The notes below the pieces were generated by a model that was not told the origin of the DNA, made no database searches, and worked only from the letters and a program-made list of their open reading frames with translations. Below are positions 1 through 64,000 of a stretch of 64,000 bases of DNA, in pieces. Numbering within the stretch: the first letter of the stretch is position 1; each line of letters starts with the position of its first letter. Position numbers and translations under genes: made by a program. This DNA is from Candidatus Gastranaerophilales bacterium (GTDB lineage Bacteria; Cyanobacteriota; Vampirovibrionia; Gastranaerophilales; Gastranaerophilaceae), in assembly GCA_944324945.1 (NCBI GenBank), contig CALUYE010000001.1:248001-312000 (forward strand), read 5' to 3'.

Positions 1-1
1 A

Positions 2-481
2 TGCGAGGCTGTTAGAATAATTAAAACAGCGCTTGAAAACGGCAACAAAATCATATTTTGCGGAAACGGAGGCTCTGCAAGCGATGCTAACCATCTTGCA
101 TGTGAATTCGTTTCAAGATTTAAAAAAGAAAGAAAAGCGCTTCCTTCTATTTCCCTTTGCTCAAATAATTCTATAATAACGGCAATTGCAAACGACTATT
201 CTTTTGATGATGTTTTTAAAAGACAAATTGAAGCACTCGGGCAAAAAGGAGATGTTTTAGTTGCCATTTCTACAAGCGGCAAAAGTAAAAATGTTATAAA
301 AGCTCTATATCAAGCAAAAAATCAAGAGCTTAAAACCATACTTTTAACGGGAGAAAATAAAACAGGTTTAGATATTGATTTAGAAATTAATATATTAAAT
401 AAATCAACGGAACAAATTCAAGAGATGCATATTGCGCTCGGGCATATAATTTGCGAATTATGCGAAAAAGATTTTAATTAA
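2..481 (+). CDS. gmhA: Phosphoheptose isomerase (SIS domain), 5'-truncated by window edge
   Basis: About 159 residues are visible in frame from position 2 to the TAA at 479-481; the start lies upstream of the window. The translation contains the SIS-domain signature FCGNGGSASDANH near its start, followed by AIANDYSFDDVF, LVAISTSGKSKNV and the C-terminal EQIQEMHIALGHIICE, all typical of GmhA/DiaA proteins. GmhA converts sedoheptulose 7-phosphate to D-glycero-D-manno-heptose 7-phosphate, the first step of ADP- or GDP-heptose synthesis for LPS or other surface glycans, in the cytosol. The full family length is about 190 residues, so roughly 30 residues are missing. DiaA is an alternative but is usually seen in a different context. 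Confidence 0.88.
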   Translation, partial: CEAVRIIKTALENGNKIIFCGNGGSASDANHLACEFVSRFKKERKALPSISLCSNNSIITAIANDYSFDDVFKRQIEALGQKGDVLVAISTSGKSKNVIKALYQAKNQELKTILLTGENKTGLDIDLEINILNKSTEQIQEMHIALGHIICELCEKDFN

Positions 482-482
482 A

Positions 483-520
483 AAACTGCCTTGTGTTTTC
501 GCACAAGGCAGTTTAGTTAT
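483..520. terminator. Bidirectional intrinsic terminator between convergent genes
   Basis: AAACTGCCTTGTG (483-495) and CACAAGGCAGTTT (502-514) form a perfect 13-bp stem with a 6-nt loop. A-rich DNA on the left and T-rich DNA on the right let it serve gmhA on the plus strand and the thioredoxin gene on the minus strand. Confidence 0.85.
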
Positions 521-533
521 ATTTTATTATATT

Positions 534-1067
534 CTATTTAACCCCGATTAGTTCAAGAGCTTTATTTTTTACAACTTCTTTTGAATCGTTATTAAAGAAA
601 GTTTCGTTTTGAAGTTGTGTTCTTTGTCCGTTTTTATCCACTACAAAAACGGTAGGGAATGCTTGAATACCGTATTCTTGAACAAATTTAGCATTTTCCG
701 GGGCATCACAGTTAACATAAGCTATTGCAAAATTTGATTTAACTTTTGAATCTTTAGTGATTTTATGGAAAGTCGGAGCAAATTTTTGACAGAAGCCGCA
801 CCAATCAACATAGAAAAATACCAGCATGGGTTTTTTTGTTTCAAGGGCTTTATCAAGAGATTGACCTTTATCATATTTTTGAGAAATAACAACGGGTTTT
901 GCTTCTCCGATTTTTATTCCTTTCATGTTTAAAACCGATAAAGTCAATGATGTGATTGAGAATAATAAAGATAAAATTAAAAGTACAACAATTGTGTTAA
1001 ATTTACAATTTTGTTCTTTTTTTTCTTGATTTTCCGTTTCTTGCGTTTTTGCTGTTTCTTCTGACAT
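534..1067 (-). CDS. Membrane-anchored thioredoxin-like protein
   Basis: This 177-residue protein has a cytoplasmic charged N-terminus, one membrane helix at about residues 24-46 and a thioredoxin fold outside the membrane. The redox motif is WCGFC (Cys90, Cys93), followed by the conserved cis-Pro region FPTVFVVD. It probably reduces or exchanges disulfides in the periplasm or at the outer face of the membrane. A clear ribosome site (AAAGGAG) lies just before the ATG at 1067. It stands 50 nt downstream of the SEC-C gene on the same strand. A second thioredoxin-like gene at 12201 sits with a CcdA electron donor, which could also supply this protein. The exact substrate cannot be told. Confidence 0.85.
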   Translation of the reverse strand: MSEETAKTQETENQEKKEQNCKFNTIVVLLILSLLFSITSLTLSVLNMKGIKIGEAKPVVISQKYDKGQSLDKALETKKPMLVFFYVDWCGFCQKFAPTFHKITKDSKVKSNFAIAYVNCDAPENAKFVQEYGIQAFPTVFVVDKNGQRTQLQNETFFNNDSKEVVKNKALELIGVK

Positions 1068-1117
1068 TTTAAACTCCTTTATTTTTATATTTTTCTTATA
1101 TCATAAATTTTATTTTT

Positions 1118-2386
1118 TTAAAAGTCTTTTTTGGCGCAGCAATTTTTATATTTTAACCCCGAACCGCAAGGGCAAGGGTCATTTCTGCCGATTTTTGGCG
1201 GATTTTTCTCTGTATCAGCGGCTTTGGTTAATTCAAGCATTTTTGAAAATAATTCCGAATTAAATAAAACCGTAACAGGCGAAAACACTCCGCTTTCCAC
1301 AAAACTTGCTTTTGTATTGAATAAAATTTCTTCAAGGGTTTTAAAATTGGTATTCAGCGCTTTATTTATAACTTCAAAAAAGTTTTTATTGTTTTCCTGC
1401 GCATATTTTATAACGCTCGGGGGAATTTTATCGCTTGTTAAAAATTCTTTTATGCAGGACTTAGCCCCTTCAATATCTTGATTTTTAAATATTTCAAAAA
1501 ATGTTTTTAAGAAAGGAATTATATACAATCCTCTTTTTTTATCTATCCAAAGCGCAACATCGTAAATTTCATTGTGGGTTGAAAAGCCGCCGGAGGCATT
1601 TTCAAGAAAATATTTATCATCGCAATTCAGTTCTTTAACGTTAATATATCTATATTTTTCAACATCTTCAATTAAATTATCAAAAGGCTCTTTTTTGCCA
1701 TCCAGTCTGTATTTATTAAAAAATTCAATTAAGTAATCGATTTTTTTATTTGTTGTTGAAATAAATTCGCAATTAAAGCATTCTAAAAATTTATCGTAAA
1801 ATTCCGAAACGCTTTTTTCAAGTTTTTCTTTTTGAATTTCGTTTTTAAAATATGCACTTTTGGGGTTTTGAATTAAGTTTTTTATTCCTTCACTTAATGC
1901 TTTATAAGTATTAAACTCAGAAATTACATCATAAATTTCTAAAATGTATAAAGTATTATCAAGTTCTAAAATTCTTGCTTCTATATAATCATATTTTCCG
2001 ATGGTTTTAAGATGTTCCATTTTAACCATGGGGATGATTGTTAAATCAACATTTGAAGTTAAACATTTAACATCAAATGCGTTTGATAAAATTTTATTAA
2101 CCCTAAAAACCCCGCAAAAAGAATTTTCAAGAGCTTTTATGATTTCATCCTGAGCAGGATTATTTCTTCTATAGTATTCAAGAACCTTCAAACCGTCTTG
2201 CATCTTCATGTCAAGAAGATATTGAATGACTATATTATTAAATTCATTCTGGGAATTAACTTCGATTTTATTAGTTTCAAGATATTGCTCAAAATCTTTG
2301 GCTAATGTTTCATCGCTTGCCAAAAACTCCATTAAAGAATCTATGGTTTTACTTATTATATCTAAACTTTCTATAACACCAGGCAT
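1118..2386 (-). CDS. SEC-C motif protein of unknown function
   Basis: The 422-residue protein ends in a SEC-C zinc-binding motif, [17 protein letters not shown], at about residues 400-417, the metal site also found at the SecA C-terminus. The rest is mostly helical and I do not recognise a catalytic domain. SEC-C proteins often act as accessory factors of translation, secretion or protein quality control, but no specific role can be assigned here. The start codon follows the tlyA stop immediately (2386/2387), so it is the last tightly coupled gene of the leftward run. Confidence 0.7.
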
Positions 2387-3181
2387 CTAATTCTCCCTTT
2401 TTAAATAAATTAAATATTCGATATTTTTGCTTTTCGCGCCTTGAATCGGACTTTTTATTAATCCTTTTACTTCAAAACCGGAATTTATACAAAATTGTTT
2501 TATATTTTCTATTATTTCTTCTCTTACTTTTTCGTCTTTTACAACGCCGCCTTTATCGATATCTTTTCTGTCCGCTTCAAACTGCGGTTTTATTAAAAGC
2601 ACACAGGAGGCATTTTTTGAAATTAATTTTTTACAGTTATTTAAAACTTTTTTAATTGAGATAAAAGATAAATCCATGCTCATAAACGAAGGTAATTTAT
2701 CATCTTCAAGAAAATCGCATCCGTAAACATCAAAAAAAGAACAGTTTTTGACATTTATTTTTTCAATTGATTTTATTCTTTCATCCTGTTTTAATTTCCA
2801 TGCAAGCTGATTGTAACCGCAATCAAGAGCATAAACAAATTTTGCTCCGTATTGAAGCATACAATCGCAAAAACCGCCCGTTGAAGCACCCATATCAATA
2901 CATATTTTGTCTTTTAAATCAATATTAAATTCCTTAATGGCGCCTTCAAGCTTCAAACCGCCTCTTGAAACAAAAGGAATAGAGTTAATTTCAATTATTG
3001 CAGGGTTTTCTTCGTTAAATAAAAAATCTTCATCAAATAATGTCCCTGCTTTTGTGATTATTTCATTGTTTATTTTGACATTCTGCGCAATAATATTCGC
3101 ACTTGCCGCACTTTTTGTTTCAAAAAAGCCATGCTCAAACAAAATTAAATCAAGTCTTTTTTTATTTGCGCTTTTTGTCAT
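2387..3181 (-). CDS. tlyA: TlyA-family rRNA 2'-O-methyltransferase
   Basis: The 264-residue protein has an N-terminal S4 RNA-binding domain (about residues 7-65), the family hallmark VSRGGLKLEGAI (71-82) and an FtsJ-type SAM-binding domain opening with DMGASTGGFCDCML (96-109). MSMDLSFISI and LIKPQFEA are further TlyA signatures. TlyA enzymes methylate the 2'-hydroxyl of ribose at defined 16S/23S rRNA cytidines and are also listed as haemolysin-like proteins. Length is normal. It lies one base from the 85-aa gene upstream and abuts the SEC-C gene downstream, so all three are probably co-transcribed. Confidence 0.9.
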   Translation of the reverse strand: MTKSANKKRLDLILFEHGFFETKSAASANIIAQNVKINNEIITKAGTLFDEDFLFNEENPAIIEINSIPFVSRGGLKLEGAIKEFNIDLKDKICIDMGASTGGFCDCMLQYGAKFVYALDCGYNQLAWKLKQDERIKSIEKINVKNCSFFDVYGCDFLEDDKLPSFMSMDLSFISIKKVLNNCKKLISKNASCVLLIKPQFEADRKDIDKGGVVKDEKVREEIIENIKQFCINSGFEVKGLIKSPIQGAKSKNIEYLIYLKREN

Positions 3182-3182
3182 T

Positions 3183-3440
3183 TTACTTCTCTTGAGTCAG
3201 GTATCTTTCTTCCTGAAGTGCAACAGATACAATTCTATCAGACAGAAGAGCCGCTTTTTTAATAGGCCCTATGGGTTCAAATTCAACCATTTTTATTTCG
3301 TTTGAATTTATTAAAGCCTTTAGGTCTTCATAAACCTTTTGAGCGTTATCAAAATAAAAAACCAAAGGACTTGCCATATCTTTACAAAACACTAAAAGAG
3401 CCGTTCTTACTTGTATTTTACCTTGAACTTGTTGCTGCAT
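3183..3440 (-). CDS. Conserved-looking 85-aa protein of unknown function
   Basis: An 85-residue soluble protein without signal peptide or membrane segment. It looks like a small alpha/beta fold: a strand-like RTALLVFCKD, a helix with DNAQKVYEDLKALI, a strand EIKMVEFEPIG and a C-terminal helix. I do not recognise the family. Tight packing between tatD (12 nt upstream) and tlyA (1 nt downstream), plus a plausible ribosome site (GAGGGGAATTAGT before the ATG), argue that it is a real gene of the same operon. Confidence 0.65.
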   Translation of the reverse strand: MQQQVQGKIQVRTALLVFCKDMASPLVFYFDNAQKVYEDLKALINSNEIKMVEFEPIGPIKKAALLSDRIVSVALQEERYLTQEK

Positions 3441-3452
3441 ACTAATTCCCCT

Positions 3453-4205
3453 CTATGATAAATTAAAAAATTCTCTTGCATTTTTAGATGTTTCCATACA
3501 TACACTATCATAAGGTATATTTTTCAATTTGGCAATTTCTTTAGCAACAAAACCTATGTATTTCGGTGAATTTTCCTGGCCTCTGAACGGATGCGGCGTT
3601 AAATAAGGAGAGTCTGTTTCAAGCATTAAATCTTTTAAGTCGATTTCTGATGCTACTTTTTTAGGTTCAATCGCATTCTTAAAAGTTACCACCCCGCCAA
3701 GCGCTATTTTATAGCCTAATTTTGTACATTCTTTCATAAATTCAACGCTTCCTGAAAAACAGTGGAGCAAAACTTTTTCAACTTTTGCCGATTTTAAAAT
3801 TTCAAGAGTATCATAATGAGCTTCTCTATCGTGGATTACAACAGGAAGATTAAGCATTTTAGCTATTTCCAACTGTGTTATAAAACATCTTTTCTGTTTG
3901 TCTTTATTTTCTTTTGTATAGTGATAATCAAGCCCGATTTCACCAATCCCTACCACTTTTTTATTTTTTGCAAATTCGATTATTTTTTTTGCAATATCGT
4001 CATTAAATTCATCCGCATATTCAGGATGCACACCCATAAGAGCGTACATTTTTTCATGGGTTTCGCAGAGATTTATTATTTTTTCAAAATCTCTATGGTC
4101 TGCGGCAGGAATTATTATTTCTTCAATTCCTGCCATTCTTGCTTCCCTAATTCCCGACTCGGGGTCTTCAAGCATATCTATATGAGCGTGTGTATCTATT
4201 AACAT
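3453..4205 (-). CDS. tatD: TatD-family metal-dependent deoxyribonuclease
   Basis: The 250-residue protein has the full TatD/YcfH metal ligand set: DTHAHID near the N-terminus (His6, His8), GEIGLDYHY, VIHDREA, LHCFSGS and LETDSPYL near the C-terminus. These proteins are TIM-barrel hydrolases that act on DNA ends (3'-5' exonuclease) or on D-aminoacyl-tRNA in related families. Length is typical. It is followed closely by the 85-aa gene and lies 38 nt downstream of the small ORF at 4243-4398. Confidence 0.9.
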   Translation of the reverse strand: MLIDTHAHIDMLEDPESGIREARMAGIEEIIIPAADHRDFEKIINLCETHEKMYALMGVHPEYADEFNDDIAKKIIEFAKNKKVVGIGEIGLDYHYTKENKDKQKRCFITQLEIAKMLNLPVVIHDREAHYDTLEILKSAKVEKVLLHCFSGSVEFMKECTKLGYKIALGGVVTFKNAIEPKKVASEIDLKDLMLETDSPYLTPHPFRGQENSPKYIGFVAKEIAKLKNIPYDSVCMETSKNAREFFNLS

Positions 4206-4242
4206 AATTTTATTTTATCGTAAAGAATAAAAATAAAAAATG

Positions 4243-4398
4243 TTATTTATCTTTTTTATTTTCTACCCAGATATATGTTTGTTCGTGTATTGATTTAAAG
4301 GGATTATAAGAGTTTTTATTATCAAGAAAAGGATTTGTTGCTTTTTTATCGTAGTGATTCATTTTATATAGAAGTGTTTTCATATATTTTAAAAACAT
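4243..4398 (-). CDS. Small 51-aa protein with a strong ribosome site
   Basis: A short frame of 51 codons from ATG at 4398 to TAA at 4243, preceded by a perfect GGAGG (4406-4410) at 7 nt spacing. The product begins MFLKYMKTLLYKMNHYDKK and continues as a polar, basic peptide with Tyr, Asn and Lys; it has no membrane segment. It lies in the same direction as ctpA upstream and tatD downstream and fills most of an otherwise empty 300-nt gap. I recognise no family. The support is the ribosome site, the position and the uninterrupted frame; codon statistics over 51 codons are weak evidence. Confidence 0.55.
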   Translation of the reverse strand: MFLKYMKTLLYKMNHYDKKATNPFLDNKNSYNPFKSIHEQTYIWVENKKDK

Positions 4399-4504
4399 GA
4401 CTATACCTCCTTTTTAATTGAGGGGTATTTTTATTATCGCAATTTTTGATTTTTTTAAATTGTCCGATTGGATAAAGTTAGGGTTGATAATTCAGATAAT
4501 ACTT

Positions 4505-5767
4505 TTAGTTTTCTTTTTTTGAGATAATTTTTTCAAGTAAATTGACGGCATAAACAAGCTGGGTATCTATATTATTTATAAAATCACCATGTTCAATGTT
4601 AACACTATAATCGGGTTTAATTCCTTTTTTATTTATATCTTTACCTGATGGCGTTAAATAATGAGCAATTGTAAGGTTCATGCCTGTTCCGTTCGGAAGG
4701 GAAAAGACTTTTTGCACAAGCCCTTTTCCGTATGTATCTGTTCCTACAACAACTGCCCTTTTATTTTCTTTAAGTGCGCAGGTTAAAATTTCTGATGCTG
4801 AAGCTGTTCTGTTATCAACAAGAATAACAAGAGGTTTTGTATAGATACAGTCTTTATCCTGTGCTTTATAAACGTTTTTTCTTCCCTGGCGTGCTAAAAC
4901 GCTTACAATTACTCCTTTTTTCATAAAAAGATTGGATATAACAATTGCATTTTGAAATAAACCTCCCGAATTTCCCCTTAAATCAAGAATAAGTCCTTTG
5001 GAATCCTTGTATTTATTAAGTGCAACAATGAATTCTTTTGATGTTTCAAGACCTATAAAACTTAGAATTCTTATATATGCGATATCATCGTTTATTTTTT
5101 CCGATTCAATCGTTTTAACTTTGATTTCTTCTCTTTTAACTGTTTTATTTAGTTTTTTATTTCCTCTTAAAATTTCAAGATTGATATTTACGTTAATATC
5201 TCCTCTTATCAATTGAGCAATTCTATAAATTGACTGTCCGCTTATATCTTTATTGTTTACCTTTAGAATAATATCCCCGCTTTGAATACCGCAGCGGGCT
5301 GCGGGCGCATTTTCAAGAACATTTATTACATAGATTTTTCCTGAAATCGAAGCAATATTTACTCCGATTCCATACAGTTTTGAATTAATAGCGCTGTTTT
5401 GTTCGCTGAATTCTCTTTGAGACATAAACTTTGAATAAGAATCATCCAAAGAAGCAATCATGGAATTAATTGCAACATAAGCATCTTCTTGCGTTTTGAT
5501 TTTATTTATATATCTTTTTTTCCATCTCGTCCAGTTTTGTTTGTTTAAATTATTGGAATAATAATTCGCTTTTATAATATGCCAGCTTTCCAAAAACAAT
5601 TCCTTGGGGCTTACTTGTTTTTCATTTGTTATATTATTCTGCGAAATATCGTTAATTCTATTTATCTGGTTTATTTTAAAATTGTTATGAACCAGCAATG
5701 ATAAAACAACCATGCTGATAAAAAGAGCGATATATTGCTTGTGTTTTTTATTTAGGGCAATTTTCAT
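4505..5767 (-). CDS. ctpA: C-terminal processing protease (S41 family)
   Basis: The 420-residue protein has an N-terminal membrane anchor (about residues 11-27), a CtpA-type N-terminal helical region, a PDZ domain (about residues 130-215, with SGDIILKVN) and an S41 catalytic domain. The Ser-Lys dyad is Ser325 in RTASASEIL and Lys348 in TYGKGL. Such proteases cut substrates at the C-terminus in the periplasm; in cyanobacteria CtpA matures photosystem II protein D1, but here the substrate must be something else. It lies 2 nt downstream of an OmpR-type regulator gene, so the two are co-transcribed. Confidence 0.92.
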   Translation of the reverse strand: MKIALNKKHKQYIALFISMVVLSLLVHNNFKINQINRINDISQNNITNEKQVSPKELFLESWHIIKANYYSNNLNKQNWTRWKKRYINKIKTQEDAYVAINSMIASLDDSYSKFMSQREFSEQNSAINSKLYGIGVNIASISGKIYVINVLENAPAARCGIQSGDIILKVNNKDISGQSIYRIAQLIRGDINVNINLEILRGNKKLNKTVKREEIKVKTIESEKINDDIAYIRILSFIGLETSKEFIVALNKYKDSKGLILDLRGNSGGLFQNAIVISNLFMKKGVIVSVLARQGRKNVYKAQDKDCIYTKPLVILVDNRTASASEILTCALKENKRAVVVGTDTYGKGLVQKVFSLPNGTGMNLTIAHYLTPSGKDINKKGIKPDYSVNIEHGDFINNIDTQLVYAVNLLEKIISKKEN

Positions 5768-5769
5768 GA

Positions 5770-6483
5770 TTATTTTTCGCTGCCGTTTGCTAAAAGCCTG
5801 TATCCGCCACCATAGATGGTTTTAATATATTTATTTTTGCTTGTTGAAATTTTATCTATTTTAGCTCTCAAATGAGTTATATGAACTCTTATTGTGTCTA
5901 TATCGTTATCATCATCATATCCCCAGACTTCTTTTAAAAGCTGCTTGGATGAGACCATAGAACCTTCATGCTGCATTAAAACGTTTAAAATATCAAATTC
6001 AATCGGTGTTAATTGAGTTGTTTTATCGTTAATTTGAACGCTGTAACTTTCGGGAATCAGCGTTATATCGCCTTTTGAAAGTATTTCTTTTACCCGAAGG
6101 GACGGAATTTCCTGCCCTGTTCTGTTTAAAAGGGCAAGAACTCTTGCTTTTAACTCTTCGATTTCAAAAGGTTTAACCATATAATCGTCAACGCCCGAAT
6201 GAAAACCTTCAAGTTTATTGTTTAATTCGCCAAGAGCAGTGAGCATAATAATCGGAGTGGAAGAAATTCCTTTTGTCTGTCTTATTTTTTGAGCAATATC
6301 ATACCCGCTCACCTTACCCATCATAACATCAAGTATAACTAAAGAAGGCATCTCCTGTTTTACAAGAGCAAATCCGCGCACGGGATCTGTTGAATAAATA
6401 CAGTTATAGCCCAGTAATTCAAGATTTATTTTTATGAGTTCGCAAATTGCGCTATCGTCATCTATTATTAATATCTTATTCAT
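5770..6483 (-). CDS. OmpR-family response regulator
   Basis: The 237-residue protein has a receiver domain (acidic pocket Asp8-Asp10, phosphoacceptor Asp52 in VILDVMMG, Lys in VKPFE) and a C-terminal winged-helix DNA-binding domain ending in IKTIYGGGYRL. This is the PhoB/RpaB-like architecture common in Cyanobacteria and relatives. No cognate kinase is adjacent; the next gene is ctpA. Two TTAATAA direct repeats lie upstream of the start and may be an autoregulatory site. The specific signal is unknown. Confidence 0.9.
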   Translation of the reverse strand: MNKILIIDDDSAICELIKINLELLGYNCIYSTDPVRGFALVKQEMPSLVILDVMMGKVSGYDIAQKIRQTKGISSTPIIMLTALGELNNKLEGFHSGVDDYMVKPFEIEELKARVLALLNRTGQEIPSLRVKEILSKGDITLIPESYSVQINDKTTQLTPIEFDILNVLMQHEGSMVSSKQLLKEVWGYDDDNDIDTIRVHITHLRAKIDKISTSKNKYIKTIYGGGYRLLANGSEK

Positions 6484-6551
6484 ATCTTCATATTATATCC
6501 AAAATTATTTTCAAAAATTAAAAGATTAAAAAATATTAATTTAAATTTTAA

Positions 6552-6572
6552 CTTTAATAAATCTTAATAAAA
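6552..6572. promoter_or_regulatory. Possible OmpR-type direct-repeat site
   Basis: TTAATAA occurs at 6554-6560 and again at 6564-6570, an exact 10-bp period, inside the 182-nt gap between the response-regulator gene and fliF. OmpR/PhoB-family proteins bind direct repeats of about 10-11 bp. The region is very AT-rich, so chance is a real alternative. Confidence 0.25.
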
Positions 6573-6665
6573 TTGAAATTAATATCAAGTAATATATTAT
6601 ATTATTGGGGGCAGGTGTGTCTCTGATGGATAAAATTAAAAATCGAACGGATATAAATTTAATAT

Positions 6666-8402
6666 ATGAATGAACACTTTAAATTAATTATTGAAGATAT
6701 AAAAAAGCTTTGGGAAAAGCTTGATATAAATCAAAAGTTTTCAATAGCAGCGCTTTTATTGGCGATGTTTGTTGTGGGTGTATTTTTTATTTTCAAAGCA
6801 ACAGAACCGAACTGGGCTGTTTTATACTCGGATTTATCAAAGGATGATGTGGCTGCAATAACCGAAAGTCTTAAAAAAAGCGGATATGCTTATAAATTAT
6901 CCGATGATAAAACAACGATTCTAGTTAGAAACCAGGACAAAGAAGATTTAAAAATGTTCGTTGCGGAAAACGACTTAATTAAAGATACTTCGGGCGGCTT
7001 TGAACTGTTGGATGATTTACAATTGGGTTCTACCGATTTTAAAAATAAACTTACAAAACAAAGGATTTTTCAAGGGGAATTAACCCGCTCTATTGAAAAA
7101 ATAAGAGGTGTATCAAAAGCAAGAGTTCAATTAGCGGAACCTGAGCGCTCAATTTTTTCCGATCAGGATGAAGTTCCATCGGCAAGTGTTGTTTTGATTT
7201 TGGAACCGGGAGTAAAATTAAAACCCTCACAAATTCTTGCAATTAAAAACCTTGTAGCATATTCCGTTCCGAGATTAACAAACGATAAAGTGTTTATAAC
7301 GGATCAGTTCGGGAATGTTTTATCGGAAGATGTGTCTAAAAATTCTTCTGATATGCAATCTTACAGAACAAATTTTGAAAAAGAAGCCGCAAAAAAAATT
7401 CAAGACACCCTTGAAACCATCATGGGTAAAGATAACGTTTCCGTTCAAGTATCAACGGTTATGGATTTCAACCAAACAAGATCGACAATAGAAAGCTATA
7501 TACCTAATAAAGATTCAAACTCGGGCGTTGTGCTTTCAAGCCAGGGCGAAAAAGAAGTTTATTCTAACCCTCAGCAATTGCCAAGCAATCAAAAAGAAAG
7601 TGAACAAAATCAAAACAACGCTCAAAATCAAACCCAACAAGTTCAAACTCCTCAAGCACTGGATGAACAGGCTCAAGCGCAATTGGCGCAGGATGCTAAC
7701 GTTGCCGAGGCACCTTTAAATGAAACTCCGAATAAAACGGTTAATTTTAATGCAAACGCTACGGGTAATAATTCTGATGACGTTAGAAAATTAAGTTATG
7801 AAAAAGAAAAACAAGCAACAACCTATGCCGTTACAAAAGAAATAAAACAAGTGGTTTATGCGCCCGGTTCCGTTACAAGAATGAGTGTGGCGGTTGCCGT
7901 TAATAAAATTTTGACGGATGCTGAAAAAGAAGAAATAAAAAGTCTTGTAATTGCAGCAGCAGGCATGGATTTAGCGCGCGGGGACGTTGTAAACGTTTCA
8001 AGCTTAAAATTCACAGGCATTGATAACAGCGAAGAAATTAAAGAAGACAAAATGCGCCAGAGAGAATTTACCATGGAGGTTTTAACATTTATATTTAAAA
8101 ATGTTTCGCCAGTGTTAATTGTTCTTTTAATAAGCTTGCTTGCATTCCATAACTTTGGAAGTATATTCAGACCCGTAAAACAAAAAGAAGAAGAAATCCT
8201 GCCTGAGGAAGAAGAAGTTCCGCTTCCGACATTTGACCCTTATCTTGTATTACAGCAAAATAAAACAGATACTGATGACTTTTTTAAACAGGATATTCAA
8301 TATGCATCCGCTCTTGATAAAAAGAAAAGTGATATAATAAATACAATTCTTGGGGATCCTGAAGAAGCAGCCAGAATACTAACCTCGTATATCAAAGAAT
8401 AG
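6666..8402 (+). CDS. fliF: Flagellar MS-ring protein FliF
   Basis: The 578-residue protein has a first membrane helix at about residues 23-43, YscJ/FliF ring-building domains (NWAVLYSDLSKDDVAAI; SIEKIRGVSKARVQLAEPE), a Gln/Asn-rich variable linker (about 300-360), a second membrane helix at about 475-495 and a C-terminal FliG-binding tail ending ILGDPEEAARILTSYIKE. FliF forms the MS ring in the inner membrane on which the flagellum is assembled. It opens a fliF-fliG-fliH-fliI operon. The ATG at 6666 has no clear ribosome site; a 15-codon frame (6626-6673) overlaps it and could couple translation. Confidence 0.95.
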   Translation: MNEHFKLIIEDIKKLWEKLDINQKFSIAALLLAMFVVGVFFIFKATEPNWAVLYSDLSKDDVAAITESLKKSGYAYKLSDDKTTILVRNQDKEDLKMFVAENDLIKDTSGGFELLDDLQLGSTDFKNKLTKQRIFQGELTRSIEKIRGVSKARVQLAEPERSIFSDQDEVPSASVVLILEPGVKLKPSQILAIKNLVAYSVPRLTNDKVFITDQFGNVLSEDVSKNSSDMQSYRTNFEKEAAKKIQDTLETIMGKDNVSVQVSTVMDFNQTRSTIESYIPNKDSNSGVVLSSQGEKEVYSNPQQLPSNQKESEQNQNNAQNQTQQVQTPQALDEQAQAQLAQDANVAEAPLNETPNKTVNFNANATGNNSDDVRKLSYEKEKQATTYAVTKEIKQVVYAPGSVTRMSVAVAVNKILTDAEKEEIKSLVIAAAGMDLARGDVVNVSSLKFTGIDNSEEIKEDKMRQREFTMEVLTFIFKNVSPVLIVLLISLLAFHNFGSIFRPVKQKEEEILPEEEEVPLPTFDPYLVLQQNKTDTDDFFKQDIQYASALDKKKSDIINTILGDPEEAARILTSYIKE

Positions 8403-8419
8403 AAAGACAAATTAACATA

Positions 8420-9442
8420 ATGCCAAATATTCGTTTAGAACAAATGACACCTACACAGAAAGTTGCAGCGCTTTTAATTACGCTGGGGCCGAGTGCGGCT
8501 TCAGAGGTTATGAAACATATTGAAGACGAATCAACGCTTGAACAGATTACAATTGAAATTGCAGGTTTGAGTAAATTACCGCAGGATGTGATTGAAGCAA
8601 TTGTTGAAGAATTTCATGCGGTTTTTCAAGCATCATCACTGCTTGCCGCAGGCGGTATGAATTATGCAAAAGAATTATTGGAAAAAGCATACGGATCATC
8701 CGAAGCAAACGAAATTTTAAATAAGCTCGTAACAATATTAAACTCTAATCCGTTTCAGTTTTTTAACGAAGCAGATCCTGTACAGCTTGCAACTTCTTTT
8801 CAAAACGAAAATCCGCAGTTAATTGCGCTGATTCTTGCTTATTTAAAACCCGAACAATCGGCAAAAGTATTAAATTGCCTTGCTCCGAATGTTCAATATA
8901 AAGTAGCGCTTAAAATAGCGCAGATGGAAACCGCTAACCCCGAAATCATATCCGAAGTTGAAAAAATTGTAGAATCAAGATTTTCAAATATTGTTGCTTC
9001 CGATTTTTCAAAAGCGGGAGGAACAAAAACTCTTGCAGATATCTTAAACAGCACCGACAGATCAACCGAAAAAAATGTTATAGATACCATGGAAATCGAA
9101 AAACCGGATTTAGCAGAAGATGTAAGAAGTTTGATGTTTGTATTTGAAGATATTGTACAGCTTGACGATTCTTCCATTCAAAGGGTCTTAAGAGAAATAG
9201 ATACAAAAGAACTTGCGCTTTCCATGAAAGGTGCTAAAGAAGAAGTAAAGCAAAAAATTCTGAAAAATATGTCAGAGCGTGCTCAGGCTGTAATTTTAGA
9301 AGATATGGAATACATGGGGCCTGTTAGAACAAAAGAAGTTCAAAGAGCTCAATCTAAAGTAGTCGGAGTTATAAAAGCGCTTGAAGCGGTAGGTGAAGTT
9401 ACAATTTATCGTAATGAATTAGAGGATGAGTTAATTGAATAA
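8420..9442 (+). CDS. fliG: Flagellar motor switch protein FliG
   Basis: A 340-residue protein of normal length with the three armadillo-like FliG domains. The N-terminal domain (TPTQKVAALLITLGPSAA) binds FliF, the middle domain carries NENPQLIALIL (the EHPQ-motif region), and the C-terminal domain holds the charged torque helix LDDSSIQRVLREIDTKELA. FliG couples proton or sodium flow through the stator to rotor torque and switches direction with FliM. It begins 17 nt after fliF and overlaps fliH. Confidence 0.95.
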   Translation: MPNIRLEQMTPTQKVAALLITLGPSAASEVMKHIEDESTLEQITIEIAGLSKLPQDVIEAIVEEFHAVFQASSLLAAGGMNYAKELLEKAYGSSEANEILNKLVTILNSNPFQFFNEADPVQLATSFQNENPQLIALILAYLKPEQSAKVLNCLAPNVQYKVALKIAQMETANPEIISEVEKIVESRFSNIVASDFSKAGGTKTLADILNSTDRSTEKNVIDTMEIEKPDLAEDVRSLMFVFEDIVQLDDSSIQRVLREIDTKELALSMKGAKEEVKQKILKNMSERAQAVILEDMEYMGPVRTKEVQRAQSKVVGVIKALEAVGEVTIYRNELEDELIE

Positions 9443-10367
9443 AATAAAATCCGATAATATAAATTTTGATAATGATAATTTTATAATAAATATAGATATA
9501 AATGATGCTTTGCAAGAAGAACCCGCAGTTGAACAACGGGAAGATGAAGAAATTCAAAGGCGCAATTTAATTTTAAACAGAGCAAAAGAAGAAGCGCAGA
9601 ATATAATAAATGAAGCGCAGGAAAAAATAAATAATACGATTTCATCTTCAAACAAAAAAGCGCAGGAAATAATTGACGAAGCTAAAATTGAAGCACAAAA
9701 AATTATAGAAGACGCTAAAAAAGAAGCTCTAAATATTGAAGAAAATTCCAAAAAAGAAGCGCAGGAGCTTTTGTTAAATTCTGAAGATGAACTTGAAAAA
9801 ATAAGAATTCAAGCAACAAAAGACGGTTATGAGGACGGTCATAAGGAAGGTTTAGAAAAAATTCAGGAAGAAATGGAAGAAAAAGTTGAAGCTTTTTCAA
9901 AATTTTGCTTTGAAAATACCGAAATTAAAAATAAAGTTTTAAAATCAGCCTCAAGGGATATTTTAGAAATAATAACAAATATTTCAAAAAAAATATTATA
10001 TAAAGAACTAAACGCTTCAATACTTGATAAAATAATAAAAGAAACGGTTTCAAAGCTTGAAAAAAAAGAAAATGTAACAATAATCGTAAGCGAAAAATAC
10101 GCAAAATTGTTATTTGAACTTCAAAAAAAGTCTTTAGGGGATGATGTTGAATTTAAATTTGAGGATTTTAAACAATACGATAATTTTAATCTTATCTATA
10201 ATCCAAAATACAGTGATGATACGATAATTGTTGAAAATTTTAAAGAAAGGTTTGATGCTTCAATTAAAGCGCAGCTTGATGTAATTATAAGAGATATATA
10301 CGAAAAGACAAAAAACGGACAGCTTGATTTAGAACAATATATAGAAGATAAAAATGAAACTTGCTGA
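9435..10367 (+). CDS. fliH: FliH-like flagellar assembly protein
   Basis: The 310-residue protein is placed as FliH by position between fliG and fliI and by architecture: an acidic N-terminus, a long Glu/Lys/Ala-rich coiled coil (about residues 45-150, with repeated II-EA-K and AQK units like ATPase stalk subunits) and a C-terminal globular part. FliH regulates the export ATPase FliI and links it to the export gate. The frame starts with TTG at 9435, overlapping the fliG end by 8 nt; AGAGGATGAG just upstream supports this start. It overlaps fliI by 14 nt. Sequence similarity to FliH is weak in general, so the call rests mostly on synteny. Confidence 0.82.
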   Translation: MNKIKSDNINFDNDNFIINIDINDALQEEPAVEQREDEEIQRRNLILNRAKEEAQNIINEAQEKINNTISSSNKKAQEIIDEAKIEAQKIIEDAKKEALNIEENSKKEAQELLLNSEDELEKIRIQATKDGYEDGHKEGLEKIQEEMEEKVEAFSKFCFENTEIKNKVLKSASRDILEIITNISKKILYKELNASILDKIIKETVSKLEKKENVTIIVSEKYAKLLFELQKKSLGDDVEFKFEDFKQYDNFNLIYNPKYSDDTIIVENFKERFDASIKAQLDVIIRDIYEKTKNGQLDLEQYIEDKNETC

Positions 10368-11664
10368 AATTAATGAAATTATAGAAAATTCAAAAACAAT
10401 TTCAAAAACAGGTAAAATTACTGAAATCATAGGGCTTACAATAGTTGCCGACGGCCCTGAATCGTCAATCGGAGATTTGTGTTATATTGTTTTGGATGAA
10501 AAAAAAGACGATATCATTTTATCTGAAGTCGTAGGTTTTAGAGCAGATAGAATTCTTCTTATGCCACTGGGTTCTATTGAAGGTTTGCAATCAGGCGCAA
10601 AAGTTATAAACACGGGTACTCAAATGAAAGTTAAAGTATCAGATACCTTATTGGGTCGTGTTTTAGACGGGCTTGGAAATCCGATTGATAATAAAGGAGA
10701 AATAATTCCCGATGATTACTATCCTACAAGCGCCAAAATAATTAATCCTCTTGACAGAAAGCCGATAGATGAAGTATTACCCTTGGGTTTAAGAGCAATA
10801 GACGGGTTAATTACCATAGGAAAAGGCCAAAGGGTAGGGATTTTTGCAGGCTCGGGTGTCGGAAAATCAACAACTCTTGCAATGATAGCAAAAAATACAA
10901 AAGCGGATATTAACGTTATAGCGCTTATCGGAGAAAGAGGAAGGGAAGTAAGGGAATTTATCGAAAAAACCATGGGGGATGAAGGCATGAAGCGCTCAAT
11001 TGTCGTTTGTGCCACCTCGGAACAACCCGCGCTTGTTAAAATCAAAGCTTCCTTTGTGGCATGCGCCATTGCGGAATATTTTAGAGACAAAGGAAAAGAT
11101 GTTCTTTTTATGCTCGATAGCGTAACGCGTATTGCTCTTGCTCAAAGAGAAGTAGGGCTTGCAGTCGGAGAACCTCCTGCTACAAGAGGCTATACTCCTT
11201 CCGTTTTTGCTCTTTTACCTAAATTTTTAGAACGCGCAGGCGCAAATAAATTCGGAACCATAACAGGACTGTATACGGTTCTTGTTGAAGGGGATGATAT
11301 GAATGAACCTATAGCGGATGCTGCAAGAAGTATTCTTGACGGACACATTGTTTTATCACGCGCTCTTGCTCATAAGAATCATTATCCTGCTATTGATGTT
11401 TTAGCAAGCATTTCTCGTGTTATGAGCAATATTGCTTCAGATGAGCATAAAAAAGCGGCGGGAATTATAAGGAATCTTATTGCCAATTATCGCAAAAACG
11501 AAGATTTGATAAATATCGGAGCTTACGCAAAAGGGAGCGATAAAAATGTCGATAAAGCAATATCTTTGATTGAAATAATTGATAATTTCTTAAAACAGGG
11601 GGCGGATGAAAAAACAGAATTTAAAAAAGTTGTTGAAGAATTAATTAAAATATCAAATATGTAA
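10354..11664 (+). CDS. fliI: Flagellum-specific export ATPase FliI
   Basis: The 436-residue protein is a rotary-type ATPase with Walker A AGSGVGKST (residues 165-173), Walker B VLFMLDSVTR, and ERGREVREF in between. These motifs and the position after fliH mark FliI, which powers unfolding and entry of flagellar proteins into the export channel. F1 beta subunits differ in the P-loop (compare GGAGVGKT in atpD in this window). It ends the flagellar operon just before a hairpin terminator. Confidence 0.95.
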   Translation: MKLAEINEIIENSKTISKTGKITEIIGLTIVADGPESSIGDLCYIVLDEKKDDIILSEVVGFRADRILLMPLGSIEGLQSGAKVINTGTQMKVKVSDTLLGRVLDGLGNPIDNKGEIIPDDYYPTSAKIINPLDRKPIDEVLPLGLRAIDGLITIGKGQRVGIFAGSGVGKSTTLAMIAKNTKADINVIALIGERGREVREFIEKTMGDEGMKRSIVVCATSEQPALVKIKASFVACAIAEYFRDKGKDVLFMLDSVTRIALAQREVGLAVGEPPATRGYTPSVFALLPKFLERAGANKFGTITGLYTVLVEGDDMNEPIADAARSILDGHIVLSRALAHKNHYPAIDVLASISRVMSNIASDEHKKAAGIIRNLIANYRKNEDLINIGAYAKGSDKNVDKAISLIEIIDNFLKQGADEKTEFKKVVEELIKISNM

Positions 11665-11666
11665 TT

Positions 11667-11692
11667 AAGGAGGCTTTAAGCCTCCTTTTGAT
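11667..11692 (+). terminator. Intrinsic terminator of the fliFGHI operon
   Basis: AAGGAGGC (11667-11674), loop TTTAA, GCCTCCTT (11680-11687), then T-rich DNA. It lies 2 nt after the fliI stop and also faces the end of the HEAT-protein gene on the other strand. Confidence 0.85.
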
Positions 11693-11700
11693 TATTTTAG

Positions 11701-12003
11701 TTATATTTCAGATAGTAAATAATCTGCCATCCATTGGTAATTTTTATCTTCGCATGCAAGAGCTTTTAAAGGGGCAACGGCACTTTCACCGATTCTTATT
11801 AAACTCATTGCAACAATTCCTCTTTGAAGTCCTTTAAGTGTTTTTAATTTATCAACAAGTATTTCAACCGCCTTGCTTCCCATTGCAACGATTGAATTTT
11901 CAACATCGTTTTTAGTTGCGGGGTTAACATCTGAAAGTAAATATTCAACTTTTTCTTTTACGTTATCTTGTTTTAATAAATTAGGACTAACTACTGCTTG
12001 CAT
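11701..12003 (-). CDS. Short HEAT-repeat protein
   Basis: A 100-residue all-helical protein with two HEAT/PBS-lyase-like repeats: SKAVEILVDKLKTLKGLQRGI and MSLIRIGESAVAPLKALACE. Proteins of this type are abundant in Cyanobacteria, where some are phycobilisome lyases; a stand-alone 100-residue version is more likely a protein-binding scaffold. No catalytic residues are apparent. GAGGAAACC lies just upstream of the ATG at 12003. It is a single gene convergent with fliI. Confidence 0.7.
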   Translation of the reverse strand: MQAVVSPNLLKQDNVKEKVEYLLSDVNPATKNDVENSIVAMGSKAVEILVDKLKTLKGLQRGIVAMSLIRIGESAVAPLKALACEDKNYQWMADYLLSEI

Positions 12004-12075
12004 GGTTTCCTCAAATTTTCTCTTACTGATTTATAGTATATAAGAGAAAAAATTAAAAATTCATTTTCCTTACAT

Positions 12076-12099
12076 AATCTTAATATCGTTATTAAGATT
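12076..12099. promoter_or_regulatory. AT-rich perfect inverted repeat between divergent genes
   Basis: AATCTTAATA (12076-12085), TCGT, TATTAAGATT (12090-12099): a 10-bp perfect inverted repeat in the 197-nt gap between the HEAT gene and the thioredoxin gene. No T-run follows in either direction, so an operator or mRNA hairpin is more likely than a terminator. Confidence 0.3.
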
Positions 12100-12146
12100 T
12101 TATGAAAATTAAAAATTAAATACTCTTCCTAAATTAGTTATCTGAT

Positions 12147-12175
12147 TTTCAAAATGATGTTTTTGAGTATATAAT
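12147..12175 (+). promoter_or_regulatory. Possible promoter of the thioredoxin-ccdA pair
   Basis: TATAAT at 12170-12175, with a weak TTTCAA -35-like hexamer at 12147-12152 and 17-nt spacing, 25 nt before the ATG at 12201. Confidence 0.4.
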
Positions 12176-12200
12176 AAAATGTATTTTAAAGGAAAAAATT

Positions 12201-12629
12201 ATGAGAAATTGGATTATAGTTTTATTAATTTTTATAATACCCATGGGTCTTTATGCATATTTAGACGCAAAAGCTCAAAATGCGATGATGTGCACTTCTA
12301 AATCTTTAGGGCAAACAAAGACCCCTATTGAGAATAAAAAAGTTAAAATAATTAAATTCTCATCTCCTATGTGTTCTGAATGTAAAGAAGCGGGTATTGA
12401 GCTTGATAAAGCAATGAAAGAAAGAAAAGACGCTTTTATTGTAGAAGAAATTAACGTTACAAAAGACGCGGGAGCTGAAGGCAACTATACAAAAGAAGCA
12501 ATAAAAAAATATAAAGTAACACTTGTTCCGACTATTGTTTTTGTAAACAAAGAAGGAAAAGTTATACACAAAGAAGAAGGCGCTATGAAATCTTCCGAAA
12601 TTATTGAAATTATAGACGGTAACAAATAA
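12201..12629 (+). CDS. Thioredoxin-like protein with N-terminal signal/anchor
   Basis: A 142-residue protein with a hydrophobic N-terminus (about residues 4-20) and a thioredoxin fold whose redox pair is Cys58 and Cys61 in PMCSECKEA; the cis-Pro segment is LVPTIVFVNKEG. It should act outside the membrane as a disulfide reductase or carrier. Its stop overlaps the start of the ccdA-like gene (TAATG), a strong sign that CcdA supplies electrons to it from cytosolic thioredoxin. Confidence 0.85.
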   Translation: MRNWIIVLLIFIIPMGLYAYLDAKAQNAMMCTSKSLGQTKTPIENKKVKIIKFSSPMCSECKEAGIELDKAMKERKDAFIVEEINVTKDAGAEGNYTKEAIKKYKVTLVPTIVFVNKEGKVIHKEEGAMKSSEIIEIIDGNK

Positions 12630-13345
12630 TGATTGAAAATTTATCATCAAATCTTGTTCAATATCTTCAAAACGGAGAGTTTTCCCTGCTTTTTCTTTTA
12701 ATTTCATTTTTGGGCGGGGTTCTTGCTTCAATTTCACCCTGCTCAATCGGGGTTTTACCCTTAATTATCGGGTATGTCGGAGGATATGGAGACACCAATA
12801 AACTTAAAACATTTTTACAGCTTCTTTCTTTTGTTTTAGGCTTGAGTTTTGTTTTAAGTGCAATAGGAATCTTCTGTGCGCTGAGCGGAAGCGTTTTTTC
12901 CTCAATAGGAGGAGCATACTGGACTTTATTTTTAGCGTCATTGATTTTAATTATGGGTTTAAATATATTAGGAGTTATCGAACTTAATTTATCTCCTATA
13001 GTTAAAAAAATGCCCAAAGGAAATTCAAACAGCTTATTTATTTACCCTTTTTTAATAGGATGTTTGTTTGCGTTTGCCGCAAGCCCCTGCTCAACCCCGA
13101 TACTTGCGGGCATTATGGGTTTTGCAACTTTAACAAAAAGTATATTTTTAGCTTCCTTAATGCTTTTGTGTTTTTCTTTAGGGCAAGGTGTAATAGTAAT
13201 TTTAGCGGGTGTATTTACTTCTTTTGTTAAAGGAGTCAAAAAATTTGCAAATGTTTCTGAAATTTTATTGAAAATCTCGGGGGTTTTACTGATTTTAGCT
13301 TCAATATTGATTTATTACAAAGTGTTTTCAAGATTTTTTATTTAA
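12629..13345 (+). CDS. ccdA: CcdA/DsbD-type transmembrane electron carrier
   Basis: A 238-residue protein with about six membrane helices and the two CcdA signature motifs SPCSIGVLPL (Cys38) and ASPCSTPILAG (Cys154). These cysteines form the disulfide that passes reducing power from cytosolic thioredoxin across the membrane. The partner is the thioredoxin encoded directly upstream with a 1-nt overlap. No cytochrome c maturation genes are visible nearby, so general periplasmic thiol reduction is more likely than haem attachment. Confidence 0.9.
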   Translation: MIENLSSNLVQYLQNGEFSLLFLLISFLGGVLASISPCSIGVLPLIIGYVGGYGDTNKLKTFLQLLSFVLGLSFVLSAIGIFCALSGSVFSSIGGAYWTLFLASLILIMGLNILGVIELNLSPIVKKMPKGNSNSLFIYPFLIGCLFAFAASPCSTPILAGIMGFATLTKSIFLASLMLLCFSLGQGVIVILAGVFTSFVKGVKKFANVSEILLKISGVLLILASILIYYKVFSRFFI

Positions 13346-13387
13346 AATTTGCAAAAATTTTGTTTTACGTGTTTTTATTTTTTAGTT

Positions 13388-14797
13388 ATGAAAATCAGCA
13401 CCAATAAACAAAATTTTACAAATATTTCAAAATTAGCTTCTCCTTTGGGAGTTTTTTATAACCCTAATGCAGCGATTCCTACTTTGCTTATAGAAACAGG
13501 GGTAACGCTTGGGAGAAGTTATGAAGCGAATAAAAGAGGCGGTAAAGTTGAAGCGAGCGAAAGACTTGTAGAACAAGGTGCAAGCGCGCTTATATGGATT
13601 TACGGCGTTAATTTTTTAAAAAATTTAGGCGAAAAAACAGGTAAAGCCCTTTTTAAATTTAAAGATTTAGATTTTGATATAGGGTTTGATGAGCTAAGGA
13701 ATCCTCTTGAAAACAGCTTGAATAATATAAATAAAACGGCTGCGAAATTTAAAATGATAAATTTATTGGCATCAACCGCTCTTGCAACGGGTTTTATCGG
13801 GTTTATTCTGCCTAAAATAAATCATAAAATAACAAATTTTATTCTAAAAAAAGATAAAAATAAAAAACAAATTAAAACTCTGGCTGTTCCTGATTTTAGC
13901 GAATATAGAAATTCGGTAAAAAATAAGAAAAATCTCTCTTTTACATCTTCGTTTTTAAATTCTTTCGCCCACACAATTGAAAACAATTCAAGCGCAAGAC
14001 TTTTTATAACTGATGCGGGTGTTATATCGGGCAGATATCAAAACGGGCGAAACAAATACGAAAAAATAGAAGGTTTATTTAGAGATATATCTTCAATTTA
14101 TCTTTATTTAAGAGCAACAAAAGATATTGTAAAAGTTTTAAATAAATTAACAAATAATACAAATATCAACCCCAAGGCGCTTGAATGTTTACTTGAGGAG
14201 CTTTCAAAAAACATAAAAGATAATGTATCAAAAGAAGAATTTTTAAAAAGAATAAAAGAGGACATTAAAAAAGAAGATTTAGAAAGACTGAACAGATTAT
14301 TTAAAGACAGAAAAGTCATAGCTTTGGAAGAATTTGACAAAGTTTTTAATGATAAAAATCAAAAAAGCTTTTTAATGAGCAACCTGCAGCCTTTATTTAA
14401 CAATAAAAGATTTTTATCATATACCGAAGCAAAAGATGTTTTAAATTCTTCTTTACTTTCCAATCCCGAATTTTTAAAAGATACATTTAATAAAATAACA
14501 AAAGGAAAAAGCGATAATCCTAAAAAATTTGTTTCAAAAAAATTCCTTGAAGAACAAAGAAAAAGTCTTTATGATTTTTCTTATTCAATATTATCAAAAG
14601 TAAAAGGCGATAAAATAACAAAAAAAGATATAGAAAATATAGCAAAAAATACCTTAAGAAAAAATTTTATATTCTATTGCGCTGCAACTTTAATTTCAAC
14701 CTATGCGCTTGGAATTATAATACCTAAAATACAGTATTTCATAACAAAAAAACTTACAAAACAAAATAAATTCCCTGCTCTTGAAGAATATAAATAA
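13388..14797 (+). CDS. Unknown membrane protein with internal duplication
   Basis: I choose the ATG at 13388 (469 residues, MKISTNKQNF...); an ATG-initiated extension of 13 residues to 13349 is hydrophobic and unlikely. Neither start has a clear ribosome site. Two related units are visible: an early LLIETGVTLGRSYEANKRGG matched later by LFITDAGVISGRYQNGRNK, and ATGFIGFILPKINHKITNFI matched near the C-terminus by TYALGIIIPKIQYFITKKL. Each unit thus has a Gly-Arg motif, a helical stretch and a membrane hairpin followed by a basic segment. The region in between is Lys/Glu-rich and helical. I recognise no family. It follows ccdA in the same direction but without overlap. Confidence 0.65.
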   Translation: MKISTNKQNFTNISKLASPLGVFYNPNAAIPTLLIETGVTLGRSYEANKRGGKVEASERLVEQGASALIWIYGVNFLKNLGEKTGKALFKFKDLDFDIGFDELRNPLENSLNNINKTAAKFKMINLLASTALATGFIGFILPKINHKITNFILKKDKNKKQIKTLAVPDFSEYRNSVKNKKNLSFTSSFLNSFAHTIENNSSARLFITDAGVISGRYQNGRNKYEKIEGLFRDISSIYLYLRATKDIVKVLNKLTNNTNINPKALECLLEELSKNIKDNVSKEEFLKRIKEDIKKEDLERLNRLFKDRKVIALEEFDKVFNDKNQKSFLMSNLQPLFNNKRFLSYTEAKDVLNSSLLSNPEFLKDTFNKITKGKSDNPKKFVSKKFLEEQRKSLYDFSYSILSKVKGDKITKKDIENIAKNTLRKNFIFYCAATLISTYALGIIIPKIQYFITKKLTKQNKFPALEEYK

Positions 14798-14798
14798 T

Positions 14799-15827
14799 TC
14801 AGCTTTGAAAAATTAAATAACCTATAAATAAAAAGTAAAATATTCCGCAAATTAAAAGCGAAATACAGTTTATTTTCTTATATATCAAAGCACTCAAGAT
14901 AAATATTAAACTCGATAAAATAACAAATAAACCGTTAAGTGCAATTATAGGGCTATATTTAAAAGGAGTTAAAATAATTCCTATTGACATAGGTATTATT
15001 GCTTGAAAAACAACGGCTCCGTTAATATTAAACAAAGCAAGATCGTCTTTATTATTCTTAACCCATATTAAACTGTTAACGCACTCGGGTAATTCAGTTG
15101 CAAAAGGAGTAATAATCAAACTTAAAATCACGGGGCTTATATTAAACAAAGCCGAAAAATAATTAATTTCACAAACAAAGTAATGAATAGCCAAAACAAG
15201 AATAAAAAGCGAAACAACAATTTGAAAAATAATTGTAATTATTTCTTTTTTCAGTTTTATAAAACGCGCAAAAATTAATTCTTCAAGACTTTCTTCGCAA
15301 AAATTTTGCTTTGATTTAATAATTGTCCTTAGAACATAAATCATATAAAGAATTATCAAAAATAAAACCACCATGGCTTTTATTGATTTATTACTTATAA
15401 ATAAACAACTAAGAGCAGGAATATAAGCTAAAAGAAAATATTTTAAATCTCTTAAAACGTATTTGCAGTTAATTTCCAAATTTAAATTTTTTCTTTTTTT
15501 AAATAAATATAAAATAAGAACTTCAAGCCCGACTAAAAATAAAGCCAAACACAAAAGCATAAAAGGAGAGCCTATAATCCCTCCAAGAGCAATATTTTGC
15601 CCTGTTGTTAAATTTTTAAGAAATAATTTAGCTCCCAAAATTGCAACCAAAGGCACCAACGTCTCAGGCAGCGTTGTTCCTATTACGGCTAAAATAGAAC
15701 CTGTTGCGTTTGAACTTAATTTTAATTTATTTCCAAGATGCTCAATAGCGTTTGTAAAAAGTACGCAGCAAAAAACAATAAGTGCAAGATAGAATATTGT
15801 TAATATTAAATTGAATAAAAAAAGCAT
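14799..15827 (-). CDS. CaCA-family sodium/calcium exchanger-like protein
   Basis: A 342-residue polytopic membrane protein (about ten helices) with the two alpha-repeats of cation/Ca2+ exchangers: AVIGTTLPETLVPLVAI in the first half and ITPFATELPECVNSL in the second. The acidic residue in each repeat forms the ion site. It likely exports Ca2+ in exchange for Na+ or H+. It lies 2 nt from the end of the convergent upstream gene; the gap to the divergent DHH gene is 36 nt. Confidence 0.82.
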   Translation of the reverse strand: MLFLFNLILTIFYLALIVFCCVLFTNAIEHLGNKLKLSSNATGSILAVIGTTLPETLVPLVAILGAKLFLKNLTTGQNIALGGIIGSPFMLLCLALFLVGLEVLILYLFKKRKNLNLEINCKYVLRDLKYFLLAYIPALSCLFISNKSIKAMVVLFLIILYMIYVLRTIIKSKQNFCEESLEELIFARFIKLKKEIITIIFQIVVSLFILVLAIHYFVCEINYFSALFNISPVILSLIITPFATELPECVNSLIWVKNNKDDLALFNINGAVVFQAIIPMSIGIILTPFKYSPIIALNGLFVILSSLIFILSALIYKKINCISLLICGIFYFLFIGYLIFQS

Positions 15828-15863
15828 TTATTTTTCAAAAACTTTCATGGTATTCTATATGCA

Positions 15864-16829
15864 ATGGAAAGAGAAATTTTAAATTTAATAAATAACTCCT
15901 CTAATATTTTAATAATAACACACATAAACCCTGATGGCGATACTCTGGGTTGTGCGAGCGCTCTAAAGTCTTTTATTGGAGAAAAGGCAGATATTTTAAT
16001 TCAAATAGAAGATAATTTTAATTTCCCGTCAACCTATTCTTTTCTTCCTTATTTAAATAAAGCGCTTAATTTATCAGATTTAAAAGATAAAAAAAATAAA
16101 TACGATTTAATAATTACCCCTGATGTTGCTTCAATTGACAGAATTACGGGTTTTGCAAGAGAAATATTTGACGCTTGCAAAAATACAATTACAATAGACC
16201 ACCATAAAACAAACAAAGGTTACGCTAAAATAAATTACATAAAAGGAGGGATTTCATCCACAGGCGAAGTTTTGTTTGATCTATTCACAAATTTAAATAT
16301 CGAAATAACAAAAGAAATGGCGCTTGGTTTATACGCTGCCATTTTAACCGATACGGGATGTTTTAAATATGAATCAACAATGCCCCATACTTTTGAAATA
16401 GCGGCAAAATTGTCAAAAATAGGAATAGATACTTCTAAAATTGCGGATTTATGTTACACAAATAAACCCAAAAAAATGATTTTGTTTCAAAGCGAATTGA
16501 TTAACAATGCTAAATTTTGTCTGAATGATAAAATAGCTTACACTTTAATTACAAAAGAAATAATTGAAAAATATAACGCTAAAGATGAATATAGCGAAGG
16601 GGTATGCGAAATTTTGCGCTCAATAGCAAATGTTGAAATTGCTTTTGTTTTAAAAGAAACAAAGGCAGGCGCTAAAGCATCCATTAGAACAAAAGAACTT
16701 GATGCAACATTAATTGCCAATAAATTCAACGGAGGCGGGCATAAAAGAGCGGCAGGCTGCACAATAAAAGAAAATATTAACTGTGCTTGCGAAAAAATAT
16801 TAAGTGAGATTAAAAGTTTAATTGATTAG
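15864..16829 (+). CDS. DHH-family phosphoesterase (NrnA/RecJ-like)
   Basis: A 321-residue protein with the DHH core THINPDGDTLG (His20, Asp24, Asp26), TIDHHKTN as the DHH motif, a third metal site TDTGCF and a C-terminal DHHA1 domain ending in FNGGGHKRAAGC. Proteins of this size and pattern are NrnA-type bifunctional oligoribonucleases/pAp phosphatases or c-di-AMP/pGpG-degrading enzymes; the sequence alone does not decide which. Length matches NrnA (about 310-325). It overlaps or nearly abuts the YihY gene downstream. Confidence 0.88.
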   Translation: MEREILNLINNSSNILIITHINPDGDTLGCASALKSFIGEKADILIQIEDNFNFPSTYSFLPYLNKALNLSDLKDKKNKYDLIITPDVASIDRITGFAREIFDACKNTITIDHHKTNKGYAKINYIKGGISSTGEVLFDLFTNLNIEITKEMALGLYAAILTDTGCFKYESTMPHTFEIAAKLSKIGIDTSKIADLCYTNKPKKMILFQSELINNAKFCLNDKIAYTLITKEIIEKYNAKDEYSEGVCEILRSIANVEIAFVLKETKAGAKASIRTKELDATLIANKFNGGGHKRAAGCTIKENINCACEKILSEIKSLID

Positions 16830-16833
16830 TATT

Positions 16834-17709
16834 ATGAAAAAAATTTTTCAAATTTTAAAAGAATATTTTACTAATTTGATTGATAATATTATCAAGAACG
16901 ATTACGCGAATGCCGCAGGAGAAATGGCTTATATGACGGCTCTTGGGATTTTTCCTTTTATGCTTTTTTTAATGGCGGTATTTGGAAGTTTGGGAAAAAC
17001 TTTCTTTGTAAATAAAATTATAACGGCACTAAGCGCCATTGCGCCTCAGGGCGTTATAGATTTAATAAACAGCGTGTTAAACGAAGTTATTATATTTAAA
17101 AGCGGCAGGATTATGGCAATAACAGGCTTTTTTGTTACTTTATTTTTAACTTCAAACGCTATAGCGGTAATTATAAAAGGTCTGAATCGCGCAAGCAGCA
17201 TTGTTGAAAACAGAAGCTTTTTAAAAGTCAGATTATTAGCCATGTTAATGGTTTTTGTAAATACTTTTTTCTTATTTATCTGTATAAATTTAATTGTTTT
17301 AGGAAAAGTAATTTTAAAATTCATAAGTATCTATCTTCCGATTCCGCAGGAAATAATTCACACAATTTTAATCACAAGATGGCCTGTTGCTTTTATTGTA
17401 TTGTTTTTGTTGGCTTTAATAAACTATTACGTTCTTCCTGCAAGAGATTTCAGTGCAAAAAGAAAAAGCATAATCCCCGGGGCTTTGTTTTTCTGCGTAT
17501 TTTGGTTAATAGGCTCCTGGGCATTTTCTCTTTACGTTAATGCACTTGGTACATATAACAAAGTTTATGGAACAATCGGAACCTTTGCAATTTTAATGGT
17601 CTGGCTTTACTATTCATCAATAATTTTTCTAATCGGCGGCCAGGTTAACAGCCAGACTTTAAGAAAACTGATGATACTTGAAAAAACAAAACAAAAACAG
17701 GAGGCATAA
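16834..17709 (+). CDS. YihY/BrkB-family inner membrane protein
   Basis: A polytopic protein with about six membrane helices, MAYMTALGIFPFMLFLMAVFG in the first third and the family-typical GTYNKVYGTIGTFAILMVW near the end. YihY/UPF0761 proteins are conserved but poorly understood, linked to envelope maintenance and once mislabelled RNase BN. I prefer the ATG at 16834 (MKKIFQIL); a TTG at 16822 in the same frame would add four residues and overlap the previous stop. It is followed 3 nt later by the GH3 gene. Confidence 0.85.
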   Translation: MKKIFQILKEYFTNLIDNIIKNDYANAAGEMAYMTALGIFPFMLFLMAVFGSLGKTFFVNKIITALSAIAPQGVIDLINSVLNEVIIFKSGRIMAITGFFVTLFLTSNAIAVIIKGLNRASSIVENRSFLKVRLLAMLMVFVNTFFLFICINLIVLGKVILKFISIYLPIPQEIIHTILITRWPVAFIVLFLLALINYYVLPARDFSAKRKSIIPGALFFCVFWLIGSWAFSLYVNALGTYNKVYGTIGTFAILMVWLYYSSIIFLIGGQVNSQTLRKLMILEKTKQKQEA

Positions 17710-17712
17710 TTT

Positions 17713-18780
17713 ATGAAAAAAATTCTTTTTATTTTACCTGTTTTATTAATATTTTTTCTTATAAATTCCGTATATGCCATCTCTCTTGATAAAAAAGCAG
17801 GGCAGATGTTAATTATAGGTTTTAATGGCGATAATATAAATTCTCCCGAATTTCAAAAAGTTTTAAAATACCTTAAAAAAGGCGATATCTCGGGCGTTAT
17901 TCTTTTTTCAAAAAATATTAAATCAAAAGAAAATTTGATTTTAATGAATGAAAAAATATTATCTTCAAATAAAATAACTCCTTTTATTGCAATAGATAAC
18001 GAAGGAGGATACATACAAAGATACGATTTTGAGCCTGTAAAAAGCGCAAAAAGGGTTTCTTTATTAAAAGATGAAGAAATAACAAAAGAATATTCAAAAA
18101 TGGCAGATTTAGAGCGAACTTTAAAAATTAATTTTAATTTCGCACCCTGTGTTGATTTAGAACTTAATAAAGAATCAATAATAGCCCAAAATGAAAGAAG
18201 CTATGGAGTTGATTATAATAAAGTTATAAATTGCGCAAAAATCTTTATTAAAGAACACAATAAAAGAAAAATAATAACTTCAATCAAACACTTTCCGGGA
18301 CACGGCTCAATAAAAGGAGACACCCACAAAGGCTTTGTTGATGCATCCGAAACATTCACTAAAGACGAAATAGAACCCTATATCGGGCTTAAAGATTTTG
18401 ATAAATTAAATACCGTTATGATTTCTCATATTTACAATTCAAAATTTGATGAAAAATACCCTGCAAGTTTATCTAAAAAAACAATTAAAGATTTATTAAT
18501 TAAAAAAATAGGTTTTAGGGGCGTTATAGTGTCTGATGATTATGATATGGGCGCTATCAGAAAAAATTATTCACTTGATGAAATTATAGTTAATTCGATT
18601 AATTCAGGGGTTAATATTTTACTTTTTTCAAACAATATAGAAGGTTTAGATGATGATTTAGTCGAAGAATATCATAAAATCATAAAACGCGAACTTAAAA
18701 AAGGTACGATAAATAAAAAAGACATAAACAACTCCTATAAAAAAATAATTAAGTTAAAGAATAGCCTTTTAGAAAAATAA
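17713..18780 (+). CDS. nagZ: Glycoside hydrolase family 3, NagZ-like beta-N-acetylhexosaminidase
   Basis: A 355-residue protein with a cleavable-looking signal peptide (about residues 1-22, MKKILFILPVLLIFF...), then a single GH3 TIM barrel. Family motifs seen: AIDNEGGYIQR, KHFPGHGSIKGDTHKG (the His-containing acid/base loop of NagZ) and GVIVSDDYDMGAI with the nucleophile Asp. NagZ removes N-acetylglucosamine from muropeptides during peptidoglycan recycling. E. coli NagZ is cytosolic, while the signal peptide here suggests action outside the inner membrane. A ribosome site AGGAGG overlaps the previous stop. Confidence 0.85.
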   Translation: MKKILFILPVLLIFFLINSVYAISLDKKAGQMLIIGFNGDNINSPEFQKVLKYLKKGDISGVILFSKNIKSKENLILMNEKILSSNKITPFIAIDNEGGYIQRYDFEPVKSAKRVSLLKDEEITKEYSKMADLERTLKINFNFAPCVDLELNKESIIAQNERSYGVDYNKVINCAKIFIKEHNKRKIITSIKHFPGHGSIKGDTHKGFVDASETFTKDEIEPYIGLKDFDKLNTVMISHIYNSKFDEKYPASLSKKTIKDLLIKKIGFRGVIVSDDYDMGAIRKNYSLDEIIVNSINSGVNILLFSNNIEGLDDDLVEEYHKIIKRELKKGTINKKDINNSYKKIIKLKNSLLEK

Positions 18781-18818
18781 AATATAAAATTATAAAATAC
18801 ATTATATGAGGATTTATC

Positions 18819-20267
18819 ATGCTTTTATTTTTTATAGGCATTTTAATATTAACAACAGGTTATTTAACTTATTCAAAATATGTTGAAGCACAATTTTGCC
18901 CCGAAGATAAAGAAGCTGCTTCAATCAAAAAATATGACGGTGTGGATTATATTCCTTTGAGCGAATTTAAAAATATGGTTATCCATCTTTTTAATATTGC
19001 AGGCATGGGCCCTGTTTTAGCTGCCATTCAAGGGGTATTATTCGGACCTTGGGTTTTTATCATAATACCTTTAGGCTGCGTTTTTATGGGGGCGGTGCAT
19101 GATTATATGTGCGGTATGGTCTCAATGAGAACGGGGGGTTTGCAGTTAACAGGCATGATTAAAAAATTTCTCGGGCATAAATTTTTTAACTTTTTTATGA
19201 TTGCCATAACTTTAATGTCTTTTATATGGGTTGCTGTTTTTGTGTATGGCTCGGGGGATATATTTCTTCAAAGATTTTTAAATCAAAGCGATTTTTCCCT
19301 TTCAAACCCTTTAGCGCTTTTAGTTTACGGAATTATTTTTCTTTATTTCCTGATTGCCGCTATGTTTCCGATTGATAAAATAATAGCCAGAATATATCCC
19401 TTTTTTGCTTTTATATTTCTTTTAGGGACAATACTTTTATTATTGGGATATATAACAAAAGGTTTGAATATTCCTTCTTTGAATATTGAAAATTTTCATT
19501 TTCACAAAGATAATCTTCCCTGGATTCCCTTTTTCTTTTTAACTGTCAGCTGCGGGCTGCTTTCAGGTTCCCATGCAACACAGGCGCCGATTATTTCAAG
19601 AACGGTAAAAAACGAAAAACAGGGAAGAAAGATTTTTTATCTTATGATGTGTTTTGAAAGCGTTATTATGATGATATGGGCGCTTGGCGCAATGAGCGTT
19701 TATAATTTAAATCTTGTTGATTCTAATTTAATCGGAAGCGCAAATGTTGTTAATATTATAGCGTCTAATTATGCTCCTTATAATCTTGGTGCCGTTGTAG
19801 CTCTTGCGGTTCTTTTACTTCCTTTAACATCAGGCGATACCGCTTTAAGAAGTATCAGGATGATGGTAGCAGAAGCGCTTAATTTGTCTCAAAAACCTCT
19901 TAAAAATAGAGCAATAATTATAATTCCCTCGGTTTTATGCTCAATTCTTGTTTTAATCTGGGCTAAAACAGGGGCGGGCAGCTTTAATATTGTCTGGCGG
20001 TATACTATGTTTATAAATCAATTAATTGCACTTCCCGTATTGCTTATTGCATCAATATTTTTATACAGACAAAGAAAAAACTATTTTATTGCGCTTATAC
20101 CGTTCTTATTTTACGTATTTATTTTAAGCACTTTTATTCTAAACGCCAAAATAGGTTTTAATATAAATCTTACAATTTCAAAAATAATTGCGCTTGTTAT
20201 ATCAATTACTGTTTTAGTTGTGTTCTTTATTAAAATGGTGCAATATCGGAAAAATAAAATTACTTAA
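18819..20267 (+). CDS. cstA: CstA-family peptide/pyruvate transporter
   Basis: The 482-residue polytopic membrane protein has CstA hallmarks: an N-terminal helix followed by SKYVEAQF, HLFNIAGMGPVLAAIQG, FMGAVHDYMCGMVSMR and SGSHATQAPIISRT. CstA proteins take up peptides or pyruvate during carbon limitation. This is the short version; the E. coli protein has about 700 residues. A GAGG ribosome site precedes the ATG. Its last 8 nt overlap the end of the convergent DMT gene. Confidence 0.88.
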   Translation: MLLFFIGILILTTGYLTYSKYVEAQFCPEDKEAASIKKYDGVDYIPLSEFKNMVIHLFNIAGMGPVLAAIQGVLFGPWVFIIIPLGCVFMGAVHDYMCGMVSMRTGGLQLTGMIKKFLGHKFFNFFMIAITLMSFIWVAVFVYGSGDIFLQRFLNQSDFSLSNPLALLVYGIIFLYFLIAAMFPIDKIIARIYPFFAFIFLLGTILLLLGYITKGLNIPSLNIENFHFHKDNLPWIPFFFLTVSCGLLSGSHATQAPIISRTVKNEKQGRKIFYLMMCFESVIMMIWALGAMSVYNLNLVDSNLIGSANVVNIIASNYAPYNLGAVVALAVLLLPLTSGDTALRSIRMMVAEALNLSQKPLKNRAIIIIPSVLCSILVLIWAKTGAGSFNIVWRYTMFINQLIALPVLLIASIFLYRQRKNYFIALIPFLFYVFILSTFILNAKIGFNINLTISKIIALVISITVLVVFFIKMVQYRKNKIT

Positions 20268-20682
20268 TTAAAATCAATCCGCTAAGACACAAAATAACCC
20301 CTATAATTTGTTGAATTGAAAACGATTCTTTATAAAAAAGAACTCCCGTAAAAACAAGCAAAGTTGAAACCGCAACCGTTGCAATAAGAGCGCAAATACT
20401 TATGTGCCATCCGTTTCGATAAGCAAGCGTATAGCCTATTTCAACCCCTGCTATGGCTATTCCTAAAACATAGCTTATCCAGTTCAATTTACCTAATTCT
20501 TTTACAACATTATTATCGTTTGTTATAAGAAATAAAATAAAAGTTACAATAACACAAACAACATAAGCAATGCACAGAGATAAATAAGGATTCACCCCCT
20601 GCGGCTGGTTTTTTAAAAGGTTATGATAGGTATAATAAGAACCAATCACAAGAAATAACGGAAAACAGTAAGCAAGATTCAT
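20260..20682 (-). CDS. Small DMT-superfamily (EamA-like) membrane protein
   Basis: A 140-residue protein with four to five membrane helices, the size of a half EamA unit. TLLVFTGVLFYKESFSIQQIIGVILCLSGLILIK at the C-terminus is the typical last-two-helices pattern (a Glu-Ser break, then a Gly-rich helix) of drug/metabolite transporters. Such four-helix proteins work as dimers. The substrate is unknown. GGAGAG lies before the start codon. Confidence 0.72.
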   Translation of the reverse strand: MNLAYCFPLFLVIGSYYTYHNLLKNQPQGVNPYLSLCIAYVVCVIVTFILFLITNDNNVVKELGKLNWISYVLGIAIAGVEIGYTLAYRNGWHISICALIATVAVSTLLVFTGVLFYKESFSIQQIIGVILCLSGLILIK

Positions 20683-20799
20683 GATTTTCTCTCCAAAAAA
20701 TTGTTAAAATTAATTTAAATTTAAATAAATACAAAAGTCAACAAAATAATGAATTCAAATTCAATCATATTAAGAAAATATTAATTTTTTTAAAAAAAC

Positions 20800-20825
20800 T
20801 TTACATAGTTTTTTTGTGTTATAAT
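20800..20825 (+). promoter_or_regulatory. Candidate pflB promoter
   Basis: TATAAT at 20820-20825, 35 nt before the pflB ATG, with TTTACA at 20800-20805. The 14-nt spacing is short, so either the -35 is different or an activator helps. The upstream DNA is A/T-tract rich. Confidence 0.45.
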
Positions 20826-20859
20826 TTAATCAAATCGAAGTCAAAAAAAGGAGAAAATA

Positions 20860-22905
20860 ATGACATTTAAACCAGGAAAATGGCAAAGTGAAATTAATGT
20901 ACGTGATTTCATTCAGAAAAATTATACACCCTATGACGGTGATTCAAGCTTCTTAGCAGGGCCAACCGAAGCTACAACTAAATTATGGGACAGATGCTGC
21001 GAACTTTTTAAAGAAGAAAGAGAAAAAGGCGGCGTTTTGGATATGGATACAAAAGTTGTTTCAACAATCACATCCCATGGCCCCGGATACATCATTAAAG
21101 ATTTGGAAAAAATCGTCGGTTTGCAAACAGATGCTCCCTTAAAACGCTCAATGCAACCTTTCGGCGGCATCAGAATGGCTGAAACTTCTTGCAAATCTTA
21201 CGGTTATGAACTTGATCCGGAAGTTAAAGAAATTTTCACAAAATACAGAAAAACTCACAACCAAGGCGTATTTGACGCATACACTCCCGAAATGAGAAAA
21301 GCGCGCCATGCCGCAATTCTAACAGGACTTCCCGATGCATACGGCAGAGGTCGTATCATAGGCGATTACAGACGTGTAGCTCTATACGGTATCGACAGAT
21401 TAATTGAAGATAAACAAGAACAACATGCCTCGCTTGACGGCGAAATGACACCCGATAAAATTCAATTAAAAGAAGAAATAGCAGAACAAATAAGAGCTCT
21501 TGAAGAGATGAAACAATTGGGTGCAGAATACGGTTTTGATATTTCAAAACCCGCAACAAACGCTCGTGAAGCTGTTCAATGGTTATATTTCGGATATTTA
21601 TCGGCAGTTAAAGAACAAAACGGCGCCGCAATGTCGTTTGGAAGAACTTCAACTTTCCTTGATATCTATATTGAAAACGATTTAAGAAACGGAACCCTAA
21701 CGGAATCCGAAGCTCAAGAATTAATTGACCATTTGATTATGAAATTAAGACTTGTTAAATTTGCAAGAACACCTGAATACAATTCACTATTCTCGGGAGA
21801 CCCGACTTGGGTAACCGAATCAATCGGCGGTGTCGGCGTTGACGGTCGTCATATGGTTACAAAAAACTCATTCAGATATCTACACACGCTTGAAAACCTT
21901 GGAACCGCACCCGAACCTAATATGACGGTTCTATGGTCAACAAGATTGCCTCAAGGCTTTAAAGAATATGCAGCTCATATTTCAATCAAAACTTCATCAA
22001 TCCAATACGAAAACGACGATATGATGAGAGTTACGCACGGCGATGATTACGCTATCGCATGCTGCGTTTCTTCAATGGTTGTAGGTAAAGAAATGCAATT
22101 CTTCGGCGCAAGAGCTAACCTTGCAAAATGTTTATTGTATGCAATAAACGGCGGTGTGGACGAAAGATTAAAAGAACAAGTAGGCCCGAGATTCAGACCA
22201 ATTACATCGGAATATCTTGACTTTGATGAAGTAATGGAAAGATATGAAGATATGATGGAGTGGCTGGCAGGTCTATACGTAAATACACTAAACGTAATTC
22301 ACTACATGCACGATAAATACTGCTACGAAAGATCTCAAATGGCTCTTCATGACAGAGACGTAAAAAGATACTTCGCAACCGGTATTGCAGGTTTATCCGT
22401 TGTAGCAGATTCACTTTCAGCAATTAAATATGCAAAAGTTAAAACAATAAGAGATGAACAAGGCATCGTAGTTGACTACGAAGTTGAAGGCGATTATCCT
22501 AAATACGGAAACAACGACGATAGAGTAGACCAATTTGCAGTTACAATAGTTAAGAAATTTATGAACATGATTAGAAAACACTATACTTACAGAAACTCTA
22601 TTCCTACAATGTCAATCTTAACTATCACATCTAACGTTGTATACGGTAAAAAGACAGGAAATACTCCTGACGGAAGAAAAGCAGGTATTCCTTTGGCACC
22701 CGGAGCTAACCCGATGCACGGACGCGACACAAACGGCGCAGTTGCCTCCTTATCATCCGTTGCAAAATTACCGTTCGGAGATGCTCAAGACGGCATTTCA
22801 AATACTTTCTCAATCATTCCTAACGCTTTAGGTAAAGACGAAGTATTTATGGGCGATCTTGACATCAAACTTGACTGCGGATGCTGCGAAGGCGTTTGCA
22901 GATAA
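20860..22905 (+). CDS. pflB: Pyruvate formate-lyase core subunit lacking the glycyl-radical domain
   Basis: The 681-residue protein follows E. coli PflB closely over the whole barrel (start [16 protein letters not shown]; active site [12 protein letters not shown] with the catalytic pair Cys401-Cys402; end [13 protein letters not shown]). PFL converts pyruvate and CoA to acetyl-CoA and formate in anaerobic fermentation. Normal PflB is about 740-760 residues and ends with the glycyl-radical RVSGYAV loop; here the frame stops before that domain and adds a Cys-rich tail ([11 protein letters not shown]). The missing domain is the next gene. Codons are rich in C-ending forms unlike the neighbours, a sign of high expression. 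AAAGGAG precedes the ATG. No activating enzyme gene lies in the window. Confidence 0.95.
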
Positions 22906-22937
22906 TATAGGAATACAAATATAAAAAGGAAAATATT

Positions 22938-23177
22938 ATGGCAACTCAACAAGAACAAAACTTAATCGACTTATTAGACGGATACGTAGAAAAAGGCGGA
23001 CACCACCTTAACGTTAACGTATTCAACAGAGAAACACTTCTTGATGCTCAAGCACATCCTGAAAAATATCCTCAACTAACAGTCAGAGTATCAGGATACG
23101 CAGTTAACTTCATCAAATTAACAAAAGAACAACAAGATGATGTTATCTCAAGAACATTCCATTCAAGAATCGCATAA
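22938..23177 (+). CDS. Stand-alone glycyl-radical domain of pyruvate formate-lyase (GrcA-like)
   Basis: A 79-residue protein that matches the C-terminal domain of Pfl[40 protein letters not shown], and the radical site RVSGYAV with Gly53, ending in [11 protein letters not shown]. coli GrcA (YfiD) has the same domain but only replaces a damaged C-terminus of a complete PflB; here the large protein has no such domain, so this subunit should be needed for catalysis. It has its own start and ribosome site (AAAAAGGAAAA) 32 nt after the pflB stop, and lies in another frame. Codon use matches pflB (C-ending), so both are likely highly and jointly expressed. Confidence 0.93.
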
Positions 23178-23200
23178 ATTTTGCATTGATTGTATCAATT

Positions 23201-23227
23201 AAAGCGGACTTAAGTCCGCTTTTTTTA
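23201..23227. terminator. Intrinsic terminator after the split pfl genes
   Basis: AAAGCGGACTT/AAGTCCGCTTT (23201-23222) is a perfect palindrome followed by T's. It lies 24 nt after the glycyl-radical gene and abuts the end of the convergent HAD gene. Confidence 0.88.
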
Positions 23228-23599
23228 TCCCTTCCAATAAGGCCTAAAAGTAACTATTTCCTCATATATTTCATTAAAATTCCCCCGAAACGTCAAAGCT
23301 CTATCATCAATACACAAAAAAGCAGGCAACTTAACATTGGTTATATTACTAAAATATGAATAAAGATTATTATCAACTAACCACTTCGCGGATTTTAAAA
23401 TGTTCCTTGTCGTAAACAAAACAAGATTAAATCTACCTAAACTATATAACCTCTCAACAAACTCTCTTGCCCCCTCTCTAATCTCAGGAATAAACTCCTC
23501 ATCATACTCCCCACAATAACAATTCAAAACCCCATCCAAATCAATCAAAATATTCCGCCTAAATTTATTTTCTTCTTTTGTCTTGTTGCTTATACTCAT
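23225..23599 (-). CDS. HAD-superfamily-like phosphatase
   Basis: I choose the ATG at 23599 (MSISNKTKEENKF, about 124 residues) because GGGGGAGGGTG stands 9-12 nt before it; an upstream ATG at 23620 in the same frame is possible. The protein opens with ILIDLDGVLN, the HAD nucleophile motif DxDG, has a motif II-like LFTTRN and a motif III/IV region LCIDDRAL. It is a short HAD protein without a large cap domain, resembling small nucleotidase-like members. Substrate unknown. It overlaps the nuclease gene upstream by at least 35 nt. The coding strand is rich in G and uses AGG/GGG codons, unlike most of the window. Confidence 0.65.
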   Translation of the reverse strand: MSISNKTKEENKFRRNILIDLDGVLNCYCGEYDEEFIPEIREGAREFVERLYSLGRFNLVLFTTRNILKSAKWLVDNNLYSYFSNITNVKLPAFLCIDDRALTFRGNFNEIYEEIVTFRPYWKG

Positions 23600-24011
23600 A
23601 AACCAAACACCCTCCCCCATTAATCATCTCTTCATTAACATTCACTCTACCAAAATACAAAACCCCCAACGCTCTAGAATACCTATCTACTCCCTGAAAT
23701 TGAAAATAAATCCTATCCTTCCCAACCTGATTAAATAAACCACTCAAATATTCTTTCGATTTTTCCCCTCTTTCAACAACCTCATCAACACTAATCCCCC
23801 CTTCATAAGCCTGCCTATACGCCCTATTTATCCTCATAGTCTCATAACAATCAACTCCCTTCAACCTAACCAAAAACACCTCACCTTCAATCCTAGCCCC
23901 AACCGTATCTCCATCGTAGATTTTGGTTATGGTGATTGGGATATATGAATTGTCTGCAGAAGCAGTTGAAATGATTAATAAAATCATGGATAAAATTATT
24001 CTTAGTTTCAT
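23565..24011 (-). CDS. Secreted thermonuclease-like (SNase) protein
   Basis: A 148-residue protein with a signal peptide (about residues 1-19) and a staphylococcal-nuclease fold: ITKIYDGDTVGARIEG with the metal-binding Asp pair, VRLKGVDCYE with the catalytic-loop Arg and Asp/Glu, and DRYSRALGVLYF, where the second catalytic Arg is expected. It should cleave DNA/RNA outside the cytoplasm. The gene is G-rich on its coding strand, with AGG, GGG and GTT codons, which differs clearly from pfl and the flagellar genes and suggests a transfer. The upstream region holds an inverted repeat shared with the divergent XRE gene. Confidence 0.85.
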   Translation of the reverse strand: MKLRIILSMILLIISTASADNSYIPITITKIYDGDTVGARIEGEVFLVRLKGVDCYETMRINRAYRQAYEGGISVDEVVERGEKSKEYLSGLFNQVGKDRIYFQFQGVDRYSRALGVLYFGRVNVNEEMINGGGCLVYEYKQQDKRRK

Positions 24012-24049
24012 AAAGCCTTTAAGTATAAAAATAAATGTATGTAGTACGG

Positions 24050-24077
24050 TGTAAATATAGTTTAGAATATATTTACA
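24050..24077. promoter_or_regulatory. Operator-like inverted repeat between nuclease and XRE genes
   Basis: TGTAAATATA (24050-24059), 8 nt, TATATTTACA (24068-24077): a perfect 10-bp inverted repeat between the divergent SNase gene (start 24011) and XRE gene (start 24149). Its half-site GTAAATAT recurs in the palindrome at 25501-25512. Confidence 0.5.
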
Positions 24078-24148
24078 TAAAATGCAACAATTATTTATAA
24101 CATATTGTGTGATGGAAGGGTATTATTTGATTCGTTAAACTTTATATT

Positions 24149-24475
24149 ATGTCATTAAAATTGCAATTTGGTAAAAAAATTCAAGAATTACGCAATTTGT
24201 TTTTACTAACACAGGAAAGTTTAGCAGAAAAGCTTGGTGTAAGCAGAAACACAATTGCAAGAATCGAAAAAGGAGATAACTTTCCTTCCGTTGAAACTCT
24301 TGAAAAAATACAAGAAATTTTTAATATTGAATATGGAGAATTGTTTAATTTTAAAGAAACATCAGTTAAACAACTTGAAGCATCACTTAGCGCAAGACTT
24401 ATTAATTTATGTGAAACAGATAAAAAATTTTTTATATCCGTAATTGATTCTTATTTAAAAACAAAAAATAAGTAA
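24149..24475 (+). CDS. XRE-family helix-turn-helix regulator
   Basis: A 108-residue protein. Residues about 7-65 form an XRE/Cro-CI HTH: FGKKIQELRNLF, TQESLAEKLGVSRNTIARIEKGDNFPSVETLEKI. The C-terminal 45 residues are helical and may dimerise. The ATG at 24149 has no clear Shine-Dalgarno. The inverted repeat about 70-100 nt upstream is a likely operator. It is convergent with another XRE gene, the ends being 3 nt apart. Confidence 0.88.
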   Translation: MSLKLQFGKKIQELRNLFLLTQESLAEKLGVSRNTIARIEKGDNFPSVETLEKIQEIFNIEYGELFNFKETSVKQLEASLSARLINLCETDKKFFISVIDSYLKTKNK

Positions 24476-24477
24476 AA

Positions 24478-24840
24478 TTAATCAACAAGCGCTTTTAAGA
24501 TTTTTAACGCGATTTTTCTTTGCTGTTCATCCATTTTGAAAAATATTTTCTCTAACGCTTTAATATCTTCATTTTTAGATAGTTCTTCTTCTTTTTCATA
24601 ATTAAATAAATAAACCAACGGAATATCAAGAGCTTTTGGCAAAACAAACAAAAGAGGAGAAGAAGCAAAATTATATCCCGTTTCTATTCCTGATATAGTT
24701 TGAGATGTGCATTTACAACGTTCGGCAAGCTGTTCTTGAGTTAAACCAGCTAATATCCTGTATTCTCTAACCTTAGCACCAAATTTTTTAAAGCTTTCCT
24801 TCGGAGTTTTTCTCATATTATTAGGATATATTACTTTCAA
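24478..24840 (-). CDS. XRE-family helix-turn-helix regulator
   Basis: A 120-residue protein with an HTH at about residues 20-78 (FGAKVREYRILAGLTQEQLAERCKCTSQTISGIETGYNF) and a helical C-terminus (SKNEDIKALEKIFFKMDEQQRKIA). The start could also be the internal ATG of MRKTPKES (residue 9). A perfect inverted repeat lies 13-41 nt upstream of the start at 24840 and would let the protein repress itself. The gene is not closely similar to the convergent XRE gene. Confidence 0.87.
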   Translation of the reverse strand: MKVIYPNNMRKTPKESFKKFGAKVREYRILAGLTQEQLAERCKCTSQTISGIETGYNFASSPLLFVLPKALDIPLVYLFNYEKEEELSKNEDIKALEKIFFKMDEQQRKIALKILKALVD

Positions 24841-24852
24841 AAACTCTCAATC

Positions 24853-24881
24853 GAATTTAATCGATGTCCATACGATTAAAT
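24853..24881. promoter_or_regulatory. Operator-like inverted repeat at the XRE gene 24478-24840
   Basis: AATTTAATCG (24853-24862), 9 nt, CGATTAAATT (24872-24881): a perfect 10-bp inverted repeat directly upstream of the minus-strand XRE gene, at the spacing usual for Cro/CI-type dimers. Confidence 0.5.
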
Positions 24882-25009
24882 TATATATTGATACCTTAAA
24901 TACATATTTACAAAGTAGATTAGCCTAAGACGCCCAATGTTTTTCTTCTCTTTAATTTATTTAAATTCAAACCCCGTAATTATTCATTTAATTTCAACCC
25001 CCTTGAACG

Positions 25010-25064
25010 TTCATTTCTCTTTCTTTTCCACTCAATCGCCGTAAGCAAAAGAAAGAGAAACGAA
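25010..25064 (-). repeat. Imperfect 18-bp hairpin
   Basis: TTCATTTCTCTTTCTTTT (25010-25027) and AAAAGAAAGAGAAACGAA (25047-25064) around a 19-nt loop. The only mismatch becomes a G-U pair if the minus strand is transcribed, which fits a leftward RNA. Confidence 0.5.
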
Positions 25065-25218
25065 CCAAAGAGAAAGAAAAAACCGGCTGCCTCAAGCTAA
25101 TTTGCTTCGCAAAGAGATATATTTAATTATATCGTAATTACTTATCCCTCATATTAGTTTATACACCCACACCAAACCAAGCCGATATTTTCTTCTTTTC
25201 GGTTCACTTTTCTTCTTT

Positions 25219-25369
25219 GCTCCTGTGGAGTTTGCTAACGCAAACTCTTACGCACCCTAAAGGCACTTCCAATCCCTAAGGCTCATTCTTCGCCAAGGGA
25301 TTGTGGGCGTCGCCTATCGACAGTTACGCCCGGAACTCATCGTTCCGGCCTACACTCCGGCTTGCGCAC
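25219..25369 (-). repeat. Structured repeat element, copy A
   Basis: Read on the minus strand, this 151-nt block has GTGCGCAAGCCGG (25369-25357), a CCGGAAC-GATGA-GTTCCGG hairpin, GTCGATAGGCGACG (25321-25308), an AATCCC...GGGATT hairpin, a GAGTTTGCG-TTAG-CAAACTC hairpin and AGGAGC (25224-25219). The same blocks in the same order, but with other hairpin sequences, occur at 44584-44676. It is not coding. Confidence 0.55.
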
Positions 25370-25475
25370 TTTTTTGATTACGGCATAAAAAAACAACAAG
25401 CTAATTATTTTTCAATGCTTTCATGATATGATATGCACAGTAGTTTAATACAATATATTTATAATTATACACATA

Positions 25476-25514
25476 TTGGTATATTTATCAACACGTTTTG
25501 GTAAATATTTACAA
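25476..25514. promoter_or_regulatory. Tandem operator-like palindromes before the XRE gene at 25539
   Basis: TTGGTATATTTATCAA (25476-25491) and TTGGTAAATATTTACAA (25498-25514) are two similar near-palindromes 23 bp apart centre to centre; the second has the perfect core GTAAATATTTAC (25501-25512). Both lie just upstream of the chosen start of the XRE gene. Confidence 0.5.
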
Positions 25515-25538
25515 AAATTCATATATATGGAGTATCGG

Positions 25539-25835
25539 ATGTACAGTAAAAAGCTTAAAGATATAAGAAAAAAATTGGGATTTTCTCAGGAGGAAATGGC
25601 TTTTAAAACAGATACATCTTATAGAGCCTATTCAAGTTATGAGAGAGGAGACAGGAAACCCTCTTTTGAATTTTTACAAAAATTAGTTGAGGAATTTGGT
25701 GTTAATTTAAACTGGCTTATAGCAGACAACGGTATTCCTTTTATTGAAAAAGAAAAAAACAGTGAAAACCTTAAAACAGACATTTTAAAAGAAGTAAGAA
25801 AAATGCTTGAAAATGAAGGGATTTTGAAAAAATAG
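25539..25835 (+). CDS. XRE-family helix-turn-helix regulator
   Basis: I choose the ATG at 25539 (98 residues, MYSKKLKDIRKKLGF), which has GGAG at 25529-25532 with 6-nt spacing; the same frame is open 63 nt further, but that part contains the two palindromes and no ribosome site. The HTH is SQEEMAFKTDTSYRAYSSYERGDRKPSFEFLQKL, close to phage-repressor-type domains, followed by FGVNLNWLIADNGIPF, a motif common to CI-like repressors. It most likely controls itself through the tandem palindromes. No phage structural genes lie nearby. Confidence 0.85.
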   Translation: MYSKKLKDIRKKLGFSQEEMAFKTDTSYRAYSSYERGDRKPSFEFLQKLVEEFGVNLNWLIADNGIPFIEKEKNSENLKTDILKEVRKMLENEGILKK

Positions 25836-25842
25836 CTTTATT

Positions 25843-27183
25843 TTAATCAGCGTATTCCTTTTTTAATTTTCTTATTTTTAAAATTACTCTTGTTGATGTG
25901 ATTAAACAAACCATAAATATTCCAAGAGCAAGACCAATCCAGTAGCCTTCAAGAACCATGTGTTTATGGTAGGCTATATAGGTTCCTAAAGGAATGGCTA
26001 TAAAAAGATACCCGAAAAGCATAGTAAACATGATTATTTTGGTATCTTTTAAACCCTTTAAAATACCGACACAGGCTCCTTGAATTCCGTCAAAGAATAA
26101 AAAGCATATTGCTATTTTTAAAATTTTATCGCACCAGTATATTACTTCCTTGTCGCTGCTAAAGAGCGTTATTATATTATTTGAATATAATTCAAGGGTT
26201 GTAAATGTCATAAGACAGACAAAAATAACTATTAAAATGTTTGCAATCGAATATTTTTTAATATTTATTATGTCCTTTGCTCCGTTATAAAAACCTACTT
26301 TTATGCTTGCAGCGTTTGCAACGGACAGGACAATCATAAATGTGAAATTTGCAATACATAAAATTATATTATGAACGGCAGCGTATAAAGCGCTGAATTT
26401 TCCGATAAATACCGCGGTTAAATTAAACCCTAAGAATTCAAAAAACGTAGCGGCACTTATCGGAATTCCTACTCTAATTATTTCTTTTATAAATTCTTTT
26501 GATTTTGCAAATTTTCCTTCAAATAAAGGCAGGCAATAAAGCGCAAGTACAATTGCAACAAGAACTTTGGATATTAAGGTAGCAACGGCAATTCCGATTA
26601 AGCCCATGGGTTCAAAAACAAAGTTTCCGATATTAAAGCCGAACGTCAGAGCGAAATTTAAGATTATATTTAAAATTACCATGACAAAAGATAAAATATT
26701 CGGAAATATAACTTTTTCATAAGCCTGTAAAAATTCTTTCATAGCAACAAATAAGGCTGTCGGGAATATTGTCCAGGCGCATACGTCAATATATTGCGCA
26801 ACAAGCTCTTCAAGGTGTACTTCAAAGCCTAAAAAGCCCAAGTTTCTTAAAAATATTTCTAAAATTATAAAAAACGGAACGGAAATTAAAATCGAGAATA
26901 AAAGAGTTAATTTAAAATATTTTTTTGAAGGCATTTTTTTGCCTCTAAAGTTTGATATAACGGGGCTTATGCTCAAAAGTACGCCGAGCGCTCCTATTGT
27001 GATTGTCATAACTATGGCTGAAGCTACGCTTATTGCGCCAAGTGCAAGAGTTGAATATCTTCCTGCTGCAATGGAATCGGCAAAGCCTACAAGAAGCTGC
27101 GAAACATTCCCCCCTAAAATCGGGAGGGAGAGTTTAAGTAAGTTTAAAATGATTTCTTTATATTCTTTGAATTTTTTAATCAT
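25843..27183 (-). CDS. MATE-family efflux transporter
   Basis: A 446-residue protein with 12 predicted membrane helices in two related halves. The N-terminal LSLPILGGNVSQLLVGFADSI matches the start of MATE/NorM/DinF proteins. It would export organic cations or drugs in exchange for Na+ or H+. It overlaps the upstream GlcD-type oxidase gene by 4 nt, so the two share an mRNA; the oxidase may indicate a metabolite export role, but that is speculation. Confidence 0.9.
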   Translation of the reverse strand: MIKKFKEYKEIILNLLKLSLPILGGNVSQLLVGFADSIAAGRYSTLALGAISVASAIVMTITIGALGVLLSISPVISNFRGKKMPSKKYFKLTLLFSILISVPFFIILEIFLRNLGFLGFEVHLEELVAQYIDVCAWTIFPTALFVAMKEFLQAYEKVIFPNILSFVMVILNIILNFALTFGFNIGNFVFEPMGLIGIAVATLISKVLVAIVLALYCLPLFEGKFAKSKEFIKEIIRVGIPISAATFFEFLGFNLTAVFIGKFSALYAAVHNIILCIANFTFMIVLSVANAASIKVGFYNGAKDIINIKKYSIANILIVIFVCLMTFTTLELYSNNIITLFSSDKEVIYWCDKILKIAICFLFFDGIQGACVGILKGLKDTKIIMFTMLFGYLFIAIPLGTYIAYHKHMVLEGYWIGLALGIFMVCLITSTRVILKIRKLKKEYAD

Positions 27184-28550
27184 ATTGCTTTTCCGGGGTT
27201 TAGTATGTTGTTTTTATCAAGTAAATTTTTAATTTCTTTCATGGTTTTATAAGCGTTTTTATCAAGCGCATCTTTTAAGTATTTCTTTTTATCGGTTCCT
27301 ATTCCATGCTCGCCTGAGAGGGTTCCTTCTTGAGAAATTGCGTAATAAAAAAGTTCGTCTTTTAATTTTTTAAAGTTTTCTCTATCTTCCTTGTTTTCTA
27401 AATCAAGAGCAAAATTAGGATGTATGTTGCCATCGCCCGCATGGCCCATGATTGCCGTTATGATATTATATTTTTTTGATAATTCCTGAATTTTTCTAAC
27501 CGTTTGAACGATTTTATTTCTTCCGACCACAATATCTTCCGTTATAACGTTGGGTTTTAGCTGTGCTAAAGCTCCAAAAGCGCTCCTTCTTGCTCTCCAG
27601 ATGTTTTCGTTTTCAAGTTGCGTTTTTGCTTGAACTATGTTTGAAGCTTTTGATTCTTTTAGGATATTTTTTAATATTTCAAGTTCGTATAAAACACATT
27701 CCCTAAAGCCGTCAAGTTCGATTAATAAAACTGCTTCTTTGTCAATTAAAAGATTGCAGGGGTTGAATTTTTCTATTGTTCTTATTGTAATATTATCCAA
27801 TAAATCAAGAGTGGAGGGGATAAAGCCATGGTTGATTATATTATTAACGCATGATGTTGCATCCACTATATTGTCAAAATAAGCAAGGGTTAAAAGTCTT
27901 TCCTGCGGTTTCGGGATTAATCTTAAAGTTGCTTTTGTAATAAGCCCTAAGGTTCCTTCACTTCCCGTAAATAGACTTACTAAATTATAGCCTGTAACAT
28001 TTTTTGCGATATTTTTGGATGTTTCTATTATTTCGCCGTTTGCTAAAACTACTTCAAGATTAATTATATAATTTTTTGTACTTCCGTATTTGAAGGTTCT
28101 TGCCCCTGCCGAGCAAAGGGCAATTGCCCCGCCTATTGTTGAAACGGCAAGGTTTGAAGGATCGGGAGGAAAGAAAAGATTTAACTTATCGAGTTCTTTG
28201 TTTAAATTGCCGATGACAACTCCGGGTTCAACAATTGCGGTTAAGTTTTCTTTATTTATTTCAATTATTCTATCCATTTTTGAAAAATGAATAACAATAG
28301 AGTTTTTAGAGGGTCTCGTTGCACCGCAGTGGTTTGTTCCTTGTGCACGCGGGATTATTGAGATTTTATTTTCATTGCATATTTTTGCAATTTGCGAAAC
28401 TTCTTTTGTGTTTTTCGGAAAAACTACACACATAGGTAAAATTAATTCATCAGGATTTTGAGAGGTGTCATGCGCATAAACGTATAAATCCTCTTTTTTA
28501 TCAATAAAATTATTCGGACAAATTTTTCTTAATTTATTTACAATATCCAT
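27180..28550 (-). CDS. glcD: GlcD-type FAD-linked 2-hydroxyacid oxidase
   Basis: A 456-residue protein with a PCMH-type FAD-binding domain (IPRAQGTNHCGATRPSKNSIV; DPSNLAVSTIGGAIALCSAG) and a C-terminal FAD-linked oxidase domain with GHAGDGNIHPNF and SGEHGIGTDKKKYL. These are signatures of glycolate oxidase subunit GlcD and D-lactate dehydrogenases. It oxidises a D-2-hydroxyacid such as lactate or glycolate and passes electrons to a quinone or flavoprotein. No GlcE/GlcF genes adjoin it, so D-lactate dehydrogenase is as likely as glycolate oxidase. Confidence 0.88.
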   Translation of the reverse strand: MDIVNKLRKICPNNFIDKKEDLYVYAHDTSQNPDELILPMCVVFPKNTKEVSQIAKICNENKISIIPRAQGTNHCGATRPSKNSIVIHFSKMDRIIEINKENLTAIVEPGVVIGNLNKELDKLNLFFPPDPSNLAVSTIGGAIALCSAGARTFKYGSTKNYIINLEVVLANGEIIETSKNIAKNVTGYNLVSLFTGSEGTLGLITKATLRLIPKPQERLLTLAYFDNIVDATSCVNNIINHGFIPSTLDLLDNITIRTIEKFNPCNLLIDKEAVLLIELDGFRECVLYELEILKNILKESKASNIVQAKTQLENENIWRARRSAFGALAQLKPNVITEDIVVGRNKIVQTVRKIQELSKKYNIITAIMGHAGDGNIHPNFALDLENKEDRENFKKLKDELFYYAISQEGTLSGEHGIGTDKKKYLKDALDKNAYKTMKEIKNLLDKNNILNPGKAI

Positions 28551-28596
28551 AAAAATATTCTATTATAAAAACAGGAAATAAACTTTGAGGTTATTT

Positions 28597-28848
28597 ATGA
28601 AAAAAATTATAATTGTCTTTTTATTAATGTTGTTTCAATTTACTTTAGCATCGCTTGAGGATGATTTAGCCAAAACAGATACCATGCCGACAGATGAAGA
28701 AATTATGGAAGCAATAAAAAGTTATCATTTTGATGCTAAAAAAGAAGAAAAGCTTTTTAAACAATTAAAAAAACAATTTAAGAAAATGTATAAAGAAAAA
28801 AATAATCAAAACATAGAAGTTAATATTGAAACTCAAAACAAAAATTAA
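28597..28848 (+). CDS. Small exported helical protein
   Basis: The ATG at 28597 (83 residues, MKKIIIVFLLMLFQFTLAS) has GAGG 6 nt upstream and gives a textbook signal peptide; a TTG at 28585 in frame is less likely. The mature part is charged and helical, with SLEDDLAKTDTMPTDEEIMEAI and a Lys-rich KKQFKKMYKEK. Family unknown. It is a single gene ending in a strong terminator. Confidence 0.65.
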   Translation: MKKIIIVFLLMLFQFTLASLEDDLAKTDTMPTDEEIMEAIKSYHFDAKKEEKLFKQLKKQFKKMYKEKNNQNIEVNIETQNKN

Positions 28849-28875
28849 AGGCTTGAATAATTCAAGCCTTTAATT
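28847..28875. terminator. Bidirectional intrinsic terminator
   Basis: AAAGGCTTGAA (28847-28857), TAA, TTCAAGCCTTT (28861-28871): an 11-bp perfect stem overlapping the stop of the small exported protein gene, followed by TAATTT; the convergent gene ends at 28875. Confidence 0.85.
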
Positions 28876-29189
28876 TAAATATCAATTTCTTCGTAATCTC
28901 CCATAGCTTCAAGCTGCTTTTGTTTGATGTTGTGAACGGTTGCATCCACCAGAAGATTAAACGATTTCATATCTTTTATTTTCGGCGAAAATTCTTTAAT
29001 TAAAGTATCTCTCACCATTTTTTCAAGTCTTTCGTTATCTTTATTTATATCTTTATCATTGTCAGGGATAAGATAGTCAATATATCTTGAAGCAATTTTA
29101 CATTCCTGAAATTTTGAAAACATTGCCCATTTTAATTTCGGACTGATGTCTTTCAGTTTCCTTACGATTTTAAAATTTTTAAAATTCAT
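28875..29189 (-). CDS. Small helical protein of unknown function
   Basis: I choose the ATG at 29189 (104 residues, MNFKNFKIVRKLKD) with AAGGAG 7 nt before it; the frame is open to 29222. The product is soluble, charged and mostly helical (LKWAMFSKFQECKIASRYIDYL; ERLEKMVRDTLIKEF) with an acidic C-terminus (EAMGDYEEIDI). I recognise no family and see no cysteine or histidine cluster. Confidence 0.6.
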   Translation of the reverse strand: MNFKNFKIVRKLKDISPKLKWAMFSKFQECKIASRYIDYLIPDNDKDINKDNERLEKMVRDTLIKEFSPKIKDMKSFNLLVDATVHNIKQKQLEAMGDYEEIDI

Positions 29190-29349
29190 TTTTGCTCCTT
29201 GAAGGTTTTTGTGTGATGTCATTTTATTAAAGTCAGGTGAAAAAATAAAATGATACCGTATCTTAAATTGTTTACAAAAGTTTACTTAATTTTTTCTTTT
29301 AATAAATTATATATTATTTTTTGTGTTTTGAAAAGCTCCAAAAAGCAAT

Positions 29350-29390
29350 AAAAAACCTTATCGAATAATCCCGATAAGGTTTTTTATGTT
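29350..29390. terminator. Intrinsic terminator of the CHAP-like gene
   Basis: AAAAAACCTTATCG (29350-29363), 8 nt, CGATAAGGTTTTTT (29372-29385): a 14-bp perfect stem just downstream of the minus-strand gene at 29402-31381; T's follow on either strand. Confidence 0.88.
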
Positions 29391-29401
29391 TGAGAATTTT
29401 A

Positions 29402-31381
29402 TTATAGTTCTTCTTTATCATCATTTGAGCCGCTATCGCTTGAGCTTCCGCTTGATGCTCCAGAAGAATCCCCTGAGCTTGAGGAGCCTGAACTATCGGA
29501 GCCGGCAGAAGAATCACCGCCTTGTGAATTTGAAGAGGATTCACCTCCCGTGCTTCCTGAGCTATCAGAGCTTGCCGTTGAGCTATCAGAGCCTGTGTTT
29601 GATGTATCACCTGCAGAAGCGCCTGAATTATCAGAGCTTGTGCTTGCTTGTTGCGAACCTTGGGAGCTTCCTGCGCTCGGGTTATCTCCGACGGGTGCAT
29701 CGCCTTCTATATTGCTGCCTGTTTGATCAACATCACCTTTGTCTTCGCATGAAGAATCGCCTGTATCTATATCGGGCATTTCTTCAGAGCCTGTGTCGGG
29801 TTCTTGTTGAGGTGGTGTATCATCTTCAGTTGTTGTATCTTGTGAAGGTTGTTCGGGTTGCTGTGTACCTTCGCTGCCTTGAGGCGGCGTTTGAGGCGTT
29901 TGAGCTTCATCATCAATTTCGGCTCCGCTATCTTCACCTTGTGTTCCGCTTGTTCCTGTTTCAGGCTGAGGAGCAGGTGCTTCCGTGGGTGCAGGTGCTT
30001 CAGTCGGTTCAGGAGCATCGGTTACAACAGGAGCTTCGGTTGCTATTGGTTCATCGCCTCCTATCGGAGTATCACTTGGAGTTACTTCGGGCAACTCTTC
30101 GCAATCAGTTGGTTGCGGAGGAAGTGTCGGAGCTTCTGTCGGAGCGGTTGTCGGAGCTTCGGTTGGAGCAATTGTCGGAGTCTCGCTCGGTGTTTCACTT
30201 GGAGTTTCCGTTGGTGCTACGGTCGGAGCTTCGGTTGGAGCAGTTGTCGGAGCTTCCGTGGGCGCCGTAGTCGGAGCAGTTGTTGGTGCTTCCGTGGGCG
30301 CTGTTGTAGGATCACTGCCGGGACCGGGGTCAGGTGTAGTTGACGGAGTTTCACTCGGTGTTGTTGAGGGAGTTTCACTCGGTGCAGTTGTTGGAGCAGT
30401 TGTGGGTGCTGTAGTTGGCGCTGTTGTAGGATCAGGATCATTATCTACATGGCTTCCGCCACCGCCGCCACCGCCACCGCCTGATACGGTGTCATTAGAA
30501 TATATTACGTTTGTTGTAGTGGTTTCGCTTGCCACAGGAGTTGGTTCGGGTTTATTATCAAGAATATAATCCTGGAATATCGGGTTATCATCTATATAAT
30601 AGTAGCCTGAACTTGCGTTATTGTTTTCATCATAAGTAGAAAATGCTCTTGATGATGTTACGCCTTTATCACCTTGAAGTGCAACCGTTTCGCTGCTTAC
30701 TGCATTAGGATCTATTTGAGCGTTTTGAGCTAATTGGGAATTGCTTATGCCTGATCTGTCGGTTCCGCTTGTATTTGCAAAAGCGTAATTGTTAAATTCT
30801 TCAGGTTGTACAATGTATGCTTGAACTTCATCGGCACTGTTACCTGTTACAACGCAAACCGTTCCGTCATCTTCAACTTTTCCGACAACGCCCATGTGAT
30901 GATTGTTTAAAAAGCAGACATCGCCGATTTGGGTTTGATCACCTGATATGATTGCGCCTGCTTGTTCTGCTGCCTGTTTTACATAAGAAACAGTCCAGGA
31001 ATCTTCTACACCGTCTCTATTATTATCATTACATACGTTTTGATACCACTGTGCCGGTTGAACACCTGATTCTTCAAGGATTGTATCTACATAAGCAGCG
31101 CACCAGGGAACTTCCGATGCCGATTGACCATCAACGAATTTATCGGCGTCTCCGTTTGCTTCACTTCTGATTTGACCGTCGATTATATTTTCTTCGTTTG
31201 CAATAGCTTCTCTTATTGCATCGTTATATGTTTCATCGTTTGCAGATTGCACTTGAGATGCTTGTTCCATAATTGAAACATCTTCTTGAGACATTTCAAC
31301 CCCCGGACCGCTGTTTACATAACCGGGGCCTTTTGCTTCCTGTAATTTTTGTAAGTACAATTCATTGTTACCGATAGTCAT
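29402..31381 (-). CDS. CHAP-like peptidase with Thr-Ala-Pro repeats and Ser-rich tail
   Basis: A 659-residue low-complexity protein in four parts. Residues about 85-200 look like a CHAP/NlpC-type domain: VPWCAAYVD (candidate nucleophile Cys94), NNHHMGVVGK (candidate His162) and VVTGNSADEV. Then comes a stretch near 210-300, a GGGGGGGG linker, about 110 residues of four-residue TxAP repeats (TTAP, TEAP, SETP), and an acidic then Ser/Gly-rich C-terminus (SSGSTGGESSS). Such a layout suggests a cell-surface amidase or endopeptidase with a wall- or mucin-like stalk. There is no obvious N-terminal signal peptide, which is odd. AAGGAAGGAAG precedes the ATG. Confidence 0.72.
   Translation of the reverse strand: MTIGNNELYLQKLQEAKGPGYVNSGPGVEMSQEDVSIMEQASQVQSANDETYNDAIREAIANEENIIDGQIRSEANGDADKFVDGQSASEVPWCAAYVDTILEESGVQPAQWYQNVCNDNNRDGVEDSWTVSYVKQAAEQAGAIISGDQTQIGDVCFLNNHHMGVVGKVEDDGTVCVVTGNSADEVQAYIVQPEEFNNYAFANTSGTDRSGISNSQLAQNAQIDPNAVSSETVALQGDKGVTSSRAFSTYDENNNASSGYYYIDDNPIFQDYILDNKPEPTPVASETTTTNVIYSNDTVSGGGGGGGGGSHVDNDPDPTTAPTTAPTTAPTTAPSETPSTTPSETPSTTPDPGPGSDPTTAPTEAPTTAPTTAPTEAPTTAPTEAPTVAPTETPSETPSETPTIAPTEAPTTAPTEAPTLPPQPTDCEELPEVTPSDTPIGGDEPIATEAPVVTDAPEPTEAPAPTEAPAPQPETGTSGTQGEDSGAEIDDEAQTPQTPPQGSEGTQQPEQPSQDTTTEDDTPPQQEPDTGSEEMPDIDTGDSSCEDKGDVDQTGSNIEGDAPVGDNPSAGSSQGSQQASTSSDNSGASAGDTSNTGSDSSTASSDSSGSTGGESSSNSQGGDSSAGSDSSGSSSSGDSSGASSGSSSDSGSNDDKEEL
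30110..30435 (-). repeat. 12-bp tandem repeats encoding TxAP units
   Basis: Degenerate 12-bp units (on the plus strand mainly GTTGTCGGAGCT and GCTTCGGTTGGA types) repeat about 25 times inside the CHAP-like gene. The GC content is well above the surroundings. Repeats of three-multiple length keep the frame when copies are gained or lost. Confidence 0.75.
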
Positions 31382-31560
31382 TTCTGCTTCCTTCCTTGTT
31401 CACAAATTAAAACGTACACGAGAAAAATTGGATATTTAGTTTATATTTTCACTATTCCCGAAATTAAAAATTTATAACATTTTTTATTAATATTTGTATC
31501 AAAAATGAATAAACTACAGCTTTTTTTGATAAAATAATTTTATTAGGATAGAGGTATTTT

Positions 31561-33882
31561 ATGTTGAATTTATTAGCAAAAACTAAGCTTAAGGAAGCGA
31601 ATTTTACGCATTGCGAATTGGATGTATTATTATCTAAAATAGCGCAGGTTTATAGAATTGAAGAAGTTAATGACGACAGGAAAAAATATTTATCAAAAAC
31701 AATTAAAAAATACGGATATCTTCCCTACCCGCAATTTAAAGTTTTACAGGAATTAACCCCTGCCGAAACAATATTTACATTAATTGAAAAATTAAAATAC
31801 GCAAAAACTTTTTCGGATGATAAATTTATAAGTTTTAAAAACCCGTCTGTTTTAGCAAGAAGAAATATTAAAAATTCTTCCTGGTTTAAAAAAGAAGGTC
31901 ATGACATTAAATTGATATCTTTAAGTGCTTTAGGAGACGGCAATTCAAGCGATTGTGCGGGTAAGTTTATTGATTGGATAAAATGTTTAATTACTCTTAA
32001 TTCAGGCAACGACGAACTTGGAATTTTACCTGTAACAATATATTTAATCCCGTTTTTTGAAAGGGAATTTGAATGTGCATATCTGCCGAAGAGTTCCGAG
32101 ATTTCGCATAATTTAAGAGATGACAATTTATTAAAATTTCTAGGGCTTGATGAACTTTCGCAGGTTAAATTATTTATAGAACTTGCGCAATTGTGTAATC
32201 ACCCCGTTATTTATGATATTCTTCCGCAGACTGCAAGATTTGCAAAAATGGTTCTTGCTAATCCTAAAATAGCCCGCTGGCTTGATATTAACGAATTGAC
32301 TCTTTCGATTGTGGGTTATGTTAATGCAATATGTAATCAAATAATACAAAAGAAAGTTTATAAAGAAGAAGATGTCTTAAAAGCCCAAAAATCATATATT
32401 GAAAATCTTAAAGGGACTTCAAAAAGATACAACGACAACGAGCAGAAAATAATTGATGAAATTGAAGAAGAGTTAAAAGAATATAAGATTTTAATTTCTT
32501 ATAAGATGAGTTTTAAAGATAAACAACAAGAACTTCAAAAAAGAGCTTTTGAAACAATTGAGCGAACAGCCAAAAAACAAATTAAAAAAGAAAGCGATAT
32601 TGAAAATCAAAATGAAATAATACAGGCTCTTATAAAAGAAGGCTTGTGGACTTTCCCGGGGGGTGCATGGTGCAGTGCGGGGGTTCCTGTTTTTGATAAG
32701 ATGTCAAAAGATAGAAAATATCCTATTTTTAAACACTATAATTTTAAAAGCGAAGATGTAACGCACTTTGCTAATTTAGACTGCCAGACTCCTTTTTATT
32801 TCTATCATTTTGAAGAAAATAAATACAATAGCGAAGTAATTGATTTTTATATAAAATATACTCAAGACCTTCAGGAAGAATTTAACTTCGACGGTTTTAG
32901 AGTTGATCATATAGATCATATAGTAGATGAAGTATCTCAAGATAAAAAAGGCCAGCCTTTAAGTTATCGAATTCCTTCAAAGGTTTTGGGAAAAGTTAAT
33001 TCAAACCTTAAAAAGAAAGTTCCTTATTTTGCAACTTTAGCTGAATACATGCTATGGGACGGATATTTTAAGGAATATCATAAAGATATGAAATTTGATT
33101 TGTTGTGGGGAGATGATATTGTCTGCCAAAATTCCAAGACTCCCGAGCGGATAATAAACGATAATTTAAGATTATCAACATACAACCAGAAAAATTCAAA
33201 TAAAAATACAAGACTTTCTATTTTAAAAACATACAATAACCAGGACGGGGAATTTAGGGATATTAACCAATACCCCGGTCAATTAGGAGTGCAGGGAGCT
33301 TTATTTAAATGGTTTAAGATGAAATTTATCCCGGGCGGTAAGTTTGCTTCACGTCCTTCATTGTTAATAGACGGGGATGAAAGCTTTACAAAAGTCGGAA
33401 TAGAAAGGATTATATCAAAAGAAGTTTCCATGGTGAGAAATTATGATTGGAGCTTCTTTGAAAAGTTTAACGCGCTTGACTATTTTGTTCAGCATGATAA
33501 ATTGATAAATCAAGGCAGAGCAATTTTACACTGCCAGGAAGCAAACGGGTTTGTCTGCTGGGAGATAGTACCCGATAGTGAAAATGTAAAAGATAACGAT
33601 GCAACATATCTTGTTGTTGCAAATTATTTTTCTCCCTGGGAATTAAAAGAAGTTCAGGATGAACAAGGAAGAATCGAGCGCAAAAACGTTAGAGGAACAA
33701 TAACGCGCGATAATACGGTTAATTTAAAGAAAAATAAAAGATTAATCGCGTATTTCGATTTTGAACTTGATGAGATGAATAAATGCGTTTACGCTCAAAA
33801 ACCTTTAGAAAATGATATTACAAAACAAATAACATTTAGGGAGTTAAAACCCGGTGAATTTAAAGTTTACAAAATGGTTTAA
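31561..33882 (+). CDS. GH13-like alpha-glucan-active protein
   Basis: A 773-residue protein. A GH13 barrel is indicated by DGFRVDHIDHIVDE (conserved region II with nucleophile Asp) and TLAEYMLWDG (region III, acid/base Glu); a YFVQHDKL segment could be region IV. The C-terminus looks like a beta domain (DNTVNLKKNKRLIAYFDFE). A helical Lys/Glu-rich insertion lies at about residues 265-350. It probably hydrolyses or rearranges alpha-1,4-glucan or a related sugar. There is no signal peptide, so a cytosolic glycogen-related role is likely. Family membership beyond GH13-like cannot be fixed by eye. GAGG lies 6 nt before the ATG. Confidence 0.72.
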   Translation: MLNLLAKTKLKEANFTHCELDVLLSKIAQVYRIEEVNDDRKKYLSKTIKKYGYLPYPQFKVLQELTPAETIFTLIEKLKYAKTFSDDKFISFKNPSVLARRNIKNSSWFKKEGHDIKLISLSALGDGNSSDCAGKFIDWIKCLITLNSGNDELGILPVTIYLIPFFEREFECAYLPKSSEISHNLRDDNLLKFLGLDELSQVKLFIELAQLCNHPVIYDILPQTARFAKMVLANPKIARWLDINELTLSIVGYVNAICNQIIQKKVYKEEDVLKAQKSYIENLKGTSKRYNDNEQKIIDEIEEELKEYKILISYKMSFKDKQQELQKRAFETIERTAKKQIKKESDIENQNEIIQALIKEGLWTFPGGAWCSAGVPVFDKMSKDRKYPIFKHYNFKSEDVTHFANLDCQTPFYFYHFEENKYNSEVIDFYIKYTQDLQEEFNFDGFRVDHIDHIVDEVSQDKKGQPLSYRIPSKVLGKVNSNLKKKVPYFATLAEYMLWDGYFKEYHKDMKFDLLWGDDIVCQNSKTPERIINDNLRLSTYNQKNSNKNTRLSILKTYNNQDGEFRDINQYPGQLGVQGALFKWFKMKFIPGGKFASRPSLLIDGDESFTKVGIERIISKEVSMVRNYDWSFFEKFNALDYFVQHDKLINQGRAILHCQEANGFVCWEIVPDSENVKDNDATYLVVANYFSPWELKEVQDEQGRIERKNVRGTITRDNTVNLKKNKRLIAYFDFELDEMNKCVYAQKPLENDITKQITFRELKPGEFKVYKMV

Positions 33883-33896
33883 TTGTTTATTTTAAT

Positions 33897-33932
33897 AAAA
33901 TGCCTGCAAGAGTTATTTTGCAGGCATTTTTA
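33897..33932 (+). terminator. Intrinsic terminator after the GH13-like gene
   Basis: AAAATGCCTGCAA (33897-33909), 8 nt, TTGCAGGCATTTT (33918-33930), followed by TATTTAT. A second hairpin, GCAAAAAA-AATC-TTTTTTGC, follows at 34040-34059 without a T-tail; its role is unclear. Confidence 0.85.
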
Positions 33933-34125
33933 TTTATATATTATTTTGTTAAGTTGAATAAAAATATACTTGCAAACAAACTTTGGAAGGTGTAAAATAT
34001 TAAGAAATATAAATTTTTGATGGAAATTTAAAAAAACTAGCAAAAAAAATCTTTTTTGCGTTTTGTATAGAAAATGCTTTTTTGCATATTTAGTGATTGT
34101 TTGTAAAAAAAGAGAGTAAAAATTG

Positions 34126-34494
34126 ATGAGTAATGACATACCCAAAGATATGAACAATTATGTAAATTTGCCCAAAGGGAATAATTCAAAACCGAACAGG
34201 CAAACAGAAACTTTTGATGTTAAAGAAAATGACACTAAGTATGTGCCAAGTGATATTGATATGGAAAAATCAATGGGCTGTCTGCTTGGTAAAATGCAGG
34301 TTAAACCCATAAGCGGTTTTAAAAGTTCAGACTCCGTTAAAAAATCAAGCGAAGAATTTATGGATAATCCTGCAGATATTCAGGATAAGGTTGATTTTTG
34401 CGACGAACTTGTTCAAAGGGGATACAGTCTTGAAGATGCTATTTTAAAAACGGATATGTTTTTTGATGCTCTTAAAACAAATGTATATGAATAA
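34126..34494 (+). CDS. 122-aa protein of unknown function
   Basis: The ATG at 34126 (MSNDIPKDMNNYVNLPKG) is preferred over a TTG at 34123; GAGAG lies upstream. The first 80 residues are polar and probably disordered, the last 40 form helices (DIQDKVDFCDELVQRGYSLEDAILKTDMFFDAL). No membrane segment and no recognised family. It lies 10 nt upstream of the upp start, so both are probably on one mRNA. Confidence 0.6.
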   Translation: MSNDIPKDMNNYVNLPKGNNSKPNRQTETFDVKENDTKYVPSDIDMEKSMGCLLGKMQVKPISGFKSSDSVKKSSEEFMDNPADIQDKVDFCDELVQRGYSLEDAILKTDMFFDALKTNVYE

Positions 34495-34504
34495 GGAAAA
34501 AAAG

Positions 34505-35164
34505 ATGGAAGTATTAACAAACAAACTTAAAATTTTAAATCACCCTTTGATAAGTCATAATTTAGCAATTATAAGAAATGAAAATACTTCCTGTGAACAG
34601 TTTAGAAATGCTCTGAGAAGAATTACTTATTTTTTAATTTACGAGGCTTCAAAAAATCTTCCGACTAAAGAAATAACCCTAAAAACCCCTCTTGAAGAAA
34701 CAAGTTGTTTTGTTTTTGATGATGATATTCAATTGATACTTGCTCCGATTTTAAGAGCGGGCATGGTTTTTTGTGAAGTTGCGCAAGAACTTCTTCCTTT
34801 CGCCAATGTTCATCATTTAGGAATGTATAGAGATGAAGAAACGCTTGAACCCGTTTGGTATTACGATAAAAGAAAAAAAATAAAAAACGTTGAAAAAAGC
34901 AAAGTTATAATTTTAGATCCCATGCTTGCAACAGGTAACAGCGCAAAGTGTGCTGTTGATAATTTTATTTTTAAAGGAATAAAAGAAGAAAATATTGTTT
35001 TTATGAGCCTTATTGCAACGCCTGAAGGGGTTAAAAAACTTTCCGATAAATATAAAAATGTTGAAATTATAACAGCATCGCTCGATAGAACCTTAAATTC
35101 CAAAGGCTATATTTTGCCCGGGCTTGGAGATGCCGGGGATAGGATTTATAATACGCTTGATTAA
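34505..35164 (+). CDS. upp: Uracil phosphoribosyltransferase
   Basis: From the ATG at 34505 (219 residues, MEVLTNKLKILNHPL) the protein matches Upp throughout: LAPILRAGMVF, VWYYDKR, the PRPP-binding VIILDPMLATGNSA and the uracil-binding GYILPGLGDAGDR at the end. It makes UMP from uracil and PRPP in pyrimidine salvage. AAGGAAAAAAAG precedes this start; the frame is open 42 nt further upstream, but that part overlaps the previous gene. It ends tail-to-tail with atpC, overlapping by 4 nt. Confidence 0.95.
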   Translation: MEVLTNKLKILNHPLISHNLAIIRNENTSCEQFRNALRRITYFLIYEASKNLPTKEITLKTPLEETSCFVFDDDIQLILAPILRAGMVFCEVAQELLPFANVHHLGMYRDEETLEPVWYYDKRKKIKNVEKSKVIILDPMLATGNSAKCAVDNFIFKGIKEENIVFMSLIATPEGVKKLSDKYKNVEIITASLDRTLNSKGYILPGLGDAGDRIYNTLD

Positions 35165-35568
35165 TAGTGCTTGTTGTATGCCGAAATTCTTGCTATTGCC
35201 TTAGCTAAGGCTAATTGTGCTCTTGCAATATCAATATCGCTGTCGTGTGCTTTTAATCTTGCCTGTGCTCTATCACGCGCCTGTTTTGCTCTTGCAACGT
35301 CAATATCGCAGTCAAGTTCTGCTGTGTCGGTTAAAATTGTTGCTTGATTATCGGAAAATTGTAATATTCCGCCCATTGTAGCAATACATTGGTCTTGATT
35401 ATCTTTTATTACTCTTGATACTCCGATATCAAGAGCGCAAATGACGGGAATATGGTTTTTTAATATACCCATGTGTCCGTCCGTTGTTTTTACATAAAGC
35501 GCATCAACATCGTCTTCATAAACTATTGATTCATGGGTGATAACTTTAATATGTATATCATTTGCCAT
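35161..35568 (-). CDS. atpC: F1F0-ATP synthase epsilon subunit
   Basis: A 135-residue protein with the N-terminal beta-sandwich (ITHESIVYEDDVDALYVKTTDGHMGILKNH; GGILQFSDNQATIL) and the C-terminal helical hairpin (DVARAKQARDRAQARLKAHD). Epsilon is part of the F1 rotor shaft and inhibits ATP hydrolysis. It follows atpD by 5 nt. Only these two subunits are encoded here. Confidence 0.93.
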   Translation of the reverse strand: MANDIHIKVITHESIVYEDDVDALYVKTTDGHMGILKNHIPVICALDIGVSRVIKDNQDQCIATMGGILQFSDNQATILTDTAELDCDIDVARAKQARDRAQARLKAHDSDIDIARAQLALAKAIARISAYNKHY

Positions 35569-35573
35569 AAAGT

Positions 35574-37028
<1,455 letters not shown>

Positions 37029-37102
37029 TCAAAAAAGATGAATTAAAATTTTTTTATTATTTCAACCATTTGTACGATATTTTGACACCTTTTATTATAA
37101 CA

Positions 37103-37861
37103 CTATTTTTGAATAACAAAACCAAAGGTTGAAGAATTATCTTTTTTTGATTTTGCAATCATATTCCAGTTGTGCGCTTTTATGAGTTTTTTAGCTATAT
37201 TTAAATTTAAACTCATACCAAGCTGATTAAAATCGCATAAATTTTCTTTATTTTCGCTGAATAAACTGTCTATTTTTTCTTTTGTCATGTAAGCGGATTT
37301 ATTTTTTGTGCTGAAACTGATTGATTTTTTGTTTTCTTTTATGTTGATTTCAATATCGCTTTTTTCAAAACCGTAGGAAATTGAACTTGTTATTATATTA
37401 TAGATAATTTTTTGTATAAATTTTCTATCGGCGCTGAGTTTTATGTTTTTCGGGGCTTTGATTACGATATTTTGTTCTTTATCTAAAGCGTAATTTCTTA
37501 TTTCGTTTAAACAGGTATTTATTTCATCAAGTAAATCTATATTTTCTAAATTCAATTTATAGTTTTCATTTTCATAGTTTAAAAGAAATAACGTATTAAC
37601 AATTATTTGAAGCAAAAAGTAGTTTGAATTGAGATTCTGGGATAGAATCTCTTTTTGTACAGGGGTAATTTTCCCGAATTTTTCTTCTAAAATAAGTTCA
37701 ATACTTCTAATCTGCGCTAAAATTGCCGTTTTTATGTCATGGCGAAGTATGCAGGAGAATTTATTTTTTTCGTTTTTTAAAATTTCCTTGTTTTTATTTT
37801 TAATCTCTCTTATTTTTTTTCTGAATTTTCTTATTAATTTTTTTTGAAAAAAAAACATCAT
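37103..37861 (-). CDS. Sensor histidine kinase without a visible sensor domain
   Basis: A 252-residue protein: a basic helical N-terminus (about residues 1-30), an HisKA-like dimerisation helix with His41 in LRHDIKTAIL, and an HATPase-like C-terminus (N-box-like KIIYNIITSSISYG, then QLGMSLNLNIAKKLIKAHNW). The usual DxGxG glycine loops are weak (the G1 region is FSTKNKSAYM), so ATP binding may be atypical. There are no membrane helices; it is cytosolic. It is encoded 6 nt downstream of the NarL-type regulator, its probable partner. Confidence 0.75.
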   Translation of the reverse strand: MMFFFQKKLIRKFRKKIREIKNKNKEILKNEKNKFSCILRHDIKTAILAQIRSIELILEEKFGKITPVQKEILSQNLNSNYFLLQIIVNTLFLLNYENENYKLNLENIDLLDEINTCLNEIRNYALDKEQNIVIKAPKNIKLSADRKFIQKIIYNIITSSISYGFEKSDIEINIKENKKSISFSTKNKSAYMTKEKIDSLFSENKENLCDFNQLGMSLNLNIAKKLIKAHNWNMIAKSKKDNSSTFGFVIQK

Positions 37862-37867
37862 ACCCCT

Positions 37868-38530
37868 CTAAAATATTCCTGCCCGAACAGCTTTAACGGC
37901 AGCCTGCACCCTGTCTTTTACGGATAATTTTGTTAAGATATTACCAACATGTGCTTTTGCTGTGTTTGTTGAAACTATGATTTCTCTTGCGATTTGCGAA
38001 TTTGTTTTACCGTCTATTAAAAGTTTTAATACTTCAAGTTCTCTGTCGGTTAAGCGTTTTTTCATCTTTTTATTTTCGTACATGCCTTCTAAATTGGTGC
38101 TTTTTGGCAGAGGAATAATTGAAAAAGCCATTTTGGCTATTTCTAAATCCATCCAGAATTCGCCTTTGGAAACCATATTAATTACTTTTTTTAAATCCGT
38201 ATTTTTTGAATTTTTTAAAATATATGAACATGCCCCGCTTGCAAGAGAAGCAAGGATTTTTTGTTCGTCTTTATGAGATGAGAGCGCTATTACTTTTGTT
38301 TTTGGAAAATTTTCTTTTATTTTACTTATTGCTTCAACCCCTTTTAAGTCGGGAAGATCAATATCCAATAAAACAATATCGCCTTCTTGTTTTTTCATTT
38401 CCAAAATGCAATCATAAGGGTTTGAAAAAACACCTAAGACTTTAAAGTTGTTATCGTTGTTAAAATTTCTCTTATATGCGATTCTGTTCAATAAATAATC
38501 GTCAACTACATATAATGTAATTAAGTCCAT
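37868..38530 (-). CDS. NarL/LuxR-family response regulator
   Basis: A 220-residue protein with receiver domain (Asp10/Asp11, phosphoacceptor Asp56 in VLLDIDLPD, ALSSHKDE, Lys in YILKNSK) and a C-terminal LuxR HTH (LTDRELEVLKLLIDGKTNSQIA; STNTAKAHVGNILTKL). It should be phosphorylated by the kinase encoded just downstream. AAGGAAG precedes the ATG. Target genes are unknown. Confidence 0.92.
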   Translation of the reverse strand: MDLITLYVVDDYLLNRIAYKRNFNNDNNFKVLGVFSNPYDCILEMKKQEGDIVLLDIDLPDLKGVEAISKIKENFPKTKVIALSSHKDEQKILASLASGACSYILKNSKNTDLKKVINMVSKGEFWMDLEIAKMAFSIIPLPKSTNLEGMYENKKMKKRLTDRELEVLKLLIDGKTNSQIAREIIVSTNTAKAHVGNILTKLSVKDRVQAAVKAVRAGIF

Positions 38531-38591
38531 ATCAGCTTCCTTAAATTTTGAGAGACAAGGATATGATATTAAACAAAGGTTTTGATGTATA

Positions 38592-40265
38592 TTACCCGAC
38601 TGTACTAACTTGAGTTAAATGTTTAAGTTTATTTTTTTGAGAATACAAAGAAGCGCAATCAGGGTATTTTTTTATTCCTTCATCCAGTATTTTATTTGAT
38701 GCTTCAAGACCGTATTCTTCAAAATAAAATTCCGATAAATCAATGTAGTCTTTTTGAGTTTGCGGCTTTATTTTTTTCAGTTCCGTAAGATATCGGGATT
38801 TATTTTTATCATTACCTTGCAATTTATTCAATTTATATAAAATATATTTATATATTATTGAATTTTTGTCAAGTTTATTGTTTGAATTTATTATTTTTAG
38901 CGCGTTTTCAATATCATTTGTTTCAAGATAACATCTTGTAAGATACTCGTATATTTCTTTTTCATTTTTTATTTTATAAGGAGCATTTATTGCATCGTTT
39001 AAATTAATTATTGCTTCGGGGTATTTTTCTTCAAGGAAATTTAACTTTGCGCATTCAAGGTAATAATAAGGGTTTTCTTCTTTTCCGATTGCTTCTTCTA
39101 TGTAATTTCGAGCTTCGGGGTATTTACCTTCAATAACACAGATTTTATACAAAAGATAAAGCGTCTCGGTTGCATTAGGATTTATTAAAGACGTTTTTCT
39201 TATTTGTTTAATTGCTTCGTTTAGTTTGTTTTCTTCAATCAAGCAAAAGATATGGTTGAAATATGCTTCATAGAATTTATCATCGGTTAAAATAAGATTT
39301 TCGAAGAATTTTTTTGAATTTTTATAGTCTTTTTTTGATAAATAATAATTACCAAGCGCCAAAAGCAGTTCTTTATTGTTGGGATTTATTTTATAGGCTT
39401 TATTTAAAACAGGTTCAATTTTATCTTCTCTGCCAATAATTTCATACATTTTTGCCTGATTAATCAGATTTTGAATGTTGTTGGGATTTAAGTTAAGAGT
39501 TTCTTCGATATTTTTTTGGGCAAGGTCAAAATCCTGCGTTTGAAAAGCTAAATCTGTTAAAAAATTTCTCATGTTTATATTGGTGCTATCAAGCGCTGTA
39601 TAGTTTTTTATATTGTTTTTTGTATCCGCGAGGTTTCCTTCATAGAATTTTTCTATTGCCTTATAATAATAAACATCTTTTGTTAAATTCGGAACCGTGG
39701 TTATATTTAAAACAGTGGCAAGATTTGTTTTTATAATTTCGTTATTATACATAATTGCATGTTCTAAATATTCTTTTGCTTTAATTTCATCCCCTTTTGT
39801 GTATGCTGTTTTTGCTTTTACAAAGTATGCAAGGGCGGATTTAGGGTCTATTTTTAACATTAAATCAGCGTAATTTTCCGATTTATCATAATTTCCCGCT
39901 TCAAAATACGTTACTGCAATATCAAAATAGTCTTCAAGGTTTGCAATTTTTTCAAGGTCAAAAAATACTTTTTCAATGTTTCTTTTTTTTACAATCATAT
40001 CAAAGGACTTTTTGAAATTCTCATTTATTAAATTTTCATCCTCTTTTTTGTTTTTTTGATATGCTTTTGCAAGAAAATAATACCCCCACTCATCCTGCGG
40101 GTTGTTTAAAATATAGGTTTCAAAATAATCTTGAGCGTTTTTATAATATCCTTTTTCATAAATATTAACGCCTTCTTCAAAGTCCCTTAAAAAGCTTGCA
40201 AAACAAGCATTTTGAAGATAAATCATACAAAAAAGAAGTGTTAGAATTTTTATTATTTTATTCAT
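38592..40265 (-). CDS. Exported TPR-repeat protein
   Basis: A 557-residue protein with a signal peptide (about residues 1-23, IIKILTLLFCMIYLQNACFA) and then about 12-14 tetratricopeptide repeats, such as AQDYFETYILNNPQDEWGYYFLAKAY and ALAYFVKAKTAYTKGDEIKAKEYLE. TPR superhelices bind other proteins or peptides; a Cys near the cleavage site (NACFAS) leaves open lipidation. The start overlaps the end of tmk by 4 nt. Confidence 0.88.
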   Translation of the reverse strand: MNKIIKILTLLFCMIYLQNACFASFLRDFEEGVNIYEKGYYKNAQDYFETYILNNPQDEWGYYFLAKAYQKNKKEDENLINENFKKSFDMIVKKRNIEKVFFDLEKIANLEDYFDIAVTYFEAGNYDKSENYADLMLKIDPKSALAYFVKAKTAYTKGDEIKAKEYLEHAIMYNNEIIKTNLATVLNITTVPNLTKDVYYYKAIEKFYEGNLADTKNNIKNYTALDSTNINMRNFLTDLAFQTQDFDLAQKNIEETLNLNPNNIQNLINQAKMYEIIGREDKIEPVLNKAYKINPNNKELLLALGNYYLSKKDYKNSKKFFENLILTDDKFYEAYFNHIFCLIEENKLNEAIKQIRKTSLINPNATETLYLLYKICVIEGKYPEARNYIEEAIGKEENPYYYLECAKLNFLEEKYPEAIINLNDAINAPYKIKNEKEIYEYLTRCYLETNDIENALKIINSNNKLDKNSIIYKYILYKLNKLQGNDKNKSRYLTELKKIKPQTQKDYIDLSEFYFEEYGLEASNKILDEGIKKYPDCASLYSQKNKLKHLTQVSTVG

Positions 40266-40882
40266 AAAATATCGTCGATTATTTTTTGAACCTGTAAAAA
40301 TACTTCATCAATTCCTAAATTAGCGTTGATTACTTTAATTCTTTCGGGGTATTTTTGAGCAAGTTTTAAATACCCTTCTTTTACTCTTTTGTGAAACTCA
40401 AGACTTTCTTTTTCAAGCCTGTCTTTTTCTTTCCCTACTCTTTTTTGCCCTGTTTCAATATCTACATCAAACAAAAGCGTCAGGTCGGGTTTTTGGTTTT
40501 TAGTTGCAAGATTATTTAAAAAATCGATTTTTTCAATATCTCCCATCCTGCCAAACCCTTGATATGCAACGGTTGAATCAATATGCCTGTCGCATAAAAC
40601 CATGTTTCCTTCGTTTTTGTTTTTTAAAATGACGGTTTCAAAGTGCTGCGCTCTGTCGGCTAAATATAAAAATAATTCGCAAATATCGCTTACATAACCT
40701 TTATGGTGAAGAAGAATCTCTCTTAAACTCTTGCCTATATCAGACCCTCCGGGTTCAAGCGTTTGAATTGTTTTATAGCCTTTTTTCCTTAAATATTTGT
40801 CTAAAAGTTCAAGCTGGGTTGTTTTGCCGCAGCCGTCTATTCCTTCAAAAGTTATAAATAAACCCTTTTTAATATCATCCAT
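40262..40882 (-). CDS. tmk: Thymidylate kinase
   Basis: A 206-residue protein with P-loop FEGIDGCGKTTQ near the N-terminus, LEPGGSDIGKSLRE, the DRH motif in LCDRHIDSTVAYQG, and the LID region KRVGKEKDRLEKE. It phosphorylates dTMP to dTDP. The length is normal. A TGAGGAATT ribosome site precedes the ATG. Translationally coupled to the TPR gene downstream. Confidence 0.94.
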   Translation of the reverse strand: MDDIKKGLFITFEGIDGCGKTTQLELLDKYLRKKGYKTIQTLEPGGSDIGKSLREILLHHKGYVSDICELFLYLADRAQHFETVILKNKNEGNMVLCDRHIDSTVAYQGFGRMGDIEKIDFLNNLATKNQKPDLTLLFDVDIETGQKRVGKEKDRLEKESLEFHKRVKEGYLKLAQKYPERIKVINANLGIDEVFLQVQKIIDDIL

Positions 40883-40951
40883 AATAATTCCTCAATAAAA
40901 TTATATTATACAAAGGATAATTTAAAAAGAATTTATAAAAACTTTTAACAT

Positions 40952-41707
40952 TTAATCTTTTTGAATGGATTTATTCATCCATTCATCCGCGCGCTCTCCT
41001 GTTAAAATTTTACCGTCTGCCCTTATTCCAAAGCCAAAGGGATCTTCGCCTTGATTAAAATCATCTATATCCATGCAAAAAATTTTATAAGCTATATCAA
41101 AACCGTTCTCATCGCAATAATTGGCGGGAAATTGATCGGGAGAAGAGAAAAACCTTAAACGGTGTTTGGTGCCGTCTTCATTTGTTGTTTCTTGCGAGCC
41201 GAATGCCGCTGTGCTTTCGGAATAGAATATTGTTCCGTTATCAAGTACGATTTCTTTTGACATCTTTTCTTGCGCTTCTTTGCATAATCTGTCAAGTTCT
41301 TTTTTGGTGTTTTTGATATCTTCTTCATTGGGAGTAGACGGGGTATAACCGGAACCTACCGCTTTTCCGTTTAATAATATTGCAAGGCCCCGTTTGGCGT
41401 TTTTTTGACAGTTAACACTTTTTGTTTTCAGGGTGTCTGCAAATGTTTCGCAAAAATATGTTCTTGTATTGTCATTATCATAAATCTGCTCTCCGTTGCT
41501 TTTTATTCCTAAGTCTCCGTTTTGATAATATTTATCGGACGTTACAAGTTCACGAATGACGGTAGCTAATGTATTATATCCTTTTTTAAATTTCATAACC
41601 TGTTCATCAGGAGAACTCTGAAATGCAATCGGCAAAAGTATCATGGTTAAAACACCTATTATTACAAGAACGATTAAAATTTCCGCTAAAGTAAACCCTT
41701 TTTTCAT
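40952..41707 (-). CDS. Type IV pilin-like/pseudopilin protein
   Basis: The ATG at 41707 (MKKGFTLAEILIVLVIIGVL, 251 residues) has GGAGG upstream and gives a class III prepilin signal: KKG before the cut, then F-T-L-A-E with the essential Glu5. The frame extends upstream to 41764, but that part is not pilin-like. The globular part is charged and has Cys pairs (YFCETFADTL, VNCQKNAKRG, RLCKEAQEKM, NYCDENGFD, IFCMDIDDF). Such proteins are processed by PilD and placed in a pilus or type II secretion-like fibre. No pil/gsp genes adjoin it. Confidence 0.82.
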   Translation of the reverse strand: MKKGFTLAEILIVLVIIGVLTMILLPIAFQSSPDEQVMKFKKGYNTLATVIRELVTSDKYYQNGDLGIKSNGEQIYDNDNTRTYFCETFADTLKTKSVNCQKNAKRGLAILLNGKAVGSGYTPSTPNEEDIKNTKKELDRLCKEAQEKMSKEIVLDNGTIFYSESTAAFGSQETTNEDGTKHRLRFFSSPDQFPANYCDENGFDIAYKIFCMDIDDFNQGEDPFGFGIRADGKILTGERADEWMNKSIQKD

Positions 41708-41832
41708 ACATATCCTCCATAAAATTATGAATATATTCATGTCATGAAATTTAAGATTTTGCAAGGGTTTTTTGTGGATTTTGTAAGAAATATATTACAG
41801 AATTTATTAACGATAAGTGTGAAAATTAAAAA

Positions 41833-42048
41833 ATGGGAATAAGGAAATTAAAAAATCATATCGGAAGAAAAATCAAAAATTTGCGCCTTGAAAACGGATT
41901 ATCCCAGGAAAAATTAGCGGAATGCACCGGCATGTCAAGAGAACATATTTCATGCATTGAAAGGGGTAAAAATATGATTTCTATTGATTCCCTTTATAAA
42001 ATTTCGGAATTTTTTAAGATAAATATTAAAGATTTTTTTGAAGTTTAA
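41833..42048 (+). CDS. Small XRE-family regulator
   Basis: A 71-residue protein that is almost only an XRE HTH: HIGRKIKNLRLENGLSQEKLAECTGMSREHISCIERGKNM. It lacks any further domain. The ATG follows an AT-rich leader without a clear Shine-Dalgarno. It is similar in its HTH to the 56385-56702 regulator. Target unknown. Confidence 0.85.
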   Translation: MGIRKLKNHIGRKIKNLRLENGLSQEKLAECTGMSREHISCIERGKNMISIDSLYKISEFFKINIKDFFEV

Positions 42049-42175
42049 TTTTTTTCTGTTTTAGAATAAATATTACATTTTATGAAAAATTTGCAACAAA
42101 TTAGACCAAATTAAAATTATATTTTATAATATTAATTAAAAATGGTTTTGAGTATTAAAAGGGAGAGAGGATTCA

Positions 42176-42808
42176 GTGCAGGAATCATTGTTCAACACAG
42201 TACAAAAATTGCAAAACGAAGATAAAATAAATGTTGAAGAATTGGAAACTTTTTTAAACAGCGACATTGAAGAAGTTGTTTCCCTTTGCAAAAAAGCATG
42301 CTTAAAACCAAAAACCGATTCTATGGGAAATGCTTACTTTACAAAAAAAGATGCAAGTATTCTGAAAAAAATGAAAGAATTATACGAACAAACAAAACAA
42401 TTGCAGGAGGATAAGGAAGAAATAACCTCAACCATAGAAGAAGCACCCGAGGAAGTCAAGGAATTAAATAACCCCGATAAAAAAATTAACTTTTTAATGA
42501 AAGCAAAGGAAAGAATTAAAACTTCTCAAGCGCCGCTTGCAATGAACAGCGCTGCCAATCAGCTTCAAGGAAGACTTGAAGTTTTTGAAAAAAATATAAT
42601 CGATAAAATGAGCGCTCTTTTAAGCGAAAAAATGGATGGTTTTGACGAAATCATAGTTGAACTTATACGCTCAAAAACAGAAAACGAAAATTTAAGACAA
42701 CAGGTAAATACTCTAAATAAACAAGTTTTCATTTTAAAAGGCGAGCTTGCTTCGTTTAAACCCGTGGCGCTTGGTTTTTATGTAAAACAAGAAAAAAATG
42801 ACTTATAA
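42176..42808 (+). CDS. Coiled-coil protein with possible MerR-like N-terminus
   Basis: A 210-residue protein starting with GTG at 42176 after a strong GGGAGAGAGG. Residues about 15-70 (INVEELETFLNSDIEEVVSLCKKA; GNAYFTKKDASILKKMKEL) resemble a MerR-type winged helix, but weakly. The rest is Lys/Glu-rich coiled coil (ENLRQQVNTLNKQVFILKGEL) and ends in VALGFYVKQEKNDL. It lies 5 nt before the histidine kinase gene and may be its partner or a scaffold. Function unknown. Confidence 0.6.
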   Translation: MQESLFNTVQKLQNEDKINVEELETFLNSDIEEVVSLCKKACLKPKTDSMGNAYFTKKDASILKKMKELYEQTKQLQEDKEEITSTIEEAPEEVKELNNPDKKINFLMKAKERIKTSQAPLAMNSAANQLQGRLEVFEKNIIDKMSALLSEKMDGFDEIIVELIRSKTENENLRQQVNTLNKQVFILKGELASFKPVALGFYVKQEKNDL

Positions 42809-42813
42809 TTTTT

Positions 42814-44520
42814 ATGAGTAATGCGCTAATCAGTTTTTATCACAATCTTGAAGAACCCATTATAATCTACGATAAAAAAGCGGATATTTTGTATCATAAT
42901 TTATCGTTCGGTAAAATTTTTTCAAATTTCAACGAATCAACAGGCTATAAATCTCTTATAAAGCTGACTTATAAATTTTCTTATCAGATGTGTTTTATAC
43001 GCTCGGAAGATGTAAAGACGTATAACCCTATTATTTGTGCTCTTGAGAACGATTGTAATTTTTCTACTTTTGCAACTTATCAAAAAGACGAAAATGTTTT
43101 TTATTATTTTTTAATCAAAGCATTCAGTGTTAAAAAAAGGTATAGAATTGTTTACCTTTACGACATTACAAATGAATTAAGAACGGAAAAATTAAAAGAA
43201 GAAAACGAAAGATTAAGAATCCAAAATATTGAATTTGCTTCAACAAATTCTAAAGCGCAAAATCAGGCCGTCAAAATGGCGCTTTTAAACAGGATTTCAA
43301 TAAGCATCAGAAACGAGCTCGATATTAAAACTTTAATAGAAAAGTCTCTTAAAGAATTAAGCATTGTTTTTGGTGCCAATAAGAGCTATTTTGCGGAATT
43401 CAACAAAGAAGATTTTATAATCAAATACACATACCCTGATGTTTATGCTCCTCAGATAGGTGAAAAATTGATATATTCCAAAAAAATCACCGATGATTTG
43501 CATGCAAATATTTATTCGATTCAAGCCTGCATAAAAGAGCATGACGGTGCTTCAATTCCGCTTTTGAATTCAACAACGAGGATAATTATCCCGATAATTA
43601 ATAATGAACAATTATTTGGAATTGCCGTTATATTTACCCCCAAAAAAGAAATAACAGCACTTGAGCGCGAGCTTCTTGTCGGGATTTCTATGCAAATATC
43701 GTCTTCCGTTATTCAAGCAAGCCTGTTTCATCAGATTTCACAAAAAAAAGAAGAACTTGAAAGCGCAATAAAAGAGCTTAAAGAAACCCAGCTTCAATTA
43801 ATAAATTCCGAAAAAATGGCTTCCTTAGGTCAGCTTGTAGCTTCCGTTGCCCATGAAATAAACACCCCCTTAGGCGCAATTAGCGCAAATAATGAGATGA
43901 TGGCAAGCGTTTTTAATCATTTTGATGTTAGCACGCTTGATATTTTAAAAGAGATAAATTCAACAGACAAAGAAGCAATAAAAAGAATAACAAATATAGT
44001 CCAATCTCTGAAACGTTTTGTAAGGCTGGACGAAACAACCCAACAAGAAGCAAATATCAATCAAGAGCTTGATTTAACACTAAGTCTTATACATCACAAA
44101 ATAAAAAATAATTTTGAAATAATAAAGCAATACGACTCAATCCCTTATATAAATTGTTATCCCAATATGCTGAATCAAGTATTTTTGAATATTTTAATGA
44201 ATGCAATTCATTCGATTGAAGAAATAAAATCAAAAGACTCCTCCTATAAAGGTAAAATCAAACTAAAAACTTTTATTGAAGGTGAATTTTTAAGAATTTG
44301 TATTTTGGATAACGGAAAAGGAATAAGCCCTAAAGACAAAAAAAATATCTTTCAAGCAGGCTTTACGACAAAAAAGAAAGGACAGGGAACGGGCTTAGGG
44401 CTTGCAATTTGTAAAAAAATTATAGAAAAACACAAAGGAAAAATATCTTTTAAAAGCGGTACAATCGAAAACGAACCTGATTTTAAAACAGAATTTATAA
44501 TAGATATACCTCTTTTTTAA
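42814..44520 (+). CDS. Sensor histidine kinase with PAS-like and GAF domains
   Basis: A 568-residue cytosolic kinase. The N-terminus looks PAS-like (PIIIYDKKADILYHNLSFG), followed by a coiled coil, a GAF domain (about 160-310: LIEKSLKELSIVFGANKSYF; RIIIPIINNEQLFGIAVI), a second coiled coil, HisKA with His347 in SVAHEINTPLGAI and an HATPase domain (NILMNAIHSIEE, ILDNGKGIS, GTGLGLAICKKI). It senses an intracellular ligand and phosphorylates an unknown regulator. No response regulator adjoins; the coiled-coil protein upstream is co-transcribed. Confidence 0.88.
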   Translation: MSNALISFYHNLEEPIIIYDKKADILYHNLSFGKIFSNFNESTGYKSLIKLTYKFSYQMCFIRSEDVKTYNPIICALENDCNFSTFATYQKDENVFYYFLIKAFSVKKRYRIVYLYDITNELRTEKLKEENERLRIQNIEFASTNSKAQNQAVKMALLNRISISIRNELDIKTLIEKSLKELSIVFGANKSYFAEFNKEDFIIKYTYPDVYAPQIGEKLIYSKKITDDLHANIYSIQACIKEHDGASIPLLNSTTRIIIPIINNEQLFGIAVIFTPKKEITALERELLVGISMQISSSVIQASLFHQISQKKEELESAIKELKETQLQLINSEKMASLGQLVASVAHEINTPLGAISANNEMMASVFNHFDVSTLDILKEINSTDKEAIKRITNIVQSLKRFVRLDETTQQEANINQELDLTLSLIHHKIKNNFEIIKQYDSIPYINCYPNMLNQVFLNILMNAIHSIEEIKSKDSSYKGKIKLKTFIEGEFLRICILDNGKGISPKDKKNIFQAGFTTKKKGQGTGLGLAICKKIIEKHKGKISFKSGTIENEPDFKTEFIIDIPLF

Positions 44521-44553
44521 AAAACTTCTTGCAAGAATTGTTTTATCTGCTAT

Positions 44554-44559
44554 TATAAT
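44554..44559 (+). promoter_or_regulatory. -10 element of the tRNA-Arg locus
   Basis: TATAAT ends 5 nt before the duplicated tRNA 5' end at 44565 and about 140 nt before the intact tRNA. This is the expected place for the original tRNA promoter. Confidence 0.45.
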
Positions 44560-44564
44560 TCTAT

Positions 44565-44581
44565 GCTCTGGTAGCTCAGCT
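44565..44581 (+). repeat. Duplicated 5' end of tRNA-Arg
   Basis: GCTCTGGTAGCTCAGCT matches the first 17 nt of the intact tRNA (44699-44715) at 16 of 17 positions. The sequence then departs into the repeat element, so this is a fragment and not a working tRNA. Confidence 0.8.
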
Positions 44582-44583
44582 AA

Positions 44584-44676
44584 GTGCGTGAGCCGGTGCG
44601 AAAATCGATGAGGCGACGAGCCTCAACGATGAAGCAGTCGATAGGCGACGTGGAAATCTTTGATTTCCTCAGGAGC
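44584..44676 (+). repeat. Structured repeat element, copy B, inside the tRNA locus
   Basis: Contains GTGCGTGAGCCGG (44584-44596), a GAGGC-GACGA-GCCTC hairpin, CGATGA twice, GTCGATAGGCGACG (44637-44650), a GGAAATC-TTT-GATTTCC hairpin and AGGAGC (44671-44676). Same conserved blocks in the same order as copy A (25219-25369, minus strand), with the 14-mer identical. Non-coding. Confidence 0.6.
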
Positions 44677-44698
44677 GAAATAAAAATTAAATAATCAA

Positions 44699-44772
44699 GC
44701 CCTGGTAGCTCAGCTGGATAGAGCAACTGCCTTCTAAGCAGTAGGTCATGCGTTCGAATCGCATCCAGGGTA
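44699..44772 (+). tRNA. tRNA-Arg (anticodon TCT)
   Basis: Complete cloverleaf: acceptor GCCCTGG/CCAGGGT (44699-44705 with 44765-44771, G-U at the first pair), D arm GCTC/GAGC, anticodon stem ACTGC/GCAGT with loop CTTCTAA and anticodon TCT at 44733-44735, T arm ATGCG-TTCGAAT-CGCAT. CCA is not encoded. It reads AGA codons, which are common in this genome. Confidence 0.95.
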
Positions 44773-44780
44773 GATAAACC

Positions 44781-44810
44781 AAAAGGACCCGCACAAGACG
44801 GGTCTTTTGT
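44781..44810 (+). terminator. Intrinsic terminator after tRNA-Arg
   Basis: GACCCG (44786-44791), 7 nt, CGGGTC (44799-44804), flanked by A's and followed by TTTT. Confidence 0.75.
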
Positions 44811-44833
44811 TTTGCTTTCAATAAATAAAATTT

Positions 44834-46831
44834 TTAAGCGAAGAAGTCTTTAATTTTTTTTATCCAATCAGGAATGTATTTTTCTTGATTAGTTGTATTT
44901 TTTAATGTTTTTACATATTCATCAGCAAAACGTATTTTGTTTTCGCCTTGATTTTCTTTGAAGAATGTTTTTAAATCGAAATTTTTTAAGCTTTCATGGA
45001 AGTCTGTGTTGGATAATTTTTCTAAATCAATTTTTTCGTTTATTTGGTATTTTTCGTCCGTTGTTAAATTATGCATTGTTATTGCAAAAATTTGCGGATT
45101 AAGTGCATTTTCAATTGAAGTTGCATAATTATAGCAGTTTTTTAATGTTATTAACTCCGTTTTTCCTTCACCGTTGTTTGAATTTGAAAGCCTTCTTAAT
45201 TGCAGATTATGCTTTCCGTCCCCGATTTCGTCTGATGGTCTTTCAAAATCAGTATCAATTAAACAATATATTTTTCCTCTAAATTCGCTTGCTTCATATT
45301 GTATTGGAACCTGCAGGTATTTATATAATCTGATTACTTCTTTTTGTCCGCCTAAAGGCAGAATTCTTAAGTTTTTATTTTTAATTTCATCTGTAAACAG
45401 GTAATCGAAATATATTTTTTCGCTTATACCTTCACAGATGAGCCAATTATACGGTTTATCCTGTTTGATTGAATAAAAAATAGAATGTACAAGGTCATTC
45501 ATGCTTTTTAATTGAAAATCATGCGGAATTTTATTTTTATTTTCCTCCATGTCTTTTTTTACTGTTGTTTTGTAATCGTATAATTCGTATGTTTCAAAGT
45601 CTATTTTTTCTTCCGCTTCGTTTTTATTTAGAAAATGTCCTACACCCTCGCTAACTATTGGCAAAAAGCCGTACCAATGAGTTGTAATAAAAACCTGGCA
45701 ATTTTTTGATATCTCTTTCAGCTTCTCAAACTGCTCGAAACAAAGACCTGTATGTAAAGAATTTTCAGGCTCGTCAATACCTATTACCACATAGTTATCT
45801 CTTTCTTGTTTTTCAATCAAGAAGGCATATAATAAATCTATTAATGCTTGTCTTTTTTCGCCCGCGCTTAATTCGCTTGCTTTTTTTGCCAATTTTTTGT
45901 TGCTGCTGTTTCCTTTATTTAATACTCTTATTTTGAAATATACTTCCAGAATTTTTTCGAATAAATCAATACTTGTTAAATATTTTTTTGAAGTGTTGAC
46001 TGATTCATAGTAATATTGACCGTTTAATTTATTTTCAATTTCTTTTACAAAATCGTTTAATTTGTTATTAATTTTATCAATACTATTTTGATCAATCGCA
46101 TTTATAATCTCATTTTTTAAAGTTTTACCAAAGATTTTCTGCATGCTGTTTGTTTCAATTTTGGTGAAATTTTCCACATCAATTTCAACAGGAACATACA
46201 CGTATGAGTATGTTTTTTTAATTATTTCCAAAACGCTTTTAAATTTTTCGTGTATGTATGAGTTTACTGCCTCATCAACATCCGGATTTTCTTCGTTTCT
46301 TTCGTTAGTTTCTTTGATTTCGTTAACATCTTTTTGATATCCTATTTTAGCCAAGAAATATTCATTTTTTTGAAAGACTGGTATATAAATTCTTTTACCT
46401 GTTGTTTCGCCAAGTATTATTAAAAAATGGCTTTCTTTATTATGGCCGTCTTGTTCTAATTTATCACGTAATTTAAAGAAATTGTTTGCTATGGGTTTAA
46501 CACGTGAAGCGATTTCGTTTTTGCCAACTGTCCATAGAAAATTGCTTAACAGCTCAAATTCTTTTTTATTTTTAGTAATTTTGTCTTTTTCAATTAAAAA
46601 AATTGGTGCAAAGTATGGGAAATTATCTTTTGTGTATATGCCGTCTTTTTTTGCGCTTTTATTTATTGAATATTCGCGGTATCCGTTAAAGAATGAATCG
46701 AATGCCTCTATGATGGAACTTTTGCCGCTGCCGTTTTTGCCAAGGTAATTTATAAAATTGTAGTTACCGACAGGAACATAGTGCATGCCTTTGTATGTTT
46801 TAATATGTCTTAAAAAAAGTCCTATAATCAT
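44834..46831 (-). CDS. OLD-type ATPase with TOPRIM-like nuclease domain
   Basis: A 665-residue protein. The ABC/SMC-type ATPase has Walker A GKNGSGKSS (31-39), signature LSAGEKRQAL, Walker B VVIGIDEPENSLHTG and a switch His in FITTHWYGF, with a long helical insertion between. The C-terminal part has WLICEGISEKIYFDYL and IYCLIDTDFERP, the Glu and DxD of a TOPRIM fold. This is the layout of OLD-family nucleases, many of which act in anti-phage defence (P2 Old, GajA). No UvrD-type helicase partner follows, so it would be a stand-alone (class 1-like) OLD. Its place next to a disturbed tRNA gene fits a mobile defence locus. Confidence 0.82.
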   Translation of the reverse strand: MIIGLFLRHIKTYKGMHYVPVGNYNFINYLGKNGSGKSSIIEAFDSFFNGYREYSINKSAKKDGIYTKDNFPYFAPIFLIEKDKITKNKKEFELLSNFLWTVGKNEIASRVKPIANNFFKLRDKLEQDGHNKESHFLIILGETTGKRIYIPVFQKNEYFLAKIGYQKDVNEIKETNERNEENPDVDEAVNSYIHEKFKSVLEIIKKTYSYVYVPVEIDVENFTKIETNSMQKIFGKTLKNEIINAIDQNSIDKINNKLNDFVKEIENKLNGQYYYESVNTSKKYLTSIDLFEKILEVYFKIRVLNKGNSSNKKLAKKASELSAGEKRQALIDLLYAFLIEKQERDNYVVIGIDEPENSLHTGLCFEQFEKLKEISKNCQVFITTHWYGFLPIVSEGVGHFLNKNEAEEKIDFETYELYDYKTTVKKDMEENKNKIPHDFQLKSMNDLVHSIFYSIKQDKPYNWLICEGISEKIYFDYLFTDEIKNKNLRILPLGGQKEVIRLYKYLQVPIQYEASEFRGKIYCLIDTDFERPSDEIGDGKHNLQLRRLSNSNNGEGKTELITLKNCYNYATSIENALNPQIFAITMHNLTTDEKYQINEKIDLEKLSNTDFHESLKNFDLKTFFKENQGENKIRFADEYVKTLKNTTNQEKYIPDWIKKIKDFFA

Positions 46832-46919
46832 ATAAATTCCTCAACAATTTATTATATAAAAAGATATTATAACATATTATTTTGGCATGGATTTAATTTG
46901 TTTTATAAGGTTTCGGTTT

Positions 46920-48284
46920 TTATAAAGATTTTTCTTTTGCCTTCAGTATGAAATTTTTAAGATTTAAGAAATATCCTAAACTTAAAATTAAAGCAGCACT
47001 GACCCAGGCTATGGGGCCTGAGTAGAAGATTCCTATGTAGCCGAAATGGATTGCTAAGTATACTGCGGCAAACGAGCGCATTACAAGTTCCGCTATGCAG
47101 GAAAATAAAGGATACATGGTCTCTCCCATGCCTTGAAGGGCATTTCTGAAGATGAAAATTTGTCCTAAGAAGAAATAAAAAACAGTACTTATTAAAAGGT
47201 ATTGATGTGCAATGTCTATAATTTCTTTTGTTGCGCTTCCGATGAAGGCTTCAATTATGTCGCATCCCGAGTATCTCATTAAAAATGCCATGATTATACT
47301 TAAAATGATATTTATTATTGAAGTGTTAAGAACGCCCTGTCTTATTCTTTTGAATTTTTTGGCGCCGTAATTTTGTGCAACGTATGCTGCAAGCGCAACG
47401 CCAAAAGAAGTCATAGGAAGGGTTGCTATTTGTTCTATTCTAAGGGCTGCCGTAATTGCCGCTATTACGTTTGAACCGAATGTGTTACATACGCTTTGAA
47501 TTATAATAATCCCGATACCAATTATTGAAAACTGTATTCCCATGGGAATACCTATTCTTAAGTGTTCTTTGGCATCTTTTATAAATTCTTTTGTTTTAAT
47601 TATATTCCAGTCGCTTTTTTTAAGGTGAAGGATGGGGAATTTTAATTTGATAAAATAAATACATAAAATCACCGAAAACCCTTGGGATAAAATAACGGCG
47701 ATTGCAGAACCCCCGACACCAAGGTTGAAAATTTTAATTGCAATAAGTGCTAGTATTATATTTAAAATTGAAGCCACAATTAAAAAGTAAAGCGGTGTTT
47801 TGCTGTCTCCAAGAGCCCTTATTATGCTTGATAATAAATTGTAAAGAGTTGTTGTAATAAGCCCTATTACGATTATTTCAATGTAGTAATAAGCATCCTG
47901 ATAGATGTTTTGAGGTATATTCATCCATTTTAGTATGAGGTGCATGAATAATGAAAAAAGTATAGTACAGATTAAAGTTATAATTCCGCTTAAAATTAAA
48001 GAAACCGCCGTTGATTTCCTTACTCCTTCATAGTCTTTTGCTCCGTATCTTTGCCCTGTTACAACGGCAAAGCCGTTTGTTAAACCTACTATTACAAACA
48101 TTATAAGAAAAAATAAAGGTGCTGTTGCGCCAACCGCCGCAAAAGCTTCAACGCCAAGCGTTCTTCCGACTATTACCAGATCCGCAATGTTATATAATTG
48201 CTTAAATATATTTCCGATAAGGAGAGGAATGCAAAAAAGTACAATTAACTTTAGAGGATTTCCTTCGGTTAAATCTTTAATCAT
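46920..48284 (-). CDS. MATE-family efflux transporter
   Basis: A 454-residue protein with 12 membrane helices; the start LTEGNPLKLIVLFCIPLLIGNIFKQ and YNIADLVIVGRTLG are hallmarks of the MATE/NorM subgroup common in gut anaerobes. It differs clearly from the other MATE gene at 25843. It likely exports drugs or metabolites by Na+ or H+ antiport. Single gene, divergent from aroF. Confidence 0.92.
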   Translation of the reverse strand: MIKDLTEGNPLKLIVLFCIPLLIGNIFKQLYNIADLVIVGRTLGVEAFAAVGATAPLFFLIMFVIVGLTNGFAVVTGQRYGAKDYEGVRKSTAVSLILSGIITLICTILFSLFMHLILKWMNIPQNIYQDAYYYIEIIVIGLITTTLYNLLSSIIRALGDSKTPLYFLIVASILNIILALIAIKIFNLGVGGSAIAVILSQGFSVILCIYFIKLKFPILHLKKSDWNIIKTKEFIKDAKEHLRIGIPMGIQFSIIGIGIIIIQSVCNTFGSNVIAAITAALRIEQIATLPMTSFGVALAAYVAQNYGAKKFKRIRQGVLNTSIINIILSIIMAFLMRYSGCDIIEAFIGSATKEIIDIAHQYLLISTVFYFFLGQIFIFRNALQGMGETMYPLFSCIAELVMRSFAAVYLAIHFGYIGIFYSGPIAWVSAALILSLGYFLNLKNFILKAKEKSL

Positions 48285-48323
48285 AAAATATATTATACAT
48301 AAAAATTCTATGTTCTTTTGTTA

Positions 48324-48332
48324 TGGTATAAT
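48324..48332 (+). promoter_or_regulatory. Extended -10 promoter of aroF
   Basis: TGGTATAAT (TGnTATAAT) 35 nt before the aroF ATG. An extended -10 can work without a good -35, and none is obvious. Confidence 0.55.
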
Positions 48333-48366
48333 TTTTAAATAAAATAATACATTCGGAGGATAAACA

Positions 48367-49377
48367 ATGATAATTGTAATGCGCCATGGGGCAAGTGAAG
48401 AAAATATACAAAAAGTAATTGATTTAATTAAATTAAAAGGCCGCGAAGCCCATATTTCAAAAGGCGAATCTCATACCATAATCGGAGCAGTCGGAGAAAA
48501 AGTTATAGACCCGCGCGAATTTGAGCTTATTGACGGTGTAAAAGAAGTAATAAAGATTTCTTCAAGCTATAAGCTTGCATCAAGAATTTTTAAAGAAGAC
48601 GATACAATAATTGAAGTAAACAATGAAAAATTCGGCGGCGAATATTCAGGCATGATTGCAGGGCCGTGCACAATTGAAAACGAAGAACAAATTTTTGAAT
48701 GCGCAAGAATTATGTCGGAATCAGGCGTTAAAATTATAAGAGGCGGTGCTTTTAAACCGAGAACCTCTCCTTATTCCTTTCAAGGGCTTGGCGAAGAAGG
48801 TTTGAAGTTAATAAGAAAAGCGGCAGATAAATATAACCTTGCTGTTACTTCAGAAGTCATGGAAATAAGCCAGATTCCCTTGTTTTTAAAATACGTTGAT
48901 ATTTTGCAAGTGGGAGCAAGAAATATGCAAAATTTCAACCTTTTAAGAGAATTAAGCAAAATAAAAAAACCCGTAATTTTAAAAAGAGGTTTATCCGCTA
49001 CAATTAACGAATGGCTTATGGCAGCTGAATATATCCTATCGGGCGGAAACAGGGAGGTTATATTGTGCGAAAGAGGAATAAGAACTTTTGAAGTAGCTAC
49101 AAGAAATACGCTTGATTTGTGCGCAATTCCCGTTGTAAAAAAATTAAGCCATCTTCCGATTATAGTTGATCCTTCGCACGGTACCGGCTTAAGAGATAAA
49201 GTTGTTCCGATGAGTTTAGCTTCGCTTGCTGCAGGCTGCGACGGACTGATAATCGAAGTTCACAATAAACCTGAATGCGCTTTGTGCGATGGAGCGCAAT
49301 CTTTATACCCAGAGCAATTCAGAGAATTATATAAAAAACTTAAACAATTAGCACCCGTTGTTGGAAAGAAGATATAA
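48367..49377 (+). CDS. aroF: 3-deoxy-7-phosphoheptulonate synthase
   Basis: A 336-residue protein with an N-terminal ferredoxin-like regulatory domain (about residues 1-70, MIIVMRHGASEENIQKVIDLI) and a DAHP synthase TIM barrel: GPCTIENEEQIFE, GGAFKPRTSPYSFQGLG, VGARNMQNF, VDPSHGTGLRD. It joins phosphoenolpyruvate and erythrose 4-phosphate at the entry to aromatic amino acid synthesis. The N-terminal domain is that of the Thermotoga-type enzyme, feedback-inhibited by Tyr/Phe. GGAGG stands before the ATG. Confidence 0.95.
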   Translation: MIIVMRHGASEENIQKVIDLIKLKGREAHISKGESHTIIGAVGEKVIDPREFELIDGVKEVIKISSSYKLASRIFKEDDTIIEVNNEKFGGEYSGMIAGPCTIENEEQIFECARIMSESGVKIIRGGAFKPRTSPYSFQGLGEEGLKLIRKAADKYNLAVTSEVMEISQIPLFLKYVDILQVGARNMQNFNLLRELSKIKKPVILKRGLSATINEWLMAAEYILSGGNREVILCERGIRTFEVATRNTLDLCAIPVVKKLSHLPIIVDPSHGTGLRDKVVPMSLASLAAGCDGLIIEVHNKPECALCDGAQSLYPEQFRELYKKLKQLAPVVGKKI

Positions 49378-49407
49378 TTAAAGCGGAATATAAGGATTAT
49401 TAAGATT

Positions 49408-50688
49408 ATGAAAAAGATATTTGTTTTATTTTTGTTTTTTACTTTTTGTTTGAATTTTTATAATCCTTCTATGGCTTTATATGTCGAAGATTTAAAAGCA
49501 AGAGTCGAGAAAAACGAAACTCTTAAAGACCCCGGGCTTATTAAAATTCCTCAAATTAAAGAGGTTGATGAAGAATCGTATAATAAAAAAATGGCATCGG
49601 ATGAAGTGGAGTATGAAAAAATTAAATCTCAAACAGGGGATAATTTTGAGATTTATAAGATACTTGAGAGAATATTAAGGGCAAACAAACTGCAATATCA
49701 AAATTGGAGAATTGCTTTTTACATGGATCATGAAGATATAAACGCAAATGCGGGAGCTTATAATTTAATCCAGATAAGTTCCGCTTTATATGACAGTTTG
49801 TATCCTGATGATGATGCAATTGCTTTTGTGATTTCCCATGAACTTGCTCATTTGATTTTAAATCATGTAAAAGCAACAAACGAGATAAGGTATAAAATTA
49901 ATCAACTTGAAGAAAAAATTAAAATAAACAAATATGAAATCAGAAGAACACAAAACATTTCGGATATTCAAAGCGCTTTCGGTGATGATATAGGAAGCAT
50001 TGGGAATCTTCTTGCAAATGTGAGCGGGAATATTGCAGTTGATATGCTTACAAAAAATTTAAAAAGAGAATACGGATTGTTAAGACAAATGGAATATGCG
50101 GCAGATTCGCAAGCGCTTGTTTTGATGACAAAAGCAGGATATAATCCACAGTCTTGCCTTGAGGTTATGAATGTCTTATCGGGACTTGGCGGTCTTGATA
50201 AGGAATTGTTAACAGATACCCACCCCAGCGATAAATCAAGAACAGATAACTTGAATTCAAAGCTGTATGGATTGAATAAGCAAAAACTTCAAAAAGAAGG
50301 AAGATATAATATCTATAATTCAAATGTATTAAATGCAAGGGCTACAACGGATAAAAAGGCGGTTTTAATTCAAAAAGATATAAACGTTTCAAAAACTTCT
50401 TATATTCCCGAATCTGAGGATTCATTGTTTTTAATAAGGGGTTATATAAATTATAAAAATAAAAAGATGCCCCAAGCACAATCGAACTTTCAAAATGCGT
50501 TTGAAGTCAATCCTTCAAATTATATAAGTACTCTTTATTTATCTTATATAAACGAATATTTATATCATAAAAATAACGATAAAGAATATTTAAAACAGGC
50601 AAAACACTGGATAAATAAAGCATATAAAATAAACCCGAATGAAATAAATATTCTAAGACAAAAAGAAGAACTTTCAAAACTTAAATAA
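49408..50688 (+). CDS. Exported M48-family metalloprotease with TPR-like tail
   Basis: A 426-residue protein: signal peptide (about residues 1-24), M48 peptidase domain with HELAH (His144, Glu145, His148) and the third ligand expected in EYAADSQALVLM, and a C-terminal helical region (about 330-426: FLIRGYINYKNKKMPQAQSNFQNAFEVNPSNY) that forms two or three TPRs. The arrangement resembles BepA/YfgC, a periplasmic chaperone-protease for outer membrane proteins. This fits a diderm envelope. It lies 30 nt after aroF and may share its mRNA. Confidence 0.88.
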   Translation: MKKIFVLFLFFTFCLNFYNPSMALYVEDLKARVEKNETLKDPGLIKIPQIKEVDEESYNKKMASDEVEYEKIKSQTGDNFEIYKILERILRANKLQYQNWRIAFYMDHEDINANAGAYNLIQISSALYDSLYPDDDAIAFVISHELAHLILNHVKATNEIRYKINQLEEKIKINKYEIRRTQNISDIQSAFGDDIGSIGNLLANVSGNIAVDMLTKNLKREYGLLRQMEYAADSQALVLMTKAGYNPQSCLEVMNVLSGLGGLDKELLTDTHPSDKSRTDNLNSKLYGLNKQKLQKEGRYNIYNSNVLNARATTDKKAVLIQKDINVSKTSYIPESEDSLFLIRGYINYKNKKMPQAQSNFQNAFEVNPSNYISTLYLSYINEYLYHKNNDKEYLKQAKHWINKAYKINPNEINILRQKEELSKLK

Positions 50689-51726
50689 TTAATCGTAATT
50701 TATTGCGATTTTAAGACAGTTGTCTTTTTTGTTTTTAAAAATTTCATATCCTTTTAATATGTCTTTAAAATTAATTTCATGGGTTATTAAAAAGTTGGTG
50801 TTGAGTTGATTTTTTGAGATAAGTTCGATTAATTTATCGCAATCTGTGGCATCAACCCCGCCTGTTTTGAAGGTTAAATTTTTGCCATACATATAAGGCA
50901 GGGGAAGAATTTGATTTTCTTCATACATAGCACAGATTACAACAATTGCGTTTGCGCGTGCAATTTTCCAGGATAATTCAAAAGTATTTTTCCCGCCTGC
51001 GGCTTCAATAACCTTATCGGCACCTTTGTTATTTGTTAATTTTAATATTTCATCTTCAATATTAACTTCCAGAGGGTTCAGGGTGTAATCTGCGAGATTT
51101 AATTTTTTTGCAAGGTCCAGACGGTATTTGTTTGTATCAATTAAAATTATTTTTCTTGTCTTAAAATACCTTAAAGATTGCGCTGCGCACAATCCGACAG
51201 GCCCTGCGCCAATCAGGGCTACTGTATCGTTTTTATCGATTTCGCATAATTTTGCGCTCCAAAAGCCGCTTGCTAAAATATCACCCACAAAAAGGACATC
51301 TTTAAAACTCAAATTATCGGGGATTTTATACGAAGTATAATCAATATAAGGAACCCTGACATATTCTGCCTGTGCTCCGTCTATTGTACATCCTAAAAGC
51401 CATCCGCCAAAGGAGCAGTTATTTACATAACCCTTTTTACAATAAAAACACTTCCCGCAAAAACTTTCGCAGTTTAGTGCTACTCTGTCTCCCTTTTTTA
51501 TTTTTTTAACGTTTTTACCCGTATCAACAACTATTCCGCAGAATTCATGTCCTAAGACGACTCCTTTTTTTGCCCTTGGAACGCATCCTTCAATAATATG
51601 TAAATCGCTGGTACAGATTGATGAAAGGGCAACTTTTATAATTGCATCATCGTCGTTAATAATTCTGGGGTTTTCTTTTTCAACAAATTCAATTTTTCCC
51701 TTGGATGAGTATATCAGAGCTTTCAT
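50689..51726 (-). CDS. Zinc-dependent MDR-family alcohol dehydrogenase
   Basis: A 345-residue protein with catalytic zinc ligands Cys38 (SICTSD), His60-Glu61 (GHEFCG), a structural zinc site Cys90, Cys93, Cys96, Cys104, and the NAD(P)-binding GAGPVGLCAA. The family covers alcohol, sorbitol, threonine and glutathione-dependent formaldehyde dehydrogenases; the substrate cannot be told. An oxidised or reduced alcohol in fermentation is plausible given PFL in the same genome. No clear ribosome site. Convergent with the M48 gene, the ends directly adjacent. Confidence 0.88.
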   Translation of the reverse strand: MKALIYSSKGKIEFVEKENPRIINDDDAIIKVALSSICTSDLHIIEGCVPRAKKGVVLGHEFCGIVVDTGKNVKKIKKGDRVALNCESFCGKCFYCKKGYVNNCSFGGWLLGCTIDGAQAEYVRVPYIDYTSYKIPDNLSFKDVLFVGDILASGFWSAKLCEIDKNDTVALIGAGPVGLCAAQSLRYFKTRKIILIDTNKYRLDLAKKLNLADYTLNPLEVNIEDEILKLTNNKGADKVIEAAGGKNTFELSWKIARANAIVVICAMYEENQILPLPYMYGKNLTFKTGGVDATDCDKLIELISKNQLNTNFLITHEINFKDILKGYEIFKNKKDNCLKIAINYD

Positions 51727-51762
51727 GAGAATATAATATATTTTTTTAAATTAAATTGCAAA

Positions 51763-52401
51763 TTAAAGGCCGTATAATTTTCGCTTTTCTTTTAATTTAT
51801 CAAATATATAATTTTTGTTTTTTTGCATTTGTTTTATTTGATTATCGGGACAGTTGGGGTTTTTTATTTTGTAGGCTGTTTTGTAATCCTCTTTTGATTG
51901 TTCTTTATTGCCAAGATAATCAAACATATTTGCGCGATAAGCATAATCAAAAGATGTCGGATTTTTGGAGATTTTTTGATTAAGTATATCAATTGCGCTT
52001 TTTGTGTCTCCTTTTAGAAAATATATTTGAGCTTTTATTTGAAAAGAGGAAGCAGATTCCTTTTCAAGCGCTTCAAGAGCTTTATTATAGTCTCCTTTGA
52101 TGGTATAGAGGTCAAATAAAAGACACATATTGTTTTTTGAATATTTTTGAGAAATTTCGCAATTTTTAATTGCAAGATTAAGATTTCTGTTCAGATTTTT
52201 ATAATAATCGCTCAATAAAGCGCAGGCATGTGCTTTTGTTTTCGGGATTATTGCGATATTTTTTGCAGCGTTATAGTATAGCTGCGCTTGTTTATCGGAG
52301 TTTGTTTTCATTGCGAGGTCTAAAAAGAAATAAGGAAGGAGTAAAAAAATACCTGCACAGATTAAAATAATCAATATTTTCATCGTTTTTTGGTAAAACA
52401 T
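51763..52401 (-). CDS. Membrane-anchored TPR-like protein
   Basis: A 212-residue protein with an N-terminal membrane segment or uncleaved signal (about residues 8-28, ILIILICAGIFLLLPYFFLDL) and then four to five TPR-like helix pairs (AQLYYNAAKNIAIIPKTKAHA; YNKALEALEKESASSFQIKAQIYFLKG; SFDYAYRANMFDYLG). It probably binds a protein partner at the membrane. Family unknown beyond TPR. Between recQ and the dehydrogenase gene on the same strand. Confidence 0.75.
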   Translation of the reverse strand: MFYQKTMKILIILICAGIFLLLPYFFLDLAMKTNSDKQAQLYYNAAKNIAIIPKTKAHACALLSDYYKNLNRNLNLAIKNCEISQKYSKNNMCLLFDLYTIKGDYNKALEALEKESASSFQIKAQIYFLKGDTKSAIDILNQKISKNPTSFDYAYRANMFDYLGNKEQSKEDYKTAYKIKNPNCPDNQIKQMQKNKNYIFDKLKEKRKLYGL

Positions 52402-52437
52402 AAAGAAATAATAGCAGATTTATCCTTCTGCTGCAAT

Positions 52438-54252
52438 TTATTCGTTGATTGCTTTTAAAAACGCTTCGCCGTATTTTTGAAGTTTTCTTTCGCCGACTCC
52501 TGTTATATCTTTCATATCTTCCATTGTTGATGGTTTTTTTATGACCATTTCGGTTAACGTTTTATCATGGAAAATGATATAAGGAGGCATGTTTTCGGCT
52601 TTTGCAAATTCAAGGCGCAGTTGCTTCAGTTTGTTGAACAGTTGTGTATCATTATTATCAAATGTATAATCTTTTTTAATTTCTTTTTCTTTTTCAATTT
52701 TGGGTTGAAGGATGTATTTTCTTAGATTAACTTTTTCCTCAGAGCGCAGGATTTTTATTGCTTCTTTTGTTATGCTCAAAGTCATATATTCACTGTCTAC
52801 TCTAATATAGCCTAAAATTACAAGCTGTCTTATAATGGAATTCCATTGATGGGGGCTGTTATCTTTGCCTATAGCGAAGGTGGAGAGTTTATCGTGGTTG
52901 AATTTTAAAACTTTTTCGCTTCTTTTCCCTTCAAGGATATCAATAACATGCCCTGCGCCAAAATTAAAGCGTTCGTTTTGTATTCTATATATACAGGATA
53001 AAACTTTTTGCGCATCAATTGTAGCATCGTATGTAAGGGGAGGATTTAAACAGTTGTCGCAGTTATTGCAGGCGTCTTTTGTGTATTTTTCTTTGAAGTA
53101 TTCAAGAATTGCTTTTCTTCTGCACCCTGTTGTTTCACAATAACCTATTAAAAGATTTAATTTTCTTTTTTCAATCTTTTTTTGTTCATCGGATGCGCCT
53201 GATTGATTTATAAATTTATTCAGCTGTACTATATCTTTTAAACCATACACCATCCACGCGTCAGAAGCCAGACCGTCGCGCCCCGCGCGTCCTGTTTCTT
53301 GATAGTATGATTCCATGGATTTCGGTAAATCAAGGTGTGCAACAAAACGGACATCGGGCTTATCTATTCCCATACCGAAGGCTATTGTTGCAACCATGAT
53401 TATTCCGTCTTCTTTTAAAAATTTATCCTGATTTAATTCGCGCTCTTTTGAACTTAAGCCGGCATGGTAGGGCAGAACTTTAAAACCTTCTTTTTTTAAA
53501 AATTCCGCAATATCTTCAACTCTTTTCCTTGAAATACAATAGACGATTCCCGAATCAGATATATGTTCGTTTTTAATAAAATCAAGTAATTGCTTTTTCT
53601 CTTTGTCTTTGATTTGAACACTGTAGCGGATATTAGGCCTGTCAAAACTTGATATAAAAATTCTGCAATTGTCCATATCAAGATTTTTTATAATATCTTC
53701 GCGTGTTTCATCGTCTGCCGTTGCGGTTAGGGCAATTCTTGGGGTTGTGGGGAAAAGTTCTTTAAGAAAGCGAAATTTTGTATATTCAGGTCTGAAATCA
53801 TGTCCCCATTGAGAAACACAGTGCGCTTCATCAATTGCAAAAAGAGAGATTTTTGTTCTTTTTAAAATATTTTTAAAATTTTCGTTGTTTAATCTCTCGG
53901 GAGAAACGTACATTAAATCAAGTTCGTTATTTAGAAGTTTTTTTATAATTTCTTCTTCTTCATTAAAATCTAAACTTGAATTTAAAAATTCCGCGCTGAC
54001 GCCTGCTTCTCTAAGAGCAATTACCTGATCCTGCATTAGGGCAATAAGGGGCGAAATAACAACGCCTACTCCTTCAAGACAAATTGAAGGAATTTGATAG
54101 CAAAGCGATTTACCGCCTCCTGTCGGCATTAAAACAAGAGCGTCTTTGCCTTTTAGAATGTGGTTTATTATTTCTTCCTGCGCGGGGCGGAAGTTTTTGT
54201 AACCGAATATTTTATTTAAAATTTCAATAGGAGACTTTTTAATTAGCGTCAT
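52438..54252 (-). CDS. recQ: ATP-dependent DNA helicase RecQ
   Basis: A 604-residue protein with helicase motif [15 protein letters not shown] (Lys48), the DEAH box [44 protein letters not shown] (motif VI), the zinc-binding [10 protein letters not shown] and DACNNCDNC of the RQC region, a winged helix and a C-terminal HRDC domain ([22 protein letters not shown]). It unwinds DNA 3'-5' in recombination and repair. Length is normal. It starts 3 nt after the 5'-nucleotidase-like gene ends. Confidence 0.95.
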
Positions 54253-54255
54253 TTT

Positions 54256-55908
54256 TTAATAATATCTTTCTTCTTTTTTTGCAACTACTGCATTATTCCC
54301 TTCTTCAAAATAGCTTTTGAATAACTCTTTTGCATTCAGGTTTGTTTTATGGGTTCTATTGCTTTTATAAATATTTTTTAATAAATCAAATTTTGTTTTA
54401 TTAAATAACTTTTCAACGTTTGCAAGATAATATGTCTTAGTTAAATCTATTGGTTTATTATCTTTTGTTGTTTTTACTAAATTACAAAGAGCAGAAGGTT
54501 CCATGCCTTTTTTTAAAAGAGCCAGCATGGTATTTTTATTGATTTTAATTCCGCTATATTGCAAAAGCGGATTTTTTTGATGATTTTTATCGTTAAATAA
54601 AATGTTATCGCAAATTATCTCAAGAAGTTCAAGACCTGTTACTTTGGATATTAAAATATTTGCATCTTCTTCTTTTATCCCGTTTAGAGTCATAACAAGG
54701 TGGGTGTTGTTAATTTGCCCTTCGTTTTGTGTTAACAGAGAACCCCTTATACTGCTTGAATTAAGAGCAAATATATCAACTTCGGGGTAGTATTGTTTGA
54801 TTTTATAAAATATAACATCCGTTATATAATTTGCAAGATAGTTGTTTTCAAATCTTATCCCGTCAAGCGTTAAAGAGACGTTGTCTGATGATGGAATTAT
54901 ATATTTTTGTTCTAAATCTTTTTTAAATAATTTATTATAAAATTCTTCAACATTTTTTTGTTTTGAAATTCTATCGTTTCTTACGGATTTTGTTTTGATT
55001 TCTTCTATATTTCCGTCATCGTCAAATTTTATTTTAATGTTTTCAAGTTTTGAAAAGTTTTGCGATAATTTAACAATTAAAGTATTTCCTGATATTGTTT
55101 TTTCGTCTTCATGCTCATGTGCGCTTAAAATTACGTTTATGGGGAGATTTTTTTTAAGAAGTTCTTTTTGAAATTCGCCTGCAAAATGATCAAGTAAAAT
55201 AACGACACCTTTTTTATTTTTTTGTTTAAAATCCTTGATTTCTTTTTCTGTTTCATAAAGCGAATTTTTAAAATCGTCAGGATTTAGTTTAGATTGAGCT
55301 TTATTAACGTTATCTAAAAAATCAATACCTTTTAATTTTTTATTATAATAGCTCATATTGGATGGAATTGTGCTTATAAAAAGAACTTCATGGGATAAAA
55401 AAGGGTTTTTATCGTCTTTAATTTTTATAATTTGTGATTTTGTGATTTTTTTCTTTTTATTAAGCTCAGAAAGCTCGGGGGAATTTTCAAGGTTAACGTT
55501 TGTCATAATTATTTTGCCGTGGATTTTATTCATGGAAGATGAAAATTCTTTTTCTCCCGCATCAAATTCATGGTTTCCGACAGAAAAAATAATTTCGCAA
55601 TGTCTTGATAGAGTATGGATGAAATGAATTAACTTATTTAAAAAAACAAGCTGATATTTTTGAGAATTCCAATCGGGATTTGTTTTATATCCCTTAACAT
55701 CCCCCGCCATAAACCAATCGCCTGCAACTATAAAAATATTTTTATTTCCTTCTTTTTCTTTTAGAAAGATATCTTGTTTATTTTCTTCAATTTTTGCGCA
55801 CAAATTTTCCATCAAACCGAGCTGCCCGTGAGTGTCCGAAAGAGCGTTAATATTTAAATTTGCTCCTTTAAAAGAGGGGGTGTTTTGGTTTATTGTTGTT
55901 ATTTTCAT
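54256..55908 (-). CDS. 5'-nucleotidase/calcineurin-like phosphoesterase
   Basis: A 550-residue protein: metallophosphoesterase domain (ALSDTHGQLG with Asp25 and His27, GDWFMAGD, GNHEFD, LSAHEHED) and a 5'-nucleotidase C-terminal domain (about 340-520, IFALNSSSIRGSLLT). UshA-type enzymes act in the periplasm, but this one has no signal peptide; its N-terminus is MKITTINQNTPSFKG. The first metal motif is Asp-Thr-His as in the family. The same N-terminal pattern occurs in the next gene upstream. It is close to recQ and might be co-transcribed. Confidence 0.85.
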   Translation of the reverse strand: MKITTINQNTPSFKGANLNINALSDTHGQLGLMENLCAKIEENKQDIFLKEKEGNKNIFIVAGDWFMAGDVKGYKTNPDWNSQKYQLVFLNKLIHFIHTLSRHCEIIFSVGNHEFDAGEKEFSSSMNKIHGKIIMTNVNLENSPELSELNKKKKITKSQIIKIKDDKNPFLSHEVLFISTIPSNMSYYNKKLKGIDFLDNVNKAQSKLNPDDFKNSLYETEKEIKDFKQKNKKGVVILLDHFAGEFQKELLKKNLPINVILSAHEHEDEKTISGNTLIVKLSQNFSKLENIKIKFDDDGNIEEIKTKSVRNDRISKQKNVEEFYNKLFKKDLEQKYIIPSSDNVSLTLDGIRFENNYLANYITDVIFYKIKQYYPEVDIFALNSSSIRGSLLTQNEGQINNTHLVMTLNGIKEEDANILISKVTGLELLEIICDNILFNDKNHQKNPLLQYSGIKINKNTMLALLKKGMEPSALCNLVKTTKDNKPIDLTKTYYLANVEKLFNKTKFDLLKNIYKSNRTHKTNLNAKELFKSYFEEGNNAVVAKKEERYY

Positions 55909-55927
55909 TTATTGTTTTATTTTAGCA

Positions 55928-56335
55928 CTATTTTTGGCGTCTTTCATTTCTGCTTTCTCTTGCAACATCTCTTGATAAATCTCTAAAGTCGTTTTCGACG
56001 CTTGTTTTATCGTATGTCGGATGGGTGTGCCTTGTAATTTCTTCTTCTGATGTAATAGGTTTTCTAAAGCGCGAGTTGTTTTTGCCCCCTGATACTTTAT
56101 CGACGCTAATATCGATATAGCCTGTTGAATTACTTTCATCTCGGGTTGAAAGCTTAATTCTATAGGTTTCATCGTGCGGGGTGCTGTTTTCTAAATTTCT
56201 TTTTAAAGTTCTCAATTCTCTTATAAATTCATCCCTGGATTGGCTTGTGAAATATTTTTCATCATTAGGCAATGAATTTAAATTTAGGATAACCTTTCCT
56301 TTGTAGGCTTGTGCGCTTATAGGAGAAATTTTCAT
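55928..56335 (-). CDS. 135-aa protein of unknown function with an MKI..YKG N-terminus
   Basis: A soluble, charged 135-residue protein starting MKISPISAQAYKGKVILNLNSL, with a strong AAAGGAGGT before the ATG. The rest has Arg/Asp/Glu/Ser-rich segments (YFTSQSRDEFIRELRTLKRNLE; SGGKNNSRFRKPITSEEE) without recognisable domain. The first 13 residues resemble the start of the adjacent 5'-nucleotidase-like protein. An alternative frame in the same DNA was rejected. It is 19 nt upstream of that gene. Confidence 0.7.
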   Translation of the reverse strand: MKISPISAQAYKGKVILNLNSLPNDEKYFTSQSRDEFIRELRTLKRNLENSTPHDETYRIKLSTRDESNSTGYIDISVDKVSGGKNNSRFRKPITSEEEITRHTHPTYDKTSVENDFRDLSRDVARESRNERRQK

Positions 56336-56384
56336 TTTTTTACCTCCTTTTATTTATATCAAAACACCTAAAAAAATATTTTGT

Positions 56385-56702
56385 TTAGTTTATTATATCG
56401 TTTAATATTTTATATATTGTTTTAATCTTTTCTTCGTCTGCTTTTTTGATTATTTTATCAATTTTTAAAACGAGTTCTTCTTTTGGCTTAATATGGCTTA
56501 TGGCAAGGATTTGAGATACATCAAGTTCAAAAATTTTTGCATATTTTTCAATAAGTTCGGCGGATGGGAAATTTTTCCCTGTTTCAATACAGCTTTGATG
56601 CTTTGCTGCAATTCCCGCTTTTTCCGCAAGTTCCGATTGCAGCATGTTATTTTTTAAGCGTAATTCCTGTATTCTTTTGCCAAGTCTTTGTTTTAGGTTC
56701 AT
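56385..56702 (-). CDS. XRE-family helix-turn-helix regulator
   Basis: A 105-residue protein with an N-terminal XRE HTH (LGKRIQELRLKNNMLQSELAEKAGIAAKHQSCIETGKNFPSAELIEKYAKIFEL) and a helical tail (ELVLKIDKIIKKADEEKIKTIYKIL). It is similar to the regulator at 24149. A perfect inverted repeat 53-89 nt upstream may be its operator. No clear ribosome site. Confidence 0.88.
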   Translation of the reverse strand: MNLKQRLGKRIQELRLKNNMLQSELAEKAGIAAKHQSCIETGKNFPSAELIEKYAKIFELDVSQILAISHIKPKEELVLKIDKIIKKADEEKIKTIYKILNDIIN

Positions 56703-56754
56703 TTTTGTCTTTCTTTATACATGTTATGCTCTATTCTTGTTTTTATAAACACTG

Positions 56755-56791
56755 TTAAAGGTTATCCATATTGCAAATAATTAACCTTTAA
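56755..56791. promoter_or_regulatory. Operator-like inverted repeat upstream of the XRE gene 56385-56702
   Basis: TTAAAGGTTA (56755-56764), 17 nt, TAACCTTTAA (56782-56791): a perfect 10-bp inverted repeat in the 267-nt gap between this regulator and the glycan cluster; it could act on either side. Confidence 0.45.
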
Positions 56792-56969
56792 TGTAAAGTA
56801 ATAGATAAATAACATTGATTATTCATAAAATAATCCTTGTTCAAGGTAAGATGCGTTTAATGTAACAAATTTTAAATATAAAAATACATTTTATATATTT
56901 ATGTTATTATAATTTTACTAAAAACTATAAATTATATTTTTATATTTAAATTATAAAACAGGATACAAA

Positions 56970-57836
56970 ATGCCCAATCTCTCAATCATAACACCCATAT
57001 ACAACACCCAAAAATACCTGAACCGCTGCCTGGATTCTCTAATCAACCAGACACTTAAAGATATAGAAATAATATGCATAAACGACTGCTCAACCGATAA
57101 CTCTCTTGAAATTTTAAAAGAATATCAAAACAAAGACAAAAGAATAAAAATAATAAACCTCAAAGAAAACAAAAAACAAGGATACGCAAGAAACATAGCC
57201 CTAAATGAAGCAAACGGAGAATACATAGGTTTTATAGATAGCGACGACTGGATAGATCTAAACTACTTCGAAAAACTCTACACAAAAGCAAAAGAACACA
57301 ATTGCGATATTGCACTGGCTACAAATGTTAGAATAGGCAACGGAATTACAAAAAAAAGATTAAACCTTAAAGAAGAAAAAATAGCATATACCCTGCAAGA
57401 AAAAATAGATTTATCCAATCAAGCAAAAAACCCCTGTCCCACAAATAAAATCTACAAAAAAGAACTCTTAATAAACAACAACATAATTTTTAGCGAAGGA
57501 TGCTTCTGCGAAGATAAATTATTTACCATAAAAGCACTTTACTATTCAAATAAAATGATATCTGTCCCGGGGATATACTATTACTATTTCAGAAATCCCT
57601 CATCAACTGTAAACACAAAAACAAATAAACACCTTCTTGATAAAAATAATGCAAGAAAGGCTGTTTTGGATTTTCTAAAAGAAAAAAACGCAAAAATTGA
57701 AGATCGGGGTTTTAGCGCAATTAAAAAAGATTACAGAGTTTTGAATCTTTTAATCTGGAGGATAAAAGAGACTCTTAAAAGCGAAATATATTATCTTTTC
57801 GGATATATAAAAGTTTTAAGAAAGGAAATAAGATAG
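56970..57836 (+). CDS. GT2-family glycosyltransferase
   Basis: A 288-residue protein with the GT-A nucleotide-sugar fold: LSIITPIYNTQKYLNRCLDSL, ICINDCSTDNSLEIL and the DxD region GFIDSDDWIDL. It transfers a sugar from a nucleotide donor to an oligosaccharide acceptor, in the cytosol. It lacks membrane helices apart from a possible amphipathic C-terminus. The 5' half uses C-rich codons (AAC, ACC, CTC) unlike the genes after it. First gene of the cluster, the next gene starting 0 nt after its stop. Confidence 0.9.
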   Translation: MPNLSIITPIYNTQKYLNRCLDSLINQTLKDIEIICINDCSTDNSLEILKEYQNKDKRIKIINLKENKKQGYARNIALNEANGEYIGFIDSDDWIDLNYFEKLYTKAKEHNCDIALATNVRIGNGITKKRLNLKEEKIAYTLQEKIDLSNQAKNPCPTNKIYKKELLINNNIIFSEGCFCEDKLFTIKALYYSNKMISVPGIYYYYFRNPSSTVNTKTNKHLLDKNNARKAVLDFLKEKNAKIEDRGFSAIKKDYRVLNLLIWRIKETLKSEIYYLFGYIKVLRKEIR

Positions 57837-59024
57837 GTGAAACTTCTATATAAAAGTGAAATTGAAGATATTAAAAAAAGCGGATATCTTAAAAGCGATA
57901 TTTCAATTACGGATGCATTAATTGAAAATTTTTACGAGGAAATTTTAACGCTTGAAGAAAAAAAGTTATTAAAATTAGCATTCAAAAATAACCCTTCTCA
58001 AGAAGAGCTTGATGAAGTTTTAAAATTATGGGATATAGAAGTAAAAGGAGCAAATAAATCTCTTTTATTATCTTATGTGTTAAAAAGACATCCTGATTTG
58101 AAATTTAGTTCCTATGAGGGGCCAAGACTCAAGGGGCTTTTGAAATTTTTCAGATTTCAAAATATGAAAGTAATTTCACATTTTGTAAAAATTACAAAAG
58201 TATTGAATGATAATAATATCATCCCCGTGATTTTAAAAGGCGGAGCTATGAGACATCTTGTTAAAGATTTACCCAGGGTTATGGGAGATGTTGATATTCT
58301 TGTTTTGGAAAAAGATTTTTATAAAGCAATCAAACTTGCACTTCCTTTGGGATACTATTTTGAAAAAATTGATGTTCATTCCGTTGATTTACATGACGAT
58401 AAAACAAAAGAAAACACTCTTGATATTCATAAATTTATTTATTTTAAAACAGGTAAACCGAAAGCATTTTTAAAAGATTTATTTAAAAGAGCATCCTTGC
58501 AAAATGTTTTTGGAGTTAAAGCTTATGTGCCATCGGATGAAGATATGGTTTTTATTATACTTGTTAACTTAGCGAGAAATTTAAGAGATAAAACAAGCCT
58601 CGGGGGACTTATTTATTCTCTATTTGATTGTAAATATTTTCTTGAAAACAATAAAAATTTTAACTGGGAAATTGTTAAAGAAAACGCCAAAAAAACCAAA
58701 ACACAAATTCAGATGAACTTTGCAATGAAATTTATTAATAAAATTTCTTGCGATATTTTCCCTTTGGAATTTCAAAAGGAGGCTTTATTTGAAGAAAAGA
58801 CAAACAATTATTCAAATACTGTTATTTATGAGAGATTTTATCTTGAAGATATAAGAGAAAAATCAAGAAATTTAAAAATTAAAGAAATATTTAAAGATTT
58901 ATCAAAATTCAAGCAGTATTTGAAAATAAAACCCCTGTATTTTTCTTTGAAACTTTTAAGAGGGCACCCTCTTTTAATTAAATTTTTTATAAAAGATTTA
59001 AAAACAAAGCAATACGATTTTTAA
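57837..59024 (+). CDS. NTP_transf_5-type nucleotidyltransferase
   Basis: A 395-residue protein starting with GTG at 57837 directly after the GT2 stop (AAGGAAATAAG as ribosome site). The Pol-beta-like fold is marked by ILKGGAMRHL (Gly-Gly at about 135-136) and MGDVDILVLEKDF, with further acidic residues (DIHKFIYF). This matches the uncharacterised nucleotidyltransferase family (NTP_transf_5, PF14907 pattern) found beside HPr-kinase-like and PqqD-like genes in peptide-maturation loci. Substrate unknown. It could transfer a nucleotide to a peptide, protein or glycan carrier. Confidence 0.78.
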   Translation: MKLLYKSEIEDIKKSGYLKSDISITDALIENFYEEILTLEEKKLLKLAFKNNPSQEELDEVLKLWDIEVKGANKSLLLSYVLKRHPDLKFSSYEGPRLKGLLKFFRFQNMKVISHFVKITKVLNDNNIIPVILKGGAMRHLVKDLPRVMGDVDILVLEKDFYKAIKLALPLGYYFEKIDVHSVDLHDDKTKENTLDIHKFIYFKTGKPKAFLKDLFKRASLQNVFGVKAYVPSDEDMVFIILVNLARNLRDKTSLGGLIYSLFDCKYFLENNKNFNWEIVKENAKKTKTQIQMNFAMKFINKISCDIFPLEFQKEALFEEKTNNYSNTVIYERFYLEDIREKSRNLKIKEIFKDLSKFKQYLKIKPLYFSLKLLRGHPLLIKFFIKDLKTKQYDF

Positions 59025-59037
59025 GATTGGAATAAAA

Positions 59038-60549
59038 ATGAGATTTGAAAATTTAGAAAAAAAAGAAATCAGAAATTGTTTTAATAATTTAAACGATTAT
59101 TTAAATTTAAAGGATAGAAAATATGTTAAATATATAGATTTAAAATGCGCCGTTATTCGTCTTATATCTTACAGTGCGGAATTTATTCCTTTAAGCGAAA
59201 AACAACTGACCTATGTTTTAAAAGACGATATGCCATATTATGATGCAACGTTAGTTGTTTGGAAGGAAGAAGATATGGAAAATCTTGCAAAAAAGATATG
59301 TGATAAATTTAACCCCAGAACAAATATGCGCCTTAGAATCGAATCTTTAATTTTTAAAGAAAACGATATTTTTGATATAGCAGTTAAAGATGATGATTTT
59401 TCTTTTAATAAACCTGTTATTGATATTCAAAATACAAGAGGGTTTTTTATCGGGAACGATTATCAGACAAACACTTATTATTACGGTGTCAGGAATCTTG
59501 AGCCTGAAGAATTTATTAAAGAGGGGCATATTTTTGTTCAATTTTTCAACAACATATTAAAAACAAAAACAACAAATCTTGTCCACGGCGCAGTTGTGGG
59601 GTTTGATGATAACGGAATTTTATTTTGTGCAAGAGGGCAGAGAGGAAAGTCAACTTTGGCGGTTTTATCAATGATAAAAGGCTTTGATTATGTTTCCGAT
59701 GATTATTTAATTTTATCAAAAGAAAATAATGAACTTTATTCTTATCCCATATATTCGATTATTACGTTGTCTCCAAGAATGTACAATGAATTATACGATT
59801 ATTTATCTTCTTCAAGGTTTGTATCAAATAACGCAAGAAAAGATAAATACGTTTTTAATATTTCCAATTTTCACGATAAATTTAAAGTTAAATATCCGAT
59901 TAAGCTTTGTATTTTTCCTGAAATTACATCAAATAAAAATCCTTCGATTTATCCTTGTAAAAAAGGACGCGCAATAGCGCAGCTTATTCATTCAACCCTT
60001 ATGCAAACGGCTGATTTATCGGACACTAAAACGGTTAAAAAGCTTATTGATATGGTCTATGATTTTGAATTTTATAAATTTGATTTATGCTGCGACATTG
60101 AAAAAAATACGAAATTTTTAAAAGAATTTATGAATGAATTTAAAAATAAAAAAGAAATTCAAAAATGTGAAAATTCAGAAAGATTTTATATTGATATAAC
60201 TTTTGACCTTGCCAATATAATCGATTCAACAACAGGTGCGATTTATTCAATGAATAAATTTGCTACTTGTGTTTATGAGAATTTAGTTGCAGGAGTTAAA
60301 AAAGAAAAAATAATTCAAGAACTTCAATATATCCCCAATATTGAAAAAAATATAAATTATTTAATTGATTCTCTAAAACAAAGAGGAATTTTGGCTGATA
60401 TTGTCGAAACGGATAAAAATCCTTCAATAAACAAAAGTTTTATTGAAGAATCGAAAAGTGTTTTATCAATACACCAATATTTTAATAAAGAATGCATAGA
60501 ACTTGTAAAGGAAAATAAGGAGAATAGAAATGAATTATGTATTAAATGA
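59038..60549 (+). CDS. HPr-kinase-like P-loop protein with C-terminal PqqD domain
   Basis: A 503-residue protein. Middle part: HprK-like ATP site LVHGAVVGF, ARGQRGKSTLAV (Gly203-Lys204-Ser205-Thr206) and GFDYVSDDYLIL with the metal-binding Asp pair. C-terminal part (about residues 375-465): a PqqD-like domain, FYIDITFDLANIIDSTTGAIYSMNKF followed by CVYENLVAG, the fold known as a RiPP recognition element. The first about 150 residues are not recognised. Such kinases phosphorylate peptides in lasso-peptide loci (paeninodin-type). The substrate may be bound by the PqqD domain. It overlaps the next gene by 20 nt. Confidence 0.78.
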   Translation: MRFENLEKKEIRNCFNNLNDYLNLKDRKYVKYIDLKCAVIRLISYSAEFIPLSEKQLTYVLKDDMPYYDATLVVWKEEDMENLAKKICDKFNPRTNMRLRIESLIFKENDIFDIAVKDDDFSFNKPVIDIQNTRGFFIGNDYQTNTYYYGVRNLEPEEFIKEGHIFVQFFNNILKTKTTNLVHGAVVGFDDNGILFCARGQRGKSTLAVLSMIKGFDYVSDDYLILSKENNELYSYPIYSIITLSPRMYNELYDYLSSSRFVSNNARKDKYVFNISNFHDKFKVKYPIKLCIFPEITSNKNPSIYPCKKGRAIAQLIHSTLMQTADLSDTKTVKKLIDMVYDFEFYKFDLCCDIEKNTKFLKEFMNEFKNKKEIQKCENSERFYIDITFDLANIIDSTTGAIYSMNKFATCVYENLVAGVKKEKIIQELQYIPNIEKNINYLIDSLKQRGILADIVETDKNPSINKSFIEESKSVLSIHQYFNKECIELVKENKENRNELCIK

Positions 60550-61003
60550 AGTAAAAATGTTTACCGATATCACAGACGGCATTGCAATTATAATAAACAG
60601 CGAAACAGGTATTTACTACGGGCTTAACGCTTTTGCGACGAATGTATATGAAAATATTGTCCGCGGAGTGTCAATTGAAGATATAAAAGAAGAATTAAAG
60701 AATATAAATCCCGAAAATAAAACCTTGTTTGATAATTTTGAAGCTTTTATTAAAGCAATGGCAGAAAAAGAAATTTTAATCTTATCGTCTGAAGATAAAA
60801 ATGAAACAGTGCAAATAGATAAAAATTCAGCAAAAGAAGATAACTTCATTCTTGAATTAAAAGAATACAATGACGCTCAAGAGTTACTATTAGCCGATCC
60901 AATCCATGAAGTTAAAGACGAAACAGGCTGGACTCCTGAAAAAGATTCGATGATTGAAGATAAAGAACTTGTTAAGCAAAGAGAAGCAAGGATGGAACAG
61001 TAA
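60530..61003 (+). CDS. PqqD-like protein with a polar C-terminal tail
   Basis: A 157-residue protein starting at ATG 60530 with AAGGAG upstream. Residues about 1-85 form a PqqD-like domain, TDGIAIIINSETGIYYGLNAF then NVYENIVRGVSIEDIKEEL, homologous to the C-terminal domain of the upstream kinase. Residues 90-157 are acidic and probably unfolded, with LLADPIHEVKDETGWTPEKD and a charged end. It may be a peptide-binding chaperone, or the domain and its own substrate peptide in one chain. No cysteine or obvious protease site is present in the tail. Confidence 0.75.
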   Translation: MNYVLNEVKMFTDITDGIAIIINSETGIYYGLNAFATNVYENIVRGVSIEDIKEELKNINPENKTLFDNFEAFIKAMAEKEILILSSEDKNETVQIDKNSAKEDNFILELKEYNDAQELLLADPIHEVKDETGWTPEKDSMIEDKELVKQREARMEQ

Positions 61004-61005
61004 TA

Positions 61006-64000
<2,995 letters not shown>

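What the first reader, a model, noticed from the sequence alone, without database searches (positions are those of the whole stretch)
44565..44772. tRNA-Arg gene rebuilt around an inserted small element
The first 17 nt of tRNA-Arg occur twice, 134 nt apart with one mismatch. Only the second copy continues into an intact tRNA; the first runs into the structured repeat. The TATAAT box sits before the first copy. This is the footprint expected if an element of about 117 nt entered the tRNA 5' end and restored the gene. It also means the tRNA is transcribed as a long precursor, or from a new promoter.
Basis: partly seen in the sequence, partly recalled or inferred. Interest (0 to 1): 0.65.

Follow-up and report, generated by a model that had tools for sequence, protein, structure and literature searches.

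The report
Duplicated tRNA 5' end with insert
In a gut bacterium related to cyanobacteria, the start of a tRNA gene is copied in front of the real gene with a folded repeat in between, one case of a family-wide pattern that mirrors a known E. coli pattern at the other end of tRNA genes and whose function is unknown.

Summary
The first 17 nt of tRNA-Arg(UCU) recur 134 nt upstream with one mismatch; only the downstream copy is an intact tRNA, and the promoter precedes the first copy. It is not a lone event. Orthologous sites beside the same kinase-like gene are occupied in 12 of 24 Gastranaerophilales sites, short and empty in 10, and remnant-like in 2. Removing the 134 nt gives an empty-like site. 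The insert is a dispersed, structured ~95-nt repeat, but it is one of several different inserts. Many other tRNA genes across the family (Pro, Leu, Phe, Lys, Met, Asn, Arg) carry copies of their own first 10-20 (up to ~50) nt upstream, then a structured insert, then an rrn-type boxA-like motif, then the intact tRNA. Some inserts hold 9-18 nt antisense to the tRNA's own D-arm region. I read these as 5' tRNA-linked repeats: partial duplications of a tRNA 5' end, filled with palindromic repeats, transcribed as a long leader, gained and lost repeatedly. They mirror E. coli tRNA-linked repeats, which copy the 3' end. 'Element entered and restored the gene' is partly supported: recurrent gain or loss is shown, direction is not, and no enzyme was found. 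Function is unproven.

The parts
42814..44520 (+). histidine-kinase-like gene, conserved upstream neighbour used to find orthologous sites
   Evidence: ORF of 568 aa; 23 named relatives have it followed by tRNA-Arg(UCU) or by the unit at a contig end. The name 'histidine kinase' is my reading of the translation, not a family search.
44529..44534 (+). -35-like hexamer TTGCAA
   Evidence: TTGCA(A/T) conserved at this place in most orthologous sites
44551..44556 (+). -10-like hexamer TATTAT; transcription would start at about the first nt of the upstream copy (inferred)
   Evidence: same hexamer position in empty relatives
44565..44581 (+). upstream copy of tRNA-Arg nt 1-17 (one mismatch)
44582..44676 (+). 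dispersed structured repeat (called E2 here), ending in CAGGAGC
44604..44630 (+). first hairpin of E2; inner stem keeps pairing while its sequence changes between copies
   Evidence: fold; covariation
44652..44668 (+). second hairpin of E2 (GGAAATC TTT GATTTCC)
44680..44693 (+). boxA-like motif ATAAAAATTAAATA (11 of 14 to TTGAAAATTGAATA; weaker than in most relatives)
   Evidence: 2 of 200 shuffles as good; rrn leaders of two family members hold similar motifs
44699..44772 (+). intact tRNA-Arg(UCU), the only one found in the genome
44782..44808 (+). intrinsic-terminator-like hairpin

Best explanation
The locus is a '5' tRNA-linked repeat'. The original promoter now drives a copy of tRNA nt 1-17, then a structured palindromic repeat of the genus (E2), then a boxA-like leader, then the complete tRNA-Arg(UCU). 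Shown by sequence: the layout, its recurrence at many tRNA genes of the family with each gene's own 5' end, empty orthologous sites, and the tie to a boxA-like motif. Inferred: it starts as a partial tandem duplication of leader plus tRNA 5' part (copies of about nt 1-50 and T-arm-less copies are the least altered stage). The first copy is then filled or replaced by palindromic repeats. Units multiply and vanish by recombination between the head copies. Also inferred: the whole is transcribed as one precursor, boxA-type antitermination carries polymerase through the structured untranslated leader, and RNase P removes the leader at nt 1 of the intact tRNA.
For: Orthologous site: 12 of 24 occupied, 10 short empty, 2 longer without head copy; at least 4 forced changes, 6 by parsimony. 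42 distinct units at Arg, Leu, Pro, Phe, Asn, Lys and Met tRNAs in the loci held. Second set, tRNA-Pro(UGG) from the family: head copy in 16 of 26, shuffles 0 of 1300. BoxA-like motif: 12 of 12 occupied sites score 11-14 of 14 and 0 of 10 short empty sites exceed 9; over the pooled genes, 33 of 45 with a unit and 16 of 136 without reach 12 of 14, Fisher p 1.5e-14. Similar motifs lie 122-212 nt before 16S in two of two family genomes with a 16S gene held. Tandem identical or near-identical units in L014/L246 and L123. Pure 67-nt duplication of leader plus nt 1-50 in a cyanobacterium of another family, L309. T-arm-less first copies in L211-L216 and L251. Further repeats nested inside units at Leu and Pro (L181, L111).
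Against: The E2 repeat also sits far from tRNAs and is there often followed by a copy of the sequence to its left (24 of 52 sites with 10 nt or more, control 6 of 50), which looks like insertion with target duplication rather than filling of an old duplication. The window's own left leader shows no clear match to its right leader. The window's boxA-like motif is weak. No transcript data. The pooled counts are biased towards Arg(UCU) and towards loci found by similarity to the unit, and related sequences are not independent, so the Fisher p is only descriptive. Of 32 tRNA genes from 20 other cyanobacterial regions only L309 shows a comparable copy, so the feature is not general.
Confidence: 0.55

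Rival explanations
1. Insertion of a small mobile element into the tRNA D-loop with a long target duplication (leader plus first 17 nt), leaving an intact tRNA on the right: the first reader's reading.
For: E2 is dispersed (its right half 1 copy in G000, 11 in G024, 6 in G012). In L133/L235 an E2-type insert is flanked by a perfect 37-nt direct repeat of leader plus head. At the groEL 3' end a related insert is flanked by 15-17-nt repeats in two genomes (L064, L081). Removing the window's 134 nt gives an empty-like site.
Against: Flanking repeats vary from 10 to 45 nt, unlike a fixed target duplication. Many units at other tRNAs hold no E2. No RT or Y1 transposase in G000. The boxA-like leader right of the insert is not in the short empty alleles.
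Confidence: 0.25
2. The leader is a functional RNA switch: an antisense arm in the insert pairs with nt 10-30 of the tRNA itself and competes with tRNA folding, with boxA in the loop between them; the head copy upstream is a decoy or displacement strand.
For: Antisense runs of 11 nt or more to the gene's own 5' part in 16 of 181 leaders, against 5 of 3620 other-isotype pairings. Runs of 9 nt or more at -29 to -68 covering nt 5-30. 10 of 26 tRNA-Pro leaders have 9 nt or more, shuffles 1 of 520. In the eight leaders folded, chosen for their long arms, the lowest-energy fold of leader plus tRNA pairs the arm with the tRNA.
Against: The window's own unit has no such arm (6 nt). The D-stem is itself palindromic, so an inverted D-arm can be a by-product of how the duplications form. 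Minimum-energy folds ignore co-transcriptional order. Most units lack a long arm.
Confidence: 0.15
3. Chance match or assembly artefact.
For: Nearly all relatives compared are draft or metagenome assemblies, and arrays often end at contig ends (L014, L016, L246, L253).
Against: The window locus lies inside a 715,936-base contig. Independent assemblies from different projects share the layout. Statistics as above.
Confidence: 0.02

Closest known systems
tRNA-linked repeats (TLRs) of Escherichia coli
   Same: Repeats beside tRNA (or rRNA) genes that contain a short exact copy of the adjacent gene's end, one to five per locus (PMC8144298, passages read: 22 TLRs at ten loci, 18-19 bp of the gene's 3' end, no known function before that paper, which reports three rRNA-linked ones as transcribed and binding Hfq and CsrA). 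Relatives here also have copies of the last 12-22 nt downstream of tRNAs.
   Different: In the window the copied end is the 5' end and the unit lies upstream, between promoter and tRNA, with a boxA-like motif and a dispersed palindromic insert.
REPINs / RAYT-mobilised palindromic repeats, and small dispersed repeats of cyanobacteria
   Same: Short, structured, dispersed intergenic repeats (E2 has two hairpins and about 95 nt). PMC3116915 was seen in a search listing only; the comparison rests on recalled knowledge.
   Different: No Y1 transposase in 26 of 27 genomes of the genus; sits at tRNA 5' ends among other places; flanking repeats of 10-45 nt.
tRNA-targeting integrative elements (genomic islands)
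   Same: The gene is kept intact beside a partial copy of itself (recalled knowledge).
   Different: The insert is 117 nt, has no room for an integrase, and restores the 5' rather than the usual 3' end.
rRNA operon leaders with boxA antitermination
   Same: A structured untranslated leader with a boxA-like motif. The cyanobacterial rRNA-spacer boxA (GAACCTTGAAAA) and D4 (CTGCATA) are given in PMC8461337 (passages read).
   Different: Sits in front of single tRNA genes; antitermination not tested.

Membership tests
tRNA-linked repeat (TLR), E. [quoted passage not shown]
   The window's unit copies the 5' end; no tail copy downstream of this tRNA (L013).
tRNA-linked repeat (TLR), E. coli sense | one to several units at a locus | tested here: met
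   One unit in the window; two or more tandem units in L014, L016, L111, L123, L042.
transposable element / MITE | terminal inverted repeats | tested here: not met
   Ends of E2 copies (AATGCG... / ...CAGGAGC) are not inverted repeats of each other, by inspection of alignment A1.
transposable element / MITE | flanking target duplication of constant length | tested here: not met
   Direct repeats next to the right end range from 10 to 45 nt; some are plain tandem repeats.
transposable element / MITE | empty and filled orthologous sites | tested here: met
   10 short empty and 12 occupied of 24.
REPIN/RAYT | Y1 (RAYT) transposase in the genome | tested here: not met
   PF01797 in 1 of 27 genus genomes, not in G000.
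retroelement (target-primed insertion) | reverse transcriptase in the genome | tested here: not met
   PF00078 in 12 of 27 genus genomes, not in G000, G010, G012 or G014, which carry units. A past driver since lost is not excluded.
known structured RNA family (tRNA, T-box, riboswitch, ribozyme, intron) | covariance-model match to the unit | tested here: not met
   Rfam: only the tRNA at 44699-44772 over the gathering score; no match within the unit even at E up to 10.
boxA antitermination leader | motif shared with rRNA leaders of the same lineage | tested here: met
   Motif 11-13 of 14 found 122-212 nt before 16S in L310 and L311; 16S held in 2 of the 12 genomes asked, none in G000.
boxA antitermination leader | NusB/S10-dependent read-through | not testable with these tools
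   needs experiment

The most novel reading that the evidence does not exclude
In Gastranaerophilaceae-like bacteria many tRNA genes have evolved self-encoded riboregulatory leaders. A copy of the tRNA's own 5' end and an antisense arm against its D-arm region flank a structured hairpin, and an rrn-type boxA lies between arm and tRNA, so that folding or maturation of each tRNA is gated in cis by its own leader and coupled to antitermination. The window's unit would be a derived form in which a mobile palindrome replaced the arm.
Probability: 0.15. Interest if true: 0.85.

Novelty: new variant of a known kind. Interest (0 to 1): 0.6.

Why it matters
tRNA genes are usually thought of as having short, plain leaders. 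Here a whole bacterial family keeps rebuilding the front of its tRNA genes with copies of their own 5' ends, palindromes and boxA-like motifs, with repeated gain or loss at one and the same site. It gives the E. coli tRNA-linked repeats, described in 1978 and still largely unexplained, a 5' mirror image and dozens of natural replicates. It also makes two questions testable: how such repeats form, and whether leader RNA that can pair with the tRNA itself controls tRNA supply.

Tried and rejected
Known RNA family: Rfam at gathering and at E 10 gave nothing for the unit. Multi-copy element in the window's own genome: rejected, the 134-nt unit is single copy there. Full tandem tRNA gene with a decayed second half: by eye the window insert has no residual match to the tRNA 3' half. 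In other genera first copies of about nt 1-50 closed by an acceptor-like strand do exist, so a decayed duplicate remains part of the best explanation. Reverse-transcriptase or Y1-transposase driver: no match in the window's genome; Cas1-like or other transposases were not searched. Phage carrier: exact E2 pattern absent from viral contigs. Antisense arm as a mere lock for the upstream copy: doubtful, since in tRNA-Pro the arm covers nt 9-30 while the copy often ends at nt 11-15. rRNA boxA in the window's own genome: not testable, no 16S held. Literature: searches listed no report of duplicated tRNA 5' ends in this lineage. Only PMC8144298 and PMC8461337 were opened (passages), and the library lacks most subscription journals.

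Full report
What was checked. The window holds one tRNA gene, tRNA-Arg(UCU), at 44699-44772. Its first 17 nt recur at 44565-44581 with one mismatch, 134 nt upstream. A promoter-like pair, TTGCAA and TATTAT with a 16-nt spacer, ends at 44556, a few nt before the first copy. The stretch between the copies folds strongly. The first-stage observation is confirmed; only the exact -10 hexamer is better placed at 44551-44556.

Organism. Close relatives of the neighbouring kinase-like gene are mostly named Candidatus Gastranaerophilales. The window's contig is G000:C1, 715,936 bases.

Orthologous sites. The kinase search returned 33 loci. I examined 26 (L231-L256); the other seven are 21-33% identical hits in other bacteria and were not used. 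Three of the 26 (L244, L250, L255) have no tRNA after the kinase and were dropped. With the window this leaves 24 sites, two of them (L246, L253) cut by the contig end inside the array. Twelve are occupied: the window, L231, L233, L234, L235, L245, L246, L248, L251, L252, L253, L256. In L256 the head copy is decayed, but the unit is plain from its tandem repeat and an 18-nt antisense run. Ten are short, 45-77 nt from kinase stop to tRNA. Two (L240, L254) are longer without a head copy. L233 and L235 come from one assembly, and L233 and L234 have identical kinase genes. On a tree of the kinase gene the state changes 6 times by parsimony, and 4 changes are forced by well-supported branches; the direction cannot be told. 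Taking out the window's 134 nt leaves 47 nt, like an empty site, and 57-60 positions are identical to each of five empty relatives over alignments of 72-83 columns.

What fills the gap. The window's insert after the head copy is a repeat of about 95 nt (E2), beginning (A)ATGCG in most copies and ending CAGGAGC. It occurs dispersed in the genus, at tRNAs and elsewhere. With up to 3 mismatches its 33-nt right part is in 11 of 146 family genomes, in several copies only within the genus, and once in the window's genome. In 18 aligned copies the first hairpin keeps its pairs while its letters change: four adjacent inner pairs with two to four pair types and 4 to 12 of 18 sequences changed on both sides. 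Away from tRNAs, 24 of 52 right ends are followed within 6 nt by 10 nt or more copied from 40-320 nt upstream, against 6 of 50 for a control stretch 60 nt further. Some of these are plain tandem repeats, and a few of the 52 lie before a tRNA further off, so this only suggests insertion with target duplication.

The pattern is wider than E2. In loci held after, 42 distinct upstream units copy the gene's own first 10-20 nt at tRNAs for Arg, Leu, Pro, Phe, Asn, Lys and Met. All 38 tRNA genes of the window's genome were looked at: four (Arg-UCU, Pro-UGG, Pro-CGG, Asn-GUU) have such copies. In other genera the first copy of tRNA-Arg runs to about nt 50, lacks the T-arm and is closed by an acceptor-like strand; in L211 that closing strand matches the first copy and not the real tRNA (by eye). 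A second set, tRNA-Pro(UGG) from the family, has a head copy in 16 of 26 leaders (two loci with too little upstream DNA dropped; shuffles 0 of 1300), and 10 of 26 have an antisense run of 9 nt or more (shuffles 1 of 520). Those loci are the best-scoring matches among 88 genomes searched, not a random draw. Of 55 family tRNA-Arg(UCU) leaders held, 8 have a direct run of 11 nt or more, 4 an antisense run of 9 nt or more, and 14 a tail copy of 11 nt or more downstream; 20 of the regions behind these were chosen partly because a partial copy had shown up. Of 32 tRNA genes in 20 regions of cyanobacteria outside the family, one (L309) has a pure 67-nt tandem duplication of leader plus nt 1-50; the others have no upstream copy above 10 nt.

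Leader motif. TTGAAAATTGAATA or a close form lies 17-32 nt before the tRNA in all 12 occupied sites and in the two remnant-like sites, and in none of the ten short empty ones. The window's own form is in the weakest class, 11 of 14. Similar motifs precede 16S rRNA in the two family genomes where a 16S gene was held, and the cyanobacterial rRNA spacer has boxA GAACCTTGAAAA and D4 CTGCATA (PMC8461337, passages). I therefore call it boxA-like; antitermination itself is not shown.

Antisense arms. In many units outside the window the end of the insert is complementary to nt 5-30 of the gene's own tRNA for 9-18 nt. Minimum-energy folds of eight leaders joined to their tRNA, chosen for their long arms, pair the arm with the tRNA. 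In the window the arm is absent, and the two folds, separate or swapped, differ by only 1.4 kcal/mol. An inverted copy of the D-arm could also be a by-product, because the D-stem is palindromic.

Reading. I favour partial tandem duplication of a tRNA 5' part, later filled by palindromic repeats, carried as a long leader with a boxA-like motif, and gained and lost by recombination between the head copies. Direct insertion with a long target duplication is the main rival and may well be true for E2 itself. The nearest known thing is the E. coli tRNA-linked repeat, which copies the 3' end (PMC8144298, passages). The window's unit fails that definition because it copies the 5' end, so I file it as a new variant of that kind, not as a member. 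Driver enzyme and function remain open.

Noticed in passing
L029, L022, L015, L017, L019, L024, L126, L090 (downstream of tRNAs): Copies of the last 12-22 nt of the tRNA lie about 100-620 nt downstream, often with a further terminator-like hairpin: 3' tRNA-linked repeats in the same genus.
   Followed up: partly
L064, L081 (groEL 3' end): A structured repeat sits right after what looks like the groEL stop codon, flanked by 15-17-nt copies of the gene's last bases.
   Followed up: partly
L309 (cyanobacterium outside the family), upstream of tRNA-Arg(CCU): Exact 67-nt tandem duplication of leader plus tRNA nt 1-50 with no insert, in a single-contig genome.
   Followed up: partly
L195, L198, L200, L203, L204, L205, L206, L230: Another conserved leader of about 55 nt (GAGGGATTATACAGGTACCCC...CCCTCTGGATCC) directly before tRNA-Arg(UCU) in several other genera; different from the head-copy units.
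   Followed up: no
G012 and other genomes, tRNA genes at contig ends: Many tRNA genes lie within 100 nt of a contig end, probably because the repeats break short-read assembly; copy numbers of units are then underestimates.
   Followed up: no
44834-46831 (-): A 665-aa ORF with an apparent P-loop ATPase motif next to the tRNA on the opposite strand; possibly an OLD-like nuclease (by eye only).
   Followed up: no
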